This document shows positions 1 through 64,000 of a stretch of DNA of 64,000 nucleotides, one piece after another (the stretch's first letter is position 1; every line of letters starts with the position of its first letter). The stretch is from Geoalkalibacter subterraneus. GTDB taxonomy: Bacteria > Desulfobacterota > Desulfuromonadia > Desulfuromonadales > Geoalkalibacteraceae. The notes below the pieces were generated by a model. That model did not search any database and was not told where the DNA came from. It worked only from the letters and a program-made list of their open reading frames with translations. Location of the stretch: NCBI RefSeq assembly GCF_000827125.1, contig NZ_CP010311.1:2997001-3061000 (forward strand), written 5' to 3'. The translations under genes were made by a program, and so were the position numbers.

Positions 1-286
1 CCACCCGGTTCATGCCGGTGAGCACAATCACCGGGATATCCGGATAATCACGCACCACCTCTTCAAGAACCTGCTCGCCGGAGATGGCCGGCATCACCAG
101 GTCGAGCAGCATCAGAGCCGCCGGACGCCTCGCCAGCGACTCCAGAGCTTCCCGGGGGTCGCTGCAGCAGATGATATTGTTGATGCCGGCGGAGCGTTCC
201 AGAACCAATCGCAGCGATCGCAGCCAGGCGCGCTCGTCATCGACCAGCACCACGGGCAAAGCGGGGAAAAGAGTGTCAGCTGTCAA
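1..286 (-). CDS. Response regulator receiver protein (partial, runs off window start)
   Basis: Only the first 95 codons are present; the gene continues beyond base 1. The visible part is a CheY-like receiver domain with an acidic pair (VDDE) near residue 16, a phospho-acceptor aspartate in the LLDLVMP motif and the following VIVLTG strand with the conserved Thr. Translation probably starts at TTG 286-284, with GGAGG at 297-293 six bases upstream; a second in-frame TTG at 292 is too close to that site. The start overlaps the end of the sensor kinase gene (stop at 276), so the pair is translationally coupled and is probably a cognate kinase/regulator couple. The output domain lies outside the window, so the type of regulator (for example NtrC-like) cannot be told. 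Confidence 0.8.
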   Translation of the reverse strand, partial: MTADTLFPALPVVLVDDERAWLRSLRLVLERSAGINNIICCSDPREALESLARRPAALMLLDLVMPAISGEQVLEEVVRDYPDIPVIVLTGMNRV

Positions 287-2726
287 GATCAACCTCCTCG
301 CCGGCCAGCGGCAGCGTCAGGACGACTCTGGTCCCCTGTCCCGGACGCGATGAAAATTCAAGTTTCCCCCGGTGCTCACGCACAATTCGCGAAGAAACCG
401 ACAACCCCAGACCGGTCCCGCCTTCGCGGCGGCGGGTGGTGAAAAAGGGATCGGTAATGCGCGGCAGATCTTCGGGCGATATGCCCTGCCCTTCATCTTC
501 GACCTCGGCCAGGGCACAGTTATTTTCCACATCCAAGCGGGTGCGAATCCAGAGGCGCCGACGGGAGCCGGTCAAAGACTGGCAGGCATTCAATATCAGG
601 TTGACCAGCACCTGCTCGATGCGCGCCGAGATGCCCCGCACCACCAGCGGGGTACCCGTCAGTTCCACCGTTGCCGCGGCACTGCACTTCTCCAGAGGAT
701 TGGCGACCAGGCGCAACGCACGCTGCACCGCGTCATTAAGATCAAAAAGCTCATCCTCGTCGACCTCTTCGCGGCGGGTAAAATTCTTCAGATCCTCCAC
801 AATCCTTTTAACACGGCGGGCGCCGTCGGTCATTTCCTCCAGCAAAAGCGGAATTTCCTCGCGCATTGTGCCGTAAGAGACTCCCGCCAGGTCAAAATCA
901 CCCTGTTCTGCATGATAGGCATCGAGAAGAGTTCGAACATCGGCAAAGGCCTCACGCAGCGTCGGCAGGCTCATCAGAATGAGACCGTTGGGGTTGTTGA
1001 TCTCGTGGGCCACCCCGGCGGAGAGTTCGCCGAGAGCGGCCAGGCGCCCGGCCCGCAGGTTTTCTTCGCGCAGGCGTGTTTTTTCCGTAATATCGGCGGC
1101 CAACCGGATGACTCCCGTCACGCCGTCGTCGTGCCCCGCAAGAGGAAACGTCCTCACCTCCCAGACCCGACCCTGGAAGTCGTGCTCAATGCGCTCCCAC
1201 ATCCGGCCGGTCTGAAAGGTCTTGCGGACAGGGCAGCCCCTGCACAACTCCCCGGTGCGATGCTGCAATACTTCGGCGCATGAATGACCGAGGAGTGAAT
1301 CCTCCGTCATTCCCACCACCCGTGAAGCGGCCCTGTTGCCCCAGACCACCCTCATGGCAGGAGAGAACAAAACGATGGAATCGGCGATGGCGTCGAGCAG
1401 AACCGAAAACTCCTGCGACAGCTTGCGGTAGCGCTGTTCGCTCTCGCGCAGCGACTGTTCGTTCTGCAGGCGCTCGCGGATATCGCGCGCCAGGGCCAAC
1501 AGCAAACGACGGCCATGCGCCTCAAAACGCGAGACACTGATTTCAACCGGCAGCAGAGTGCCGTCGCGACGCTTCAATCGGGACCGCGTCACCATCCCTT
1601 CCCCCGGCGCCAGTTGCCGCCAGGGCTTGTCAAGCGCGGCAATTTCGGGGCCGAGAATCGACCAGCCTCGTCCCATGAATTCCTCTCGTGAATAGTGCAG
1701 GGATTCACAGGCAGAACGGTTCACATCGACAAACCCACGCTGGAGATCGAACAGGAAAAATGCATCCGGCGCCTGCTCCACCAGGAAGCGCAGAAGGTTC
1801 TCGCTCTCCTCCCGCCGCTGTCTCATGCGCGCAAGCCGGGCTTGAACAATATAGACCAGCACGCCGAAAGCGAGGCTGAGCACAAGGCTCCAGCGCATGA
1901 AGTACCTGATGGTGGCAAGTCCCTGACGGTAGATGTCCCGCGGAATTTCGGCCTGCAGGATTTTCACCGGTCGGCCGAACACATCACTGAGATGGATGCG
2001 TCCCAGAAGTGTATCCTCATTGGCGAGTTCAAGGCTGAGGGGACTGCCGGCCAGGGGCAGCAGCGCACCGGGTTCTGTTGATTGCCCCTCGGTCGAATCC
2101 ACCGGCAGTCCCTGCAGAGAGAGGTGGCTTATTTCGCCGAGCAGATTGACATGCCCCGTCTCGAGGTAGCTCCCCATGATCAGGGCCCCCACGACTTGGG
2201 TGGGGCGATCGGGAGCAGCGATGGGGCTTGAGGAGACCAGCATGGCCCCCCCGGGGAAAAGCAGGATTCCCTCAAACCGTTCGGCATGACTGCTATGGCG
2301 CCATAAAAAAGGCATCTCCGTCAAACGAAGTTCAATATCCGTCGGCAGCGCGCCGCCCGCACGCTCTCCGGGTTCCATGTAATGTCCATGGTTAAAACGG
2401 CCTTCTTGATCGATGAAAGCAATGAGGTGGGTATCGACATGCAGATGGTTGGGGGCGGCGAAGCGATCAAGAAAAGCCCCTTTCTCCTGACCGCTCAGAA
2501 ACCTGTAAGCCTGCTCGCTATGCGCGATATTGTGGGTCATCAGCCCGAGATGAGAGAGGTCGTCCTGCAGCACCGAGCGCAGGCGCTGCATGTCCTGTAG
2601 GGCCTTATCCTGTTCAAGGTCAAGATAACTGTCGAGAATAATCAGGCGGGCATTGAAGTAAAGAAGCAGGTTGACACCGACAATGACGGCGGCCAGAGCA
2701 AGTAGAAATTTCCAGCGAATCGACAT
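276..2726 (-). CDS. Membrane PAS-domain sensor histidine kinase
   Basis: 816 residues. A first membrane helix (about 7-29) and a second (about 276-297) enclose a periplasmic sensor region of roughly 245 residues that resembles CHASE4/cache-type domains. Two PAS domains follow (about 310-420 and 435-550), then a HisKA dimerisation domain with the H-box around His574 (GVAHEINNP) and a C-terminal HATPase with DEGQGI and GGTGLGLS boxes. The second PAS carries Cys483, Cys495 and Cys498 ending in CPVR, a pattern also found in the PAS of the sigma-54 activator at 60.9-62.3 kb, which suggests redox or metal sensing (inference). The gene is followed, with overlap, by the response regulator at the window edge. 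The ligand is unknown. ATG at 2726 has a purine-rich site about 14 bases upstream. Confidence 0.9.
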   Translation of the reverse strand: MSIRWKFLLALAAVIVGVNLLLYFNARLIILDSYLDLEQDKALQDMQRLRSVLQDDLSHLGLMTHNIAHSEQAYRFLSGQEKGAFLDRFAAPNHLHVDTHLIAFIDQEGRFNHGHYMEPGERAGGALPTDIELRLTEMPFLWRHSSHAERFEGILLFPGGAMLVSSSPIAAPDRPTQVVGALIMGSYLETGHVNLLGEISHLSLQGLPVDSTEGQSTEPGALLPLAGSPLSLELANEDTLLGRIHLSDVFGRPVKILQAEIPRDIYRQGLATIRYFMRWSLVLSLAFGVLVYIVQARLARMRQRREESENLLRFLVEQAPDAFFLFDLQRGFVDVNRSACESLHYSREEFMGRGWSILGPEIAALDKPWRQLAPGEGMVTRSRLKRRDGTLLPVEISVSRFEAHGRRLLLALARDIRERLQNEQSLRESEQRYRKLSQEFSVLLDAIADSIVLFSPAMRVVWGNRAASRVVGMTEDSLLGHSCAEVLQHRTGELCRGCPVRKTFQTGRMWERIEHDFQGRVWEVRTFPLAGHDDGVTGVIRLAADITEKTRLREENLRAGRLAALGELSAGVAHEINNPNGLILMSLPTLREAFADVRTLLDAYHAEQGDFDLAGVSYGTMREEIPLLLEEMTDGARRVKRIVEDLKNFTRREEVDEDELFDLNDAVQRALRLVANPLEKCSAAATVELTGTPLVVRGISARIEQVLVNLILNACQSLTGSRRRLWIRTRLDVENNCALAEVEDEGQGISPEDLPRITDPFFTTRRREGGTGLGLSVSSRIVREHRGKLEFSSRPGQGTRVVLTLPLAGEEVDLDS

Positions 2727-2752
2727 GCGACTGATCCCACTCCCCTTAAAAA

Positions 2753-3334
2753 TCAGTAGTCGATTCCCGGCTGCGGCTCGATCCCCTTGCGATAGGCGTG
2801 CTTGATCTCGCGCACTTCGCTGACGGTATCGGCCGCCTCAATGACCTCCGGACGGGCATCACGGCCGGTCAGCACCAGGTGCATGGCGGCTGGGCGGTTG
2901 CGGATCAATTCAACGACCTGTTCCAGATCGACCAGTTTGAGGTGCACGGCATTGTTGATCTCGTCAAGGATCAGCAGATCACAGTCGCCCCGGGCCATCC
3001 TGTCACGTACCAGGTTCAGAGCCTGCTGGGCATTGTCCCGATGCTGCTGCCGCGAGCTGGTATTGCCCTGCAGGCCCAAAAAGCCGCGGCCGGTGGCAAC
3101 AAGCTCCACCGAATCATCAAGTTTGGCAACGGCATCCCACTCGCCGGCGTGCATGTCCCCTTTCATGAACTGCACAATACACACCTTCAGGCCATGCCCC
3201 AGGGCACGGAGCGCCATCCCGAGAGCTGCCGTGGTCTTGCCTTTGCCATGACCGGTAATCACGACCGTCAGTCCTCGGGGATGCTGCGGCTGCAGGCGCT
3301 CAAGCTCATCGCTGATCAGACGGCGAAAACTCAT
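2753..3334 (-). CDS. cobO: Cob(I)yrinic acid a,c-diamide adenosyltransferase
   Basis: 193 residues, the usual size of the CobA/CobO/BtuR family, which transfers the adenosyl group of ATP to the cobalt of corrinoids in adenosylcobalamin synthesis and salvage. The P-loop GHGKGKTTAALG lies near residues 28-39, followed by the VQFMKG segment and the LLILDEIN Walker-B-like strand, both typical of the family. The C-terminal DTVSEVREIKHAY segment is also conserved. ATG at 3334 has AAAGGAA upstream. The gene sits between a sensor kinase and a radical SAM gene on the same strand. No cobalamin riboswitch fold was recognised upstream. Confidence 0.93.
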   Translation of the reverse strand: MSFRRLISDELERLQPQHPRGLTVVITGHGKGKTTAALGMALRALGHGLKVCIVQFMKGDMHAGEWDAVAKLDDSVELVATGRGFLGLQGNTSSRQQHRDNAQQALNLVRDRMARGDCDLLILDEINNAVHLKLVDLEQVVELIRNRPAAMHLVLTGRDARPEVIEAADTVSEVREIKHAYRKGIEPQPGIDY

Positions 3335-3423
3335 AGCGACAGGTTCCTTTCCGTAAATACCTGTGATTATCCGAAGTTAACATGAACCAGGCAGCGCCTC
3401 AATCCAATTCCGACACCTTCTCA

Positions 3424-4785
3424 TTATCCATATCGGGCCAGACCGGCCGGGACCTTTTCAAAATCGACCCAGGGCGCCTGATCCAGCAACGTCATAATAC
3501 GATCGCCCCGGGGGTCGTCACCCAGAAGAGTTTCGGCGCATAAGGGACGTCGTTCCACGATAATTTTAGTGCCCGTTTCCAGGCGCACTTCAACAAAAGG
3601 ATTGCGATAACTCACCCGTTCAAGCTGCTGCGCGGCCGAATAGATGATGCTGATACCCAGCCCTGGCGTATCCTCACGGGGAAGAAATTCCGCCGGCAGG
3701 CTCAGGCGATCACCGGCGCGGTTCAGGCTGTAGCGCTGCGGGTCAACGCCGGCATCTCGCAGGCGTTGAAGCTGGCGCGCCACGGCGGGGGCAGCCCCCT
3801 GCAGCGTCAGCGTCCGGATGCAGCCAGCCTCGGTCAGATCCTCCCATCCCTTGATGACGAAAGCAGCATTGCGAAGGCGCGCCGCCTGGCGCTGATAGCG
3901 GTTTTTGTAGACAAAACTGCAGTAATTAACGGGCAGATCAATCCCCCGGTCGAGAGATTCCCGGATCAGGTCGAGAGCGGCCAGCTCCGATTCGAGCACG
4001 GTCACTTTTTCGCCGTGAAGAAACGTATAGCCGCGCCCCTGAAAGCATTGAAAATTGTAAGGAGTCAGGCGCAGTTGATGAAGATTGAGATGATCCACGC
4101 CGCAATCGGCCATTTCGACCAGTTTCTTCCTCATGAGAAGTCGCTCTTCCGGCACGGCAGGGACCTCGACGGTGACCGTCGGAATCCGGCCGACCGCCAA
4201 CCGCACTTTCTCCAGAGAGTACCCGATAGCACCGATATCGAAACGGATCTCATCAAGACCAGCCTCGCGAAGCCGGGCAATGATTTCTGCATCAACCAGG
4301 GTGCCGTTGGTGTAGAGCCAGGTATGCACCCCGGCTCCGTGTCTTTTTTTAACAGCCTCAAGGTAGGCCAGGGTCCGCTCAGGAGTCAGTAGAGGTTCTC
4401 CGCCGCTGAAGCTCGCGCCGGTAAAACCAAAGGCGCCGATGTACTCGGCGTAATCCGCCGCATTGCGGAAGGTCAACGCGTTAGTGGTCGGCTCACCGGT
4501 ATCCTCTTGGCTTGACGGACAGTAAAAACAGCGCGCGTTGCAGCGGCCGTTGATAAACAGGCATGACCAGCGCCCCGCAACGCAGATGGCGCAGCCCGGC
4601 GACAGGCGACGGACATCGATCTTGGTGCCGCCGCATCCCAGGCTCGCGCGAGTGCCGATGGCCGCCAGCAACTCACGGCGGTGTGCTTCAGCCTCTTCGG
4701 CCTGCTGCGGAGTCGGAAACTTCAGCAGCGGATAACGTTCGCCATATTCGGCGCGATTAAGAGAAACATGATGATCAGTTGTCAT
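3424..4785 (-). CDS. Radical SAM protein with an extra N-terminal cysteine cluster
   Basis: 453 residues. The canonical radical SAM triad CxxxCxxC is Cys82-Cys86-Cys89 (CNARCFYC), followed by the SAM-binding SGGEPLL motif near residue 128, so the protein binds a [4Fe-4S] cluster and cleaves S-adenosylmethionine. Four more cysteines precede the triad (about 51, 65, 68 and 75), which could hold a second cluster. The C-terminal 130 residues match no domain I recognise. The substrate is unknown and I do not assign a subfamily. It is followed on the same strand by cobO, 89 bases downstream, but no functional link is evident. Upstream lies the tandem repeat that follows tonB. Confidence 0.8.
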   Translation of the reverse strand: MTTDHHVSLNRAEYGERYPLLKFPTPQQAEEAEAHRRELLAAIGTRASLGCGGTKIDVRRLSPGCAICVAGRWSCLFINGRCNARCFYCPSSQEDTGEPTTNALTFRNAADYAEYIGAFGFTGASFSGGEPLLTPERTLAYLEAVKKRHGAGVHTWLYTNGTLVDAEIIARLREAGLDEIRFDIGAIGYSLEKVRLAVGRIPTVTVEVPAVPEERLLMRKKLVEMADCGVDHLNLHQLRLTPYNFQCFQGRGYTFLHGEKVTVLESELAALDLIRESLDRGIDLPVNYCSFVYKNRYQRQAARLRNAAFVIKGWEDLTEAGCIRTLTLQGAAPAVARQLQRLRDAGVDPQRYSLNRAGDRLSLPAEFLPREDTPGLGISIIYSAAQQLERVSYRNPFVEVRLETGTKIIVERRPLCAETLLGDDPRGDRIMTLLDQAPWVDFEKVPAGLARYG

Positions 4786-4898
4786 AGGGCTCCGTCGGAT
4801 GAAGAATCCGATAAGGTAATGGTGGCGAAATGCGCGCCGTCCATGTCGCAGGATGGGCGATTATACTCCAGAAGGAAAAAAACGAGGGCGTTTTTTTC

Positions 4899-4990
4899 GT
4901 GAGGGGTGAGGGGTGAGGGGTGAGGGGTGAGGGGTGAGGGGTGAGGGGTGAGGGGTGAGGGGTGAGGGGTGAGGGGTGAGGGGTGAGGGG
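4899..4990. repeat. Heptamer tandem repeat (GTGAGGG)n
   Basis: Thirteen near-perfect copies of the 7-base unit GTGAGGG/GGGTGAG fill 92 bases directly after the tonB stop codon at 4991. Copies are almost identical, so the tract is probably length-variable. It is not a CRISPR, because there are no spacers. A related (GAGAAGT)n tract occurs at 41511-41535. The remaining 4786-4898 upstream of the radical SAM gene holds nothing else recognisable. Confidence 0.95.
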
Positions 4991-5737
4991 TCAGCGGCTG
5001 AGGGAGAACTCAATGGGGATTTCGCAGGTCAGCGGCTTTTCGCCGAGTTCGGGGGGCGGCGGCGGGAAAGGAGCGGCATTGCGGACCGTAGATAGGGCCG
5101 CGCGATCGAGCAGAGGCATGCCTGAGGCGGCAAGCACCTCGCATTCGAGCAGTTCTCCCGAAGGATCGAGGGTAAAGCGCACCACCGCAACCCCCTCCTG
5201 TCCGGCCCGGCGCGCAGGGAGGGGATAGCGACGATACTGCGCGATCAGGTTACGCAGGCCCAGCAGATAGTCCTGACGGGCCTGCCGCATCTGCTCCGCC
5301 TGGAAGGGGAGCTCTTCCCGTACGGATTCTTCTGCAGCCTGATTCGAGACGGATGCCGATGGCTCCGGCAAAGGCTCCGGCAAAGGCTCCGGCAAAGGCT
5401 CCGGCAAAGGCTCCGGCAAAGGCTCCGGCAAAGGCTCCGGCAAAGGCTCCGGCTTAGGCTCCGGCTTAGGCTCCGGCTTAGGCTCCGGCTTAGGCTCTGG
5501 CTTGGGCTCTGGCATGGGCTCCGGCATGGGCTCCGGCTTGGGCTCCGGTGTTGGCTCAAACGGATATTCCGGCGGAGCAGAAGGCGCTTGCGCGACCACT
5601 TCAATCCTCACGGGTTCTGCCGGCTTCCGACTGGACAAGAGGTTCAACTCAAGTCCGAGCCAAAGCAGCAAACCATGGGCAAGACCCGAAATCAGCAGGA
5701 AAAGAAAAATGGCGGAATTGGAGTGATGATTGCGCAT
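4991..5737 (-). CDS. tonB: TonB energy-transducing protein with Pro-Glu-Pro-X tract
   Basis: 248 residues from ATG 5737. A single membrane anchor (about 8-30) is followed by a long Pro-Glu-Pro-Lys/Leu/Met tract that spans the periplasm, then a C-terminal TonB domain of about 90 residues with the typical YP(L)[17 protein letters not shown] region and a family-like last strand. TonB uses the proton motive force harvested by ExbB/ExbD to drive outer-membrane receptors. No exbB or exbD lies nearby. An in-frame TTG at 5809 overlaps the stop of the upstream ANTAR regulator (TTGA) and would add 24 residues before the anchor. I prefer the ATG because it gives a normal short cytoplasmic N-terminus, but its ribosome site is weak. 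Confidence 0.85.
5361..5552. repeat. 12-bp coding satellite in tonB (16 units)
   Basis: Sixteen units of a 12-base repeat based on GGCTCCGGCAAA or GGCTCCGGCTTA encode, on the minus strand, the Pro-Glu-Pro-Leu and Pro-Glu-Pro-Lys periplasmic linker. Runs of identical neighbouring units (seven of the first kind, four of the second) indicate recent slippage. A change of unit number stays in frame and only alters linker length. Confidence 0.9.
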
Positions 5738-5805
5738 GCGGCCCAGATTAAGGCAATTACCGCAGAAAAGTAAATGATGAGCCGCACCGCAGAGAACGGA
5801 TAGAT

Positions 5806-6366
5806 TCAACCAACCATCAGGATGGCGTCGGCCACTTCCCGCAGGGATTTGCGCTTGTCCATGGCCATTTTCTGCATTTTGCGATACGCCTCGGACTCAC
5901 TCATCCCCTTCTGGATCAGGAGACCTTTGGCCTTTTCGATATTTTTGCGGATCTCCAGGGTTTCGCGCAGCGACTCGACCTCCTGTCGCAAGGACGAGAT
6001 TTCCATGAAATGGTGGATCGCCAGGTCGGCAGCAGGAAATAGCTGCTCGCCGCGAAAGGGCTTGACCAGATAGCTCATCACTCCCGCAAGGCGTGCGCGC
6101 TCTACTGTTTCGGCATCGGCGGTGCCTGTCAGAAGAACTATCGGTGCCGGCGCCTGACTGCCTATTTTTTCAGCAGCCCTGATGCCGTCAAGCACAGGCA
6201 TGGAGACATCCATGACCACCAGCAGCGGCCGGTTCGCCACGGCCAGGTTCACCGCTTCTTCACCGTTGCCGGCTTCAACGACCCGTTCAAAACCGTACTG
6301 ATCAAGGGTTTCGGCCACCTGTCTTCGAATCAGGGGCTCATCATCCACCACAAGAGCGGTCTTCAT
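5806..6366 (-). CDS. Response regulator with ANTAR RNA-binding output domain
   Basis: 186 residues. The N-terminal receiver domain has the acidic pair (VDDE), the phospho-acceptor Asp in VVMDVSMP and the Lys of LVKPF. A coiled-coil linker leads to an ANTAR domain (about 130-186) with the family core [18 protein letters not shown] and the AYRKMQK helix. ANTAR proteins of the AmiR/NasR type bind paired hairpins in leader RNAs and cause antitermination. I start it at ATG 6366 because AGGAGG-like TGGAGG lies just upstream. An upstream in-frame extension to 6417 lacks that support. No kinase is adjacent. The downstream tonB gene could be co-transcribed. Confidence 0.9.
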
Positions 6367-6403
6367 GGTCCACCTCCAGTCATTATCGTGCGATCTTAAA
6401 TTT

Positions 6404-6841
6404 TCAAGCTTGCACAACAGATGCCGAAAAGGTCAATGGGTTGAGCGGTCCCGGTCGGATCCGCCCTGATGACGAAAGGTCCAGTGAAAAAAAGGCTCGC
6501 CGTAACCAGAGTTGCGGCGGAGCCAGCGTGGTGGAAACCGCTTTGGCGAGCGAGGATTGAATAAAGCTGAAGCCCGTGTAACATATCACCAGTGCGAGGG
6601 AGAACAGGCGCGGGCCGCGCCCGACAACGGCGGCCATAATGATAAATCCCGCCGCCAGCAGCCCCAGCCCCGTATGGACCATGGCCACGCTGCCGCGGCG
6701 ATCGGCCAGCCGCCCACCGAGAAAACCGAGCAACGCGGCGCTCAAAGCGCGGATCGCCCGCGCAGGATTGGGAAGAGGTTTTACTCATCAAAGATTTCCC
6801 TGGCGCAGAGGATCGGTCACAGGAACGGATAACAGCCTCCA
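6404..6841 (-). pseudogene. Decayed MFS transporter fragment
   Basis: Minus-strand reading gives a stretch (about 6745-6530) clearly like the C-terminal half of a drug-efflux MFS carrier: GFLGGRLADRRGSV is the inter-helix motif, followed by several hydrophobic helices and SSLAKAVSTTL, after which family similarity stops abruptly near 6510, consistent with a frameshift. Upstream, the same frame shows carrier-like residues followed by two consecutive stop codons near 6790. No intact start or N-terminal half exists here. I read this as a degraded remnant and not a functional small gene. Confidence 0.6.
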
Positions 6842-6956
6842 TTCACCGGCGGCATCCCCCGCCCGGCTTCTTTTGTCAATTCAACGCCTCGACCTCTGGG
6901 CCCATGCGGAACAATTGAAAAGAGTTTATATTGGTCTGTCTCATATAAATTTTGAC

Positions 6957-6985
6957 TTGACCGGAGGTTGCCGGGTTCGTTTAAA
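6957..6985 (+). promoter_or_regulatory. Candidate sigma-70 promoter of the RND efflux operon
   Basis: TTGACC at 6957-6962 and TTTAAA at 6980-6985 with a 17-base spacer, about 130 bases before the first efflux gene. The match is fair only (5/6 and 4/6). The rest of the 6842-7115 gap shows no gene or clear operator. Confidence 0.3.
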
Positions 6986-7115
6986 TCAATCTGATGTCCT
7001 TTCAACAAAATTCTGCCTCCGGTTTTCCTTTGCGAAGACACTCTTTCCATCCCGTTAAGGCGAGATGTTCAGAAACGCAAATTTCCGTTTTTCCCCTGTC
7101 CGGGGAGGATAAGCC

Positions 7116-8543
7116 ATGACCATCCGCTTTCTTTCAGCGCTGACGGCTCTGCTGGTCTTTGTCGGCTGCTCTCCGCACCAGATGCGGACCGTTACCCCGC
7201 CCGCGCCACTCCCACCGTCATTCAGCCAGTTCCACGAAGGGGAATTGGAAGAACGCTGGTGGCTGGCCTTCAATGACCCGCAGCTCACGCAACTCATTGA
7301 GGTGGCCTTCAAGCACAACCGCGACCTGGCCCAGGCAATGGCGCGCCTGGAACAGGCCGAGGCACTTGTCGACATCAACCAGGCCGCGCGGATGCCTTCT
7401 CTCGACCTGCAGGGGCAGGCAAAGCGGGAGAAAATGCCAGGCATTCTTGGCGACCATACCGGCAACAGCTCAATGCTGTCGCTGTCTGCCGCTTTTGAAC
7501 CCGATATCTGGCAGAAACTGGGCAGCCAGGTACACAGCGCAGAACTATCGCGCGATGCCGCCCGGGAAGATGTCAAAACTTTCTTTCTGACACTGGCGGC
7601 CCGGGTGGGTGATTTTTACTACCTCGCCGCAGAGCAGAAGGCCCAGCTTGAATTGACCGACCAGACCATTGAATCTTTTGCCGAAACCCTGTCGCGGGTT
7701 GAGCAGCGCTACCGCCAGGGGCTGGTTCCTGCGCTCGATGTCTACCAGTCTCGCCAGAATCTTGCCACGGCAAAAGCACGCCGTCCCCAGTACGAACAAG
7801 GCCTGGCCGAGGCGCGTCATGCCCTGGCGGTGCTGCTCGGCCGCTACCCGGGCGATCTTCCCGCAGGCAGCATCGTCTCCCTGCCGGCAGCGCCTGAATC
7901 CTTTCCCTCCGGGCTGCCGTCCCAACTGCTGACCCGCCGCCCCGACATCCGTGCGGCCCTGGCCCGGGTCGAGGCATCCGATGCGGATGTGGCAAGTGCG
8001 GTGGCGGACCGTTTTCCTTCCCTGAACCTGCTGGCCGATTACGGCCGATCCCGCTCATCCACCAGCAGCGGGATTATCACGGGGGATTTCTGGAGTCTGA
8101 TCCTTAACGCCGCCATGCCGCTATTCGACGCGGGACGCCGCAAGGCCGAAGTCGCCCGCAATGAAGCCCGGTTTCGCGAGCAGCTGGCAGGCTATCACAA
8201 CTCTGTCCTGATTGCGTTTCAGGAAGTGGAAGACGCTTTGAGCGCCAACCATACCACGGAGCGACGCATCTCACGCCTGCAGGAACAGGTGGACGCTACA
8301 GAAGCCTCGCTCAGGGTCGCTCTCGACCGCTACACGTTCGGACTGTCCGATTATCTGCCGGTGCTGACTGCTCAGACCGCTCAATTCACCGCCCAGAGCG
8401 AACTTTTGAGCGCTCGCCGCCAGTTGCTGAGCGATCGTATCACGCTCGCCCGGTCTCTTGGCGGTCAATGGCCGCAGGAGACCCTGGCCAGGCTGAAAAA
8501 CAATGACGAACTACAAAAAATGGACGCCCGCTATGCGCCTTAA
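7116..8543 (+). CDS. Outer-membrane efflux lipoprotein (NodT/TolC family)
   Basis: 475 residues, the standard size for the outer-membrane factor of RND pumps. The N-terminus has a lipoprotein signal with the lipobox ending at Cys18 (VFVGC), so the mature protein is acylated and sits in the outer membrane. Two OEP repeats follow, with LARRPDIR near residue 275 as a family signature and long helices (FREQLAGYHNSVLIAFQEVEDAL) that build the periplasmic channel. It is the first gene of an operon with a periplasmic adaptor and an inner-membrane RND pump. The last codons overlap the adaptor start. The exported substrate cannot be inferred. Confidence 0.92.
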   Translation: MTIRFLSALTALLVFVGCSPHQMRTVTPPAPLPPSFSQFHEGELEERWWLAFNDPQLTQLIEVAFKHNRDLAQAMARLEQAEALVDINQAARMPSLDLQGQAKREKMPGILGDHTGNSSMLSLSAAFEPDIWQKLGSQVHSAELSRDAAREDVKTFFLTLAARVGDFYYLAAEQKAQLELTDQTIESFAETLSRVEQRYRQGLVPALDVYQSRQNLATAKARRPQYEQGLAEARHALAVLLGRYPGDLPAGSIVSLPAAPESFPSGLPSQLLTRRPDIRAALARVEASDADVASAVADRFPSLNLLADYGRSRSSTSSGIITGDFWSLILNAAMPLFDAGRRKAEVARNEARFREQLAGYHNSVLIAFQEVEDALSANHTTERRISRLQEQVDATEASLRVALDRYTFGLSDYLPVLTAQTAQFTAQSELLSARRQLLSDRITLARSLGGQWPQETLARLKNNDELQKMDARYAP

Positions 8544-9708
8544 AGCTTTTTTCCTGAAAATCGCGCTTCCGCTGATCATTCTCACCCTCGGCGGCTTCGC
8601 CATGGTTGCCCTGATCGGCAGCCGGGAAGCCCCTCAACGCGAACAAACCGCGGTGGCAGGTGCATTAGTCGAAACAATGAAAGCACGCCGCAGCACACAC
8701 CGCGTGACCATCATCGCCACCGGCACCGTCCAGACCAGAAACGAGGCCGCCCTCGCCCCACAGGTCAGCGGCCGCATCGTGAAGACCTCGCCCGACCTGC
8801 TGGTGGGAGGTCTGTTTGAAGAGGGCGATTTACTGTTCGCCATCGAGAATGCTGATTATCGCCTCGCCGTGCAGAGGGCGCAGGCCGCTCTTACCCGTGC
8901 ACAGCTTGACCTGCGGACGATGCAGGGGCAGGCGCGCATTGCCCGCCGGGAGTGGGAACGCCTCGGGCTGGACGGCGATCCCGATCCGCTGGTCCTCTAT
9001 GAGCCGCAGTTGGAAAGCGCCCGTGCGGATGTCAATTCGGCGCAGGCCCAGCTGGACCAGGCTCTGCTCGACCTGGAAAGAACCCGCATCAATGCCCCTT
9101 TCAACGGCCGCATCGCGCGCAAGGAAGTAGACCGTGGGCAATATATCAATGCCGGCAGCACAGCAGTGCTGTTCGCCGGGACCGACCGGGCCGAAGTGAT
9201 CGTCCCCCTGCCCATTGAGGATCTCGCCCGTCTGGACATCCCCCGCCCCGGTACCGAACGCGCCGGCTCGGAAGCCCTGGTTCGTCTGCGCATGGGAAAT
9301 GTCTCTTTTGAATGGAACGGCCGTATTGAACGCTCGCTGGGGGAAGTCGATCCCCAGGGACGCATGGCACGAGTTGTGGCGGATATCACTGACCCTTACA
9401 ACCTCAAGCAGACCTGGCCTGCGGAAAATCCATCCCTGGAGCCCGGCATGTTCGTAACCGTCCATTTAAAAGGCCAGCACCTCGACGACGTCGTCCCTCT
9501 TCCCCGCAAGGCGCTGCGCTCCAATGACAGCGTCTGGATCGCGTCAGAACAAAGCACTCTGGAGATCCGTCCGGTCGAGGTGGTTCACCGCGAAGAACAG
9601 ACTGTTTATGTGCGCGGAGAAATCGAAGAGGGCGACCGGATTATCCTGACGCCCCTGCCTGGCGCGGCCGCAGGGATGAAACTGCGACAAAGGGATGAAA
9701 GCCGATGA
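8503..9708 (+). CDS. RND efflux periplasmic adaptor (HlyD/MFP family)
   Basis: 401 residues. An N-terminal membrane anchor (about 17-38) is followed by the biotinyl-lipoyl-like half (VSGRIVKTSPDLLVGGLFEEGD), a helical hairpin (about 120-190), the second lipoyl half (INAPFNGRIARKEVDRGQYI) and beta-barrel domains. It links the RND pump to the outer-membrane channel. The ATG at 8503 lies inside the preceding gene and an in-frame ATG at 8533 is an alternative. Neither has a strong ribosome site, which fits translational coupling. Its stop overlaps the RND pump start by four bases (ATGA). Confidence 0.92.
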   Translation: MTNYKKWTPAMRLKAFFLKIALPLIILTLGGFAMVALIGSREAPQREQTAVAGALVETMKARRSTHRVTIIATGTVQTRNEAALAPQVSGRIVKTSPDLLVGGLFEEGDLLFAIENADYRLAVQRAQAALTRAQLDLRTMQGQARIARREWERLGLDGDPDPLVLYEPQLESARADVNSAQAQLDQALLDLERTRINAPFNGRIARKEVDRGQYINAGSTAVLFAGTDRAEVIVPLPIEDLARLDIPRPGTERAGSEALVRLRMGNVSFEWNGRIERSLGEVDPQGRMARVVADITDPYNLKQTWPAENPSLEPGMFVTVHLKGQHLDDVVPLPRKALRSNDSVWIASEQSTLEIRPVEVVHREEQTVYVRGEIEEGDRIILTPLPGAAAGMKLRQRDESR

Positions 9709-12700
9709 AAAACGCCATTCGCTGGATGGCTGTCAATCATGTGGCGGCCAATCTTCTCATGCTGGTCTTCATCATCGGCGGACTGATCCTGGCGGGGTCG
9801 ATCAAGCAGGAAGTTTTCCCGGAGGTCTCCCTCGACATCATTCAGGTCAGCGTCGCCTACCCCGGCGCCGGCCCGGAAGAGATCGAGGACGGCATCATTC
9901 TTCAGATTGAAGATGTGCTCACCGAACTCGACGGCATCCGCGAAATCCGCGCCACCGCCAGCGAAGGGGTGGGCACGGTCAGTGCTGAACTGAGCAGCGG
10001 CGAAAATCCCGACCTTCTCCTTCAGGACGTCAAAAGCGTGGTCGATCGCATCACCACCTTCCCGGAGGATTCGGAAAAGCCGGTCATCATCAAACTTCTC
10101 AACCGACGCGAGGTCATCTCGCTTGTGATCTACGGCGATCTGTCCGAGCGCAGCCTGCGCGAGCGTGCGGAACAACTGCGCGACGAACTGCTCGAGTACG
10201 AGGACATCACCCAGGTCAGTTTCGGCGGTGTGCGCCCCTACGAAATCTCCATCGAGATTCCAGAAGAAAACCTGCGTCGCTACAATCTGACTCTCGATGA
10301 AGTGGCGGCGCGCATCCGCCGCGCCTCTCTCGACCTGCCTGCCGGCTCTATCAAGACCGAAGGGGGCGAAATTCTTCTGCGCACCAAAGAGCGCAGATAT
10401 TTCGGCCCCGGTTACGCCGATATTGTGATCCTCAGCGATGCGGACGGCACCCTGGTGCGGCTGGAAGACATCGCCCAGGTGAAGGACACCTTTCGTGAAA
10501 CCGACGAGTTCGCCCACTTCGACGGGCAGCCCGCCGCCATGATCAAAGTCTACCGCGTCGGCGACCAGAAACCGACGGAGATCTCCGAGACGGTCAAGAC
10601 GTTCGTGGAGGAGAAACAGTCTCAAATGCCACCCTCCGTGCATCTCGCCACCTGGAACGATAGCTCCGAGATGCTTGAGAGCCGCATGAACCTGCTGATC
10701 AAAAACGCCATGATCGGGCTGGTGCTGGTTTCGCTGATTCTTGGTCTCTTTCTCGAAATCAGGCTGGCATTGTGGGCCATGCTGGGCATCCCCATCTCGT
10801 TTCTCGGTGCCATGCTTTTCATGCCGGCGATGGGCCTCTCCATCAACATGATCTCTCTATTCGCCTTCATCATGGCGCTGGGTGTGGTGGTCGATGATGC
10901 GATTGTGGTGGGCGAAAACATCTACGATCATCGAAAACGCGATAAACCCTATCTGCGGGCGGCGATCGACGGTGCCCAGGAAGTGGCCCAACCCGTCATT
11001 TTTTCTATTCTGACCACGGTGACCGCCTTTCTTCCGCTGGTTTTCGTCTCCGGCATGATGGGCAAATTCATCAACGAGATCCCCCTGGTGGTCATCACCA
11101 TCCTGCTGATTTCGCTGGTCGAATGCCTCTTCGTTCTGCCGGCGCACCTCGGCCTCGGCGGGCCGCGCCCCGTCGAAAGAGGGATCTTCGGATGGATCGA
11201 TCGAAGGCGGCGCGCTTTCGGCAACAGGCTCGACCGCTTTGTTAATGGACCATTCAAAAGGTTTCTGACTCTTTGCCTCAAAAGTCGTCAGATCACCCTC
11301 GCTGCGGCCCTCGCCATTCTGATGCTAAGTATGGGGCTGGTCGGCGGCGGCTTTGTAAAATTTCTGTTCATGCCCACCGTCGACTCGGACGTCATTCTGG
11401 TCAATCTTGAAATGCCGGAAGGCACAACGGTGGAGCACACGACACGGGTTCAGGATCTGATCGTGTCAAAAGGGCTCGAAACCGTCGAACAAATCGACCG
11501 CGAGCATGCCGGAGAATCCGGAGTTCTTCGCAGCATCTACGCAGTGGTGGGTGGCACCATGGACCAGGGCGGCCCCAACCCGGCCGAGGGTGCGAGCGGT
11601 GCCCATCTGTCGGATATCGCCATGTTTCTGCAGCCCAGTGAAAAACGCGACATTCGCGCCGTTGAAATCGGCAATCGCTGGCGTGATGCGGTGGGAGAAA
11701 TTCCAGGGATCGAGCAGCTGACCTTCAAATCAAACCTGGTGATGCTCGGTGCCAATATCGATATTCAGCTGGCGCATCAGAGTCTGCAGGTCCTGGAAGA
11801 GGCGGCGGAGAAGCTCAAGCAGGATCTGTCCTCGTATCCCGGAGTGGCGGACATCGTCGACAACTACAGCGAAGGCAAGCGGGAATTGAAGCTGACCCTG
11901 ACGCCAGAGGCCCGCTCTCTCGGCATTGCCGAGGAGGATCTGGGGAGGCAGGTCCGCGCGGCCTTTTACGGCGCTGAAGCCCTGCGCCTGCAGCGCGGAC
12001 GCAATGAGGTTAAGGTCATGGTGCGCTACCCTGAGGAGGATCGCCGCAGCCTCCAGGGGCTTGAGGATCTGCGCATCCGCGTTCCGGGCGGCGGCGAAAT
12101 GCCGCTGAACCAGGCCGCCTTCATCGAACAGGGCAGAGGTTACAGCCAGATTCATCGCACCGATCGCAAGCGGGTGCTCAACGTCAGCGCCGATGTGAAT
12201 GAAAATATCGGCAATTCCAATGAAATCCTGGCCGACTTGCGTGCAACTACCATGCAGCGGCTGCAGAGTGATTATCCGGGCCTGACCTATGACCTGGCGG
12301 GAGAGGAGAAAGAACGGCGTGAATCGGTGGAAAGCATGAAAACGGGATTCATGCTGGCGCTGATGGGCATCTACGCCCTACTGGCAGTAGCCTTCCGCAG
12401 CTACAGCCAACCGCTGCTGATCATGGCGGCCATCCCTTTTGGTGTGGTCGGTGCCATTCTCGGTCATCTGATCATGGGCTTTGATTTAACCATCCTGAGC
12501 ATGTTCGGCATCGTCGCCCTGTCGGGAGTCGTGGTCAACGACTCACTGCTGCTGATCGACCGGATCAACAACAATCGACGTGAAGGCACCGACCTGCTTC
12601 AGGCAGTCGTCGACGGCGGCACGCGGCGTTTTCGTCCGATCCTTCTCACCTCGCTTACCACTTTTTTCGGTCTGGCGCCGATGATTCTGGAGAAAAGCAT

Positions 12701-12896
12701 GCAGGCCCAGTTCCTGATCCCCATGGCCATCAGCCTGGGGTTCGGCATCCTGTTCGCTACCGGTATCACCCTGTTGCTGATCCCGGCGCTGTACCTGGCG
12801 CTTGAGGACGTTCGCCGCCTGTTCAACCTGCCTGAAGTCCATGCCGATCATGCTGCGAGTGTCGCGAGGAATGAGGAGGAGGAGGCAGTGGGGTGA
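9705..12896 (+). CDS. RND efflux pump inner-membrane transporter (AcrB/HAE1 type)
   Basis: 1063 residues with the two-fold RND layout: membrane helix 1 at the N-terminus, a large periplasmic porter/docking domain, a helix bundle near 335-480, and the repeat of this pattern in the second half. The proton-relay aspartates are visible in GVVVDDAIVVGENI near residue 395. It uses the proton gradient to expel small molecules through the adaptor and outer-membrane factor encoded just upstream. ATG overlaps the adaptor stop (ATGA). No dedicated regulator gene is adjacent, which leaves its induction unexplained. The stop codon lies in the loop of a perfect 10-bp hairpin. Confidence 0.93.
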   Translation: MKNAIRWMAVNHVAANLLMLVFIIGGLILAGSIKQEVFPEVSLDIIQVSVAYPGAGPEEIEDGIILQIEDVLTELDGIREIRATASEGVGTVSAELSSGENPDLLLQDVKSVVDRITTFPEDSEKPVIIKLLNRREVISLVIYGDLSERSLRERAEQLRDELLEYEDITQVSFGGVRPYEISIEIPEENLRRYNLTLDEVAARIRRASLDLPAGSIKTEGGEILLRTKERRYFGPGYADIVILSDADGTLVRLEDIAQVKDTFRETDEFAHFDGQPAAMIKVYRVGDQKPTEISETVKTFVEEKQSQMPPSVHLATWNDSSEMLESRMNLLIKNAMIGLVLVSLILGLFLEIRLALWAMLGIPISFLGAMLFMPAMGLSINMISLFAFIMALGVVVDDAIVVGENIYDHRKRDKPYLRAAIDGAQEVAQPVIFSILTTVTAFLPLVFVSGMMGKFINEIPLVVITILLISLVECLFVLPAHLGLGGPRPVERGIFGWIDRRRRAFGNRLDRFVNGPFKRFLTLCLKSRQITLAAALAILMLSMGLVGGGFVKFLFMPTVDSDVILVNLEMPEGTTVEHTTRVQDLIVSKGLETVEQIDREHAGESGVLRSIYAVVGGTMDQGGPNPAEGASGAHLSDIAMFLQPSEKRDIRAVEIGNRWRDAVGEIPGIEQLTFKSNLVMLGANIDIQLAHQSLQVLEEAAEKLKQDLSSYPGVADIVDNYSEGKRELKLTLTPEARSLGIAEEDLGRQVRAAFYGAEALRLQRGRNEVKVMVRYPEEDRRSLQGLEDLRIRVPGGGEMPLNQAAFIEQGRGYSQIHRTDRKRVLNVSADVNENIGNSNEILADLRATTMQRLQSDYPGLTYDLAGEEKERRESVESMKTGFMLALMGIYALLAVAFRSYSQPLLIMAAIPFGVVGAILGHLIMGFDLTILSMFGIVALSGVVVNDSLLLIDRINNNRREGTDLLQAVVDGGTRRFRPILLTSLTTFFGLAPMILEKSMQAQFLIPMAISLGFGILFATGITLLLIPALYLALEDVRRLFNLPEVHADHAASVARNEEEEAVG

Positions 12897-12910
12897 TCCT
12901 CCCCACTGCC
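12884..12910. terminator. Hairpin between convergent genes, stop codon in loop
   Basis: GGCAGTGGGG (12884-12893) pairs perfectly with CCCCACTGCC (12901-12910). The seven-base loop begins with the RND stop codon TGA. It separates the RND operon from the convergent FKBP gene. There is no T-run on either side, so it may be a weak terminator or an RNA-end stabiliser. Confidence 0.55.
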
Positions 12911-12926
12911 CGGTGTGGTACAGCTT

Positions 12927-13394
12927 TCAGTTCATGGTGGGGGGAGCCGGCTTGTCTTTGGGGTCTTTTTTAACTTCAAGCAGTTCGATCTCGAAGGTCA
13001 GGTTGCGCCCCGCCAGTGGGTGATTGCCGTCAAGAGTCACGGTTTCATCGTCCACGCCTGTGACCATGACCGTGAATTTGGGCCCTTCAGCCGGGGTCAC
13101 TTCAAGCTGGCGGCCGACCTGCAGCGGCACATCGTCGGGCAGCATGCTGCGCTCGACCTTCTCAATCAGATCCTCTCGACGGGGGCCGTAGGCTTTGTCC
13201 GGACTGACTGAAGCGGTCTTTCTGCCCCCCTGGTACATGCCGATCACCGCTTCCTCGAAACCGGGGATGACTTCCCCGCGGCCGACGATGAATTTAAGCG
13301 GCCGATCCTCCGGCGACGCATCGAAAACAGTGCCGTCATCAAGACGCCCGGTATATTTGACCTTAATGGTATCTCCCTGGTCCGCACGAATCAT
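12927..13394 (-). CDS. FKBP-type peptidyl-prolyl isomerase (SlyD-like)
   Basis: 155 residues. The N-terminal FKBP core (VKYTGRLDDGTVFDAS, then GRGEVIPGFEEAVIGM) is interrupted after residue 70 by an insert-in-flap domain and closes with HPLAGRNLTFEIELLEV, the usual SlyD-family layout. These enzymes catalyse prolyl cis-trans isomerisation and act as chaperones. The His-rich metal-binding tail of E. coli SlyD, used in hydrogenase nickel insertion, is absent: the tail is Pro/Lys-rich. There is no signal peptide, so it is cytoplasmic. It is monocistronic and convergent with the RND operon. The gap 13395-13635 up to ttcA contains no recognised feature. Confidence 0.92.
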   Translation of the reverse strand: MIRADQGDTIKVKYTGRLDDGTVFDASPEDRPLKFIVGRGEVIPGFEEAVIGMYQGGRKTASVSPDKAYGPRREDLIEKVERSMLPDDVPLQVGRQLEVTPAEGPKFTVMVTGVDDETVTLDGNHPLAGRNLTFEIELLEVKKDPKDKPAPPTMN

Positions 13395-13635
13395 GTTTGC
13401 CTCCCGCTATGAGTAAAATTGCTCTGTTGATAACCCGGACGGTACTGGATTGTCAAATTCTCAGAACTCCCATGAGAACACCTATCCGCAAAGCTGTCGG
13501 CCAAAAAACTTGCAATTTTCAGCCAGATCCCGAAAATTACTTCTTTGATTACTGCCGCCATCACAGACAACGACCAGGATCGGATCCCCACATACCGGGT
13601 GTCGGTCTCATTGCCGTTTCTCCAGGAGCCGTAGA

Positions 13636-14397
13636 GTGTTTTTCAGCAACGATCCTCTTTTTCGCCGCATCAAGCGTTCGACCGGACGCGCCATTGGAGA
13701 TTTCAATCTGATCGAAGAAGGCGACCGCATCGCTATCGGCATTTCGGGGGGCAAGGATTCCTACACCCTGCTGCACGCTCTGGAGGCCTTGCGCCGCAAG
13801 GCCCCCATTCGCTATGAGTTGATTCCGGTGACCATCGATGCGGGCTTCCCCGGGTTCCGATCCGACGTGATCAAGGGCCACCTGCAGGAGCACAACCTGG
13901 ACCTGCAGGTGGAAATGACGGATTGTCACGGCATCATTGAGCAAAAGTTGCGCCCCGGCACCTCTTTCTGTGCTTTCTGCGCCCGATTGAGACGCGGAGC
14001 ACTCTATTCACTGGCCGACAGGCTCAATTGCAACAAGCTCGCCCTGGGCCATCATCTCGATGATTTCATTGAAACCCTGCTGCTCAATCAGTTCTACATC
14101 GGGCGCCTGGCCGCCATGAGCCCCAAGCTGCTCGCCGACAATGGCCGTCACACGGTCATCCGCCCGATGGTCTATGTTGAGGAAAGTGATATTTCGTCCT
14201 TTTCCCAACGCTATGAGCTGCCGGTGGTGGACTGCTCCTGCCCCATGGCGGGACAGGGGGACCTCAAGCGCCAGCGGATGAAAGAACTGGTCAACGAATT
14301 GGCCGCGGAAAATCCTCACCTGCGCGGCAGCATCCTGCATGCCATGGGCCGGGTCGAACCGCGCCATCTTCTGGACCGGACATTGAAGCAATTCTGA
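13636..14397 (+). CDS. ttcA: tRNA 2-thiocytidine biosynthesis protein TtcA-like
   Basis: 253 residues. The PP-loop SGGKDS (37-42) binds and adenylates the target base. Cys112 and Cys115 (CAFC) plus a later cysteine would hold the [4Fe-4S] cluster that TtcA uses to thiolate C32 of tRNAs. GHHLDDFIETLLLNQFY is a strong TtcA-family match. Start is GTG at 13636, with CAGGAG about eight bases upstream. Related proteins (TtuA and others) thiolate other positions, so the exact base is inferred from family similarity. The gene stands alone on the plus strand ahead of a phosphatase gene 105 bases away. Confidence 0.88.
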   Translation: MFFSNDPLFRRIKRSTGRAIGDFNLIEEGDRIAIGISGGKDSYTLLHALEALRRKAPIRYELIPVTIDAGFPGFRSDVIKGHLQEHNLDLQVEMTDCHGIIEQKLRPGTSFCAFCARLRRGALYSLADRLNCNKLALGHHLDDFIETLLLNQFYIGRLAAMSPKLLADNGRHTVIRPMVYVEESDISSFSQRYELPVVDCSCPMAGQGDLKRQRMKELVNELAAENPHLRGSILHAMGRVEPRHLLDRTLKQF

Positions 14398-14502
14398 CGA
14401 GACCCTTCTCCGGCCCGAAGAATTTTTCTCCCCCAGTGGACATTTCACAACTTGTTCTTACAATTAGGGGGATGAAAGTCACTTCTTCCACTCAGAGGAC
14501 GC

Positions 14503-15318
14503 ATGAACTGTGAATGCGGCGGAAACCTGGAAATCACCCTGGCCCGCAATGTCCAGCAACTTCTTTTCCCTAAAAGCTCGCCGATCTGCGACTGGTGCTG
14601 CCTTGGGGTCAAGAACCGCATGGCGCGCGGCCTTGGGGGCGACTTCTTTGATTTCCTGACCATGCCAGACGGCTGCCAGGCGGTGATTCTGGGCGATGTC
14701 ACCGGACACGGACTACACGCATCGGTGGTCATGTCCCTGCTCTACGGTTATCTGCACCGCTGCAGTCTCAATAATTTTTCACCTCTGGAAACGGTGCTGG
14801 AAACCAATCATTTTCTCCAATCTTTTGCCGAGCGCTCACAGAAATACGACCACTTTTTCTCCGCAACCCTTTTCTTCGGAAGCATTCACCCCAAAAACCT
14901 GGAGATGCAGTATATCAACTGCGGCAATCTGCCTCCCCTGGTAAAACGCGGAGAACATCTGTTCACCCTGAACTCCACCGGCCCGCCCATCGGTTTTTTC
15001 GACCAGCCGGAGATCGAGCTGCGCACCTTCGATTTTGAGAAAAACGATCGCCTGCTGCTCTACACCGACGGCATCGCCGAGGCGGTCAACTGTGAAAAGA
15101 CCCCCTTCGGCCTGCGGCGCCTGAGTCAGATCCTGATGAACACCGACCTGAACTACCTCGACTTCCTGGAACACATTTTCGAGGAGATGAATCGCTTCGG
15201 AACCCCCGACCCGCCGGAAGACGACTGTACCGCCATCGTGATGGATTTTCATGAATTCATGCCGCCGGTCAGAAGCGAACCCGGCGGCGTCCCACAAAAA
15301 AAAGCCTCCACCGCATAA
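14503..15318 (+). CDS. SpoIIE/RsbU-type PP2C serine phosphatase
   Basis: 271 residues. The catalytic domain shows the PP2C-like metal-binding aspartates in order: GGDFFDF, GDVTGHG, YTDGIAE and DDCTAIVMDF. Such phosphatases usually dephosphorylate an anti-sigma antagonist in a partner-switching cascade. Unlike most, it has no sensor domain. Instead the short N-terminus has cysteines at 2, 4, 29, 32 and 33 (CEC and CDWCC), which could bind a metal or be redox-active (inference). No anti-sigma kinase or STAS antagonist is encoded nearby. The stop codon lies inside the loop of the terminator that serves the converging gene. Confidence 0.85.
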   Translation: MNCECGGNLEITLARNVQQLLFPKSSPICDWCCLGVKNRMARGLGGDFFDFLTMPDGCQAVILGDVTGHGLHASVVMSLLYGYLHRCSLNNFSPLETVLETNHFLQSFAERSQKYDHFFSATLFFGSIHPKNLEMQYINCGNLPPLVKRGEHLFTLNSTGPPIGFFDQPEIELRTFDFEKNDRLLLYTDGIAEAVNCEKTPFGLRRLSQILMNTDLNYLDFLEHIFEEMNRFGTPDPPEDDCTAIVMDFHEFMPPVRSEPGGVPQKKASTA

Positions 15319-15330
15319 ACGGGGAGGCTC
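15294..15330 (-). terminator. Rho-independent terminator of the thioredoxin-like gene
   Basis: On the minus strand AGCCTCC/GGAGGCT plus an inner CCG/CGG form a stem with a loop over the phosphatase stop codon, followed by eight T residues. It lies just beyond the stop of the minus-strand gene at 15363. Confidence 0.75.
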
Positions 15331-15362
15331 GGTTCAGAAAACTTCAAATATTTTTTTCAGGC

Positions 15363-15638
15363 TCAGGCTACATTCTGCATTCTTTTGAGATAACGGGGAC
15401 GTTCACGCAGAATGCGCTCGACTTCATCGACACTCGGCACGCGTCCCGCAACACGCAGCACATCATCCACCAGCAACGCAGGCGACACATACACCCGGTT
15501 GTCGATCATCTTGCGACGGTCACGAAACAGATGTACTTCGGCTTCCATGCCGAGATTGTCCAGGGCTTCACGAACCACGGCCAGAGCGCGTTCGCACTTC
15601 TTGCCGCCTTCGGGCTTGCATAGAACATCAATTCTCAT
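15363..15638 (-). CDS. Small thioredoxin-fold-like protein
   Basis: 91 residues from ATG 15638, chosen because GGGAGG precedes it; seven more in-frame codons exist upstream. The pattern of a beta-strand (RIDVLC), a long helix (CERALAVVREALDNLG), a strand (EAEVHLF), then RVYVSPALLVDDVLRVAG with the cis-Pro-like SPALLVDD segment resembles small thioredoxin-like proteins. The two cysteines are separated by seven residues instead of the CXXC of a working disulfide reductase, so a redox role is uncertain. No partner gene is adjacent. Confidence 0.65.
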   Translation of the reverse strand: MRIDVLCKPEGGKKCERALAVVREALDNLGMEAEVHLFRDRRKMIDNRVYVSPALLVDDVLRVAGRVPSVDEVERILRERPRYLKRMQNVA

Positions 15639-15780
15639 GGTGTCCTCCCTTCCGGCCATTAATGACCTCTTTGGTCATATTACACACCAAACTGGGAGCA
15701 GGCAAGAAAAAACGCAACGTTTCGGCCTCACTACGGGGGGCACTTACAAACGCAGTCACAGAATTGGATATTGGAAAGAA

Positions 15781-16632
15781 TCAGCTACGGGCAGGCGGCG
15801 TCTCGCCGTAAGTCATTTTCAGGGCACGGCGCACCCGGGCCGTCAGACGCACCGGGTTGACCGGCTTAGCGATAAAGTCAAAGTAGCCCATATCAAGCAG
15901 TTGGGCTTCTTCTTCAGCCGTGGATTTGGAGGACATGGCCATCACGGGAATTCGGGCAGTGGTCGATTGATTTTTGAGGGCCCGGAACATTTCATACCCG
16001 TCCATGCGGGGCATGATCGTGTCGCTGATAATGAGATGAGGCTTATTCTGATGCGCCATCTTGAGACCTTCGGCGCCGTTTTCAGCCTGCAGGACGGTAT
16101 ACCCCTGCTTGCGCAACGCGGCGGCAGTGGCCGCCCGGGCCAGTTCCTGGTCCTCGACCACCAGAATCACCCACCAGTCCGAGCTGTCTTCTTCTTCCGA
16201 GGAAAAATAAAACTTTTCGACTGCCGCCTGAATCTCCGACGGCGTGGTCACACAGGGAATGATCTTGAGCCCCGAACCGAAAGTCAGGTTGTCGATGGTC
16301 GTCATATCCAGGGGGTTGACCATAGCGAGATAGAGATTTTTATCCTGGCGCTTAATGGGAAAAATCATCTTTTCCAGCGCCGTAGCGCCATCGATCTGGG
16401 CCAGCAGATCTTCAGAAAATGAATGGCGGGTCAGCCCGCTGACCGTCTTATATCCGAACTGGCGCGCCAGTACAACGGCGATGTCTTTTTCCGATACGAC
16501 GCCGAGTTCTTCAAGAATCTGCCCCAACCGTTTGCGGGATCCTTTCTGCATCTCCAGCGCCTGCGCCAACTGATCCTCTTTGACGGCGCCAGCCTCAACC
16601 AGAATTTCTCCAAAACGTTTGCGACGACTCAT
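15781..16632 (-). CDS. MshEN (GspE N-terminal)-receiver domain fusion protein
   Basis: 283 residues. Residues 1-150 are a GspE/PilB N-terminal type domain (RKRFGEILVEAGAVKEDQLAQAL and the repeated RLGQILEELGVVSEKDI motif), a module known in some relatives to bind cyclic di-GMP. Residues about 155-275 are a CheY-like receiver with the acidic pair (VVEDQE), the phospho-acceptor in IISDTIMP and FIAKP. There is no ATPase or output domain, so the protein may couple a phosphorelay to a type II secretion or type IV pilus motor (inference). ATG 16632 has a GGAG-containing leader. It is monocistronic. Confidence 0.85.
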   Translation of the reverse strand: MSRRKRFGEILVEAGAVKEDQLAQALEMQKGSRKRLGQILEELGVVSEKDIAVVLARQFGYKTVSGLTRHSFSEDLLAQIDGATALEKMIFPIKRQDKNLYLAMVNPLDMTTIDNLTFGSGLKIIPCVTTPSEIQAAVEKFYFSSEEEDSSDWWVILVVEDQELARAATAAALRKQGYTVLQAENGAEGLKMAHQNKPHLIISDTIMPRMDGYEMFRALKNQSTTARIPVMAMSSKSTAEEEAQLLDMGYFDFIAKPVNPVRLTARVRRALKMTYGETPPARS

Positions 16633-16728
16633 ATCAACAACTCCTGAACGTGCACGACTCTCGATATAAAATAAATTTAATCATATTGCTGTTTAAATTG
16701 AAATGCAAAACATTATTTGCATTGTTCC

Positions 16729-16772
16729 AAAAAAAAGCCCCTGCTTCGCAGTCTGGCGAAACAGGGGGCTCT
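16729..16772 (-). terminator. Strong rho-independent terminator of clpB
   Basis: On the minus strand an imperfect stem of about 15 bp (arms beginning AGCCCCCTG and ending CAGGGGCT, inner GCGAA/TTCGC) is followed by eight T residues. It lies 20 bases past the clpB stop. Confidence 0.9.
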
Positions 16773-16793
16773 TTGATTGGTGCCGGCCTGACA

Positions 16794-19430
16794 TCAGGCT
16801 TCCTCGGGGGCGTCCTCCTCCGGGTTTTCGTGCTCAACCCTCAGCTGACCGTCGGCTGCGTCGATCGTAATAACTGCGCCGTCCCGAATATCTCCGCCGA
16901 TAATGGCCCTGCCGATGCGCGTCTCCAGACCGTGCTGAAGATAACGCTTGAGAGGGCGGGCGCCGTAAACCGGATCATAGGCGGTTTCGGCAATGAAGGT
17001 CCGGGCGGCATCGGTCAGATTCAGTTGCAGGTGACGGCTCGCCAACCGCTTGCGCAGATCCTCGACCTGGAGATCGACAATCTGCTTGATCTCCTCGACG
17101 GTCAGGGGCGAGAAGAGCACCACGTCATCCACCCGGTTGAGAAATTCAGGGCGGAAATGCGCCCGCAGCTCTTTCATCACCAGATCCCGGGACTGATCCC
17201 TGATATGCCCCTGGTCGTCGACGCCTTCCAGCAGGTACTGACTGCCGATATTGCTGGTCATGATGATCACGGTATTTTTAAAGTCGACCGTACGCCCCTG
17301 GGCGTCGGTGACCCTGCCGTCGTCAAGAATCTGCAGCAGCACGTTGAATACATCGTTATGGGCCTTTTCGATCTCGTCGAAGAGAATGACGCTGTAGGGT
17401 TTGCGCCGTACCGCTTCGGTGAGCTGCCCCCCCTCTTCGTAGCCGACATAGCCGGGCGGTGCACCGACAAGGCGACTGACGGTATGCTTCTCCATGTACT
17501 CGGACATGTCGATACGCACCATATTGTCCTCGCTGTCGAACAGTGCCTCTGCCAGGGTACGGGCCAGTTCGGTCTTGCCCACCCCGGTGGGACCGAGAAA
17601 GATAAAGGAGCCGATAGGACGGCGAGGATCTTTGATGCCGGCCCGCGCACGAATGACCGCATCAGCCACCAGTTGCACCGCCTCATCCTGCCCGATGACG
17701 CGGCGATGGAGAACTTTATCGAGCTTCAACAGCTTCTCGCGCTCTCCTTCCACCAGGCGGGTCACGGGGATGCCGGTCCAGCGGGAGATAATTTCGGCGA
17801 TTTCCTCCTCCGTGACCTCTTCACGCAGTAGCCGGGGACCTCCTTTATCGGCACTGATGGCCGCTTCCTGTTCATGCAGCTGCCTCTCCAGCTCGGGCAG
17901 TCGCCCATGCTTGAGTTCCGCAGCCCGATTGAGGTTGTATTCACGCTCCGCAACCTCGATCTCCTGACGCACCTTTTCGATCTGCTCCCGCAGGGATTGA
18001 ACCTTCTTGATCCCCTCCTTTTCCGCGTCCCATTGGGCGCGCAGAGTGTCGGCCTGATGCTTGAGTTCGGCCAGCTCCTTGCGCAGGGCTTCCAGCCGGT
18101 CCTGGCTGGCGCGGTCCTTCTCCTTTTTAAGGGCCGCCTCCTCGATCTCGAGCTGCATTACGCGGCGCGTGACCTCGTCAAGTTCCTGGGGCATGGAATC
18201 AATTTCCGTGCGGATCATAGCGCAGGCTTCGTCGACCAGGTCGATGGCCTTGTCCGGCAGGAAGCGATCGGAAATATAGCGGTGACTCAGGGACGAAGCC
18301 GCAACCAAGGCATTATCATGAATGGCAACGCCGTGATGAACCTCGAAACGATCCTTGAGCCCGCGCAGAATGGAAACCGTGTCCTCCACCGTCGGCTGGT
18401 CGACCACTACCGGCTGGAAACGCCTCTCGAGAGCCGCATCTTTTTCAATGTATTTGCGATATTCATCGAGAGTGGTAGCCCCGATGCAGTGTAGCTCGCC
18501 TCGCGCCAGCATGGGTTTGAGCATGTTGCCCGCGTCCATGGAGCCTTCGGCCTTGCCGGCGCCGACGATGGTATGCAGCTCGTCGATGAAAAGCAGGATA
18601 CGCCCTTCACTCTCGCGGATTTCATTGAGAACCGCCTTGAGGCGCTCTTCGAACTCGCCGCGATATTTTGCGCCGGCGACCAGAGAACCCATATCGAGGG
18701 CAAAGATGGTCTTCTCCTTGAGTCCTTCAGGGACGTCTCCACGCACGATGCGCTGAGCAAGTCCTTCGACGATGGCGGTCTTGCCGACGCCGGGTTCGCC
18801 GATCAGCACCGGGTTGTTCTTGGTCTTGCGGGACAGAATGCGGATCACCCGGCGGATCTCTCCGTCGCGTCCGATGACCGGATCGAGTTTGCCCTTCTGG
18901 ACCTCTTCCACCAGATCGCGTCCGTATTTCTGCAACGCCTCATAGGTTCCTTCGGGATCGGCGCTGGAGACACGCTGATGGCCGCGAATCGAGGTCAAAG
19001 CCTGCAGAAGGCCATCACGCGTGACATTGAACTGCTTGAAGATCTTCCCCGCGGGGGTGGAGCCCCCCTCTTCCACCATAGCCAGCGCGATGTGCTCGAC
19101 GCTGACATAATCATCCTTGAGGCGTTTGGCTTCTTCCTCGGCCTTGATCAGGATGCGGTTGAAACGCTGGGTCACATAGATCTTGCCGGCTTCAACGCCC
19201 GGACCTGAAACGCTGGGTCGGCGCTCAAGCTCCTTTTTCAGTTCGGCGGCAAAGCTTGCAACCGGCACATCCATTTTAGTCAACAGGCGCGGAACAAGCC
19301 CGCCTTCCTGCTCCAAAAGCGCCGCCAGCAGATGCTCGCCGTCCACTTCGATGTGGCCATGAGTGAGCGCCTTATTCTGCGCCTGCTGCAGCGCTTCCTG
19401 GGTTTTACTGGTCAATTTGTTGAAATCCAT
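16794..19430 (-). CDS. clpB: ATP-dependent disaggregase ClpB
   Basis: 878 residues, near the usual family length of about 860. An N-terminal Clp repeat domain is followed by two AAA+ modules with Walker A motifs GEPGVGKT (about 203) and GPTGVGKT (about 606), separated by the long coiled-coil M-domain (about 410-525) that distinguishes ClpB from ClpA and ClpC. The enzyme rescues aggregated proteins together with DnaK. ATG 19430 has AAGGGG upstream. A sigma-54-like element lies 36 bases further up, directly behind the stop of an activator gene on the same strand. No CIRCE element or clear heat-shock promoter was seen in 19431-19623. Confidence 0.97.
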
Positions 19431-19465
19431 ATGGAATCCCCTTTCAAAATTCTGACTTCAAGGTT

Positions 19466-19481
19466 TTCAATTCCTGTGCCA
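19466..19481 (-). promoter_or_regulatory. Candidate sigma-54 promoter of clpB
   Basis: Reading on the minus strand, TGGCAC-N5-TTGAA matches the -24 box fully and the -12 box except for A in place of the C of GC. The predicted start is about 25 bases before the clpB ATG, which leaves room for the AAGGGG site. Confidence 0.4.
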
Positions 19482-19538
19482 CAAAAAAACTCCAAGCATA
19501 TCAAGGTATTAACCAGATCTCCATCCTGCACACAGCGC

Positions 19539-19580
19539 TTTTGCGACAGGTGCGACATTGCCCTGCAACGGTTTTGCGAC
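19539..19580. promoter_or_regulatory. Repeated TTTTGCGAC elements, possible activator sites for clpB
   Basis: TTTTGCGAC occurs at 19539-19547 and 19572-19580, 33 bases (three helical turns) apart, and the second copy lies inside GCAACG-N9-CGTTGC (19565-19585). They sit about 60 and 92 bases upstream of the sigma-54-like box, the usual distance for enhancer sites, between clpB and the activator gene. Confidence 0.4.
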
Positions 19581-19623
19581 GTTGCGCCGGGTCTCGTTGC
19601 ACCCATTCCCTGAAATCGAACCC

Positions 19624-21114
19624 TTACGTCAAATCTTCGCGCCGCAGACCGAGGCGTCGCATGTAGCGGTAAAGGGTGGCGCGATGCACACCAAGCAGTC
19701 GCGCCGCCGCGGCCAGGTTGCCATTCGCCGCCTGGTAGGCGTGACGGATCTCCTCTTCGTCCAGCTCCGCAGACTGCGTTCGACGCCTGGTGAAATTCAT
19801 CCCGCTCTCCCCACCCGTCGGGACCAGCTCGGCATCAAAGACCCGGCCTCCTCCTGCAGGCAGCGAACGCGTCCCACGCCCGGCAGTCCATGGGGTCAGT
19901 ACCGCCGGCTGGTTGCGGCGTCGCTCAACGCCGGCGTCAAGATCCCAGCTGCCGGGCGCAAAACTCTGCCGCTCCTCAATCCAGTCTCGAAAGGCGCGCG
20001 CCCCGATTACATCGGCGCGGGTTTCGACATAAACCCGTTCCAGCACATTGCGCAGCTCCCGGATGTTGCCTGGCCACAGGTAGGCCTGCAGCACCTGCAG
20101 AGCTTCCGGCGTCAGGCGATGAATCACGCGACCGTATTTGCGATTGAACATTTCGAGGAAATGATCGACCAGGAAGGGGATGTCCTCGATTCTTTCGCGC
20201 AGCGGCGGTATCTGGATGCGCAGGATGGCAATGCGGTGGTAGAGGTCCGCGCGAAAGCGCCCCTCGCTTACCGCGCGTTCCAGTGCGACGTTGGTGGCAC
20301 ACAGAACCCGCACATCAATCTCCTGCTCCTGCTCGCCGCCGACCCGTTCGATGCGCCGCTCTTCAAGCACCCGCAACAGCTTCGACTGGGTGTGCAGAGG
20401 CATATCGCCAATCTCATCCAGAAACAGACTGCCGCCATGAGCCCGTTCGAAACGGCCTCGGTGAGTGCGCAACGCTCCGGTAAACGCACCTTTTTCATGG
20501 CCGAACAGCTCAGATTCCATCAACTCCTCAGCAATAGCAGCACAGTTCATCACGACATAGGGGCCCGATCTGCGATCGCTTTCCAGGTGCAGCGCACGCG
20601 CGACCAGCTCTTTTCCGGTCCCGGTCTCGCCGGTGATGACTGCGGAGGCGTCCGACTCGGCATAGAGCTTTACTTTCCGAATCACCTCCGATACGGCAGA
20701 GCTGATGCCGACAATGCCGTGGAATTGATACGGCGCGCGGTCCTCCCCGGGCACAAGCGCCCGAAAAGAGAAAAAGACCTGCTGTCCCTTGTAATCCTCG
20801 GTGAGGCCGCCTGGATAAATAGTTGCCATAAGGTGAGTCTCCCCCCCTGGCGTCGCCATCCGCACGCGCACATCTTCCACCGCTTCTCCTGCCGACGCCA
20901 CATCCCGCGCCAGTTCACCCAAATCGGGGAGAGTCTGCCTGAAAACGGTGTTCAATGTACGGCCACGAGCCTGTCCCGCCGTGGTCCCCTGCAATTGTGC
21001 GAGATGGTCGGTAATCCGTTCCACACGCCAATGGCCTCCCTGACCGGAAACCACCAGATCGGGAACGGGTGCGGGAAGATTGGTTTGTTCAGTGAAAGGC
21101 TGGGTGAATGTCAT
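19624..21114 (-). CDS. Sigma-54-dependent transcriptional activator (PAS-AAA-Fis)
   Basis: 496 residues. An N-terminal PAS-like domain (about 20-125) precedes the AAA+ domain with Walker A GETGTGKE, an intact GAFTGA sigma-54 contact loop, and Walker B LFLDEIGD; a Fis-type helix-turn-helix (NLAAAARLLGVHRATLYRYM) closes the protein. Between the AAA+ domain and the HTH there is an unusually long linker of about 75 residues rich in Gly, Arg and Pro. It has no receiver domain, so its signal probably enters through the PAS domain. Its own stop lies 193 bases upstream of clpB on the same strand, which makes clpB the likeliest target. Confidence 0.92.
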   Translation of the reverse strand: MTFTQPFTEQTNLPAPVPDLVVSGQGGHWRVERITDHLAQLQGTTAGQARGRTLNTVFRQTLPDLGELARDVASAGEAVEDVRVRMATPGGETHLMATIYPGGLTEDYKGQQVFFSFRALVPGEDRAPYQFHGIVGISSAVSEVIRKVKLYAESDASAVITGETGTGKELVARALHLESDRRSGPYVVMNCAAIAEELMESELFGHEKGAFTGALRTHRGRFERAHGGSLFLDEIGDMPLHTQSKLLRVLEERRIERVGGEQEQEIDVRVLCATNVALERAVSEGRFRADLYHRIAILRIQIPPLRERIEDIPFLVDHFLEMFNRKYGRVIHRLTPEALQVLQAYLWPGNIRELRNVLERVYVETRADVIGARAFRDWIEERQSFAPGSWDLDAGVERRRNQPAVLTPWTAGRGTRSLPAGGGRVFDAELVPTGGESGMNFTRRRTQSAELDEEEIRHAYQAANGNLAAAARLLGVHRATLYRYMRRLGLRREDLT

Positions 21115-21252
21115 GAAAACTCCCTGTCACGTATTTTCTTTTTTATTTAACCATCCGTGGGTCCAATCGCAAGTCGGATTGAAAGGAAAATTCAAGGAAT
21201 TTCGAAGAATTAGAAGAGAAGTGAGGTTCTTAGCGGAGAGGGGGAGCAGACA

Positions 21253-21290
21253 ATAAAACACCCCGGCCGGATCGATCTCCGAGCGGGGTG
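21253..21290 (-). terminator. Rho-independent terminator
   Basis: Minus-strand stem CACCCCG/CGGGGTG with partial inner pairing CTCGG/CCGGC, followed by TTTTATT. It lies 35 bases past the stop of the small gene at 21325. Confidence 0.7.
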
Positions 21291-21324
21291 AATAAATTGC
21301 GGGAATTCAAGTATCATGCAAGGT

Positions 21325-21606
21325 TCAATGGGTGACCTGCACAAGCGCGCCGGCGGAGCGCGCCCGGGCGGTCAGGGCGGCACGGCACATGGCCTGAGCC
21401 GAAGTGACCCCCCGGCCCGAAGCGACCACTTCACCCGAAGCCGGATTGAGGACCAGATACTCGACCTGGCCGTCAATGGTACGGCCGCCGAAGCGATAAG
21501 GCACACCAAGGCGCGCCAGAACCGACCAGGCCCCGTTGAAGTCTACTTCCGGGTTACGAGCGTCATTTTCTTCCCACAACTGTACCGCGATCAGTTTGTT
21601 CCTCAT
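21325..21606 (-). CDS. Conserved-looking hypothetical protein
   Basis: 93 residues from ATG 21606, chosen because GGAGGCAGCC stands directly before it; an upstream start at 21654 would add 16 residues. The protein is soluble and basic, with a segment that could be a small beta-rich domain (PYRFGGRTIDGQVEYLVLNP) and an Ala-rich C-terminal helix. I do not recognise a family. Good ribosome site, codon use like its neighbours and a terminator downstream argue that it is real. The 21655-21796 gap upstream is AT-rich and shows no clear promoter. Confidence 0.6.
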   Translation of the reverse strand: MRNKLIAVQLWEENDARNPEVDFNGAWSVLARLGVPYRFGGRTIDGQVEYLVLNPASGEVVASGRGVTSAQAMCRAALTARARSAGALVQVTH

Positions 21607-21796
21607 GGCTGCCTCCATCATGGTCTTACCCATAAAGGGTAGAAAATATCCCACATCTAATAACCAATGCAGTATTTTTTTCTACTTATGGTTCACCATT
21701 ATACTCCGGTTCGGAGAAATGCCAAGCGGAAAATGAAGAAAAAAAGACGTGAAATCAGAAGAGTCGACTTAGTTTCAACAGAGATGGCTTCTTGAC

Positions 21797-22777
21797 TCAG
21801 CGGCGGTTCGCGATTTGGTCCGAAAGCTCTCCGACCGCCAATGCAAAGGAAATCGAGCGGTTCCACTTCATCAGTACCCTGAAATTCTCGTACACCAAGT
21901 AAGCCGGCCCCTGCTCGCCATCCGGAAGGATCAGGGAAGACTCAAGGTTGCGCCAGGGCAGCGCGGAGCCATCGGCGCGGCGCACCCCCAAAGCCTCCCA
22001 TTGGCGCATGGTCCGGCGTTGTTCCAGTCCAACTAGAGACGGATCGAAGTCTTCCGGCAGGCGCACCTGCCGCCCCCAGGTCTGATCGTCCTGCCAACCG
22101 GAACGTGCCAGGTAGTTGGCCGCCGAGGCCAGCACGTCGGGGATGCTGTGCCAGATATCGATACGACCGTCACCTTCGGCATCCACGGCAAAACGCGCGA
22201 ACGATGAAGGCATGAACTGACACTGCCCCATGGCCCCGGCCCAGGAGCCGGTCATGTTTTCCAGACGGACATGCCCTTCGTCGGCGATGCGCAGGGCGGT
22301 GAGCAGCTCGCTGCGAAAATAGTCTCCGCGACGCCCGTCATAGGCCAGTGTCGCAAGCGCAGGAATCACCTTGAAACCACCGGTGTAGGCTCCATAGTGG
22401 GTTTCAATCCCCCACAGCGCCACCAGAAAACGCCTCTGCACGCCAAAGCGCGATTCCACCCGCCCCAGCCAGGTCGGGTACCGCTTCAACATCAGACGCC
22501 CTCGTTTGATGCGTTCTGCGCTGACCCGAGCGGCCAAGTATTCGCTGAATGTCTGAGTAAATTCGGGCTGCTTGCGGTCAAGCTCAACGACACGCGGCAG
22601 GGGCTCTTCTATTTCGGCAAAGGCCGAATCAAGGGTCCTTTCGGAAATCCCCGCGGCACGGGCCTCTGTTCGCAGGTCCTGCAGCCAGCTTGAAAAGTCG
22701 TTCGCCCATGCGACTCCCGGCGCGCAAAGCGCTACAAGAATCGAGAGCATCATCGCGTGGAAAAAAGAGTGCCGCAT
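21797..22777 (-). CDS. Lytic murein transglycosylase (MltB-like)
   Basis: 326 residues. A Sec signal peptide (about 1-25, ending AWA) sends it to the periplasm. No lipobox Cys directs it to the outer membrane, unlike E. coli MltB. The catalytic Glu is in WGIETHYG near residue 150, followed by the family motifs GSWAGAMGQCQFMPSSF and DGRIDIW. The enzyme cleaves peptidoglycan glycan strands with formation of 1,6-anhydro ends. The C-terminal part carries ALGVRRADGSALPW, as in the membrane-bound lytic transglycosylase B family. It is probably monocistronic; the 128-base gap upstream of it shows no feature. Confidence 0.92.
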   Translation of the reverse strand: MRHSFFHAMMLSILVALCAPGVAWANDFSSWLQDLRTEARAAGISERTLDSAFAEIEEPLPRVVELDRKQPEFTQTFSEYLAARVSAERIKRGRLMLKRYPTWLGRVESRFGVQRRFLVALWGIETHYGAYTGGFKVIPALATLAYDGRRGDYFRSELLTALRIADEGHVRLENMTGSWAGAMGQCQFMPSSFARFAVDAEGDGRIDIWHSIPDVLASAANYLARSGWQDDQTWGRQVRLPEDFDPSLVGLEQRRTMRQWEALGVRRADGSALPWRNLESSLILPDGEQGPAYLVYENFRVLMKWNRSISFALAVGELSDQIANRR

Positions 22778-22905
22778 ATATCTCCATTGTAGGATTAATG
22801 TAACTGTTCAGCAGGGGCCGAAGAGCACGACGGCCCAGTCGAGCATGTCTGCCGAATTGATTACGGGTGGCTTAAAATATCCAGGAAAGGGTCCGGGAAC
22901 CGGCG

Positions 22906-25014
22906 TCAGCCGATACGAACCGGCTTCAGAATGCGGGCTCGCACCATCAGGTAAACAAACTTGTAGACCTCGAAGTCGAGCATGGTGGCCTCCCGACAAA
23001 TGGTCTTGAGATCGCGACGCCCGTCGATCAGATCCAGCACCGCCTGCTGATGCTCCGTCATGCGGGCCCCGGCGAGCTTCTCCCGCCCCTGCTCGTCGAA
23101 ATCGAGAACCGTCTCCAGCGATGGGATCGCTTTGCGCAACCCGGCCCACTCCTCTTCATGCCGCGCTGCCTCATCGAGCAGGTCATTGACCCGCAGTTCC
23201 AAATCATCGACCGGGTCGACACCGGAATCTTCATTCAGCATTTTGAACCGGCCCTGGGGAAACAGGAACAGCGAGAAAACGACCCCTTCAGCCTGTGTGC
23301 GCAAAGCCTGCTTGAGATCGCCCGGTGCAAGGGCGTTCATCTCAACTAGCGTTTCCCCCAATCGGCGCTGCGGATTTGTGGCACACAGCTCCAGGGCCTG
23401 ATCCCGCTGCTCCTCGCTGATCAGTCCCATGCGCACCAGCAGGTAGCCGAGCTTATTCATGAGGAAACCGCTGCGCGCGCCGCTTTCATAATTTACCGAA
23501 TAAGCGGCGGCGATTTTTCCCAGCCGGAAATGGATACGCTTCTCATCATGGGAGCCACGCACGATGAGCGTTCCAGGCCTGGAGCAGCTCCCGATCATCC
23601 GCAGCAGGGATGAAACCTGAAAAAGGTCGAGCGTCCCAGCCAGTTCAGAGGGAGGATCAGAATCACCCTTCAATTTTTCCCCAGTCGAAGCCGTGTTTTC
23701 ACGGGGGGAAACGGCTGGTGCGGGCTCAGTGGGGCGTGCCGATTTTGCTGATCGAGCCTGCATCCGCTGTGCACGGGCCTCGGCATAGAGCCCTTCGCCG
23801 TCAGGGGCATCGGCGGGGATATGGATATAACCATCTTCGTCCCGGTTATCGGATGGTTTTTGTTCCATTTGCGCCAAAACCTGCCGGGCACGCCGGCGGC
23901 GGAAAAACAACAACGTGAAGGTCAGCGCAGACAGCACGATCACAGCGTCGATCAGTTTGCGCCCGAGAGGAATACTGTCCCGTTCGCTGTTATCGGCGGC
24001 GGGAGAGAGGCGAGGTTGACTCTCCGGCGTGGAAGACGGTTCAGCAGCAGGCTCCCGGGGCACTTCTACCTGGGGAGAGGAAATCTCAGAAAACACTTCC
24101 TGCGACGGCTTCGACTCTTCCTTTTCGGCTTGGGGCAACCAGATGCGCGGCGCGGATTCCGACGGCGCCTGCCGGTCAGTTGTTTCGACTCCATCGGAGC
24201 CTGGTGCGGCTTCCGGCTTGGCTTCCGGCTTGGCTTCCGGCTTGGCTTCCGGCTTGGCTTCCGGCTTGGCTTCCGGCTTGGCTTCCGGCTTGGCTTCCGG
24301 CTTGGCTTCCGGCTTGGCTTCCGGCTTGGCTTCCGGCTTGGGCTCCGGCTTGGGCTCCGGCTTGGGCTCCGGCTTGGGCTCCGGCTTGGGCTCCGGCTTG
24401 GGCTCCGGCGTGGGCTCCGGCTTGGGCTCCGGCTTGGGCTCCGGCTTGGGCTCCGCCCTTGCGGGCGCAATAAATTCAGTTGCTCTCGGCAGTCCCGAAC
24501 CGACCGCCACAAAGCTCTCCAGTTCGAAACGCTGCAGCAGCCGGCGCCCGGCGGGTTCGTCATCCATCGACATCAGGGCCTGATGGATGGCATCCAGGCT
24601 TCGGGAGGTAAGCCCCTGGCGGGCGATTCCAAGGAGAGGAGACAACTGCCTTCGGCCCAGGATCTGGAGATCCACCAGATGGAGGAATTCGCCGGCAGGT
24701 CGCTGACGCACAAAGTCCATGTGAACAAAGGCTATATCGACTTCGCGATGGCGGTTCATCCAGGTGTACAGAGTTTCGGGTTCGCGAAACATGTGCACCT
24801 GAACCGGCTGGTCCAGCTTTTGCGCCAGGTATTCGCTCAAAGCCTTCATGTTCTGCGCGTTGCCGGAAAAACCTTCACTGCCCTCGATGCCCCCAACAGC
24901 CAGACGTGCATAGGCACCGGTCGCGGCAAACAGCAGAAGGGATAAGATCAGAACAATGCGCGCGCAGAAATTTCCGCTCACAAAAACACCCGCCAGGAAA
25001 ATCCGCCCCTTCAT
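22906..25014 (-). CDS. Composite membrane protein: PhnD-like domain, EPKP/EAKP tract, TM, DUF4388
   Basis: About 702 residues. A signal peptide is followed by about 130 residues resembling a shortened periplasmic substrate-binding protein of the PhnD type ([20 protein letters not shown] and [10 protein letters not shown]). Next comes a low-complexity tract of about 85 residues built from Glu-Pro-Lys-Pro and Glu-Ala-Lys-Pro units, then a disordered Pro/Ser region, one membrane helix ([18 protein letters not shown]), and a cytoplasmic part with a DUF4388 (PATAN) domain ([18 protein letters not shown]). This architecture suggests a ligand sensor coupling the periplasm to an intracellular adaptor; that is inference. 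The start is uncertain: ATG 25014 lacks a good ribosome site, GTG 24981 is better placed, and an upstream GTG at 25083 is also open. Confidence 0.75.
24208..24456. repeat. 12-bp coding satellite (about 20 units)
   Basis: Eleven copies of GGCTTCCGGCTT are followed by nine of GGGCTCCGGCTT. On the minus strand they encode Glu-Ala-Lys-Pro and Glu-Pro-Lys-Pro units. Near-identity within each block indicates slippage expansion. The unit is related to that in tonB at 5361-5552. Confidence 0.9.
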
Positions 25015-25158
25015 CACGAATATCGATGCGCTTAGTGGACGGAGTGAGAAATCAGACTTTATGTGGTGAGGCCACCTCCCCACTGTAATTATTAAAGCCT
25101 AATTTATCAAGCGTGTTTTGCGGCAGAGCGCTAAAAAAGTACCATTTCTCAACGTGAT

Positions 25159-25824
25159 TTAACGCGACAGCCCCGTGTGACGCACAATATCCCCCTCAAT
25201 CATGTAAATTACGTCTTCGGCCAGGTTGGTGGCCAGATCGGCAATGCGCTCCAGGTGGCGCGAAATCGTCAGGTAATGCAGAAGACTGTCGAGCTGATCG
25301 GGGTGGCTGCGGACCTCCTGTTTCACCAGAGAATAGGTCTGGGCATGCAGTTTATCAATTTGGTCGTCCATGCGGCAGACCTGCGCAGCCAGTCGCAGAT
25401 CGAGATTAACGAGGGCATCGAGGCTTTTCTTGAGCATCTCCTCGACACCCGCCACCATGGCGGGGAAGTGTGTCGGGGCAACGATTCTTTCTTTTTCATC
25501 GGCCAGGGCTATGGTCCGCTCAGCGATATTTCCCGCCAGGTCCCCGATGCGCTCCAGGTCGTTGTTGATTTTGAGAACCGCAATGATGAAACGCAGATCG
25601 TTGGCGACCGGCTGGTGCAGCGCAAGAATTTTGAGGCATTCCTCTTCCAGGTCGACCTCAAGGTCGTCAATTTGATCATCACTCTCCATCACTTTGCGCG
25701 CCAGCTCCACATCCAGGTTCTCAACCGCCAGGACGGCTTTCTGAACACTTTCCTCCACGATAGCGCTGAGGCTCAGGATGCTTTTTTTCAGGCGGTCCAT
25801 CTCCCTCTGTATGTGCAGAGTCAT
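25159..25824 (-). CDS. phoU: Phosphate transport regulator PhoU
   Basis: 221 residues, two copies of the three-helix PhoU repeat (about 1-110 and 115-215) with the E/DxxxD metal-binding patterns (VMESDDQIDDLEVDLEEECL and CRMDDQIDKLHAQ). PhoU links the Pst transporter to the PhoR kinase and keeps the regulon off when phosphate is plentiful. It is the last gene of the pho-pst unit, 41 bases after pstB. ATG 25824 has AAGGAAATCC upstream. No clear terminator was found in 25015-25158. Confidence 0.96.
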   Translation of the reverse strand: MTLHIQREMDRLKKSILSLSAIVEESVQKAVLAVENLDVELARKVMESDDQIDDLEVDLEEECLKILALHQPVANDLRFIIAVLKINNDLERIGDLAGNIAERTIALADEKERIVAPTHFPAMVAGVEEMLKKSLDALVNLDLRLAAQVCRMDDQIDKLHAQTYSLVKQEVRSHPDQLDSLLHYLTISRHLERIADLATNLAEDVIYMIEGDIVRHTGLSR

Positions 25825-25865
25825 ATCTGGATTTCCTTTTTCCTTGTAAGTTCAGGTGACAGCAA

Positions 25866-26651
25866 TTACCCGAAACGACCGGTAATGTAATCTTCCGTCT
25901 GCTTGTTGCGCGGTTTCATGAAAAGCTGGTTCGTCAATCCGAATTCCACAAGCAGTCCTTCGAAGAAAAAGGCAGTGTAGTCGGAAACGCGCGCCGCCTG
26001 CTGCATGTTGTGGGTCACGATGATGATGGTGTAGTTCTCGCGCAGCTCGCCAATCAGTTCCTCCACCCGAGCGGTGGACTTGGGATCAAGGGCGCTGCAC
26101 GGCTCATCCATCAGGATGACCTCCGGATTGACGGCGATGGCGCGGGCGATACAGAGGCGCTGCATCTGCCCGCCGGAGAGCCCGAGAGCCGACTGGTTGA
26201 GACGGTCCTTGACCTCATCCCACAGGCCGGCCCCGCGCAAGGCTTTTTCGCAGGTCTCGGCCAGCACGGTACGGTCTCTGATGCCGGCGATGCGCATTCC
26301 ATAGACGACATTCTCAAAGATCGTTTTCGGGAAAGGGTTCGATTTCTGAAACACCATGCCGACCCGCCGCCTGAGCTCGATAACGTCCAGGTTGGCGGCA
26401 TTGATTTCCATGCCGTTGAGCCGCAGGCTGCCTTCGACACGGGTGCCGTCGATCATGTCGTTCATCCGGTTGAGACAGCGCAGAAACGTTGATTTTCCGC
26501 AGCCGGAGGGACCGATCAGTGCCGTGACCTGACGCCGGGGGAACTGCAGGTCGATGTTATGCAGAGCCTCCGTTGAGCCATAGTAGAAATTGAGTTTTTC
26601 GACTTCGATCACCGGATCGGTGATCTGGGTTTCCGTCGACTTCATTGTCAT
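25866..26651 (-). CDS. pstB: Phosphate ABC transporter ATP-binding protein PstB
   Basis: 261 residues. Walker [10 protein letters not shown], the PstB-typical LRCLNRMND segment, the signature LSGGQMQRL and Walker [14 protein letters not shown] are all present. It energises high-affinity phosphate uptake through PstA and PstC. It is preceded by pstA (52 bases) and followed by phoU. Start is at ATG 26651, where residue 3 is also Met; the choice between the two has no functional consequence. Confidence 0.97.
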
Positions 26652-26703
26652 GTCTATCCTTTAGAGATAATTTTTATTCTTCGGATTGTGTATGAAGAAA
26701 AAA

Positions 26704-28332
26704 TCAAAAAGCACTGTAAGTGTAGCGTTTCTTCATCTTATTGCGCAGGTAGATGGCAAAACTGCTCATCACCAGCACAATCAGCACCAGCAGCAGCGTC
26801 GTAACAAACACCATTGGTTTGGCGGCCTCGACATTGGGCGACTGAAAACCGATGTCGTAGATGTGAAAGCCCAGGTGCATGAACTTGCGGTCCAGGTGCA
26901 GGAAAGGAAAGTCTCCATCCAGAGGCAGCGAGGGAGCGAGCTTGACCACTCCGGTAATCATCAGCGGCGCTACCTCTCCGGCGGCGCGTGCCATGGCGAG
27001 GATCAACCCGGTCATGATGCCCGGAGAAGCCAGGGGAATCAGAATGCGCACCAGGGTCTGGAATTTGGTTGCCCCCAGGGCCAGGGAACCGTCGCGCACA
27101 CCTGCGGGGATGGCGCCAAGCGCCTCGTCGGTCGCGACGATCACTACCGGCACGGTGAGCAGCGCCAGCGTCAGGCTGGCCCACAGAATACCGCCGGTAC
27201 CGAAGGTCGGCGTGGGCAGGCGCTCGGGGAAAAAGAGTTGGTCGATGGCCCCGCCGATGCCGTAGACAAAAAATCCCAGCCCGAAAATCCCGTAGACGAT
27301 GGACGGGATACCCGCCAGGTTGTTGACCGCGATGCGCACCAGTCTCACGACCACACCGTCTTTAGCGTATTCGCGCAGGTAAATGGCGGCAACAACCCCC
27401 AGGGGGAAAGAAAAAAGACTCATGACGAAGACCAGCATGACGGTCCCGAAGATGGCCGGAAACAGCCCCCCTTCAGTATTGGATTCACGCGGGTCTTCCA
27501 CCAGCAGTTCCTTGATCTTACTCATGTAGAAAAGGATCTTGCTGCCGATCGACATGTCGTTGGGTTGATAGAGGCGCACGATTTCGACCAGCGGCATGGT
27601 TTTCTCGCGACCGGAAACATCCGCGAAAGTGGCCTGAAAACGATTCATGGCGGCGATGACACGACGTTGTTTCTCCACCAACTCCTCGAAATCCTCTCTC
27701 AGCACCATCTGTCGGCGAGTCAGATCCATATATTCCGGGTTTTCCGGCCCCACGCCCTGGTATTCAAGTTTTCGCATTTCAAGGCGGGTCTGGTTGAGGC
27801 GACCGCTGATCGTTGAGATGCGCTCCGCGATTTCATCGACCTCTTCCAATTGATCGGACATGTTCTCGCGAACCAGGCGAAAATAGTCTACTTGGCCGAT
27901 CTCTTTCGGTTTTTCGATGCCGGGAGCCTCGATGGAGCTTAAATATCCATAGAAATTGCCGTACTCCTGGCGTTCCAGGACCACAAGGTCACTCGGGTTT
28001 TTCATCTCCGCTACCTGATCGAGATCGATCCAGCGGAAATCCATGCCGTACAGATCGCGGTTGCCGACCTTGAGCTGGATGCGTTCACCATCGCCCAGCG
28101 CTGTTGCTTCACGTTTGACAATCTCACCGGCAACCTGTCGGCCGTCTGTCAGTTGCAGCGACACCACCTGCGACGGCCAGAACACCCCGAGGCCATTGAC
28201 CATCACGACAATGATCAAGGTCGCGCAGATCAGAAGCGTGGTGGAGAGGGCGGCACCGGTGACCCATACCCAGGGCTCGCCGATGCGCCAGAATTTCTTC
28301 ATGGATTTTCCCTGCAATGTCTTCTCGCTCAT
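26704..28332 (-). CDS. pstA: Phosphate ABC transporter permease PstA (long form)
   Basis: 542 residues, far longer than the 280-300 of E. coli PstA but like the long form of Pseudomonas. After a first membrane helix (about 20-45) there is a periplasmic/coiled-coil insert of about 200 residues. The permease core follows, with PSIVYGIFGLGFF and the coupling-helix motif ALGATKFQTLVRILIPLASPGIMTGLILA near the C-terminus. Together with PstC it forms the phosphate channel. It lies 12 bases behind pstC. ATG 28332 is preceded by AGGGGAAG. An in-frame Met 10 residues in is also possible. Confidence 0.95.
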   Translation of the reverse strand: MSEKTLQGKSMKKFWRIGEPWVWVTGAALSTTLLICATLIIVVMVNGLGVFWPSQVVSLQLTDGRQVAGEIVKREATALGDGERIQLKVGNRDLYGMDFRWIDLDQVAEMKNPSDLVVLERQEYGNFYGYLSSIEAPGIEKPKEIGQVDYFRLVRENMSDQLEEVDEIAERISTISGRLNQTRLEMRKLEYQGVGPENPEYMDLTRRQMVLREDFEELVEKQRRVIAAMNRFQATFADVSGREKTMPLVEIVRLYQPNDMSIGSKILFYMSKIKELLVEDPRESNTEGGLFPAIFGTVMLVFVMSLFSFPLGVVAAIYLREYAKDGVVVRLVRIAVNNLAGIPSIVYGIFGLGFFVYGIGGAIDQLFFPERLPTPTFGTGGILWASLTLALLTVPVVIVATDEALGAIPAGVRDGSLALGATKFQTLVRILIPLASPGIMTGLILAMARAAGEVAPLMITGVVKLAPSLPLDGDFPFLHLDRKFMHLGFHIYDIGFQSPNVEAAKPMVFVTTLLLVLIVLVMSSFAIYLRNKMKKRYTYSAF

Positions 28333-28344
28333 AGAGCACTTCCC

Positions 28345-30573
28345 CTAAAACCGGCCGTATTTTCGGCGCAGGCGTTGTCGTACGATCTCCGCCACCGTAT
28401 TAAGAACAAAAGTCATCAGAAACAGAATCACGGCGGAAAGAAACAGGACCCGGTAAAGGGTTCCGGCTACCGGCGCCTCCGGTATCTCCACCGCAATGTT
28501 GGCGGACAGAGGGCGCATGCCGTTGAACAGGCTCCAGTCCATGATCGCCGTGTTGCCGGTCGCCATGAGGACAATCATGGTCTCGCCGATGGCACGGCCG
28601 AAACCGATCATCGTTCCCGCGAATATGCCGGGGCTGGCCGAAGGCAGCACCACCCGCCAGGCGGTCTGCCAGCGGCTGGCCCCCATGGCGAGAGAGGCCG
28701 CCCTCAGACTGCTCGGCACATTGGAGAGGGAATCCTCGGCAATGGTGAAAATGATGGGAATAACGGCAAATCCCAGAGCAAAAGCAATGACGATGCTGTT
28801 GCGCGGGTCGTAACGCACGCCCGCTTCCTGAAACATCCAGAGGGTGAAATTGCCGTCGAACAGGGTCAGCTCCAGGTAAGGACCCAGCCGCAGCGCAATA
28901 TAGACAGCCAGAACCAGCACGGGGATCAGGGTCAGAAACTCCCATCCGCGTTCAATGCGCTTGAGGACTGAAATCTTGCGCAGGGCTTGCCAGGCAAGGA
29001 CCCCCACCAGCAGGAAGGTCGGCAGCAGGGCGGCACTTAGAAAAAATCCGACGATGCTGCGCTCGAGAAGCGGCGCAAACCACAGCGCAGCGAGAAAACC
29101 GATAATGACCGTGGGGATCGCCGCCATGATTTCCACTGTCGGCTTGATAAAAGCCCGGAAAGCGGGGCGGGCGAAATTGCTCGTGTAGATGGCGCCGAGC
29201 AGCGCCAGGGGGACGGCAAACAGCATGGCATAGGCCGTCCCCTTGATTGTGCCGAAGATCAGAGGGGTGAGGCTCATCTTCGGCTCGAAATCGTCGGAGC
29301 CGGATGAAGACTGCCAGACGTATTCCGGCTTGTCGTAGCTTTCATACCAGACCTTGCCGAACAGCGTCTGGACACTGATTTCCGGGTGGGGGTTGTCCAC
29401 CCTCCAGACGATGGCTTCGCCGCGTTCGTCGATTCCCACCACCCCGTTGTTGCGGGAACTGAGCCCGACCAGCCGCACCGGATGCATCCCCGAAAGGGTC
29501 AGCAGATGTCTTTCGCTCGTCATATGATCGTAATGCACCGTCCCGTCGGCACCAATGCTGAGCAGCGACTTGTCGCGCCGCGAAGGGACCAGTTCCGTAA
29601 CCGCTTCAACGTGCGACCTGAGCTTGTGAATGAGGCGCAGGCGGCGCTCGCCCTCTTCCGTCTCACGCACTCCGAACCAGGTGCTGACGCCGCCTTTCTC
29701 ATCACCGACCGCCAGCGATATATCCCCGTAAACAAGAGCCAGCGCCGTAATGGCGCGCCGGTCGGAAAAAGCCTCGACCGTCTCCACCAGCTGCGCGTCC
29801 TGGTCCTCCGACACATTCCAGTGCAGAAGCCGTCCATCGGCAGTCCCGGCGTAAATATTCGAACCATGGGAATCCACGGTCAGGGCGGTTATGGCGGAAT
29901 CAGCGGCGTCATCGAGGACATGGCTGATCTCTTCCGTGCTTTCATTGCCGAAAAGATCGCTGACCGTCAACCTGCGCAGTACCTGGACCCGGTTGTCCTG
30001 CAGCAGATCTACCCGTACAGCGCGGCCCTCCCCGGTTCGCGCCAGGGAACGCTGCGGAACAGGCTCCAGGGCGGGGAAAACAGCTTCCTGGGTCACCTCA
30101 TAGCGCAGCGTGCGCACCCCGGCGTCGTCAAAATGGGTCTTGAAGTGAATGCGATCCAGCGATAGCGCCCCATCGCTCCACAGCGTGGCAAAACGCGATC
30201 CGTCTCCGCCCCACTCGATACGCCGTGGCAACGCTGTCGGGCTCCCGGGAGAAGCCAGCTCTACCTCCGCGCGCAACTCCGCTGTATTATTGTCGAAGAT
30301 GCGCACCTTGCCCGCCGAGGTGATCACAAAGGCATTCTCAAGGTACTCGTCGATCCCCGTCGCCAGAATCTGCTCGTCTTCAGCCAGCGGATCGGTCACC
30401 CTGTATTTGGCGAAAATCTCCGCCTCGGGGTCCTTGAACAGGGGCAGACTGACCTCGGCGATCAGCACCAGAATAAAGATGACGCAGAAAATAACGGAAA
30501 ACCCTCCGGCGGTAATCAACCAGCGTGCCAGACGGTCCCTGCGTTTGATTCGTTTCAGCAGGTTTTGATCCAT
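28345..30573 (-). CDS. pstC: Phosphate ABC transporter permease PstC with N-terminal propeller-like domain
   Basis: 742 residues against about 320 in E. coli. Helix 1 (about 18-40) is followed by a periplasmic region of about 370 residues with WD40-like repeats (VRIFDNNTAELRAE, GRLLHWNVSED, VTELVPSRRDKSLLSIGADGTVHYD), then the permease core from about residue 440 with LAMGASRWQTAWRVVLPSASPGIFAG as coupling motif. Long PstC forms with such an insert occur in Pseudomonas and related proteobacteria; the propeller's role is unknown. It is separated from pstS by a gap with two strong hairpins. Confidence 0.94.
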   Translation of the reverse strand: MDQNLLKRIKRRDRLARWLITAGGFSVIFCVIFILVLIAEVSLPLFKDPEAEIFAKYRVTDPLAEDEQILATGIDEYLENAFVITSAGKVRIFDNNTAELRAEVELASPGSPTALPRRIEWGGDGSRFATLWSDGALSLDRIHFKTHFDDAGVRTLRYEVTQEAVFPALEPVPQRSLARTGEGRAVRVDLLQDNRVQVLRRLTVSDLFGNESTEEISHVLDDAADSAITALTVDSHGSNIYAGTADGRLLHWNVSEDQDAQLVETVEAFSDRRAITALALVYGDISLAVGDEKGGVSTWFGVRETEEGERRLRLIHKLRSHVEAVTELVPSRRDKSLLSIGADGTVHYDHMTSERHLLTLSGMHPVRLVGLSSRNNGVVGIDERGEAIVWRVDNPHPEISVQTLFGKVWYESYDKPEYVWQSSSGSDDFEPKMSLTPLIFGTIKGTAYAMLFAVPLALLGAIYTSNFARPAFRAFIKPTVEIMAAIPTVIIGFLAALWFAPLLERSIVGFFLSAALLPTFLLVGVLAWQALRKISVLKRIERGWEFLTLIPVLVLAVYIALRLGPYLELTLFDGNFTLWMFQEAGVRYDPRNSIVIAFALGFAVIPIIFTIAEDSLSNVPSSLRAASLAMGASRWQTAWRVVLPSASPGIFAGTMIGFGRAIGETMIVLMATGNTAIMDWSLFNGMRPLSANIAVEIPEAPVAGTLYRVLFLSAVILFLMTFVLNTVAEIVRQRLRRKYGRF

Positions 30574-30588
30574 GCAATTCGTTCCCGC

Positions 30589-30629
30589 GGACTCAATGCC
30601 CTGTACTGATTGTACAGGGCACTGAGTCC
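30589..30629 (-). terminator. Hairpin 1 between pstS and pstC
   Basis: An 18-bp stem with one mismatch (arms starting GGACTCA and ending TGAGTCC), loop TGATT. It lies just upstream of pstC and lacks a T-run, which suits partial attenuation or RNA stabilisation better than full termination. Confidence 0.6.
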
Positions 30630-30643
30630 CTCAAATAAGCGCG

Positions 30644-30685
30644 CGGGTTCCGCCCCTCCTCCTGTGAGGCGAGGGGCGGAACCCG
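30644..30685 (-). terminator. Hairpin 2 between pstS and pstC
   Basis: Perfect 15-bp stem CGGGTTCCGCCCCTC with a 12-base loop, 70 bases after the pstS stop. There is no T-run. Together with hairpin 1 it probably lets pstS be expressed more strongly than the permease genes. Confidence 0.65.
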
Positions 30686-30755
30686 TGCTTGAGTTGTTCA
30701 AACCAGATCGACTCGCTTCTTCTGCTGCAGAGCCGCTTCAGCGCTACAGCGCTCT

Positions 30756-31754
30756 TCAGTCCAGCAGCGCGCGCTGCTGCTGAGCGATGTTTGCCGGAAG
30801 GGGAAGGTAGCCGTCCTTGACCACGATCTCCTGACCTTCTTTCGAGAGAATGAATTTGACGAATTCCCTGACCAGCGGTGAAAGCTCCTCGCCCGGCTTT
30901 TTGACAATATTGATGTAAAGAAGGCGCCCCAGGGGGTACTTGCCTTGAAGTACATTCTCATAGCTCGGCTCGTAAGCGGTCTCACCCTCGCTTTTGCTCA
31001 GGGCCACGGCCTTGACGCCGGACGTCTTGTAACCGATCCCGGAATAACCTATGCCGGCCTTATCTTCAGTCACGGCCAGCACGACCGAGGCTGAACCGGG
31101 CTGCTCCTTGACGGTGTCCTTGTAGTCACCCTTGAACAGCGCCTTTTTCTTGAAGTAGCCGTAGGTGCCGGATGCGCTGTTGCGGCCATAGATGCTGATC
31201 GGCATGCCGGCCAGCTCACCCTCGACGCCCACCTGCCCCCAGGTCTGGATATCGCGAGGGTAGCCGCCTTTGCGGTTCTTGGAAAAAATCGCATCCACCT
31301 CGGGCAGAGAGAGTTGCTCGACCGGATTGTCCTTGTTGATATAGACGGCGAGCGAATCAAGGGCCACCCCGATGGTGGTGGGCTTGAAGCCGTACTTGCT
31401 TTCGAACTTCTCGATTTCCTCGTTTTTCATGGCGCGCGACATGGGGCCGATCTGGGCGGTCCCTTCGATCAGCGCCGGCGGTGCGGTACTCGACCCCTTG
31501 CCCTCGATCTGAATGTTGACGTTGGGGTAGTGCTTGCGGAAACTCTCCGCCCAGAAGGTCATCAGGTTGTTGAGGGTATCGGAGCCGACACTGTTGAGGT
31601 TGCCGGATACGCCCTGCACCTTCTGGTAGGACGGCAGATTGGGGTCGACCTCCAGAGTGGCTGCGGCAGCCGGGTTCGTCACAAACAGGGTAAGGGTCAG
31701 GGCCACAGCGGCCAGAGGACTGGATTTCAAAATTTTTTTCAGGGGATGCAACAT
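30756..31754 (-). CDS. pstS: Periplasmic phosphate-binding protein PstS
   Basis: 332 residues from ATG 31754, which has AAGGAG upstream; 21 in-frame codons before it lack support. A Sec signal peptide (about 1-32) is followed by a PstS-type solute-binding fold. GSDTLNNLM, GSSTAPPALIEGTAQIGPMSR and YGRNSASGTYGYF are the segments that hold the phosphate oxyanion. It delivers phosphate to PstC/PstA. A pair of 11-bp-spaced TGTTAGC repeats about 100 bases upstream resembles a Pho box. Confidence 0.95.
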   Translation of the reverse strand: MLHPLKKILKSSPLAAVALTLTLFVTNPAAAATLEVDPNLPSYQKVQGVSGNLNSVGSDTLNNLMTFWAESFRKHYPNVNIQIEGKGSSTAPPALIEGTAQIGPMSRAMKNEEIEKFESKYGFKPTTIGVALDSLAVYINKDNPVEQLSLPEVDAIFSKNRKGGYPRDIQTWGQVGVEGELAGMPISIYGRNSASGTYGYFKKKALFKGDYKDTVKEQPGSASVVLAVTEDKAGIGYSGIGYKTSGVKAVALSKSEGETAYEPSYENVLQGKYPLGRLLYINIVKKPGEELSPLVREFVKFILSKEGQEIVVKDGYLPLPANIAQQQRALLD

Positions 31755-31846
31755 GCCTTCTTCTCCTTGATGGGAATGAGAGCAGCCTTCAGCGGGAACT
31801 CCGTCCGCTTCGGCCAACCTTGTTGCTAACGCATTATCGACAGTTC

Positions 31847-31864
31847 TGTTAGCCTCGTGTTAGC
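31847..31864 (-). promoter_or_regulatory. Putative Pho box upstream of pstS
   Basis: Two direct copies of TGTTAGC (31847-31853 and 31858-31864) are spaced 11 bases apart, the spacing of PhoB half sites. On the coding strand this reads GCTAACA-N4-GCTAACA. It lies between the phoR stop and pstS, where a PhoB-regulated promoter is expected. Confidence 0.55.
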
Positions 31865-31898
31865 AGAAGGTGAGAACTCAGCAAGAGAGATTTGGCGA

Positions 31899-33701
31899 TC
31901 ATTTTTTCTGTGGCAGATGAAGGCGGAAGGTACTGCCGGTGCCGGGTTCACTTTCCACCGTGACCCGCCCTCCGTGGGCCTGGGCGATGTGCTTGACAAT
32001 GGCCAGCCCCAGACCGGTCCCCCCCTGCTTGCGGCTGCGCGCCTTGTCGACCCGATAAAACCGCTCAAACACCCGGGGCAGATGCTCGCGGGCGATGCCA
32101 CGCCCCTGATCGCGCACCTCGATCACCACCTGATCGCCGCGCGACATCGCCTGCACAAGAACGACGCTGTTTTCGGGGCTGTATTTAACGGCGTTGTCGA
32201 TCAGGTTCACCACCGCCTGCTCCAGCAGGGGCGCATTCAGACGCGATCGCAGCGCCTCGTCACAAACCAGTTGCAATTCCACGGATTTCTGCTGTGCAGT
32301 CGGTTCGCAGGCCTGGATCGCGGACAGCAGCACCGCCCGCACCGGGCCCTCCTGCAGTTCGATCCCGCCTTTTTCGCTCTCCTGCTCGATGCGTGACAGG
32401 GAAAGAAGATCCTCGATAATGGACTGCAAACGCTCTGACTGACGAATAATGATTTCGAGAAAGCGGCGGGCATCCTCTTTCGAGTCAAGGGCGCCGTCGA
32501 GCAGGGTCTCGACAAAGCCCCGAATGGCAGTGATCGGCGTTTTCAGTTCATGAGAGACGTTGGCCACAAAATCGCGCCGCACGTTCTCCAACCGCCGCAA
32601 CCGGGTCACATCGTTGAGCACCACCAGCGCACCGATGCTCTCCCCCTGGCTGTCGAGCAGGCGCGAACCATGGGCCTGCAGATAGAGTTCCCCCTTTTCG
32701 CCACGCAGAATGACGTCCCCTTCGACCGGTCGATTGCCCGCCAGGGCCCGCGCGACGAAGCGCTGCAGATCGGCCTTGCGCGCCACTTCGTGAATCATGC
32801 GCCCTTCGGCCGCGCGCGGATCGACGCCCAGAAGTTCTCCGGCCGCGCTGTTGATGCGCAGAATACGCTCATCCGCATCGACAGCGAGCACCCCTTCGAC
32901 CATGCTGCGCAGCACGGCTTCCTGTTCATTGCGCTGACGCAGAACCGTCTGGATGCGTTCATCGAGTTGAGCGGCCATCTGATTGAGGGCTTCGGCCAAC
33001 CCTGCAATCTCTTCCGTTCCCACCACCGGCAGACGTCGGTCGAGTTCCCCCTGGGCGAAACGTTCCGCCCCTTCTTTCATTCTCACCAAAGGGCGACTGA
33101 TTCGCCGCGAAATGCTCAAGCTGATCAGGCCCGCCAGCACTGCGACCCCAAGTCCGCCAAAAATCAGGCGTGAACGAACCCCGGCCAGAGTTTCTTCGAT
33201 GGAACGGGCGGAATAAGAGGTACGCACACTGCCCACAAGAACACCGTCGTGTCGGATGGGGACGGCGACGTAGACCATATTGCGGTTCAGGGTATGACTG
33301 TAACGCACGGCATTACCGACACCTCCGTCGAGAGCCGTGCGAATCTCCGGTCGACTGCTGTGATTATCCATTCGGCGCGGATCCTCGTCAGAGTCACCCA
33401 GCACCCTGCCCTCGGTGTCCACAACCGTGATGCGAGTCTCCGTCTCGCGCCCGAGGCGGTTCACCAGGTTCTGGATAGCGGCAAAATCTTCACGCACCAG
33501 CAAAGGCTCAATCGCATCCTCCAGCAGAATGCTGCGGGCACTGAGATTGCCGACCGTCTCCTGAAGATAGAACTTCTGCAGAACCTGGGAGAAATAGATT
33601 CCGGCCGCGCCGAGGGAGAGAAGAATCATCAGCAGGAAAGCGGGAAAGATCTGCCAGATCAGCTTGCGGCGCCGGCCGTGGAATATTCCTTTTTTATTCA
33701 C
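31899..33701 (-). CDS. phoR: Phosphate regulon sensor kinase PhoR
   Basis: 600 residues from GTG 33701, which overlaps the phoB stop as GTGA; an upstream in-frame extension to 33755 lies inside phoB and is unlikely. Two membrane helices (about 13-35 and 165-188) enclose a periplasmic region of about 130 residues, longer than in enterobacterial PhoR. HAMP, PAS, HisKA ([16 protein letters not shown]) and HATPase ([14 protein letters not shown]) domains follow. It phosphorylates PhoB under phosphate limitation. Order phoB-phoR-pstS strongly supports the assignment. Confidence 0.94.
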
Positions 33702-34402
33702 GCGCCACCCTGATCCTTGAAACGGTAGCCGACACCACGCACCGTCTCGATGCATTCGCCATGGCGGCCGAGTTTCTTGCGCAAACCGACGATCTGCACA
33801 TCAACCGCCCGATCGGTCACCGCATAGTCGTCGCCACGCACGGCATTGACGATCTGGTAGCGTGTGAAGACCCAGCCGGGGCGGCTGGCAAGAAAGTGCA
33901 ACACACGAAATTCGGTGAAGGTGAGATCGACCGGGTTGCCATCCACCAGCACCTCGTTGCGGCCGGGGTGGATGACGATACCGTGGATGGAGATACTGTC
34001 GTCGTTCGGGGAAAGACCGGAATCACGCTCGCGGCGCCGCAGCACGTTCTTGACGCGGGCAAGCAGCACCTTGGTGGAAAACGGCTTGACCACGTAATCG
34101 TCCGCCCCCATCTCCAACCCCGCCACCACGTCGGACTCTTCCCCCCGCGCCGTCACCATGATAATGGGGATAGCTGCCGTGCCTGAATCCTTCTTCATGC
34201 GGCGGCAGAACTCAAGGCCGTCGATCCCCGGCAGCATCAGGTCGAGAAGAATCAGGTCCGGATGTTTCCCCGCCACCGCCCTGAGTCCTTCCTCGCCGCT
34301 GGTGACGGGCGTCACGGTGTATCCCTCTTTGGCCAGGTTGTAGTGCACCAGGGCCAGGATATCTTCCTCATCCTCAACCACCAGGATGTTTTCTTTCGCC
34401 AT
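33698..34402 (-). CDS. phoB: Phosphate regulon response regulator PhoB
   Basis: 234 residues. The receiver domain has VVEDEED, the phospho-acceptor in LILLDLMLPG and VVKPF; the C-terminal winged helix of the OmpR/PhoB class ends with RAVDVQIVGLRKKLG and VRGVGYRF. It activates the pst operon when phosphorylated by PhoR. It is the first gene of the whole unit. The 34403-34554 gap upstream is short and AT-rich near 34440-34500, with one TTAGG-type half site but no convincing Pho box. Confidence 0.95.
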   Translation of the reverse strand: MAKENILVVEDEEDILALVHYNLAKEGYTVTPVTSGEEGLRAVAGKHPDLILLDLMLPGIDGLEFCRRMKKDSGTAAIPIIMVTARGEESDVVAGLEMGADDYVVKPFSTKVLLARVKNVLRRRERDSGLSPNDDSISIHGIVIHPGRNEVLVDGNPVDLTFTEFRVLHFLASRPGWVFTRYQIVNAVRGDDYAVTDRAVDVQIVGLRKKLGRHGECIETVRGVGYRFKDQGGA

Positions 34403-34554
34403 TTTTCAGATCCTCTTCAGGGGTGAGACAGCGACATATTCTCTTCAGTTCCAAATCATGGAGGCTTTCACTTATCTACCGCCGCATTGTTAGGTTTTTG
34501 TGAGCGTGAGCAGAGAGTAAGAACATGCACTGCCAAGCCACCCTCAGAAACTAT

Positions 34555-34836
34555 TCAGACGTAGAGCATCTTGCGCGTCATACCGCCATCGATAACCAGG
34601 TTTTCACCGGTGATGAAATCATTGGCCGGATCGGCCAGAAAAAGTGCGGCGCGCGCAACATCCTCTTTTAAAGAAAGGACTTCGCCCAGGTGCATACAGC
34701 GCTGCTTCGCCTGCTCCAACGCCTCGCCGTCACAATCCACCATCGCAACCCGCATTCCTGCCCGCAGAAACGCCTCGCTAATGGCGCGCCCGATCCCCTG
34801 CGCGCCGCCGGTGACAAGAGCCACTCTTTTCGCCAT
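34555..34836 (-). pseudogene. Internally deleted short-chain dehydrogenase (SDR remnant)
   Basis: 93 residues against about 250 in the family. The N-terminal half is a normal Rossmann start (VALVTGGAQGIGRAISEAFLRAG, then VAMVDCDGEAL) and the last 35 residues are the normal SDR end (EDVARAALFLADP, ITGENLVIDGGMT). About 150 residues between them are missing in frame near residue 50 (about 34685), including the NAG motif and the catalytic Ser and YxxxK. A good ribosome site (GGAGGATTTAA) and an open frame remain, so a stub protein may be made, but it cannot be an active dehydrogenase. Confidence 0.75.
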
Positions 34837-34941
34837 TTAAATCCTCCACAGAAGGTTGAGACTGTTAAAGCCATACCAATATATCGTAATGCCCATCGCA
34901 TGCCAGCCTGAGAAATGCCCTGGCCAAGCCGACGGCACTGA

Positions 34942-34991
34942 AAACGCAGAAAGGGCCCAGCGATCTACAGCGCTGCGCCCTTTCTGCGTTT
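34942..34991 (-). terminator. Long hairpin terminator after the chemoreceptor gene
   Basis: Perfect 15-bp arms AAACGCAGAAAGGGC and its complement enclose a second small stem (CAGCG/CGCTG). On the minus strand the stem ends in TTTT. It lies 31 bases past the stop of the receptor gene at 35022. Confidence 0.8.
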
Positions 34992-35021
34992 AGTTCATTT
35001 TTTCTATTTTCGACTTATTCT

Positions 35022-37454
35022 TCAGTACCGCCCGAACTCGTCGTCATCGAGATCGATTTTGGGAGCCCCTTTGTCAGTGGTGTTTTGCGGGCGGTCTTTC
35101 CTGTCGGGCTGAGGCGCGGGGATAGCCCTGGATGGAGATTTTTTTTGACTCTGAACCCCGCTACTCTCCTGATTGTCGAGACGGAACTGCTGCAGCAGGC
35201 GGCGCAGTTCTTCAGCCTGGCTGGAAAGCTCTTCCGCTGCCGCGGCGGACTCTTCGGCGTTGGCGGTGTTCTGCTGGGTGACCTGGTCGATCTGACCCAG
35301 CCCGGTGTTGACCTGCCCGATTCCCTCGGCCTGCTCCTTGCCCGCCGCGCTGATCTCGGCCACCAGGTCGGAGACCTTGCCGATGCCGCTGACGATCTCG
35401 TTCAGAGCGGTGGCCGTCTCGCCGGCGATCTCCACCCCGTTGCGGGTCTTGGCCACCGAACCTTCGATCAGGTCTGCCGTCTCGCGCGCCGCCTTGGCGC
35501 TGCGGGCGGCGAGGTTGCGCACCTCTTCGGCCACCACCGCAAAACCCTTGCCGTGCTGTCCGGCGCGCGCCGCTTCCACCGCCGCATTCAAGGCCAACAG
35601 GTTGGTCTGGAAGGCGATCTCGTCGATGGTCTTGATGATCTTGGAGATATCGCTGCCGGCGCGGCTGATTTCGTCCATCGCCTCGGTCATGGCGCTCATG
35701 CGCTGCTGGCCCCGCTCGGCGGCGGTGCGTGCCTGGCCGGCCACCTGGTCGGCCAGGCCGGCGTTGTCGGCGCTTTGCTTGGTCTGCGCCGCCATCTCGT
35801 TCATGGAGGCGGAAATCTCCTCCAGGGAGCTGGCCTGCTCGGTGGCTCCCTGCGACAACGACTGGCTTGAATCGGCCACCTGGGAAGCCCCGGAAGCGAT
35901 CTGGTCGCCAGCCGTTTTGACCTGGCCGATAATGTTTCGCAGGTTGTCCACCATGCGGGTCAGAGCCCTGCCCATGCCGTCTGAATCCGAAACCACGACC
36001 ACCTGCTGATTCAGGTCGCCTTCAGCAATTGCCAGGGCCACTTTTTCGCGATCTTCGACCACCTGGGCCAGGGCGTTTGTCATGGAGCCAAGCTCCTCAA
36101 GCTCATCCCGTGCAGCGAAGGCCTTGCAGTTGCGGCAATCTTCACCACGCTGGGCCCGTGGGCAGTGCTTGACTGCTGCAAAAGATCCCGATTCGACCCA
36201 ACAGACACTCTCCTTGCCGTAACTGGGGCAATCGGGTTCGCTGCAGTTCATAATCTGAGAGCAGTTCACAGCCTTACCGGCCGGAAGGCGCTCAGACACA
36301 TCGCCCTTTGATATTTTTTCGATGACGCGCACCGTATTGCGCAGCAGACGGGTGATGTGCCCGGTCACCAGGAAAATGACCCCGCACACGACAATTACCA
36401 ACCCAGCTCCCCCTGCGGCTGTCCCATAGGTGAGATTCTTCAGGGTCGCCTCGCCCTGCGAGACGATGTTCGCCAGCATTGCCTGCCCTTCGGTCACATC
36501 CTGGGCCATGACCATGACACCGACAACCTCTCCTGCGTAATCGCGTACCGGAAAGGATGCCACATAATATTGCCCCTGCTCCTGGAAGAAAGGGCCCTGG
36601 GTACCACGGCGCAGCAGATCAAGATCGATCAGCGGGTCAGTCACTGCTGGATCGGTCGCTGCTGCGAAGACAAACTCACCTCCGACACGCGGATACTTTG
36701 TTTCATCCTTCATGCGGGTCGCTACCGAAAGCAGGTCCTGGTTCATATAAAGCGCATAATACTGGTTTTCATCGGTGCGGGAAACTTCAAGAAATGAATC
36801 CATGGATAACAGAAATTCATTGGAACCCAGATGTCTGCCGTCCGGCGCAGTAATAGGCATCAATCCACGCACCACGAAACCGGCTCGCCCGACTTCGATT
36901 CCGCTCAGCGGCTGGTGAGGAGCGCGATTAATGCGTACCACTGTTTCGCGAAATGGCGAGATATCATCGGAGATATCGATCCGACTGCCGTTGCGTGTGG
37001 TCTGCCAGCCATCACGCCACAACCGGACCAGGCTGCGGCCGTTAGGCAGATGGAAATGCAGTTGATAGCCCCCTTTGCCGAGAGCGTCGTAGCCTTCAAT
37101 CATCGGTTTGAAGACTTCCCGCAGCATTTCGCGTGCAGCCTGACTCTGCGGTGAGGCTTCGTCGTCCATATTGCCGGAATGGGCAAACTCGTAAGCTTCG
37201 ACCACTTGCGGCATGCGACTGACCGGAGCAGCCTGCTCGAGAGCCTTCTGCCCCATGCGTTCAATATTGGCATAAATCTCTTCGATCTTGGACTCCGCGG
37301 CGCTCTGTACCGAACGGTCTAGTATCTGTTCGGCATTCTCGACCTGGCGGGTGACCAGGTTGCGCAAACTCCACTGCAGTGCAAAGTACCCGGCCAGACA
37401 GGTCAGAACCAACGTCAGGGTTACGGGAACCAGAAATTTGTTTCTGATTTTCAT
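35022..37454 (-). CDS. Methyl-accepting chemotaxis protein with Cys-rich linker
   Basis: 810 residues from ATG 37454 (AGAGGTGAGCG upstream; an in-frame TTG at 37472 overlaps that site). Helix 1 (about 4-24), a large periplasmic double-cache-like sensor to about 345, helix 2, HAMP, and a C-terminal methyl-accepting domain with the hairpin tip [21 protein letters not shown]. Between HAMP and the signalling domain is a run of about 50 residues with nine cysteines (for example [10 protein letters not shown] and [13 protein letters not shown]), a likely metal or Fe-S site. It ends with a soluble tail after the coiled coil. The ligand is unknown. Confidence 0.9.
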
Positions 37455-37499
37455 ACGCTCACCTCTGTGCAAAAAATTAAACGAAACTTAACATTTTCT

Positions 37500-37531
37500 C
37501 TATAAAAATTCAATAAATTTAATTTTTATAG
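37500..37531. repeat. AT-rich inverted repeat upstream of chemoreceptor
   Basis: CTATAAAAATT and AATTTTTATAG are perfect 11-base arms with a 10-base AT spacer, between the stop of the truncated receptor and the start of the next receptor. It could be an operator or promoter-proximal hairpin; nothing in the window shows what binds it. Confidence 0.6.
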
Positions 37532-39118
37532 TTTAACCCACAGAAAAGGGCACCTGAAAATCTCAGGTGCCCAGAGGATTACCTCGGCCTGCTCTTTGCC
37601 CGCCGCGCTGATCTCGGCCACCAGGTCGGAGACCTTGGCAATGCCGCTGACGATCTCGTCCAGGGCTGTCGCCGTCTCGCCGGCGATCTCCACCCCGTTG
37701 CGGGTCTTGGCGACCGAACCTTCAATCAGATCCGCCGTCTCGCGGGCCGCCTTGGCGCTGCGTGCGGCGAGGTTGCGGACCTCTTCAGCAACCACCGCAA
37801 AACCCTTGCCGTGCTGTCCGGCGCGCGCCGCTTCCACCGCGGCGTTGAGAGCCAGCAGGTTGGTCTGGAAGGCGATCTCGTCGATGGTCTTGATGATCTT
37901 GGAGATATCACTGCCGGCGCGACTGATTTCGTCCATCGCCTCGGTCATGGCACTCATGCGCTGCTGGCCCCGCTCGGCGGCGCTGCGCGCCTGTCCGGCC
38001 ACCTGGTCGGCCATACCGGCATTGTCGGCGCTCTGCTTGGTCTGCGAGGCCATCTCGTTCATGGAAGCCGAAATCTCCTCCAGGGAGCTGGCCTGCTCGG
38101 TGGCCCCCTGTGACAGCGACTGGCTCGAATCGGACACCTGGGAGGCCCCGGAAGCGATCTGGTCGCCGGCTTCCTGAACCCGCCCCAGCACCTGGTTGAG
38201 ATCTTCGCTGACTTTTTTAAGAGAGTTCCGAATAACGTCTCTTTCATCATGAGGCGTCACCTCGAAATCGAGATCCCCATGGGCCAGTTTTTCAAGATTG
38301 ACGACGATCTCGTTCTGCAGGGTATCCGCGAAGCTGTCAACGGCCTGACCCATCTGGGCGATTTCATCATTGCCGTTCATATTCAGGCGTTCGCTGATAT
38401 GGCCATGGCCCAGTTCACGCATGATCTCCACTAACCGCTCCAGGGGACGGCGGATCCAGCGGCCCAACAGCCAGTAAACGCCAAAGGAGGCAATCAGCAA
38501 TCCCCCGAGACCGGTCATGACGCCGGTCGTAATACTCTCGGAGCGTGCCGACTGCAATGCGGCGGCTATCTCGTCCTGACTCTCGAGAAACTTGTCAAGA
38601 CTGTAACGCACGAACAACACCCCGGCGACGCTGCCTTCTTCCACGTCAAAGTGACACTCGAGGCAGCGCTCTTCCATGATGTGAGTGCGCGACAACAAAA
38701 TCGCTTTACCTTCGTCGAGCTCCTCCACCGGCTGGTTTTGACCCCGAACAGGCTTAAACGGCAGACGGGAACCGAGAAATTCCTCATGGCTGGCGTAATT
38801 GACCTTGCCGGAGGGGTCAGTCAGACCAACTTCTATCACGCCAGGGACTTCTCCCAAGCCATGGAGAAGCTCGGCGAAAATATCCATTTCACCGCGTTCC
38901 AGCGACCCCTCGGTGCCGACCTCAAGGCTGGTAAAAACGCTGTGAGCCTGGTCAAAAGCGGCTTCGCGCAGCTCCTCCAGAGAATGCTCGCCGTTTTTCT
39001 CAAGCAATGCGGTACTGCGCACCGTGCTGATGGTGGTGGCAACGCCGAAAACCACCGCGAGAACCAAAGCCAGAAAACAACCGACCCTGACCTGAATACT
39101 GTTCAGCTTACTCCCCAT
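37526..39118 (-). CDS. c-type-heme chemoreceptor, C-terminally truncated
   Basis: 530 residues. A first helix (about 10-32), a periplasmic domain of about 160 residues, a second helix near 195, HAMP and a methyl-accepting domain. The periplasmic part holds RCLECHFD: Cys152, Cys155 and His156 form a CXXCH heme c attachment site, as in periplasmic heme-sensing receptors known in Geobacter. The signalling domain is almost identical to that of the neighbouring receptor until EQAE, after which about 65 expected residues are replaced by 17 unrelated ones read through a terminator hairpin. The returning coiled-coil helix is therefore short and signalling is probably impaired. ATG 39118 has GGAG seven bases upstream. 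Confidence 0.88.
37543..37572 (-). terminator. Terminator hairpin read as codons by the truncated receptor gene
   Basis: GGGCACCTGA and its exact complement (37548-37557 and 37563-37572) with a five-base loop and, on the minus strand, TTTTC. The receptor reading frame runs straight through it and stops 17 bases later. Confidence 0.85.
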
Positions 39119-39241
39119 GGGAAATCTCCGTTGATTCTGTCATGAATTAGTGGCGGACACCCTCCAAAATTAGTTACTTTTAGTTTAAAACAAAAAATAA
39201 TCAAATTCAAACATTTTTATGAAGAATCAGGTTTTTGTTGC

Positions 39242-41359
39242 TTACGAGATCAATCGTACCGAAACATCATCCTTCAGCCTGAACCGCTGCAGGAGTTGTC
39301 GCAGATAAGCCGCCTGGCTGGAAAGCTCTTCGGCCGCCGCCGCAGACTGTTCGGCGCTGGCGGTATTCTGCTGGGTGACCTGGTCGATCTGACCAAGCCC
39401 TGTATTGACCTGTCCGATTCCTTCGGCCTGTTCTTTGGCTGCGGCGGAAATCTCCGCCACCAGGTCGGATACCTTGTCCACCCCGAGAACAATCTCCTTC
39501 AGGGCGGATTCGGTCTGTTCCGCGATTTCGGTGCCGCGCGCGGTTTTGCTGACCGTTCCTTCGATCAGGTCAGCCGTTTCAGATGCCGCCCGGGCGCTGC
39601 GTGCCGCCAGATTGCGCACCTCCTCCGCGACAACTGCGAAACCTTTGCCGTGCTGTCCGGCGCGCGCCGCTTCCACCGCCGCATTGAGGGCCAACAGATT
39701 GGTCTGAAAAGCGATTTCGTCAATGGTCTTCAAAATTTTGCCGATATCGCTGCCGGCCTGGCTGATTTCCCCCATGGCGGCAACCATAGCCGCCATCTGG
39801 TGAGAACCTTTTTCCGCGGCCTTGCGCGCTTCGCCGGCAAGCGCATCCGCCTGGCCGGCATTTTCTGCACTCTGCTGGGTCTGTCCCGCCATCTGGTTGA
39901 CCGAAGCGGAAATCTCCTCCAGGCTGCTGGCCTGCTCGGTCGCGCCCTGTGACAACGCCTGGCTTGAGTCGGCCACTTCGCCGGCGCCGGTTGCGATCTG
40001 ATCTCCCGCGCTCTGAACCTGCCGCACCAGATCGTTGAGATCCGTCCCCAGCTTTTTAAGAGCGCCCCGAATCACATCTTCATCGTCACGGGGAACGGCT
40101 TCAAAATCCAGATTGCCCTCCGCAAGCTTGTTGAGCGGCTCGACAATTTCATGTTGCAGGTTGTCAGCCAGCTCATCCATGATCCGCCCCATCTCGCCCA
40201 GCTCGTCCTTGCGCGAGAGATTGAGACGTTGCTTGAGGTGGCCGCGCTCGATGTCGCGCACCATATCCATGACCTGCTCGATGGGCGCCACGGTGCGGCG
40301 GGCAGACCACCAGGCAAAAAGTCCACCCAGCAGCATCAGCACAGCAGCACCCGCGGCAATAAACGTATTCATGCGGTTGAAGGAGCCGGCGATCATCGTG
40401 CTTGCCATCTGAATCTGAGAGAACGGCACGCTGACACCAATCACCCAGTCCAGCGGTTCGAAGTAGAGCGCGTGTACCATCATCTGCTCCGCCTCGCCGG
40501 TGCGCGTATTGTCGAAACGAAAACTCAGGTCGACAGGTTCTTTTCCAGCTGCTTTTCCCTTCTCGACAATTTCCTGGATATACGCCACTCCATCGGCATC
40601 TCGCAGCCCCCAGCCATTGACACCCGTTTTGCTGCCCCCGGGAGAGATCATGTACTTTCCGCGGTTCTCTCCAGCCGCACTCAGGGCCCAGAAATATCCG
40701 CCGTCACCAATCGAGATCGACTCCATGCGTTCAACGAGCCTGTTCCATTCCCGAGCTTCACCCACTTTGTCATAAAGGGCTTCGAGTTCATCGACGAACA
40801 CCCCGGGTGCGATGATCAGGTCAAGAGGTTCGAAATAGCGGTAATAGACGGCTTTGTCCCTTTTGGCGGTCACCGCATGGTAGGTAATAAAGCCCTCTTT
40901 GAGCTCACGCATGGTGTCGATATGAGCAGAACCGGAAAGGTCCTTTCCTTCGCTTTGGGGATGAATGGTGAGCACCCCGTCGCTGTTCATGCCGAAGGCA
41001 TAGCCGCTTTCGGCAATTTGCGGAGCCAGCACCACCTCCCGCAACGCCTCTTCGACCTCATCGGCCGGCAGCGCGTCGTATGTCTGTGCCACGCGGTGGT
41101 GGAGATCATCGGCGATGGCCCGCAGATAGCTTTTCACCGCGGTGTTGCGCTGCTCCTTCTTGGCAGTGAGGTAAAGATCGAGCAGATCGATGGTTCCCTC
41201 CAGCAGATGATCCAGATCCGCATCGACCAGCCTTTCTGCCTGTACGTCCGCAATTTCCTGAGTCTGCCGGCTGAAAAAGCTGGTCAGCGCCAATGCCACC
41301 AGAAGCGGCAGTGCAACACTGGTCACGATGATCAATAGCTGTTTGTATTTGATAGACAC
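39242..41359 (-). CDS. Methyl-accepting chemotaxis protein (dCache type)
   Basis: 705 residues from GTG 41359, which has CAGGAGG seven bases upstream; nine in-frame codons lie before it. Helix 1 (about 7-28), a periplasmic cache sensor ([33 protein letters not shown]-like region, [18 protein letters not shown]), helix 2 near 335-358, HAMP, and a full methyl-accepting domain with the conserved tip and a C-terminal run [13 protein letters not shown]. Cache domains of this kind bind small carboxylates or amino acids in studied relatives; the ligand here is unknown. It has no Cys cluster or CXXCH. Confidence 0.92.
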
Positions 41360-41510
41360 GACAACCTCCTGAAAAATTTTTAACATTAAGTATATTTATT
41401 GATCATTGATGTCAACTAAATTCGCTATAAAACCGTTTGTTTTACAACAGAATGGGAGCTAAGACCCTGGACTGAAAGACAAGAAAGAGATCGAAGGAAT
41501 TCGAAGAAGG

Positions 41511-41535
41511 GAGAAGTGAGAAGTGAGAAGTGAGA
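41511..41535. repeat. Short heptamer tandem repeat (GAGAAGT)n
   Basis: Three full and one partial copies of GAGAAGT. The flanking GAAGGAATTCGAAGAA is also found, slightly altered, at 21193-21225 before a single GAGAAGTGAG. The unit resembles the GTGAGGG tract at 4899. Confidence 0.8.
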
Positions 41536-41564
41536 ATCATGCCCGGTTCTTCAAAAGCCCACAA

Positions 41565-41593
41565 AGAAAAGGCCGGTCACAACAACCGGCCTT
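41565..41593 (-). terminator. Rho-independent terminator of the hyb operon
   Basis: AAGGCCGGT and ACCGGCCTT form a perfect 9-bp stem with a seven-base loop, followed on the minus strand by TTTTC. It is 66 bases past the hybB stop. Confidence 0.85.
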
Positions 41594-41658
41594 ATATCAT
41601 AGAATGATCGAGGAGAACCGTTCACTCCTCCAAAACGAGTGCGACAGGTTGAAACATC

Positions 41659-42843
41659 TCAGTGCTGCTCCTCCAGAATCGGCAGATAGTTGACGCCGAT
41701 CTTGTAAAGCAGAACTCCGAAAGCCACGAAAGCGAAAGTCACTCCGAATTCGCCCACCGAGGGGAAGTAGTTCCATTCCGGGCCCATATCCATCCCGATA
41801 ATAAAGACATTGAAGCGATTGAGCACCACCGCACTGATCACCGAGAGAGAGCAGAGAAAGAGCAGACGGGCATTTTTGCGGACCCTTCGCTGCTTGAGCA
41901 TGAAATAGGGCACGGCAAACAGCGCGAATTCAAGCAGAAAAGCATTGCCTTCAAGGCTGCCGTCGAAGGCGCTGGGCAGCACGCCACGGTAGGCCAGGTC
42001 ACCGACCCGCAGCAGCAGGTAGGTACCCAGGAACAACGGGATGTAGCGTGCGAAACGCGACAGCAGTTCCGTCTCCGGCTTGCGATTGAAGAATTTGGTG
42101 GCAAGCGTCCCCTCGAAAATGACCATGGGGATGCCGACGCTGACCGCTGAGGTGAGAAACAGCAGCGGCGACATGGGCGTGTACCAGAGTTCATGCAGCT
42201 TGTAGGGAGCGATAAGCATCATGGTGCCCAGCGACGACTGGTGGCCGAAGGAGAGAACCACCCCGGCGATGACGAAAAAGACCAGAGTGCGGTTGCAGAA
42301 CCAGTCGGCGCGGTGCAGAAACCAGTTCACCACGCCGTTGAGACGGGCCAGCGGACCCGGCAGGTTGACGTTGTCCTTGTACTGCTCAACTACAACGGGG
42401 ACGTTTTCAATGCCGAGCACGGTCAAATAAAGCATAACGCACCAGGCCACCTCGAACATGACTGAGGTGCCGTTCCAGTAAACCAGTGCATGCCAGATGT
42501 TCCAATACTTGCCGAGATCGAAAAAAACCGCCAGACCGACCAGAAAGTAGCCGATAAAAGCCGTCAGGATCGCAGGGCGCACCAGCGAATGGTACTGGTC
42601 GCGACCGAAAATCTCGACGATGGCGGCGGTCGTGAACCCCCCGGCTGCCAGGGCGACGCCGCAGGCGACGTCAAAACCGATCCAGAGACCGAAGGGATAG
42701 GCCGGGTTGAGATTAGTCACCGACTCAAAACCTTCGAAAAAGCGGAAATAGGCGAAAAACACTCCGAAAGCCATGAAAGAAATCAGGACAAAGACATTGA
42801 ACGTAAAAAATTTATGATGCAAGGGTGCGGCTTCAGAACTCAT
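41659..42843 (-). CDS. hybB: Hydrogenase membrane subunit HybB (NrfD family)
   Basis: 394 residues from ATG 42843 (GAAGGAGG upstream), overlapping the hybA stop by 11 bases; a longer frame to 42915 lies inside hybA. About ten membrane helices are visible, with the NrfD/HybB pattern of FGLWIGFDVACGVALAAGGF and conserved polar residues such as HQSSLG. In Hyb hydrogenases this subunit anchors the periplasmic enzyme and passes electrons from HybA to menaquinone, possibly with proton movement. It is the last gene of the operon. Confidence 0.93.
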   Translation of the reverse strand: MSSEAAPLHHKFFTFNVFVLISFMAFGVFFAYFRFFEGFESVTNLNPAYPFGLWIGFDVACGVALAAGGFTTAAIVEIFGRDQYHSLVRPAILTAFIGYFLVGLAVFFDLGKYWNIWHALVYWNGTSVMFEVAWCVMLYLTVLGIENVPVVVEQYKDNVNLPGPLARLNGVVNWFLHRADWFCNRTLVFFVIAGVVLSFGHQSSLGTMMLIAPYKLHELWYTPMSPLLFLTSAVSVGIPMVIFEGTLATKFFNRKPETELLSRFARYIPLFLGTYLLLRVGDLAYRGVLPSAFDGSLEGNAFLLEFALFAVPYFMLKQRRVRKNARLLFLCSLSVISAVVLNRFNVFIIGMDMGPEWNYFPSVGEFGVTFAFVAFGVLLYKIGVNYLPILEEQH

Positions 42844-43762
42844 TATCGCCTCCTTCAGTCCCGGCATTCTTCTTCTTGCGCTGGTTGTAGTACATGATAC
42901 CGCCGAGAATCCCATAGACTGCGATGGGCGGGATAAAGTACTGGAAAATACGGTGTTGAATACTCTCGGTCAGATCGGACACCGGTCGATAGCCGAAATC
43001 GGGCAGTCCCAGAGCAGAGAAATTCACGGATTTGCGCGTGAGATAATAGACCCCGGTACCGCCGACCTCATATTCGCCGTAGACGTTTTCATCATAGCGC
43101 TCAGGTTCTTTCGCAATGCGCTCCTTGGCGATACGCAGCAGATCATTCCGTTTGCCGAATGTGATCGCCCCTGCCGGACAGGCCTCGGAACAGGCGGTCT
43201 GCTTGCCCTTTTTGAGGCGCGTTTCACTGCACAGGGTGCACTTGGTGATCGAGGGAAGCGCCCGGTCCCATTCGAACTGGGGCACACTGAAGGGGCAGGC
43301 CACCATGCAGTAACGACAGCCCATGCAGATGTCTTTGTAGTATTTGACCGAACCGTCGGCCTGCTTCTTCATGGCGCCAACGAGGCAGGACGATGCACAG
43401 GCCGGGTCCGCGCAGTGCAGACACTGATGTTTGACGAAGGTCGACTGCCCTGACACCTTATCCTGGTGTAGTTTGATCACGGTGTAGGTGTCAGCAGAAA
43501 GGCCACGCGGCGAGTCATAGATTTCGTGGCCCAGCTCTCTTTTTTCGCCCAAGGTGGATTCCGCCTCGAGCTTGTTCTCTTTTTTACAGGCCACCTGGCA
43601 GGCTTTGCAGCCGATGCAGCGCGTCGAATCATTCAGCATTCCGTACCAGTTGGGGTCGGGCGCCTTGGGCCCTTTCGCCGCTGCCGGAGAAGCCATGCTG
43701 CAGGCGGCTGTTCCTCCGGCCGCCGCGGAGAGTTTGAGGAACTTTCTCCGATCGATTTTCAT
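42833..43762 (-). CDS. hybA: Hydrogenase Fe-S subunit HybA
   Basis: 309 residues. A Tat signal (RRKFLKLSAAAG) exports it folded. Four [4Fe-4S] binding cysteine groups are visible: CIGCKACQVACKKEN, CLHCADPACASSC, CMGCRYCMVACPF and CTLCSETRLKKGKQTACSEACP. A C-terminal membrane helix (IAVYGILGGIMYY) ends in a Lys-rich cytoplasmic tail. It relays electrons between the small subunit and HybB. ATG 43762 is three bases after the hybO stop, so the two are coupled. Confidence 0.95.
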   Translation of the reverse strand: MKIDRRKFLKLSAAAGGTAACSMASPAAAKGPKAPDPNWYGMLNDSTRCIGCKACQVACKKENKLEAESTLGEKRELGHEIYDSPRGLSADTYTVIKLHQDKVSGQSTFVKHQCLHCADPACASSCLVGAMKKQADGSVKYYKDICMGCRYCMVACPFSVPQFEWDRALPSITKCTLCSETRLKKGKQTACSEACPAGAITFGKRNDLLRIAKERIAKEPERYDENVYGEYEVGGTGVYYLTRKSVNFSALGLPDFGYRPVSDLTESIQHRIFQYFIPPIAVYGILGGIMYYNQRKKKNAGTEGGDNEF

Positions 43763-43765
43763 GAC

Positions 43766-44866
43766 CTACTCCTTTTTATCCTGATCCCGTTCAGAATCGT
43801 CCTTCCCCTTGCCCAGCGCCTTCATCCCGACGGCCCCCGCGGCGAGACCGGCCAGCGCCGTATAGCCCGGGGTCCAGTCAAGATCCTGTTTTCGATCCGT
43901 ATAGATCGGCGGATAGGTGGCCGGAGGAGTCGCCTCGTGAATCGGCTCCGGCGCCCACATGCTGTCATCGAAGGGATAGCCGGGTTCGGCGCAGCCATTA
44001 CAGGGATGGTTGTTGCCGATGCACCAGTTGGTGCCGGAATTGAACGGCTTTTCCGGGCAATTGGCACGCGTGATCGGCCCTTTGCAGCCGAGTTTGTACA
44101 CGCAGCCCGGGTCACCGAACTTCTCCGCGAAACGGCCGGCGTCGAAATGCCCGCGCAGCGGACAATTGTCGTGAATCAGCTTGCTGTAGATCGCCTTCGG
44201 CCGCCCGTGAGTATCGACTTCGATCGCTTCGGGGCCTGCCAGCAGGTAGGTGGCCAGGGTGGAGATGAACCAGTCGGGATGGATCGCACAGCCCGGCAGG
44301 TTGATGACCGGCGTGGCAACGCCCTTCTTCTTGAAGAATTCGGCCACGCCCATGGATCCGCTGGGATTGGATCCACCCGCGGGAACACCGCCGAAAGCAG
44401 CACAGGAGCCGACCGCAATGACGGCCTGCGCTTTGTTCCCCAGCCGCTCGATGTGGGTGGTGCCTTCGATGCCGTGACCGTGGCTCTCGCCCACCTCGCA
44501 CATGCGAGGGTCTTCGGTAATCACCGAGCCCTCCACCACCAGGATGAAGGATTTTTCCTCTGCCTCGTACATGGCGTTCATGGCCTGGTCGCCGGCAGCG
44601 GCCATGACCGTCGGATGAAAAGCCAGGTTGACGTGATGCCCGGGCACCACCTGGTCGAGCAGCACATCCTGAATGCGGGGCGACAATGCATTGAGCAGCG
44701 ACACGGAACACCCCGAACAGGCGCCGGAGGCGAACCAGATCACCGGCGTTTCCTTGATGGCGCTGGCGAAGGCTTTGCTCAGAAGCGGGTTGTCGAAGAT
44801 ATTGACTCCCAGCGCCGCGGCAGTGCCGGCGGAGAACTTCAAAAATCTACGTCGCGAAATAGCCAT
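43766..44866 (-). CDS. hybO: [NiFe] hydrogenase small subunit
   Basis: 366 residues. A Tat signal (RRRFLKFSAG) directs export together with the large subunit. Cys50 and Cys53 (ASGACSGCS) start the proximal cluster motif; CAAFGGVPAGGSNP, LPGCAIHPDW and the downstream Cys/His groups (CPLRGHFDAG, CVYKLGCKGP, CIGNNHPCNGC) fit the three-cluster relay of group 1 uptake hydrogenases. A hydrophobic segment close to the C-terminus (ALAGLAAGAVGMKAL) anchors it in the membrane. It follows hybD by 22 bases. Confidence 0.96.
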   Translation of the reverse strand: MAISRRRFLKFSAGTAAALGVNIFDNPLLSKAFASAIKETPVIWFASGACSGCSVSLLNALSPRIQDVLLDQVVPGHHVNLAFHPTVMAAAGDQAMNAMYEAEEKSFILVVEGSVITEDPRMCEVGESHGHGIEGTTHIERLGNKAQAVIAVGSCAAFGGVPAGGSNPSGSMGVAEFFKKKGVATPVINLPGCAIHPDWFISTLATYLLAGPEAIEVDTHGRPKAIYSKLIHDNCPLRGHFDAGRFAEKFGDPGCVYKLGCKGPITRANCPEKPFNSGTNWCIGNNHPCNGCAEPGYPFDDSMWAPEPIHEATPPATYPPIYTDRKQDLDWTPGYTALAGLAAGAVGMKALGKGKDDSERDQDKKE

Positions 44867-44888
44867 GATTGATCTCTCCTGTGGAATA

Positions 44889-45374
44889 TTAAAATGACAG
44901 AGCGATTTCTTTTCTGATCAGCTCGACCGCTTTGGGGACCGCATCGATCAGTTCGGGACTCAGCCCGATACCGAGTCCGAGCTCCCTGGGCTGGACACCG
45001 ATGACCACCGCCTCGCCGGGAGTACAGTCGATCAGCTCGCCGAGCTTGAGTGTTTCAAGCAGGCCGACCTGATGAATGTCATGCAGAGCCACGGCCTCGG
45101 AGTCGACCTCCTGCGGGCTGAAGCGGTAAAGAGTGCCGGGGCTGCCGCCACCGTCGATGGCATCAATCACGATCAGCTTGTCTCGATCCTGAAAAACGTC
45201 CATCAACTCGATAATGGAGGTGCCGGCATCGAACAACTCAACGCCAGCCGGCAGATCTTCGCCTTCAAGCGCCTTGAGAACAGCGTCGGCGAAGCCATCA
45301 TCGCGGCGCAGGATATTGCCCACCGCCATCACCAGCACGGGGGCTCGGCCCGTTGCAGCGACGGCGGCGCTCAT
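44889..45374 (-). CDS. hybD: Hydrogenase maturation endopeptidase (HybD/HyaD type)
   Basis: 161 residues. The family motif GNILRRDDG (about residues 19-27) and the following LFDAGTSIIELMD and VIDAIDGGGSPG segments carry the acidic nickel-sensing residues of this endopeptidase family. It removes the C-terminal peptide of the large subunit after nickel insertion. It is encoded directly behind hybC with an ATGA overlap, and hybC indeed keeps a 17-residue extension after the last ligand His. Confidence 0.94.
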   Translation of the reverse strand: MSAAVAATGRAPVLVMAVGNILRRDDGFADAVLKALEGEDLPAGVELFDAGTSIIELMDVFQDRDKLIVIDAIDGGGSPGTLYRFSPQEVDSEAVALHDIHQVGLLETLKLGELIDCTPGEAVVIGVQPRELGLGIGLSPELIDAVPKAVELIRKEIALSF

Positions 45375-46930
45375 TCGGGCCCCACCACGAAGCGGCCGAG
45401 GTCGCGCCCCTTGGGAGAAACCACGTGGACCGCGCAGGACAGGCAGGGGTCGTAGGAGCGCACGATCCGCACCAGCTCAAAGGGGTTCTCTTCGTCGCGC
45501 ACCTTGGTGCCGATCAGAGCCTGCTCCATCGGCCCCGGAACGCCCTTGCCGTCCATGGGGCCGGCATTCCAGGTGGTGGGAACCACGGCCTGGTAGTTGC
45601 GGGTGCGGCCCCCCTCCACATCGATCCAGTGCCCCAGCGCTCCACGGGGCGCTTCGTGCAGCCCCATGCCGCGATTGGTCACTTCGAGGGGATAATCGGC
45701 ACAGACCGGCTGGCCGGGCTGCAGTTCGAGCACCCATTGCTTGAGTTTCTCCGCCACCAGCTTGCATTCGATGGCGCGTGCCGCATGACGTCCAAGGACC
45801 GAATACAGAGCCTGCGGACCGGCATTGAATTTACCAAGCACGCCGTCGACCAGCTCCCGCACTTCGCGGTCGCCGCCGGCATAGCTTGCCAGCATACGGG
45901 CCAGCGGACCGACCTCCATCACGTCACCCGCGTAACGCGGTGACTTGCACCAGCTGTAGGCGCCAGCCTTGTCGCGATCGGCCACGGTGCTGCCGTCGTA
46001 GGGATGCACCGGCCCGGTGTCGCGGTACCAGCTGTTCTCCACCTCTTCGGTGATCCTGCCGGGATCGAGATGCTCGAGTTTGAGATCGGAGCGGACAATG
46101 CCCTGCGGAATCCAGCGGCGCCGCTGAGTGAGGTCCGATTTGCTGTCCAGATCGAACACACCGAAAGACATCATGTTGGTGGTTCCGCCGCCGATGGTGA
46201 AGTAATCGGGATAGCGCTCCGCCACCATCAGGACGTCGGGCAGATAGCGGGTGTCGATGAAATCAAGCAGCTGTTCGATCTTCCACATGAAGTTGGCCAC
46301 TTTGTCGACGCTGGCCTGTGCAGTGACCCCGCCGGGCACAATCGACATGTTGTGCGGCATCTTGCCGCCGAACACCGCGGTCGCTTCGTGGGCCAGGCGG
46401 CGCAGGTTGAGAGCTTCCACGTAATGGGCCACCGCCGCGCGGTTTTCTTCCTTGGAGAGGCGGTAGTCCCCCTCGTAACGGGGCATGAACGGCCCGAGAT
46501 GGCCACGATCGATAAACTCACGGACTTTCTTGAGGGTCGGATCTGAGCCGTTATAGTCCGCCACCGCGGTGACATCGACATAGTCCAGCGCCGCCAGTTG
46601 GTAGAAATGCAGGATGTGAGACTGAACGAAATTGGCGCCCTGGATCAGGTTGCGCATCACGCGTCCGTTCAGAGGGATGCTGCCGTTGACGCCGTAGGCT
46701 TCATCCAGCGCGAAGCAGGCCGTCAGCCCGTGCGAGGTGGGGCACACCCCGCAGATACGCTGCATGATGCGGGCGGCGTCGCGGGGATCACGGCCGGTCA
46801 GAACATTTTCCAGCCCGCGATACAGCATGCCCGAGCTTTTGGCTTCCTTGACGACTCCGCCCTCCAGCACCGCCTCAACCTTGAGATGGCCCTCGATTCG
46901 GGTCAACGGATCGATGACGATTTTACCCAT
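45371..46930 (-). CDS. hybC: [NiFe] hydrogenase large subunit
   Basis: 519 residues. The active-site ligands are in RICGVCPTSH (Cys60, Cys63) and DPCLSCAVH (Cys496, Cys499, His502). The 17 residues after His502 are the peptide that the protease encoded next removes. The overall length, MGKIVIDPLTRIEGHL start and HybA/HybB partners place it with group 1 membrane-bound uptake enzymes that oxidise H2 and feed the quinone pool. ATG 46930 has GGAGAG upstream. It is the first gene of the operon, which differs from E. coli, where hybO is first. Confidence 0.97.
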   Translation of the reverse strand: MGKIVIDPLTRIEGHLKVEAVLEGGVVKEAKSSGMLYRGLENVLTGRDPRDAARIMQRICGVCPTSHGLTACFALDEAYGVNGSIPLNGRVMRNLIQGANFVQSHILHFYQLAALDYVDVTAVADYNGSDPTLKKVREFIDRGHLGPFMPRYEGDYRLSKEENRAAVAHYVEALNLRRLAHEATAVFGGKMPHNMSIVPGGVTAQASVDKVANFMWKIEQLLDFIDTRYLPDVLMVAERYPDYFTIGGGTTNMMSFGVFDLDSKSDLTQRRRWIPQGIVRSDLKLEHLDPGRITEEVENSWYRDTGPVHPYDGSTVADRDKAGAYSWCKSPRYAGDVMEVGPLARMLASYAGGDREVRELVDGVLGKFNAGPQALYSVLGRHAARAIECKLVAEKLKQWVLELQPGQPVCADYPLEVTNRGMGLHEAPRGALGHWIDVEGGRTRNYQAVVPTTWNAGPMDGKGVPGPMEQALIGTKVRDEENPFELVRIVRSYDPCLSCAVHVVSPKGRDLGRFVVGPE

Positions 46931-46954
46931 AGTGCTCTCTCCTCAATCGATGTG

Positions 46955-46971
46955 ATGGACATTTTGTCCAT
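46955..46971. promoter_or_regulatory. ATGGAC-N5-GTCCAT palindrome in the hyb leader
   Basis: Perfect 6-bp arms around ATTTT, between the predicted transcription start (about 47015) and hybC. Half of it (ATTTTGTCCAT) recurs upstream at 47161-47170 in the probable enhancer site, so it is probably a second site for the same protein. Confidence 0.5.
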
Positions 46972-47025
46972 ATGCGCGAAATTTCGCGACGGGAAACAGG
47001 TGAAATTGGACTGCCGCCGGAGAAA

Positions 47026-47041
47026 GGCAAGGGATATGCCA
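47026..47041 (-). promoter_or_regulatory. Sigma-54 promoter of the hyb operon
   Basis: On the minus strand TGGCAT-N5-TTGCC, with exact GG-N10-GC spacing. It is the best sigma-54 match in the window. Predicted start is near 47015, 85 bases before hybC, and an NtrC-family activator gene lies immediately upstream. This and the flanking palindromes are the only features in the 314-base gap. Confidence 0.7.
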
Positions 47042-47136
47042 CAAAAATGGCCCTGTCATTAAAAAACAAATCAAATCAGAGGATTAGGGATGTTTTCGTA
47101 TACATTCGCACCGAACGCTGCCGAGGAGCAGAATGT

Positions 47137-47171
47137 GGCAAAATGACACTCGATGTTTCATTTTGTCCATC
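47137..47171. promoter_or_regulatory. Probable activator (enhancer) site of the hyb promoter
   Basis: CAAAATGA (47139-47146) and TCATTTTG (47158-47165) are 8-bp inverted arms, 11 bases apart, continued by GTCCAT. It lies about 95-130 bases upstream of the -24 box, a normal distance for an NtrC-type activator. Confidence 0.5.
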
Positions 47172-47244
47172 TGTGGCTGGGCGTGAAGCGTAAAACCTGA
47201 GGAGAAAGTGTTGAAGTGTTGGCGTTCAAGAGGCGGGACGGAAA

Positions 47245-48609
47245 TCACTCACTGTCCGGCAGGTCGATCCCGTACTGGCGCAGTTTGCGATCGAGGGTCT
47301 TGCGGGCGATGCCGAGAATTTCCGAAGTTTTGAGTTTATGGCCGCCGGTCTGGCGGTAGACCTGGGCAATATAGAGCCGCTCCACATCTTCGAGAGACAC
47401 GGGCGCGTCGGGAGGAACAAATTCCGTGGCCTGCGCGTTGGAGATTTTAGACGGCAGGCAGTCGGCCTCGACCCGCCCCCCTTCGGCCAGAATGACCGCC
47501 ATCTCGATGGTGTTTTCCAGCTCGCGCACGTTGCCCGGCCAATGATAGCCCTGCAGCATCCGCGCAGCCTCTGCCGACAGCTTCTGCTGCCCTTCCGGGG
47601 CATACTTGCGGACAAAATGTTCGGCCAGCGGCAGAATGTCGTCGCGCCGTTCACGCAGAGGCGGCACCTCCAGCGTCACGACATTGAGGCGATAGAACAG
47701 ATCCTCGCGGAAATTGCCCCGCGCCACCTCTTTTTCCAGGTCCTTGTTGGTGGCGGCGACAAACCGCACATCGGCATGACGCACGCGGGTCGCACCCACC
47801 GGCATGAACTCTTTCTCCTGCAGCAGTCGCAGCAGCTTGGCCTGCAGAGCCGGGCTCAGGTCGCCGATTTCGTCGAGAAACAGCGTGCCCTTATCAGCCT
47901 CCTCCACCAGACCGCGGTGATTGGCCACCGCGCCGGTAAAAGCCCCCTTGACATGGCCGAACAGCTGACTCTCCAGCAGGGTGTCGGTGATAGCGGCGCA
48001 GTTGATGGTGAGAAAACGCTGATCGCGCCGCTCGCTTGAATAATGAATCGTCGAAGCGATCAGTTCCTTGCCGGTGCCGCTTTCGCCGAGAATCAGCACA
48101 CCGGCCCCGCTGGAAGCCACCTTTCTGGCCAATGCGAACACGCGGCTGAACCCCTCGCTTTTAAAGATAATCTGTTCCGGGTTGAACCGCCGGCGGATCT
48201 CGGCCTTGAGGGAGCGATTCTCACTGACCAGGCGATTGCGCTCGATGACGGAATCGACCAGGCTGTGCACCTCGTCGGTGGAGAAAGGCTTGATCAGGTA
48301 ATCCAGAGCGCCGAGTTTCATGGCGTCCACCGCGTTGCGCACCGTAGCAAAGGCGCTCATCATGACCACCGGCAGCTCGGCATGAGCCGCTTTCAGGCGT
48401 CGCAGCACCTCGAGCCCGTCGAGGCCCGGCATCTTGGCGTCGAGAATCACCAGGTCGGGGAGCGCGCCTTCCATCTCCTCAAGTCCCTTGAGCAGCGCCG
48501 CCCCCTGCCCGAAACACTCGACCCCGTGCCCGCGCGCTTCCAGCAGGCGACGCAGCAGATTCTGAACATCCACCTCGTCATCGCAGACGAGAATTTTTCC
48601 TTTCTCCAT
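47245..48609 (-). CDS. NtrC-family response regulator, likely hydrogenase activator (HoxA-like)
   Basis: 454 residues: receiver (acidic pair in VCDDE, phospho-acceptor in VILDAKMPG, LIKPF), AAA+ domain with GESGTGKE, intact GAFTGA loop and LFLDEIGD, and a Fis-type HTH at the end (RKTLDRKLRQYGIDL). Position directly upstream of hybC and divergent from hypA, together with the sigma-54 promoter and palindromes in front of hybC, suggests that it turns on the hydrogenase, as HoxA does in Cupriavidus. That target is inference. No cognate kinase is adjacent. Confidence 0.9.
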   Translation of the reverse strand: MEKGKILVCDDEVDVQNLLRRLLEARGHGVECFGQGAALLKGLEEMEGALPDLVILDAKMPGLDGLEVLRRLKAAHAELPVVMMSAFATVRNAVDAMKLGALDYLIKPFSTDEVHSLVDSVIERNRLVSENRSLKAEIRRRFNPEQIIFKSEGFSRVFALARKVASSGAGVLILGESGTGKELIASTIHYSSERRDQRFLTINCAAITDTLLESQLFGHVKGAFTGAVANHRGLVEEADKGTLFLDEIGDLSPALQAKLLRLLQEKEFMPVGATRVRHADVRFVAATNKDLEKEVARGNFREDLFYRLNVVTLEVPPLRERRDDILPLAEHFVRKYAPEGQQKLSAEAARMLQGYHWPGNVRELENTIEMAVILAEGGRVEADCLPSKISNAQATEFVPPDAPVSLEDVERLYIAQVYRQTGGHKLKTSEILGIARKTLDRKLRQYGIDLPDSE

Positions 48610-48760
48610 GATTCACCATCCCTGTCATCACCGGAACATCATAGTTCATTGGAAGCAGTTCACAGGAGTTGAGGCTAACAGAAGAGCGTGAAAATCGGCA
48701 ATCCTTTTTGCCGTGCCGCCGGACGGGGACACGTATACGTTTCACAACGTCCTCCAAGGG

Positions 48761-48790
48761 TTGATTTTTGCCTGAACCCCACCCTATAGT
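48761..48790 (+). promoter_or_regulatory. Candidate sigma-70 promoter of the hyp operon
   Basis: TTGATT (48761-48766) and TATAGT (48785-48790) with an 18-base spacer, about 50 bases ahead of hypA. A perfect ACGTATACGT palindrome lies just upstream at 48731-48740. Confidence 0.45.
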
Positions 48791-48846
48791 GGGCCTTTCA
48801 AAACGGAGACGGTACGTGCGCACAGTCATTCCGGAGGGCCCCTTTC

Positions 48847-49188
48847 ATGCATGAACTCGGCATCACCCGCAATATCGTCGACATCGCCGAACAGCATGCG
48901 CGCCAGCAGGGCGTGACGCGGGTGACCTCGGTTCGAATCGAAATCGGCGCCCTGTCCGGGGTCATCCCCGAAGCGGTGGAATTCGCTTTCGAGGCCTGCA
49001 CACAGGGCACGCTTCTGGAAGATGCGCAACTGATCATCGATCGGATCGCCGGGCGCGGTCGCTGCGACGACTGCGGCCGGGAAAGTGAAATGGATCGCTA
49101 CACTTTCGCCTGCCCCTACTGCGAGTCTTTCGGCATGCGCACCGTGCAGGGCGAAGAATTACGAATCATCGAAATGGAGGTCGACTGA
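48847..49188 (+). CDS. hypA: Hydrogenase nickel insertion protein HypA
   Basis: 113 residues. MHELGIT gives the nickel-binding His2, and the zinc site is formed by CDDC and CPYC about 20 residues apart in the C-terminal half. HypA and HypB deliver nickel to the hydrogenase large subunit. GGAGGG precedes the ATG. It opens the plus-strand hyp cluster, divergent from the hydrogenase regulator, and hypB begins two bases after its stop. Confidence 0.96.
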
Positions 49189-49190
49189 CC

Positions 49191-49937
49191 ATGTGCATCG
49201 ATTGTGGCTGCGGCACGAACACCGCTCACCATCACCATCATCATGATCACACACACGATCATAACCACGAGGGGGACCGGCGCACTATCCGCGTGGAAGA
49301 GGACATCCTCTCCAAGAACAACCGCCTGGCCGGCAACAACCGCCTGCTGTTCGCCGCGCGCAAGATGCTGGTTCTCAACCTGGTCAGCTCTCCCGGCTCC
49401 GGCAAGACCACCCTGCTCGAACGCACCCTGCGCGAACTCGGCGACCGCCTGCGCTTCGCCGTTCTCGAGGGCGACCAGCAGACTGCCAACGACGCCGACC
49501 GCATCGCCGCCGCCGGCGCCCCCGTGCACCAGATCAACACCGGCGCCGGCTGCCATCTCGACGCCCACATGGTCGGCCACGGTGTTGAACATTTCGACCT
49601 CGACGCCACCGACCTCCTGATGATCGAAAACGTCGGCAACCTGGTCTGCCCGGCCGCCTTCGACCTGGGTGAGGATCACAAGGTCGCGGTGCTGTCCGTC
49701 ACCGAGGGGGAGGACAAGCCGGTCAAATACCCCAACATGTTTCACGCCGCAGACCTGATGATCATCAACAAAACGGATCTGCTGCCCTACCTCGACTTCG
49801 ACGTGGAAAAGTGCAAAACCTACGCCCGCCAGGTCAACCCGAACATCGAGATTCTGGAACTGTCATGCAGAACCGGCGAGGGGATGCAGGCCTGGTATGA
49901 GTGGTTGATGGCTGGGGTTGAGAAGAAAAGATCATAA
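49191..49937 (+). CDS. hypB: Hydrogenase nickel incorporation GTPase HypB
   Basis: 248 residues. The N-terminus has the CxxCGC metal site (CIDCGCG) followed by a His-rich stretch of ten histidines within about 16 residues, a nickel store. The GTPase core shows the P-loop [12 protein letters not shown], the switch and metal-binding Cys-His [10 protein letters not shown], and NKTD for guanine recognition. It supplies nickel with HypA. After it comes a 120-base gap filled by a palindromic repeat before hypC. Confidence 0.96.
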
Positions 49938-49949
49938 TCTACAGTCTTC

Positions 49950-50034
49950 ACCGCGGAGATCGCGGAGAACGCTGAGAGAATCTAAGGTCTCCGTGTTCTC
50001 CGCGATCTCGAGCGAGCCTTGGCGAGCGGGCGGT
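49950..50034. repeat. GCGGAG-type palindromic element between hypB and hypC
   Basis: GAGATCGCGGAGAAC (49957-49971) is matched by its exact complement at 49995-50009. Outer ACCGC/GCGGT ends can extend the fold. The left arm consists of 9-base units starting CGCGGAG or CGCTGAG. A related element lies between hypD and hypE. Confidence 0.85.
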
Positions 50035-50059
50035 AAAATGCTTTTTATGGAGTCTCAAA

Positions 50060-50293
50060 ATGTGCCTCGGCATTCCCATGCAGATCCGTTCCATCGACGG
50101 CGACCTGGCTCAGTGTGAAATTGACGGCGTGACGCGCGAGGCGAGCCTGATGCTGCTTGCCGATCCGGTGTCGGAGGGCGATTTCGTGTTGATTCATGCG
50201 GGTTTTGCCATCAGCAAACTCGACCAGCAGGAAGCCGAGGAAACCATCGCCCTGTTCCGTCAGATCCTCGCTGACGGCGGAGGGGTGGAATGA
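50060..50293 (+). CDS. hypC: Hydrogenase maturation chaperone HypC
   Basis: 77 residues. MCLGIP with the essential Cys2, the small OB-like core, and FVLIHAGFAISKLD are diagnostic of HypC/HybG. It carries the iron centre with HypD and escorts the immature large subunit. It overlaps hypD by four bases (ATGA). ATG 50060 has TGGAG upstream. Confidence 0.96.
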   Translation: MCLGIPMQIRSIDGDLAQCEIDGVTREASLMLLADPVSEGDFVLIHAGFAISKLDQQEAEETIALFRQILADGGGVE

Positions 50294-51381
50294 AATACCT
50301 CGATGCCTTTCGCGACCGCGAAGTGGCAATCCGACTGCTCGAGCGCATCGGCTGGCTGGCGACTGAAGCCTCTTCCCCCATGACGTTCATGGAGGTGTGC
50401 GGCACCCACACCATGGCGATCCACCAGCACGGCATCCGCGGCCTGCTCCCCACAGGCATCCGGCTGATCTCCGGTCCCGGCTGCCCGGTGTGCGTGACCC
50501 CGGTGGGCTATGTCGATCATGCGGTGGCGCTGGCGCGCCGCGAGGACGTCATCATCGCCACTTTCGGCGACATGGTGCGCGTGCCTGGCTCAAGCAGCAG
50601 CCTGCACAACGAGAAGGCGCGCGGCGCCGATGTGCGCATCGTCTATTCGCCTCTCGACGCGGTGGCACTGGCGCGAAAGATTCCTGAAAAGAAGGTTGTT
50701 TTTCTCGGTGTCGGCTTCGAGACCACCACCCCGACGGTCGCAGGTGCCGTGCTGGCCGCGCAGAGCGCGGGGCTGGACAACTTCCTCATCCTTAGCGCCC
50801 ACAAGACCATTCCCGGCCCCATGGCGGTGCTGGCGTCCGATCCTGAGCTGCAGGTCAGCGGCTATATCTGCCCGGCCCATGTCAGCGCTATCATCGGCCC
50901 CGCCGCCTATCAGCCGCTGGTTGACGAACTCAATGTCCCCTGCGTTATCACCGGCTTTGAGCCCCTCGACATGCTGCAGGGGATCGAGATGCTGGCGCGC
51001 CAGGTCATCGAAAACAGGCCGCGTGTCGAAAACCAGTACAGCCGCATTGTGCGTGCCGACGGCAACCCCCGTGCGCGGGCCATCATGGCGCAGGTGTTCG
51101 AGCCCTGCGACGCGACCTGGCGCGGCATCGGAGAAATCCCGGCCAGCGGCCTGCGCTTGCGCGACGCATTCCGCGCTTTCGACGCCGCCCGGCAGATCAC
51201 TGTCGATATCGAGCCGCCGGTGGAACACCCCGGCTGCCTGTGCGGCGAAATCCTCAAAGGCAAAACCACCCCCCGCAGCTGCCCCCTGTTTGGCACCATC
51301 TGCACCCCGGAAGACCCGGTCGGCGCGTGCATGGTATCGAGTGAAGGGACTTGTGCGGCGGAGTATAAGTACGGGGTTTGA
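50290..51381 (+). CDS. hypD: Hydrogenase Fe-cyanide maturation protein HypD
   Basis: 363 residues. CGTHTMAIHQHGIRGLLP, GPGCPVCVTP and GFETTTPT are the family signatures with the catalytic cysteines, and the C-terminal Cys group (CLCGEILKGKTTPRSCPLFG, then a final C) binds the [4Fe-4S] cluster. HypD and HypC assemble the Fe(CN)2CO unit. It is followed by a 154-base gap dominated by a large palindrome before hypE. Confidence 0.97.
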   Translation: MKYLDAFRDREVAIRLLERIGWLATEASSPMTFMEVCGTHTMAIHQHGIRGLLPTGIRLISGPGCPVCVTPVGYVDHAVALARREDVIIATFGDMVRVPGSSSSLHNEKARGADVRIVYSPLDAVALARKIPEKKVVFLGVGFETTTPTVAGAVLAAQSAGLDNFLILSAHKTIPGPMAVLASDPELQVSGYICPAHVSAIIGPAAYQPLVDELNVPCVITGFEPLDMLQGIEMLARQVIENRPRVENQYSRIVRADGNPRARAIMAQVFEPCDATWRGIGEIPASGLRLRDAFRAFDAARQITVDIEPPVEHPGCLCGEILKGKTTPRSCPLFGTICTPEDPVGACMVSSEGTCAAEYKYGV

Positions 51382-51390
51382 AAGCTTTTT

Positions 51391-51513
51391 ACCGCGGAGG
51401 GCGCGGAGAACGCAGAGGAAAATCTGAGAAAATCTTTTTATTGGCTTAAAACAAAAAAGCGTTTTTCGGGTTTTCTCGGACCTTTTCTCCGCGCTCTCCG
51501 CGCCCTCCGCGGT
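51391..51513. repeat. Large palindromic GCGGAG element between hypD and hypE
   Basis: The 19-base arm ACCGCGGAGGGCGCGGAGA (51391-51409) and its perfect complement (51495-51513) enclose 85 bases that are AT-rich in the middle. As RNA it would form a very stable hairpin inside the hyp transcript. It has no T-run after the right arm, so it is not a typical terminator. Confidence 0.9.
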
Positions 51514-51535
51514 TCAATCTTCCCAGGAGTCTTTC

Positions 51536-52549
51536 ATGAAATCCGACATCATCCTCCTCGGCCACGGCAGCGGCGGCAAGCTCAGCCATCAGCTTCTCGA
51601 CGACGTCATCATTCCCCGCCTGTCCGGCGTGGCGCAGAAGGATCAGAACGATGCGGCGGTGCTGACTTCGCCGGGGGGGCGGTTGGCATTTACCACCGAC
51701 TCCTATGTGGTCGATCCGATCTTCTTTGCTGGCGGTAACATCGGCGATCTGGCGGTAAACGGCACCGTCAACGACCTGGCCATGGCGGGGGCCCGCCCGC
51801 TCTATCTCAGCGTCGGGTTGATTCTCGAGGAGGGATTGCCGATCTCAGAGCTGGAGCAGGTGCTTGACAGTATGAAGGCCGCGGCAGCGGCGGCGGATGT
51901 GCGCATCGTCACCGGCGACACAAAAGTGGTGCCGCGCGGCAAGGGGGACAGGATCTTTATCAACACCGCCGGCATCGGCACCTTCGAGCACGACCGGGAG
52001 ATTCTCGGCAGCGGCGCGCGCCCCGGCGACCGGATCCTGGTAAGCGGCACCCTGGGAGATCACGGCATGGCGGTCCTCGCCGGGCGCGAAGGGCTGGAGC
52101 TTCAATCGCCCATCGAGAGCGATTCGGCACCTCTCAACTTCATGGTCGCCGACCTGCTGAGCGAGCTGGGTGATGCGCTGCATGTGCTGCGGGACCCGAC
52201 CCGCGGCGGCGTGGCCACCACCCTCAAAGAGATCGCGCTGCAATCCGATGTCGATCTGACCCTGGAAGAGACCCAACTGCCGGTCTCCGACGCCGTGCGC
52301 GGCGCCTGCGCCATTCTCGGCCTCGATCCCCTGTTTGTCGCCAACGAAGGCAAACTGCTGGCGTTTGTCGCGCCCCAGCAGTCCGAAGCGGCACTACAAA
52401 TCATGCGCCGCCATCCCGCCGGTCGGCAGGCGGCCATTATCGGCGAGGTCACCGGCCAATCCGCCGGCAAGGTCTTTCTGCGCACCGCCATCGGCGGCCT
52501 GCGCTCCATCGAGATGCTGGCCGGCGAACAGCTGCCGCGCATCTGCTGA
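51536..52549 (+). CDS. hypE: Hydrogenase cyanide-donor enzyme HypE
   Basis: 337 residues. GHGSGGKLSHQLL at the N-terminus, the PurM-like ATP-binding segments (DSYVVDPIFFAGGNIGDLAVNGTVNDLAMAGA region, split here by function) and the C-terminal PRIC, whose terminal Cys carries the carbamoyl group converted to thiocyanate, are complete. It normally works with HypF, which is not in the window. Start ATG 51536 has CAGGAG upstream. The gap 52550-52762 after it contains only a weak GGGGAGG/CCTCCCC hairpin (about 52636-52664). Confidence 0.96.
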   Translation: MKSDIILLGHGSGGKLSHQLLDDVIIPRLSGVAQKDQNDAAVLTSPGGRLAFTTDSYVVDPIFFAGGNIGDLAVNGTVNDLAMAGARPLYLSVGLILEEGLPISELEQVLDSMKAAAAAADVRIVTGDTKVVPRGKGDRIFINTAGIGTFEHDREILGSGARPGDRILVSGTLGDHGMAVLAGREGLELQSPIESDSAPLNFMVADLLSELGDALHVLRDPTRGGVATTLKEIALQSDVDLTLEETQLPVSDAVRGACAILGLDPLFVANEGKLLAFVAPQQSEAALQIMRRHPAGRQAAIIGEVTGQSAGKVFLRTAIGGLRSIEMLAGEQLPRIC

Positions 52550-52768
52550 ACCGTTCCCGCGCCTCTTCGACCTCTGAGTTTCCATAATTGTTCAGCATGG
52601 GAGTGACGACCCCGCCCTGGTTCCCTGATGACCGGGGAGGGGCTCCTCTCCTCCCCTCCTGCCTCCGCCTCCTTGCAGTCCTCCGTTTTTGTTTTATCCT
52701 TCAAACAAGCCGCACCCCTGCATTGATCCCTGAATGAATTCAGACATTCGACCAACGGGAGGATGATG

Positions 52769-54136
52769 ATGTTTCTGGAGAAGATCAAATCCGAAGGCCT
52801 CGCACAGCTCTCCTACATTCTCGGCGACAACGGCCGTGCCGCAGTCATCGACCCGCGTCGCGACTGCCAGGTCTATGTGGATCTCGCTTATCGCGAAGGA
52901 TGCAAAATTACCCATATTTTTGAAACGCATCGCAACGAAGATTTTGTCATCGGTTCCTGCGAACTGGCCGAATTGACGGGTGCGGCGATCTACCATGGCG
53001 CAGAGCTGCCGTTCGAGTATGGCCAGACGGCCCGTGAAGGGGATGTCTTTAAGTTCGGGAGCCTCGAACTCAGGGTTCTTTCCACTCCCGGACATACCTT
53101 TGAAAGCCTCTCTTTCGTACTCAGCGACAAGGACTTCAGCGACGAACCTCTCGGCGTTTTTACCGGCGATGCACTTTTCATCGGCGATGTCGGCCGCACT
53201 GATTTTTTCCCTGACCAGGCCGAAAAAGTCGCCGGACTGCTCTATGACAGCCTGTTTGACAAGATCCTGCCCCTCGGTGATGAAGTGCTGCTCTATCCGG
53301 CACACGGGGCCGGCTCGGTGTGCGGCTCGGGAATGGCCTCCCGTGAGTTCTCGACGCTGGGATACGAGCGCAGGCATAACCCCGCTCTCCAGGTGCAAAG
53401 CCGGGAGCAGTTCATCGAGAGAAAATTGAAGGAGAAACACACCCTGCCCCCGTACTTCAAAAAAATGGAGGGCTACAACCTCAATGGCGCGCCGCTGCTT
53501 AATGGCCTGCCTCGGCCAAAGCCCTGTGACGCGGACGAGTTCGACCGGGCGATGAAAGACGGTATGCTGGTCATTGACACACGTTCTCCCGAAGCCTTTG
53601 CCGGCGCCTACATCCCGGGGAGCCTGGCTATTCCCCTCGACATGCTGCCGGCCTATGCGGGCTGGTTCGTCCCCTATGATCAGGATATCGGCCTCGTGCT
53701 GCCGCGCGGCAGCGATTGGGAAGCCGCGACACGCCACCTGGTGCGTCTGGGATATGACCGCGTGGTCGCCTTTCTCGATCAGGGAATGCACGAGTGGGAG
53801 ACCAGCGGCCGACAGTATGACCGCATTCCGGCCATCTACGCCGGGGAGCTTAAAAAGCGCATCGATGAACAGGCCGACTTCACACTGCTCGACGTGCGCA
53901 AACCCGAAGAGATCGAACAGGGCACCCTGCCCGGTTCAACGTCCATCTTTTTAGGGGACCTTCCCAACAGTCTTGAAAAGATTCCCGACGCCCGACCCAT
54001 CACCGCGTTCTGCGGCAGCGGCAGACGGGCCATCATTGCGGCATCGATCCTTAAAAGAAACGGCTTCGACCAGGTCGAAGACTGCCTCGGCTCGATGGCG
54101 GCCTGCCACGCGGTGGGATGCAGAATATCAACGTAA
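52769..54136 (+). CDS. MBL-fold hydrolase with two rhodanese domains
   Basis: About 455 residues. The N-terminal metallo-beta-lactamase domain (about 1-210) resembles persulfide dioxygenase/glyoxalase II proteins, but the usual HxHxDH is HRNEDF: the second and fourth ligands are Asn and Phe. The remaining ligands (PGHTFES, FTGDALF, PAHGAG) are present. Two rhodanese-like domains follow. The first (about 260-355) lacks the active Cys; the second (about 360-455) has it in FCGSGRR. A role in persulfide or sulfane-sulfur handling is inferred, supported by the YeeE pair downstream. Three ATGs lie in a row at 52763, 52766 and 52769; the last has the best spacing from GGGAGG. Confidence 0.85.
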   Translation: MFLEKIKSEGLAQLSYILGDNGRAAVIDPRRDCQVYVDLAYREGCKITHIFETHRNEDFVIGSCELAELTGAAIYHGAELPFEYGQTAREGDVFKFGSLELRVLSTPGHTFESLSFVLSDKDFSDEPLGVFTGDALFIGDVGRTDFFPDQAEKVAGLLYDSLFDKILPLGDEVLLYPAHGAGSVCGSGMASREFSTLGYERRHNPALQVQSREQFIERKLKEKHTLPPYFKKMEGYNLNGAPLLNGLPRPKPCDADEFDRAMKDGMLVIDTRSPEAFAGAYIPGSLAIPLDMLPAYAGWFVPYDQDIGLVLPRGSDWEAATRHLVRLGYDRVVAFLDQGMHEWETSGRQYDRIPAIYAGELKKRIDEQADFTLLDVRKPEEIEQGTLPGSTSIFLGDLPNSLEKIPDARPITAFCGSGRRAIIAASILKRNGFDQVEDCLGSMAACHAVGCRIST

Positions 54137-54310
54137 CTGTTCCGCGCTGGGTCACGTCTCTACTGTCAAGCGTGTTTGGCGCCAGAGAGGGCGCCGATCA
54201 AAAGGCCAGGGATGGCGAAAAGTGTCCCTTGTCATAGGCGTTGCGACCCCGCACCGGCAAAACAAACAGACCCTTTTGACGTCCTCATTACCTCGAAAAA
54301 GGAGTGCGCG

Positions 54311-54937
54311 ATGATTTTTAGAGCAGGTCTTTGCGTGAGCGCATTCGCTGTTTTGCTGCTCACAGCAGCATCACTCGCACTGGCACAAGGAGAGGTTGAA
54401 GCACAGGCTTTGAATGCCGGACACGGGATATTCGGTTTTCTCTACCTCAAATCCTGGTCCCCTTACGCCGCAGGGGTCGGCATCGGAATCCTGAGCTGGT
54501 TTGCTTTTCTGCTGTCCGACCACCCCCTCGGCGTCTCAACGGCTTATGCTCGCAGCAGCGGCATGATTGAAACGGCGATTCGGGGCGAAAAAGCCAGGCG
54601 CCGTCCCTACTACCAGAAGTTCGCACCTGAAATCGACTGGGAATGGATGCTTGTCATCGGACTGATCGCCGGCGCCGCCCTATCGGCGATCCTGTCCGGC
54701 GATTTCGCCTGGCGATTTGTGCCCGGGGTATGGGCTTCCCACTTCGGTGACGGCTGGCTGCTGCGCTGGTTCACAGCTTTTATCGGCGGCGCAATCATGG
54801 GCGTTGGTGCCCGCTGGGCCAACGGCTGTACCAGCGGACATGCGCTGAGCGGAACCATGCAGCTGGTGCTCAGCAGCTGGGTTGCGGCTATCGGCATCTT
54901 TGTGGGCGGCATCATTACCGCCCTGCTGATTTTCTAA
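54311..54937 (+). CDS. YeeE/YedE-family sulfur transporter, first half
   Basis: 208 residues from ATG 54311 (AAGGAG upstream); a longer frame from 54176 has no ribosome site and an implausible N-terminus. It has a signal-like first helix and about four more membrane helices, with the family motif GARWANGCTSGHALSG that includes the conserved Cys of thiosulfate transporters of the YeeE type. The second half-protein is encoded 15 bases downstream, so the two probably form one carrier. The 54137-54310 gap shows only a GGCGCC-N6-GGCGCC pair. Confidence 0.85.
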   Translation: MIFRAGLCVSAFAVLLLTAASLALAQGEVEAQALNAGHGIFGFLYLKSWSPYAAGVGIGILSWFAFLLSDHPLGVSTAYARSSGMIETAIRGEKARRRPYYQKFAPEIDWEWMLVIGLIAGAALSAILSGDFAWRFVPGVWASHFGDGWLLRWFTAFIGGAIMGVGARWANGCTSGHALSGTMQLVLSSWVAAIGIFVGGIITALLIF

Positions 54938-54952
54938 GAAAGGGGGGAAGCC

Positions 54953-55510
54953 ATGCTGGAGAAAATCCACCGAAACCGGGCGGTGCAGTTGTTTCTCGGA
55001 TTCGTGATGGGCCTTTTGTTTGGTTTTTTTCTACAGAAAGGTCAGGTCACCAAGTACGAAATCATCATGAACCAGCTTTTTCTTGAAGATTTCACCGTGG
55101 TCAAAGTGATTCTCACGGCGGTAGTGACCGGCATGGTCGGCATCTTTTTTCTCAAGCGCAAAGGGCTGGCTCGCCTGCATCCCAAGGCGGGCTCAATCGG
55201 CTCCACGGTGATCGGGAGCCTGATCTTCGGCGTAGGCTTTGCGCTGCTGGGCTACTGCCCCGGGACGGCAGCCGGCGCTGTCGGCCAGGGTTCGCTGGAT
55301 GCACTGTTCGGCGGGGTTTTCGGGATCCTGGCCGGCTGCGCCCTGTATGCCGTGATCTACCCCTGGCTGGAGCGACACATTCTGAATCTCGGCTCCTTCG
55401 GCGAAATCACTTTGCCGGAACTTTTCAAAGCCGACCCGCTTAAAGTCAATGCAATTGTGGCGGGCGCAATCCTCGTCGTACTTGTTGCGCTGGAATTTTC
55501 CGGTTATTAA
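54953..55510 (+). CDS. YeeE/YedE-family sulfur transporter, second half
   Basis: 185 residues with about five membrane helices. GYCPGTAAGAVGQGSLDALFGG is the counterpart of the first half's motif and holds the conserved Cys. Split YeeE pairs of this sort are common next to rhodanese or persulfide genes, and import of thiosulfate or another sulfane-sulfur compound is the likely role. AAGGGGGGAAG precedes the ATG. The gene converges on the SBF-type carrier, 45 bases away, without a visible terminator. Confidence 0.85.
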   Translation: MLEKIHRNRAVQLFLGFVMGLLFGFFLQKGQVTKYEIIMNQLFLEDFTVVKVILTAVVTGMVGIFFLKRKGLARLHPKAGSIGSTVIGSLIFGVGFALLGYCPGTAAGAVGQGSLDALFGGVFGILAGCALYAVIYPWLERHILNLGSFGEITLPELFKADPLKVNAIVAGAILVVLVALEFSGY

Positions 55511-55555
55511 ATACGCGGCGCAGTTCCCACCTGATCTCTCTGTGATGGATGTGGT

Positions 55556-56557
55556 TCACTTCTGCACAGCTGCGGCCATCTGCCCCTGCCCCTCTGGCAC
55601 AGGACCAAAAACCCGATCGGTCAGGCGCACGAACCAGGCCGCCGACTGGACCTGGATGATATAGGCCGCCGCGATCACCAGCGCTGCATCGGAACCGGCC
55701 GGGCCGAAGGCGGTCATGGCGATGGCCAGAGCGATGGAGAGGTTGCGCATCACCGAACCGTAGAGCAGTGCGATAGCGTCTGCGCGGGGCAGAAACCATT
55801 TGCCCACCAGCGTGCTGAGTAAAAAATTAACAAAATAGAAACCCAGCAGCGGCAGCAGGATCAGCAGCAGTGTTACCGGCTCTGCGGCAATCGCCCTGGC
55901 CTTGAGCGCCATGGCGATGAACACAATGCCCAGCACTCCCAGGGTCGAAAGGGGCGGGAATTTTTTTGAAAGCTCCTGCTGGAACACCTGCTGGCCGTAG
56001 CGCCGCACCAGAAACTGCTGGGTCGCAAACCCTGCCGCCATGGGGAGAAAAACAATCAGCGCGATATTGACCATGATAGCACCCATATCCACCGCGATCT
56101 GCGCGCCGAGCAGCCACTGCACATAAAAAGGCGTCGCCAGCGAACCCAGGGTCAGGCCGATGACCGTCATCTTGACCGCCGCTTCGAGGTTGCCCCTGGC
56201 AAAGCCGGTCCAGGAGATGGTCATGCCGCTGGTCGGCACCAGCGAAGCCAGCACCAGCCCCAGCGCCATGTAGGGGCGGTCGGGAAAGGCCAGCATGGCA
56301 ATGCCGTAGCCCAGAAAAGGCACCACGCCGAAGTTCAGCGCCTGGGTCAGCCACTGGGCCTTGAAATCCCCCCCCTGAAACACCTTCTTGATCTTGAGGT
56401 TGACCATCATGGGATAGACCATGAGAAAGGTCAGGGGGATGATCATGGAACGCATCCCCTGAACTTCGAACAGAACCCCGACCGCAAACCCGGCCAGCAT
56501 CATGACAGGGATCGCCAGGGTCAGATTCTGATTCACCCGCGCCAGCAAACGCCACAT
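55556..56557 (-). CDS. Bile acid:Na+ symporter superfamily carrier (ACR3-like), cysteine-free
   Basis: 333 residues, about ten membrane helices, BART superfamily (SBF/ACR3). LASLVPTSGMTISWTGFARGN lies where ACR3 arsenite exporters have an APC motif with the essential Cys. The whole protein contains no cysteine, so arsenite export through the ACR3 mechanism is doubtful and another organic or inorganic anion may be its substrate. Upstream lies a palindrome of the type bound by ArsR-family repressors. No arsR or arsC is in the window. Confidence 0.8.
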   Translation of the reverse strand: MWRLLARVNQNLTLAIPVMMLAGFAVGVLFEVQGMRSMIIPLTFLMVYPMMVNLKIKKVFQGGDFKAQWLTQALNFGVVPFLGYGIAMLAFPDRPYMALGLVLASLVPTSGMTISWTGFARGNLEAAVKMTVIGLTLGSLATPFYVQWLLGAQIAVDMGAIMVNIALIVFLPMAAGFATQQFLVRRYGQQVFQQELSKKFPPLSTLGVLGIVFIAMALKARAIAAEPVTLLLILLPLLGFYFVNFLLSTLVGKWFLPRADAIALLYGSVMRNLSIALAIAMTAFGPAGSDAALVIAAAYIIQVQSAAWFVRLTDRVFGPVPEGQGQMAAAVQK

Positions 56558-56608
56558 AGATATAAACTCCTTGTAGTGATTCGTATGATCTTTTATTTTC
56601 TGGCCAGA

Positions 56609-56632
56609 ATATATTCATATTTTTGAATATAT
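56609..56632 (-). promoter_or_regulatory. ArsR/SmtB-type operator-like palindrome
   Basis: ATATATTCA and TGAATATAT form perfect 9-base arms around six bases, 52 bases upstream of the carrier start. AT-rich ATTCA/TGAAT palindromes of this size are typical of ArsR-family sites; the regulator is not encoded here. Confidence 0.5.
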
Positions 56633-56637
56633 CAAGC

Positions 56638-56674
56638 AAAAAAAGGCGGTGCCGCATGGAGGAACGGCACCACC
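56638..56674 (-). terminator. Rho-independent terminator of the ORP-like operon
   Basis: On the minus strand a 10-bp stem with one G-T pair (core GGTGCCG/CGGCACC), a ten-base loop and seven T residues. Confidence 0.8.
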
Positions 56675-56734
56675 TTGAGGCCACGGGCCGCAAAAATCCC
56701 CCCTGTTCCCGCCGGCCTCTGTCATTCAAGTCCC

Positions 56735-56753
56735 CTCCCCCCGCTGGGGGGAG
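56735..56753. terminator. G-rich hairpin before the main terminator
   Basis: CTCCCCCC-GCT-GGGGGGAG, eight perfect pairs with a three-base loop, 21 bases past the DUF5320 stop. There is no T-run, so it is probably an RNA-stabilising hairpin. Confidence 0.5.
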
Positions 56754-56773
56754 TAGTTATAAATCAGGATGAT

Positions 56774-57010
56774 TCATTCTCCATCTTGTTCCAGATTGTT
56801 GGGCCTCCCCCGCAGTGCCGCACCGCGTCCGCGGCGCAGTGCCTGCCCCGGGCCCATTCCCTGGCCGGGACCGGGGCCACGGCCCAACCCGCAGCCGCGG
56901 CCGCGGCCGGCGACGGGTGCGTCGGGAGAAGTTTGACTGTTGCAGCGTCCCGCACCACGTCCGGTACGGGGTCCCTGCCCTTGCGGGCCTTGTCCATTGA
57001 ATCCAGGCAT
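56774..57010 (-). CDS. DUF5320-type Gly/Arg-rich small protein
   Basis: 78 residues from ATG 57010 (GGAGGCAGACT upstream). MPGFNGQGPQGQGPRTGRGAG is the hallmark start of the DUF5320 family, which is found beside NifX/MTH1175-domain proteins and Fe-S ATPases in anaerobes. The rest is a low-complexity run of Gly, Arg, Gln and Pro with a short acidic end. The function is unknown. It is the last gene of the ORP-like operon. Confidence 0.8.
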   Translation of the reverse strand: MPGFNGQGPQGQGPRTGRGAGRCNSQTSPDAPVAGRGRGCGLGRGPGPGQGMGPGQALRRGRGAALRGRPNNLEQDGE

Positions 57011-57071
57011 AGTCTGCCTCCTTTCACTGATGTGTGTGATAAAGGCGATCAGCACGCCGGCGTCTTAACAC

Positions 57072-57968
57072 TTATTCGGCGACACTTCTCTCGCCCGGTT
57101 CGTTGTCCTGAAACGAGAGCTGGTCCAGATGGCGAGCCAGGCGTCGCAAGGCATGGGCTGCCGCCGATTCAGGCCATTTGACCACCGGCAACCCGCGGCG
57201 TGCGCCTTCCACCACCGCCGGATCGTAAGGGATGGTGCCGACAACCGGCACTCCCCGCTGATCGCACAGGGAGCGGATCTTCAATGCCATCTCGGTATTG
57301 AGATCCTCTTTGTTAATGCAAACGTAAGCTTTAACTCTGAAATTCTGCGCAAGATTCAGCAACCGCTCCAGATCGTGCAACCCGGAAGGACTCGGCTCCG
57401 CCACCGCCAGCATGGCGTCATTTCCGGTCAGCGCCGCCATGGTCGGACAGCCAGTGCCGGGCGGTCCGTCAATCAGGATCCAGTCACTGTCATTGCGCAG
57501 GGCAAATTCACGTGCTTTTTCTCTCAGCTTTCCGACCAGCTTCCCGGAGTTGCCCTCCCCGGCCCCCAGGCGGGCGTAAAAAAGCGGCCCTGCGCTCGAT
57601 TGTGCCTCAAACCAGTTGCCGTTGACGCGGTCTGTCAATCGCAGTGCTTTCTGCGGGCAGGCCAGTACGCACAGTCCGCAGCCTTCACAGGCCAGGCGGT
57701 TGACATGCCCGTATGTGATCGCATCGAACCGACACAGCTCTCCGCACTGATTGCAGGCGGTGCAGGACTCGGGGTCGCACACCGCGGTTTTGCCACCGAT
57801 AAAGGCTTCCCGCAGGCGGTTTTCGGGGTGCAGCAGAATATGCAGATTGGCGGCATCCACATCAGCATCGACGCACACCCCCGGCGTCTTCCACAAAGAG
57901 GCCAGCGCCGCAGTCACCGAAGTCTTGCCCGTCCCGCCTTTGCCGCTTAACACCACCCACTGTTTCAT
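57072..57968 (-). CDS. MinD/Mrp-type ATPase with 2[4Fe-4S] ferredoxin insert (second copy)
   Basis: 298 residues from ATG 57968, which overlaps the stop of the first ATPase (ATGA). The deviant Walker A SGKGGTGKTS is near residue 9. A ferredoxin-like insert (about 65-120) has CTACNQCGELC and CEGCGLCVLACP for two [4Fe-4S] clusters, then DGPPGTGCP follows as in the Mrp/NBP35 group. Paired ATPases of this type accompany ORP proteins in Desulfovibrio. A role in loading or moving a metal cluster is inferred. Confidence 0.92.
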   Translation of the reverse strand: MKQWVVLSGKGGTGKTSVTAALASLWKTPGVCVDADVDAANLHILLHPENRLREAFIGGKTAVCDPESCTACNQCGELCRFDAITYGHVNRLACEGCGLCVLACPQKALRLTDRVNGNWFEAQSSAGPLFYARLGAGEGNSGKLVGKLREKAREFALRNDSDWILIDGPPGTGCPTMAALTGNDAMLAVAEPSPSGLHDLERLLNLAQNFRVKAYVCINKEDLNTEMALKIRSLCDQRGVPVVGTIPYDPAVVEGARRGLPVVKWPESAAAHALRRLARHLDQLSFQDNEPGERSVAE

Positions 57969-58831
57969 GCCGTAACCTTTCCCTGCCGTGCCATCTGCTG
58001 CAATCCATTCCATAGCTGTGCAAGCAGAGCATTGAATTCGGGAGCGAAGCGATGCAGGATACCCTGCTGCGCTGAACAGGCGGCGAGATCGCGCCGGAAA
58101 GGGATCTCCAGTAACACCGGCACGTTATGCCGATCGCAGCAGGAACGCACCCCTGCGTCACCAAAAAGACTCTTGTTGATGACCACCGCACAGGGCACCT
58201 CCAGGGCCCGCAGCGCATCAAGGGCTAACTCCAGGTCATGACGACCGAACAGGGTCGGTTCAGTCACCACCAACGCCAGGTCGACGCCGGAAGCCGCCGC
58301 CACCATGCCGCAGGAGGTTCCCGGCGGACCGTCGATAATGACAGTTCCCGCCCCCGCCTGCCGCCGTACGGCCTCGATCACAGGGGTCGAGCGTGGCTCA
58401 CCCACATTGAGATCACCCCAGATCAGATCAACCCCGTCCACCTGTCCGCGCAGGGTACGACCCACTGCATGATGATGCTCCGGCAGCGCCTGATGCGGGC
58501 AGACATAAGAGCACACGCCGCAGTTATGGCAGTGATCGGAAAAGATCTCGATGCGGTCTCCAAGAACCGCGAAGGCTCCGAACTGACAGACCTTGCCGCA
58601 CCGCCCGCAGTGGGTGCACAATTCTTTCTGCCACCGCGGCACCAGCACGCTCACAGGATCCTGCGTCACCTGCGGCGGTGTCAGATACAGATGCGCGTTC
58701 GGTTCCTCCACGTCGCAATCGAGCAGCATGACCTGTTTGTCGTCCAGGTTTTCTGCCAGCCAGGCCGCCAACGACACACTCAACGTGGTCTTACCGGTGC
58801 CGCCCTTGCCGCTCACAATGCACAGATTCAC
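57965..58831 (-). CDS. MinD/Mrp-type ATPase with 2[4Fe-4S] ferredoxin insert (first copy)
   Basis: 288 residues from GTG 58831, with AAGGAG seven bases upstream; an open frame continues to 58882 but overlaps the preceding gene. Walker A SGKGGTGKTT lies at about 6-15, the insert has CTHCGRCGKVC and CHNCGVCSYVCP, and DGPPGTSCG follows. It is a paralogue of the ATPase downstream, so the two may act as a heterodimer. It follows the third NifX-domain gene by 32 bases. Confidence 0.92.
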   Translation of the reverse strand: MNLCIVSGKGGTGKTTLSVSLAAWLAENLDDKQVMLLDCDVEEPNAHLYLTPPQVTQDPVSVLVPRWQKELCTHCGRCGKVCQFGAFAVLGDRIEIFSDHCHNCGVCSYVCPHQALPEHHHAVGRTLRGQVDGVDLIWGDLNVGEPRSTPVIEAVRRQAGAGTVIIDGPPGTSCGMVAAASGVDLALVVTEPTLFGRHDLELALDALRALEVPCAVVINKSLFGDAGVRSCCDRHNVPVLLEIPFRRDLAACSAQQGILHRFAPEFNALLAQLWNGLQQMARQGKVTA

Positions 58832-58863
58832 GTCGGACTCCTTAGCCAGGAGAGTAACCTGGT

Positions 58864-59241
58864 CTAGCCATGCGCGCCGCAAACATCCTGTTCGGAGATG
58901 TTCCGCAGCTGGTTGTTCAGATAAGCCTCCACCACCTGGGCCACGGTTTCGCCAGGCCCCACCAGAACGTCAATGCCGGCCTGGGCGAAACCGATGCGCG
59001 GACGCATGCCGATCCCCTGCACCACCAGGGAGGTAGCTCCGGCCTGCTGCAGAATTCTGACCGGCACCAGGCACCCCCCCTCGCTATGCTCGGCATTGGC
59101 CACCACCCGGGCCTCTTCTACTCTGCCCTGGCGGACTTCCACCAGAGTAAAAACGTCGCAGCGCCCGAAATGGCCTGAACGTACAGCCTCCAGGCCGCCG
59201 GGATGCATTGAAGGAACAGCAATGGTTTGATCAATCGACAT
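58864..59241 (-). CDS. NifX/MTH1175-domain protein (third of three)
   Basis: 125 residues: the dinitrogenase iron-molybdenum-cofactor-binding fold (RNase H-like) with GHFGRCDVFTLVEV, SEGGCLVPVRILQQAG and VVQGIGMRPRIGFAQAGIDV. Members of this group, including the orange protein, hold metal or Fe-S/Mo-Cu clusters non-covalently. Two cysteines and several His/Met residues are possible ligands. ATG 59241 has GAGAGGAG upstream. Confidence 0.88.
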   Translation of the reverse strand: MSIDQTIAVPSMHPGGLEAVRSGHFGRCDVFTLVEVRQGRVEEARVVANAEHSEGGCLVPVRILQQAGATSLVVQGIGMRPRIGFAQAGIDVLVGPGETVAQVVEAYLNNQLRNISEQDVCGAHG

Positions 59242-59303
59242 TTTTCAAACTCCTCTCGGTAAAAAATTAAGTCATCGTCCTAAGTAAAAAGAGAGGTGCA
59301 ACA

Positions 59304-59639
59304 TCACGCAGCCTGCTCCAGCCGCCCCTTTTTATAGTCATCTAACGCAGCGGCCACAGAGCCCTTCGCTCCATGATATATTTTGATGCCGGCGGTTTTG
59401 AGCGCCTGCTGCGCCTTGGGTCCTGTTGTCCCGGTAATCAACACCGCGACTCCGCGGCTTGCCATCTGCTGCGCCGCCTGAATTCCGGCCCCCTGAAGCG
59501 CCTCCTGACCCTGGGAATTTTCCAGAGGTTCCCAGCTCTGCGCCTGATCATCGTAAAGCAGAAACCAGGCTGCCCGCCCGAAACGCGCATCGACGGGACT
59601 GCCCGAATCATTTCCAAGGGATGTCACTGCAATGATCAT
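59304..59639 (-). CDS. NifX/MTH1175-domain protein (second of three, ORP-like)
   Basis: 111 residues from ATG 59639 (GGGAGG upstream), overlapping the stop of the first NifX-like gene; a longer frame to 59918 lies wholly in that gene. The start MIIAVTSLGNDSGSPVDARFGRA and GAGIQAAQQMASRGVAVLITG are characteristic. It has no cysteine, as is compatible with ORP-type non-covalent binding of a mixed-metal cluster. Length and sequence make it the closest to Desulfovibrio ORP in this cluster, an inference from memory of the family. Confidence 0.88.
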   Translation of the reverse strand: MIIAVTSLGNDSGSPVDARFGRAAWFLLYDDQAQSWEPLENSQGQEALQGAGIQAAQQMASRGVAVLITGTTGPKAQQALKTAGIKIYHGAKGSVAAALDDYKKGRLEQAA

Positions 59640-60070
59640 GATTTTCCTCCCGATCCCAAATGTTGGTGCCCACGTCCCGGCGTTGTCCGCCGTCGACAGC
59701 AAGGGGAAGATGCGGCTGGCGCTCTGCCTTCGACCGCACCTTGCAGCAGCCACAGCTTCAGCACCTCCTCCACCTCTCCCATAAAGCCCCACACCACCCA
59801 AAGCCCTTCGTCTTGCAACGCCTGCTGGAGGCGCGGATGAATCCCGCTGCACAACACACCGACAGCTCCTTGCGCCTTCAGCCACTCCGGCACCGAAGGC
59901 CAGCGCCAGGAGGGCCACTCACAGCGCTCCACCCCCAGAATGACATCACCTTCGCAGTCCAGATCGGCCAGGGCGAATTCCCGTGCCAGACCGAAGCGCG
60001 GCAACACCCGATTGCCGTATAGCGGCAGCGCGACGCGAATCCGTTTGACTGTGAGCTGATTTGTTTCCAT
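59636..60070 (-). CDS. NifX/MTH1175-domain protein (first of three, extended C-terminus)
   Basis: 144 residues. IRVALPLYGNRVLPRFGLAREF starts the fold about ten residues in (segment quoted in two parts: IRVALPLYGN, RVLPRFGLAREF), and LCSGIHPRLQQALQDEG completes it near residue 100. A C-terminal tail of about 30 residues is Arg/Gly/Ser-rich with a CC pair. ATG 60070 is the only usable start. It stands two to four bases after the transcription start predicted from the sigma-54-like element, so the first gene may be read from a leaderless message. Confidence 0.85.
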   Translation of the reverse strand: METNQLTVKRIRVALPLYGNRVLPRFGLAREFALADLDCEGDVILGVERCEWPSWRWPSVPEWLKAQGAVGVLCSGIHPRLQQALQDEGLWVVWGFMGEVEEVLKLWLLQGAVEGRAPAASSPCCRRRTTPGRGHQHLGSGGKS

Positions 60071-60082
60071 GGGCTTTCCTAC

Positions 60083-60098
60083 TCCAAAGAACGTGCCA
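60083..60098 (-). promoter_or_regulatory. Variant sigma-54 promoter of the ORP-like operon
   Basis: On the minus strand TGGCAC-GTTCT-TTGGA: perfect -24 box, then GG in place of GC at -12 with exact N10 spacing. A GTTGCA/TGCAAC palindrome lies 88 bases upstream. The same variant occurs before the IscU gene. Confidence 0.55.
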
Positions 60099-60184
60099 GG
60101 TAACCGTAAAACTTTTTATTAGAATATTTCCAACTAGTTACACAAACATCTAATAGCCGACCCTTCATATTTCCAGAGAAAATC

Positions 60185-60199
60185 GTTGCAAATTGCAAC
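60185..60199. promoter_or_regulatory. GTTGCA-N3-TGCAAC palindrome (activator site 1)
   Basis: Perfect GTTGCAAATTGCAAC, 88 bases upstream of the -24 GG of the ORP-like promoter. It lies in the gap between the IscU stop and the first NifX-domain gene. Probable site for the Fis-type HTH of the activator encoded at 60929-62275. Confidence 0.6.
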
Positions 60200-60252
60200 A
60201 AAAAAACAACGATCACCGCAACGATCACCGCCCGTGCTGCCGATCAAAAACC

Positions 60253-60654
60253 TCATGCGTTCTCAGCCGCCTGTTTCTGTGCTGCCTGAGCAAGAAATTC
60301 GCGATAGCGGCTTATGGCGCTATGCAGGGCTCCCGCCGCCAGATTGGAACAGTGCATCTTTTCCTCTGGCAGGCCATCCAGCGCATCGGCAATATCCTGA
60401 TCTGTTACACGCAACACCTCATCAAGAGGCATCCCCTTCACCATTTCGCTGGCGATGGACGAGGTGGCGATTGCCGCACCGCAACCGTGAATCTTGTATT
60501 TGATGTCTGCGATCCGATCGTTTTCGATCCGCAGGAAAATCACCAGAAAATCGCCACAATCGGGGTCGCCGATTTTAGCGATGACGGTCGGGTTTTCCAG
60601 CACACCAACGTTGCGGGGGTTGGCGAAATGGTCCATGACTTTTTCGGTATACAT
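60253..60654 (-). CDS. NifU/IscU-type Fe-S cluster scaffold protein
   Basis: 133 residues from ATG 60654 (AAGGGAG upstream); a longer frame to 60741 would read through the promoter. The three cluster-ligand cysteines lie in DPDCGDF, KIHGCGAA and KMHCSNLA, with the conserved Asp next to the first. It is the N-terminal-NifU/IscU type with no HscA-binding LPPVK motif recognised. No cysteine desulfurase gene is adjacent. Its variant sigma-54 promoter and upstream palindrome match those of the ORP-like operon, so it probably supplies clusters to that system. Confidence 0.9.
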   Translation of the reverse strand: MYTEKVMDHFANPRNVGVLENPTVIAKIGDPDCGDFLVIFLRIENDRIADIKYKIHGCGAAIATSSIASEMVKGMPLDEVLRVTDQDIADALDGLPEEKMHCSNLAAGALHSAISRYREFLAQAAQKQAAENA

Positions 60655-60710
60655 TTTTGGACTCCCTTGAGTTGAAGGCGCAAGTGGACGAATTGAACAT
60701 CTACAGTAGT

Positions 60711-60727
60711 TTCCAAAACATATGCCG
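60711..60727 (-). promoter_or_regulatory. Variant sigma-54 promoter of the IscU-type gene
   Basis: On the minus strand CGGCAT-N4-TTTTGGAA: -24 GG at 60726-60725 and GG at 60714-60713, ten bases apart, as in the ORP-like promoter. Predicted start is about 48 bases before the ATG. Confidence 0.5.
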
Positions 60728-60811
60728 AAAAAAATAAACAATTTTTTCGTTAGATTACGGCAACTTACGGATGCGTCAGGATTTAAGATACCGGCAGGGA
60801 TCCTTCAAGCT

Positions 60812-60825
60812 GTTGCAGTTGCAAC
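60812..60825. promoter_or_regulatory. GTTGCA-N2-TGCAAC palindrome (activator site 2)
   Basis: GTTGCAGTTGCAAC, 87 bases upstream of the -24 GG of the IscU promoter, the same distance as site 1 from its promoter. Additional TGCAAC half sites in tandem occur at 60910-60922, next to the activator's stop. Confidence 0.6.
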
Positions 60826-60928
60826 GGCAGAGAGAGTACGGACAAAAAAAGAGGCGGAGAAGTAAGGATTTAGCAAAAGAGAGGTACGTTGCGGCAGCGG
60901 GCATCGAAATGCAACGCTGCAACGAGAT

Positions 60929-62275
60929 TTAGGGGCTGTCTTCTTTAAGCCAACGCCACAGGGTGGTGCGGTTGATGCCGAGTTCACGCGCCACGGCGGT
61001 TTTATTGCCGCGGTGACGGCGCAGCAGTTGCTGCAACTGCTCTACGGTGGGGCGCCGCCCAACCAGAGCGGGCTCGGTTGAATCCTGCGGCCTCTCCCGT
61101 CGCGACGGCAGAGACTCAGCACCGATGGTGGTATCACGGCACAGGATCACGGCGCGCTCCACCAGATTGAACAGTTCGCGGACGTTGCCTGAATAATCGT
61201 GGTTGAGAAGAAATTCGAGAGCTTCCGGGGAGAAGCCGCCGATGCGCTTGCCGTAGGCGCGATTGAAACGGTCCAGCGCCACGTCCAGCAGCAGAGGGAT
61301 ATCCTCGGGCCGTTCCCGCAAAGGCGGAATTTTCAGGTTGACCACGTTGATGCGGAAAAAGAGGTCGCGTCGGAAGCTGCCATCGGCCACCATCTCTTCC
61401 AGATCGCGGTGTGTCGCCGCGACAAAGCGCACATCGGCCCTGCGCGGCCGCCTTGCGCCCAGGGGCTGGTACTCGCGGTTTTCCAGCACACGCAGCAGCT
61501 TGACCTGAAGCGCCAGAGGCAGATCGCCGATCTCATCCAGAAACAGCGTCCCCCCTTCGGCCTGCTCCAATCTCCCGGAACGATCTTCCACCGATCCGGT
61601 ATAGGCACCGCGCTTGGCGCCAAAGATCTCGGCTTCCAGCAGCGGTTCGGGGAGCGCGCCGCAGTTGACTACCACCAGCGGCCCTTCCCGCCGGGGACTC
61701 AAATCATGCAGCGCCCGCGCAAACAGCTCCTTGCCGGTGCCGCTTTCACCCTGCAACAGCACCGTTGCATCACTGACGGCCACATCGGGCAGGATGTCGA
61801 ACAGCTGTCGCATGCGCGGATCGCGACTGACCATATCCTGGAAGGTGTACCGCCCCTCGACCTCGCGCTTGAGGGCTTCAATCTGCGACAGGTCGCGAAA
61901 GGTCTCCACCCCGCCGACCGGATTGCCTTCCGCGTCGCGCAGCACCGAGGCGCTCACCGAGATGGGGATTTCGCGATTGTCCCGGTCGAGGATATCCACC
62001 TGCCGGTTGACCACATCCTCGCCGCTCGCCAGCGCCTCGCGCACCGGGCAATGGGTAAAGCAGATGTTGCTGCGAAAGATTTCACAGCAGCTCTGCCCCA
62101 GCGCCTCCTCGCGGGAAAAGCCGGTGATCTCCTCCGCCGCCCGGTTGAACCAGGTAATGCGCATCTGCTGATCGACGGTGAAGACACCATCGGCGACACT
62201 GTCGAGAATCGTGGCCAGATGTTCCAGGTGGCGGCAGGGACCGCCAGCAACGGGGTGTTGATCATCCATGATCAT
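60929..62275 (-). CDS. PAS sigma-54 activator of the ORP-like regulon, variant GAYTGS loop
   Basis: 448 residues from ATG 62275 (GGAAGGATTCA upstream); six more in-frame codons precede it. The PAS domain (about 18-130) has Cys63, Cys64, Cys72 and Cys76 ending in CPVR, a possible redox or cluster site. The AAA+ domain has GESGTGKE, LFLDEIGD and, at 61592-61609, GAYTGS instead of GAFTGA. A Fis-type HTH (NKTAVARELGINRTTLWRWL) ends the protein. Gene order matches the ORP cluster of Desulfovibrio, where a cognate sigma-54 activator controls the genes. Confidence 0.93.
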   Translation of the reverse strand: MIMDDQHPVAGGPCRHLEHLATILDSVADGVFTVDQQMRITWFNRAAEEITGFSREEALGQSCCEIFRSNICFTHCPVREALASGEDVVNRQVDILDRDNREIPISVSASVLRDAEGNPVGGVETFRDLSQIEALKREVEGRYTFQDMVSRDPRMRQLFDILPDVAVSDATVLLQGESGTGKELFARALHDLSPRREGPLVVVNCGALPEPLLEAEIFGAKRGAYTGSVEDRSGRLEQAEGGTLFLDEIGDLPLALQVKLLRVLENREYQPLGARRPRRADVRFVAATHRDLEEMVADGSFRRDLFFRINVVNLKIPPLRERPEDIPLLLDVALDRFNRAYGKRIGGFSPEALEFLLNHDYSGNVRELFNLVERAVILCRDTTIGAESLPSRRERPQDSTEPALVGRRPTVEQLQQLLRRHRGNKTAVARELGINRTTLWRWLKEDSP

Positions 62276-62408
62276 TGAATCCTTCCACAGCATCCGATCC
62301 GATTCACAGACAACAGGATAGCACGCGCACTCCTAAATCTGTAACAAAGAGATTATCAACCGCCCTGTTGCAGTCCAAAGTGAATAAGATTTTCAAAACA
62401 TTTTTTTA

Positions 62409-62437
62409 TTGACAACAAAAAAAGAATAGCAGATAAA
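62409..62437 (+). promoter_or_regulatory. Sigma-70 promoter of the lipoprotein gene
   Basis: TTGACA (62409-62414), 17-base spacer, GATAAA (62432-62437), about 70 bases before the ATG, in an AT-rich stretch. Confidence 0.6.
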
Positions 62438-62507
62438 TTAAACTTCACAAATAACAGTGCATGGCGTGACATCAATGTCTATGCACAACCACACAGGAGG
62501 GAAAAAA

Positions 62508-64000
62508 ATGAGTTTTGTTCGAACAAGTCTGGTGGCTCTTCTTGCCACAATGTTTTTGGCCGCCTGCGGCGGCAGTGGCGGCAGTGGCGGCAGCAGTGGC
62601 AGTGATACTCCCCCGGTAAGCGGAAGTGGTATTGCTGTTGACCCCTATATCGTTGGCGCCGTATTTAACGAAGTATTGATTGATCCTGAAACAGGCGATG
62701 AAGAAATCCTCCAGAGATCCACACCTTCAGATGAACACGGTTATTTCAGTTTTGATGAACCCTTTTCTGAAGATTCCGTTATTGTCATCTCCGACACCCG
62801 AGGCTTACACAACGGTATTCCCTTCAATGGAAGGCTGAAGAGGAAAGTGGATGATAACGGCACTCTAGTGACTTCTCCAATCACCACCCTTCTTGCTGAG
62901 GGCATGGATGAAAAGGAGGCCGCTATATTATTAGCAGGGGAAAATGCTTCTGAAGAAGAAATTGAAGCCTTTCGCGCCAAACTCAAACTGAATCCCATGA
63001 CGGAACCTGACCACAAACTGCTTGTGGCCGCCATGGCGATCAACACCGCGTTGACTGCCACCAACAACAATATCAATGACCAAAAACTAGAAGAAGTTTT
63101 TAAGGCAGTTTCCAAAATCCTGGATGAAAAGATTTTCAATCCTGAAAATGAGGATAAGCCCCTCAATACCCGCATCGGTACATCCGTCGGCCTCACGGAC
63201 TTCATTGCCAAAAAAATTCAGAGCGATGACAGCTTTGACATTGAAACAGGCGTATCGGACATATTGATTCGAGACGCCATGGAAAAAGCTGGCGAAGATG
63301 GAAAAGTTGCCATCGACGATGATGGCACCGTCGACAAACCAAGCGAAAAGGTTGCCGACTCGCTGAAAAAAGGCTTTGCAGCTCTTGACGCCGCAGCACA
63401 AAACAACAAAACCGATGACCTGCTGGCGGCCACGCGGCATTTCAAAATGGCGGCGGCACTCACAGCCACAGATGCCGAGGCCACCCGCAACGATAAAGAC
63501 GCCGCCCTGTTCTTCGGCAGCATGGCCCAGGTCATGAGCCTGGCAAATCCATATTCCAGCACCGTTAGCAGTGGCTACAACCGGCTGGGCGACATTCTGG
63601 ACGCTTTTGGTTTCTACGACGAGCGTGATGACATCTCGCTGATATCCTATCCAGAAGAGTGCACCACAGTTACAACGGCTTATGGTTGGACTTACGAAGA
63701 ATGTGTCAGCGACCCTCTGCCTCAGACAACCCCCACCAGCGGTGAACTGCAGCAGTTCCTGTTCAATCGCCTCGGCAGTGAATTGACCGGCGCCGCCAAC
63801 ACCCTGAGCCAGGTCAGTTCCCAGTTCAGCTACCAGTGGACCGACCCGGTCGATGCTTCGACCGTTCAGTTCGATTATGCCGACGCCTTGTTTCTCAGCT
63901 CGGTTGCCCACGGCATGCTGGGGCAACTGAATATTCAGCAAGCTTACAATCTGGATATCGATATTTCTGAAGTTGAAAACAAACTCCGCACAGAAAATTC
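62508..64000 (+). CDS. Large secreted lipoprotein of unknown function (partial)
   Basis: 497 codons are open to the window end. ACACAGGAGGG precedes ATG 62508. The N-terminus is a clear lipoprotein signal: hydrophobic VALLATMFLAAC with the lipid-accepting Cys at about residue 20, then a Gly/Ser linker. The mature protein is acidic and hydrophilic. It begins with a small region (DPYIVGAVFNEVLIDPETGDE and YFSFDEP) that could be a carboxypeptidase-like beta domain, then becomes helical with no recognised domain. Two cysteines (in EECTTV and EECVSD) could form a disulfide. The antisense strand also holds long open frames, which are shadows. Confidence 0.85.
   Translation, partial: MSFVRTSLVALLATMFLAACGGSGGSGGSSGSDTPPVSGSGIAVDPYIVGAVFNEVLIDPETGDEEILQRSTPSDEHGYFSFDEPFSEDSVIVISDTRGLHNGIPFNGRLKRKVDDNGTLVTSPITTLLAEGMDEKEAAILLAGENASEEEIEAFRAKLKLNPMTEPDHKLLVAAMAINTALTATNNNINDQKLEEVFKAVSKILDEKIFNPENEDKPLNTRIGTSVGLTDFIAKKIQSDDSFDIETGVSDILIRDAMEKAGEDGKVAIDDDGTVDKPSEKVADSLKKGFAALDAAAQNNKTDDLLAATRHFKMAAALTATDAEATRNDKDAALFFGSMAQVMSLANPYSSTVSSGYNRLGDILDAFGFYDERDDISLISYPEECTTVTTAYGWTYEECVSDPLPQTTPTSGELQQFLFNRLGSELTGAANTLSQVSSQFSYQWTDPVDASTVQFDYADALFLSSVAHGMLGQLNIQQAYNLDIDISEVENKLRTEN

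Follow-up and report, generated by a model that had tools for sequence, protein, structure and literature searches.

The control of bacterial disaggregases is generally ascribed to sigma-32, whose promoter consensus reads CTTGAAA/CCCCATNTA, or to repressors such as HrcA or CtsR; in proteobacteria, clpB belongs to the classical RpoH targets. NtrC, PspF and XylR are examples of bacterial enhancer-binding proteins, and an enhancer-driven sigma-54 switch with its own nearby activator is an unusual wiring for heat-shock genes. For Xylella, clpB is stated to be an RpoH target (PMC3224663), and enhancer-binding proteins are set in a general scheme with IHF-assisted sigma-54 promoters (PMC6389857). 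The clpB locus in the window (the whole 64-kb stretch of DNA analysed here) resembles the known IHF-assisted sigma-54 systems in a GAFTGA-bearing AAA+ core, a Fis-type HTH, upstream palindromes, an IHF-like site and a GG at -24, but differs from them in its targets, which are heat-shock chaperones, in the missing C at -12, and in its PAS sensor.

Several described cases come closer to a sigma-54-controlled chaperone. A sigma-54 promoter has been ascribed to E. coli ibpB (PMC4316790), which is disputed by ChIP (PMC4591121); this case is alike in that a small heat-shock gene is ascribed to sigma-54, whereas the ibpB promoter is a second one inside a sigma-32 operon and the window system has a predicted dedicated activator and enhancer. 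In Bacteroidota and Planctomycetota, chaperones including COG0071 (IbpA) and COG0542 fall within predicted sigma-54 regulons (PMC12316311), but these are promoter-matrix predictions in other phyla, and the accessible part of that paper names no dedicated activator or operator for the chaperones. Chaperone and stress genes of Geobacter sulfurreducens changed on RpoN overexpression, with no sigma-54 element found for them, and the promoter consensus given there, TTGGCACGGTTTTTGCT, has a C at -12, unlike the window module (PMC2725144). The available part of the D. vulgaris sigma-54 regulome holds no Hsp20 or Clp entry (PMC4641369). Within the open literature, as far as its accessible text extends, no report of the sHSP-ClpB sigma-54 regulon proposed below was found.

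In the window, clpB and the activator gene both lie on the minus strand, with the activator upstream and a gap of 193 bp between them (Table 1). The clpB gene itself is the single match to the window ClpB in its own genome at E<=1e-200. A sequence-only reading of this stretch had placed a TGGCAC-N5-TTGAA element 36 bases ahead of clpB; the element is present, with the TGGCAC of its -24 box at 19481-19476, and the distance needs correcting, to 35 bases from the ATG at 19430. The TTTTGCGAC repeats reported three helical turns apart are likewise there in two copies with a spacing of 33 bp (19539-19547 and 19572-19580, plus strand), with no further copies in the 64 kb, and correspond to GTCGCAAAA half-sites of a palindrome, TTGCGACGTCGCAA, read on the other strand.

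Table 1. Features of the window clpB locus, with the CIRCE elements found elsewhere in the same genome (window coordinates unless a contig is given).
Feature	Position	Strand	Basis or remark
clpB (878 aa)	16794..19430	-	ORF list, Pfam
Ribosome-binding site AAAGGGGA	19437..19444	-	Read from sequence
Predicted clpB transcription start	19455	-	By convention, 11 bases past the last -12-box base
Sigma-54-type promoter TGGCACAGGAATTGAA, TGGCAC-AGGAA-TTGAA	19466..19481	-	Variant -12 without C
IHF-consensus match TAATACCTTGATA	19499..19511	-	Consensus YAANNNNTTGATW, 0 mismatches
Extra half-site GTCGCAAAA	19539..19547	-	The nearer TTTTGCGAC of the sequence-only reading
Putative proximal degenerate enhancer site GGGCAATGTCGCAC	19550..19563	-	5 mismatches to TTGCGACGTCGCAA; start -82 from -24 box
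Putative distal enhancer palindrome GCGCAACGTCGCAA	19574..19587	-	3 mismatches to TTGCGACGTCGCAA; start -106 from -24 box
Activator gene (496 aa)	19624..21114	-	PAS-fold N-terminus, sigma-54 AAA+ with GAFTGA, Fis-type HTH
Perfect CIRCE elements (L265-L267)	G000:C1:84156-84182, 314812-314838, 884922-884948		Outside the window

Taken singly, these elements are unremarkable. TGGCACAGGAATTGAA is the sole exact TGGCACN5TTGMA match in the 64 kb, and tolerating one mismatch raises the count to 3 vs 2.74 by chance, so the promoter string alone is not significant. The two TTTTGCGAC copies compare with 0.77 expected and are not significant alone either (at least 2 copies in 13/100 shuffles), and the palindrome alone is within chance for 64 kb. 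Joined at the spacing derived from relatives, the elements form the pattern GTCGCAN{62,82}TGGCAYN5TTG, which has a single match in the window, at the clpB gap, where 0.01 is expected (1/100 shuffles).

The activator has the marks of a bacterial enhancer-binding protein, namely a sigma-54 AAA+ domain with GAFTGA and a Fis-type HTH, with Pfam matches to PF00158 (E 3.5e-68), PF25601 and PF02954 (E 6.4e-08); GAFTGA is kept in the orthologue alignment, with GSFTGA in 1/28 rows. That a PAS-type sigma-54 activator gene sits directly upstream of clpB was thus rightly called, the PAS assignment resting on predicted fold: residues 1-132 are modelled as a PAS (pLDDT 85.5), in the PDB this N-terminus finds its best matches among PAS/LOV domains (from E 9.5e-05 upwards), and no Pfam PAS model matched the protein at E<=0.001. 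The invariant residues in a 27-row alignment of the PAS part are L13, P14, P18, D19, P63, L65 and L68. Since none of them is a Cys or His, nothing points to a conserved haem or flavin ligand. The orthologues hardly vary in the recognition-helix region, LGVHRATLYR, which fits a single operator common to them. The orthologue alignment omitted the partial L138 and L139, and the second, PAS-part alignment also omitted L136, the C-terminus of which is frameshifted or misread. A wider contig scan with the activator gave 80 loci at 36–56% identity, mostly in the AAA+ core (motifs like FLDEIGDM), and was left unused, and querying plasmids with the activator DNA returned nothing beyond a short glnG match.

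Activator orthologues, about 51–71% identical, occur in 30/40 relatives. Of the 75 same-order genomes in a 146-genome sample of the class, 59 match the activator (E<=1e-150), as against none of the others, 67 of the genomes without an activator match being assumed to lie outside the window's order. The clpB gene falls within the fetched region at 23/30 activator loci; it directly follows the activator in the window and in L112-L115, which belong to the same family, and in many other families the two are separated by hsp20 genes (activator-hsp20-hsp20-clpB). The gaps behind the activator orthologues carry two copies of TTGCGACGTCGCAA, and the module in relatives runs as two palindromes, then a TGGCAY-N5-NTG box, then hsp20 or clpB. 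We tabulated 33 such modules from 28 genomes. The proximal palindrome (<=4 mismatches) is found in 27/33, its start lying between -82 and -84 relative to the -24 box in 20 of these 27, and the palindrome-to-palindrome distance is 31–34 bp in 21/24 modules having both. The exact palindrome was found in 5/40 genomes only, and the window palindromes, with 3 and 5 mismatches, are among the more degenerate in the table.

The window's own genome holds a second, cleaner module ahead of a pair of Hsp20 genes that lie some 30 kb beyond the window, with TTGCGACGTTGCAG at -118, CTGTCACGTCGCAA at -84, and the box TGGCACGCGCCTTGAT. One 2-mismatch place in a palindrome scan of this genome led to it; the scan at <=3 mismatches was itself uninformative (116 places per strand vs 241 for the reversed control). 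Modules linked to clpB occur in G000 (the window's genome) to G005, G009 and G013; G020 has one with a TGGTAT box, and three genomes of another family (L238, L254, L259) have one that was recognised by eye. At the latter three loci, clpB stands directly behind the activator as in the window, and the sites are nearer TGCAACGTTGCA; in this arrangement hsp20 may have been lost independently. TGGTAT replaces TGGCAY in otherwise typical modules of three genomes (G020, G052, G087; L233, L241, L270). These variants, the modules of G019 and G020, and those of the held-out genomes all lie outside the 33-module table, and G021 shows half-sites only.

The recurrence of the module at chaperone genes was examined against several controls. 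Searched blind with the pattern, 40 genomes returned 34 matches at 33 places, 20 of which are at hsp20 or clpB; the remaining 13 (12 were examined for hsp20 or clpB, with G018:C1:2262143 excluded from the examination) compare with 11 places for the reversed pattern, and a broad regulon was rejected on these numbers. With the rule fixed on the first set, held-out regions showed the module in 20/34, all 20 ahead of hsp20, against 14/680 shuffled regions. Two held-out loci gave one extra match each inside clpB, which we take as chance, and 7 of the 14 held-out misses show variants by eye (L231, L233, L238, L241, L253, L254, L259).

The module also travels with the activator. It is present in 29/30 activator-bearing genomes, a count that takes in G019 and G020 (found on inspection) and G021 (half-sites), vs 1/10 genomes without the activator (p 4e-7), and by the blind pattern alone in 18/30 vs 1/10 (p 0.009); as all rows are related by descent, both p-values overstate the association. 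The one activator-bearing genome of the 30 without the module is G025, and the one genome with the module where no activator orthologue was found is G033, a 640-contig assembly. In nine of the activator-less genomes, no site with <=3 mismatches lies in the stretch of at most 350 bp examined upstream of clpB; the tenth, G012, was excluded from this check, as its clpB start is missing.

The promoter element itself departs from the textbook form. It has the GG at -24 within TGGCAC, and in place of the GC at -12 (TTGCW) the window has TTGAA. Because GGCAY at -24 and TG at -14/-13 were prescribed in the table search, their conservation is in part built in; the flanks of GGCAY were left free and show a T before in 29/33 modules and a G after in 27/33. 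No base was prescribed at -12 either (in most of the 33 rows the following base had to be A, T or G), and a C is absent there in 33/33 modules (A in 19, T in 12, G in 2). For comparison, a C stands at -12 in 22/61 other TGGCACGN4TTGNW matches from 13 genomes, these 61 being what remained of 69 after 8 module promoters, recognised by place and sorted by hand, were removed. Given the absent -12 C, we speak of a promoter of sigma-54 type whose -12 element is a variant, not of a textbook member. The genome encodes rpoN, and sigma-54 control here would put the strictness of the -12 GC rule in this lineage in question.

Between the putative enhancer sites and the promoter lies a perfect match to the IHF consensus, starting at -30 and equalled in 2/200 mononucleotide shuffles. 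Weak IHF-like matches cluster at -43 to -39 in 20/33 modules, compared with a mean of 4.3 and a maximum of 10/33 over 200 rounds of dinucleotide shuffling, and smaller peaks occur one helical turn to either side.

Other heat-shock regulators are at hand in the same genome and its relatives: RpoH is above the cut-off in 34/40, the window's genome (G000) included, and HrcA is found in 40/40. Both HrcA/CIRCE and RpoH likewise control chaperone genes, but CIRCE is located at hrcA, groES and rpoH and not at clpB. A search of G000 with up to 3 mismatches returned exactly these three places, all perfect, while upstream of clpB even the best match deviates at 8 positions; CIRCE control of clpB was rejected, in agreement with the sequence-only reading, which had seen no CIRCE element. 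The presence of CIRCE ahead of rpoH itself is less expected than at hrcA and groES. That reading had also seen no clear sigma-32 element at clpB, and our scan bears this out, the best sigma-32-like score being matched in 46/100 shuffles (the consensus of this lineage may diverge) and the best sigma-70-like score in the clpB gap in 76/100. A promoter scanner gave no sigma-70-like site in this gap. Across eight clpB upstream regions, no sigma-32 or sigma-70 match was clearly above shuffles, the best being a sigma-70-like match in G005 reached by 6/100 shuffles, and a clear promoter of either class at clpB was rejected. As CIRCE is found only elsewhere and no sigma-32/70 match at clpB rises above shuffles, control appears to be split, with HrcA acting on the folding genes and sigma-54 on the disaggregation set.

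The comparative evidence, with the module recurring at hsp20 and clpB, supports the proposal that RpoN controls clpB via the adjoining activator, and we consider it very probable that the window clpB is driven in this manner. In the proposed mechanism, the activator would bind the degenerate TTGCGACGTCGCAA palindromes upstream of clpB, IHF would bend the DNA between enhancer and promoter, and the AAA+ domain, through its GAFTGA loop, would remodel RNA polymerase-sigma-54 poised at TGGCAC-N5-TTGAA, with clpB then transcribed from about position 19455. The same activator would drive the hsp20-hsp20 operon elsewhere in the genome, and the sHSP-ClpB switch would work beside RpoH and HrcA/CIRCE. 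On these sequence comparisons, the clpB control region belongs to a conserved regulon that exceeds the one originally proposed and would take in hsp20, probably its main and ancestral target; further additions to that picture are an IHF-like site between enhancer and promoter and a -12 box that deviates throughout. The protein is best read as a PAS activator of the one-component type that would serve the sHSP-ClpB disaggregation system alone. If true, this would make an ATP-gated sHSP/ClpB switch a third heat-shock layer with a tight off-state, and would assign a function to an otherwise anonymous activator together with an exact candidate operator.

Three alternatives bear on this interpretation. 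The locus could be a promoter-like string plus short repeats without meaning, as each window element singly is within chance; the excess of the combined pattern over expectation and the recurrence of its geometry in relatives and held-out genomes make this scarcely credible. A second possibility is that heat-shock transcription of clpB is mainly the work of RpoH or sigma-70, with the sigma-54 module as a second, minor or condition-specific promoter. RpoH is present in the genome and could read clpB from a promoter that the scan misses, but the eight clpB regions lack a sigma-32/70 match clearly above shuffles, and conservation lies in the features of the sigma-54 module; we regard this as improbable.

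The third alternative concerns the signal. That the trigger is protein damage or proteotoxic stress is a guess drawn from the targets. Redox state, oxygen and small molecules are frequent inputs of PAS domains, and the activator N-terminus has a predicted PAS fold, so that activator and module may be real while the PAS reads redox, oxygen, energy or starvation, with sHSP and ClpB made under those conditions. Against this stand the lack of an invariant Cys or His in the PAS part and the restriction of the targets to disaggregation genes, neither of which is decisive, and we give this explanation a substantial chance, somewhat short of even. More doubtful, in our estimation, is a stand-alone heat-shock pathway specific to the order, in which the PAS activator would sense aggregation and switch on only the disaggregation set via a sigma-54 promoter with a re-tuned -12, apart from the HrcA/CIRCE folding branch (hrcA, groES, rpoH); under such a pathway the activator might, for example, be freed from inhibition once damaged protein titrates sHSP, ClpB or DnaK.

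Some neighbouring features of the window were also noted. On the minus strand at 30515-30530, TGGCACGCTGGTTGAT occurs in a phosphate-transport region, and is probably chance, as it falls within the beginning of an ORF (28345-30573). The gene at 22906-25083 (minus strand) encodes a 725-aa protein that has long PEPK/PEAK repeats as well as a DUF4388 domain. Upstream of the activator, a 109-aa protein with no Pfam match (21325-21654, minus strand) is found in 5 same-family regions (L111-L115) and in 0 of the other 24. Directly downstream of clpB lies a gene for an MshEN-plus-receiver protein (15781-16632, minus strand), full-length relatives of which occur in 15/29 fetched regions of relatives, nearly always beside clpB, and this protein is a possible partner of the sHSP-ClpB system.

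Follow-up and report, generated by a model that had tools for sequence, protein, structure and literature searches.

How does a chemoreceptor gene come to run through a transcriptional terminator before it reaches its own stop codon, and what product could such a gene still give? The metal-reducing bacterium Geoalkalibacter subterraneus raises this question in a window of 64,000 nucleotides (the whole stretch of DNA analysed here), where three chemoreceptor genes, MCP3, MCP2 and MCP1, lie in series on the minus strand. The positions of these genes and of the features within and around them are:

39242..41386, minus strand: MCP3, upstream chemoreceptor with a dCache_2 sensor; linker and pentapeptide eroded
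37526..39118, minus strand: MCP2, truncated chemoreceptor of 530 aa, with sensor, HAMP domain, signalling domain to EQAE and an 18-residue foreign tail
37583..38170, minus strand: stretch of the MCP2 signalling domain (AGDQIA...KEQAE) that recurs in MCP1 with 93% nucleotide identity
37526..37582, minus strand: foreign 3' tail of MCP2, 18 residues and stop; junction GAGG/AATC
37548..37572, minus strand: intrinsic terminator hairpin, 10-bp perfect stem and 5-nt loop, followed by TTTTCT; 5' of the MCP2 stop codon
37455..37547, minus strand: AT-rich, promoter-like stretch separating MCP1 from the hairpin; family relatives have a collinear segment between MCP3 and MCP2
35022..37454, minus strand: MCP1, intact downstream chemoreceptor; ATG at 37454, longest open frame from a TTG at 37472
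35325..35912, minus strand: counterpart in MCP1 of the stretch at 37583..38170
34555..34836, minus strand: remnant of an SDR gene, 93 aa compared to 246 aa in the relative G004; a synteny marker that lies directly 3' of MCP2 in relatives

Reading frame and domain matches lay MCP2 out as a periplasmic sensor with a CxxCH heme-c motif, followed by a HAMP domain and a signalling domain that reaches to EQAE. The heme-attachment motif, CLECH, occupies residues 152-156, and CxxCH is kept in all 12 homologues examined; by this motif, MCP2 is a putative periplasmic heme-c type chemoreceptor. A PDB search with the MCP2 sensor gave no significant match to any chain. Functional analogues among the heme-c chemoreceptors are GSU0582 and GSU0935 of Geobacter (PMC3460858).

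Upstream of the junction, the gene contains neither stops nor frameshifts and has normal receptor sequence up to KEQAE. Beyond that point, 18 foreign residues and the stop codon are coded across a hairpin with the sequence GGGCACCTGA-GATTT-TCAGGTGCCC, whose perfect stem is oriented for the receptor strand. The hairpin has a predicted folding energy of -20.2 kcal/mol, and is flanked by a T-run on the receptor strand only; no other perfect stem of at least 10 bp with a T-rich tail occurs on either strand of the window. The stop codon (37526-37528) follows about 16 nt beyond the T-tract and closes the 530-aa frame. The observation that MCP2 runs through a perfect terminator hairpin, as a sequence-only reading of this DNA had proposed, is confirmed. 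The hairpin is single-copy in the genome, and a repeated element (REP, integron site or IS end) was rejected as its source, as it is unique genome-wide at up to 3 mismatches.

The protein encoded by MCP2 ends in ...LWVKL and has no aromatic C-terminal pentapeptide (xZxxZ). The Pfam MCPsignal profile (PF00015) matches it with E=2.2e-47 over positions 3-157 of 172, and covers positions 3-172 in the neighbouring receptors. The hairpin tip of the signalling domain is retained with its sequence intact, while a complete antiparallel coiled coil and the C-terminal methylation helix are absent: the C-helix stops at EQAE, and about 50 coil residues are gone. In full-length relatives, about 50 further C-helix residues follow EQAE, then a linker, and the protein closes with EFGRY or EFGKY. 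As 100 residues follow EQAE in MCP1 and 104 in the G004 orthologue, the deficit amounts to about 100-104 residues instead of the approximately 65 estimated earlier; about 50 of these belong to the returning coiled-coil helix and about 50 to the linker with the CheR-type pentapeptide EFGRY. The second methylation helix of this receptor family lies within the lost helix. EFGRY fits the xZxxZ pentapeptide used in CheR/CheB tethering (PMC7390727), and Geobacter receptors with an xF/YxxF/Y pentapeptide have been described (PMC2577667).

A query consisting of the MCP2 sensor and HAMP domain was searched against 58 relatives and then against 277 genomes of the class, drawn from other genera. About 50 class-level homologues were found, all with open frames of at least 567 aa except one of 312 aa (in G025), which is cut by a contig end; none of these homologues displayed a truncation of the MCP2 kind. 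The MCP2 orthologues are 53-57% identical over 317 aa. Those of G001-G004, full-length heme-c chemoreceptors of Desulfuromonadales, are like MCP2 in their CxxCH periplasmic sensor, HAMP domain and MCP signalling domain, but differ by a complete C-helix and, in the genes of this locus, by a linker and an EFG[RK]Y pentapeptide. The gene order in the family (G004, G003, G001) is hydrogenase genes, MCP3, MCP2, SDR (or directly phoB), phoB. MCP1 is an extra gene here, placed between MCP2 and the internally deleted SDR gene, and judged by this gene order it most likely occupies the slot that is filled by the heme receptor in relatives. The SDR gene itself is shortened in frame, with its N- and C-terminal parts retained and its middle lost.

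MCP1 is composed of a dCache_3 sensor joined at AGDQIA to a signalling domain of the family type, a linker and an EFGRY pentapeptide. The earlier claim that the signalling domain of MCP2 matches that of its neighbour up to EQAE holds, with downstream MCP1 as the best neighbour (97% identity in amino acids, 93% in nucleotides) and upstream MCP3 well behind (78% and 74%). The 93% identity extends from AGDQIA to EQAE and drops to background level beyond both edges. None of the five family genomes has the dCache_3 sensor, whose homologues in other families are 37-47% identical, while in a tree the MCP1 signalling domain clusters with that of its own MCP2 (support 98/90), apart from the MCP1-sensor orthologues. 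A sensor from outside together with a signalling domain that groups with the family therefore indicates that MCP1 is a hybrid. Trees of the 48-aa piece after EQAE were too short to resolve. The EFGRY tail was considered as proof that MCP1 holds the old 3' end of MCP2, but is weak evidence because five MCP1-sensor genes of family f8 have similar EFGRY-like ends.

MCP1 further carries a Cys-rich insert beside a weak HAMP match (36100-36300, minus strand). This part matches receptors of G045, G056 and G049, and the sensor matches other genes; by these matches MCP1 may be a three-way mosaic. A search for a plasmid donor gave generic receptor matches only. At the end of MCP3 (39242-39290, minus strand), linker and pentapeptide are lost, and GATGATGTTTCGGTACGATTGA resembles a frameshifted relic of the relatives' DDEFGRY codons.

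The DNA that starts with the hairpin and reaches to MCP1 is collinear with what lies between MCP3 and MCP2 in G004, with hairpin, T-run, AAATTAAATTT, TTGAA, GAAAA and TAAGTTT in the same succession. Over this short AT-rich stretch, the alignment scored 56; dinucleotide shuffles gave 28 ± 5, and none of 1000 scored as high (z 5.6). The corresponding segments of G001 and G003 aligned with z 3.0 and z 2.0; seven other receptor-upstream intergenic segments, serving as controls, reached z 1.8 at most, and the regions upstream of four MCP1-sensor orthologues 1.9 at most. Significance belongs to the collinear whole only, as the hairpin part aligned alone was not significant (z 2.2 at best). In G004, the stop codon of full-length MCP3 lies 22 nt before the aligned hairpin, so that the full-length gene ending just before the same hairpin, which the earlier reading had named as proof, exists in analogous form. 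The alignment with the relatives' intergenic segment suggests that the hairpin is probably a native receptor terminator, and that hairpin and promoter most likely originate from the array itself, as terminator and promoter between two receptors. A foreign terminator brought in together with the MCP1 sensor had been favoured first, as the MCP1 tail matches the MCP2 orthologues and the sensor is foreign; this was set back by the alignment to the native intergenic segment.

The MCP1 promoter region also contains an operator-like 11-bp inverted repeat, CTATAAAAATT/AATTTTTATAG (37500-37535), which was not seen in the aligned segment of the relatives. The MCP2 promoters of relatives (L063:12044-12203, L064:926-1138) harbor a sigma-28-like TAAA-N16-GCCGAAAA; the copy of this MCP2-type promoter in G. 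subterraneus has AGAGAAAA at the -10 place, as opposed to the relatives' GCCGAAAA.

These findings suggest, with a probability of roughly 0.7, that the 3' end of MCP2 was removed by a rearrangement within the array of adjacent receptors, in which a break would have joined the signalling domain at its EQAE codons to the native inter-receptor terminator. As to the route, we infer a partial tandem duplication followed by sensor replacement at a little short of even odds. Here, the stretch from terminator through promoter and heme sensor to the signalling domain at EQAE would have been copied, with the first copy ending at the terminator of the second; the second copy would have retained the original 3' end and later acquired, through recombination, a dCache_3 sensor reaching to AGDQ. 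Truncation and doubling of the signalling domain would then stem from one event, one fewer than a deletion needs, and the 93% identity does start exactly at the sensor boundary and stop exactly at the junction. MCP1 also sits in the exact heme-receptor slot of the relatives, between terminator-promoter and SDR, with a signalling domain and tail of the family type. However, the 7% divergence speaks for an old event, later conversion being possible, and a second terminator-promoter copy, expected upstream of MCP2 under duplication and deletion alike, is not clearly recognisable in the MCP3-MCP2 intergenic segment of G. subterraneus itself (z 1.3). The simple deletion between coding region and terminator that was proposed from sequence alone, to which we give clearly less than an even chance, would have a full-length MCP2 standing directly upstream of the terminator beside an existing MCP1 and losing about 330 bp from EQAE to the hairpin. 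The full-length receptor ending so close before the hairpin in G004 fits with this, as do the illegitimate look of the junction, where similarity is confined to GAGG/AATC, and the other losses nearby (MCP3 linker, SDR), but a deletion requires a prior duplication that placed a heme receptor upstream of the terminator-promoter, plus a sensor swap. What stands of the original proposal is that receptor sequence was joined to a receptor terminator; its simple deletion is unproven, as a partial tandem duplication gives an identical junction.

Routes other than these two are less likely. It is rather unlikely that a foreign block of terminator, promoter and dCache_3 sensor was inserted into the MCP2 signalling domain by single-crossover recombination, which would have left the old 3' end of MCP2 on MCP1. 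Such an insertion would explain why the MCP1 sensor is missing in the family and found in distant ones, and why MCP1 has a family-type signalling domain and tail and the SDR gene downstream. The terminator-promoter, however, is like the native MCP3-MCP2 intergenic segment and unlike the regions upstream of the MCP1-sensor orthologues, and therefore only the MCP1 sensor looks foreign. That the junction stems from a collapse or mis-join of near-identical receptor genes in the assembly, the refutation foreseen at the outset, has a nearly negligible probability. The two 588-bp segments are 93% identical and lie 2.3 kb apart, but the 43 differences between them are scattered, the junction and hairpin sequences are unique, and the mean read of 4.8 kb exceeds the repeat length. 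The genome, that of strain Red1, is a finished PacBio assembly with 250x polishing and correction by Illumina data at 100x (PMC4357744), which makes an assembly collapse unlikely.

With the rearrangement as the preferred reading, we asked what became of the gene. On the MCP2 branch, 15 changes were synonymous and 3 non-synonymous, the latter conservative, where 71% non-synonymous changes are expected without constraint (p ~3e-6; only differences that could be polarised with eight outgroups, with codon 107, TTG/CTC and leucine in both cases, counted as synonymous). The sensor branch of MCP2 is overall not longer than those of its relatives. MCP2 does not show the relaxed coding constraint by which a pseudogene is recognised. 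The synonymous excess therefore indicates that, during most of the period after the two copies diverged, it did not decay unchecked; this constraint may partly predate the truncation, and may say less about the truncated form if the truncation came after the duplication.

In the product, sensor, HAMP domain, hairpin tip and the region contacting CheA/CheW would be retained. It would lack the last approximately 50 residues of the C-helix, among them the second methylation helix, as well as the linker and the pentapeptide for CheR/CheB. With the terminator lying 5' of the stop codon, any mRNA terminated there would be non-stop and become a substrate of tmRNA, the gene for which is present in the genome. 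Readthrough, or termination suppressed by translation, would yield the 530-aa protein with its hydrophobic tail, and translation across the hairpin could weaken termination. A non-stop MCP2 mRNA and impaired adaptation would be the consequences; by either path, the yield of stable protein with a functional adaptation region is expected to be low.

In arfA and brfA, too, the stop codon is preceded by an intrinsic terminator or a hairpin, and ArfA gains a hydrophobic end upon readthrough (PMC8012679). A terminator kept in frame as a regulatory device of this sort, which would tie receptor output to tmRNA activity, seems highly improbable for MCP2. Its layout, with the terminator before the stop, a hydrophobic tail, tmRNA in the genome and a conserved truncated copy, does resemble that of arfA and brfA; however, it occurs in one genome only, and a chance stop is expected about 20 codons past the junction, in a frame not built for such use. 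Furthermore, arfA and brfA encode small ribosome-rescue factors with a conserved layout, whereas that of MCP2 arose from a rearrangement in one lineage. Improbable, too, is that the truncated heme receptor, devoid of second methylation helix and CheR tether, is retained in working order with an output that is fixed and does not adapt, its abundance being governed by the terminator in the frame and by tmRNA.

Incomplete receptors can still signal in some dimers, as Gardina and Manson reportedly observed in 1996 for dimers of Tar that had only one cytoplasmic domain (cited in PMC4692393); those were engineered heterodimers, whereas MCP2 is without the distal C-helix only, and in every subunit. 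A truncated chemoreceptor with a new role has a precedent in Tls, a truncated Trg of E. coli B2 strains that was once called a pseudogene (PMC12623472). Like MCP2, Tls lost part of the gene and gained a short new sequence, but it lost the sensor half and retained part of the cytoplasmic domain, whereas MCP2 retains sensor and tip and lost its 3' end.

Overall, the locus reflects the ordinary kind of remodelling in a receptor array, although its end product is unusual. It illustrates how tandem arrays make new receptors, with the shared signalling domain as the recombination platform, sensors added at its edge and 3' ends lost. The seemingly conserved truncated MCP2 offers a natural test of a chemoreceptor that has neither the second methylation helix nor the adaptation tether. 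It would equally test the fate of an mRNA with a terminator before its stop codon. In genomes of genus g2 (L065, L068, L073), second heme receptors occur at other loci, and a hemerythrin-like domain replaces the pentapeptide at their ends. In genus g3 (L067, G002:C9), a hydrogenase gene is followed by the heme receptor and then MCP3, the reverse of the order in g2, which may be read as another sign of array reshuffling.
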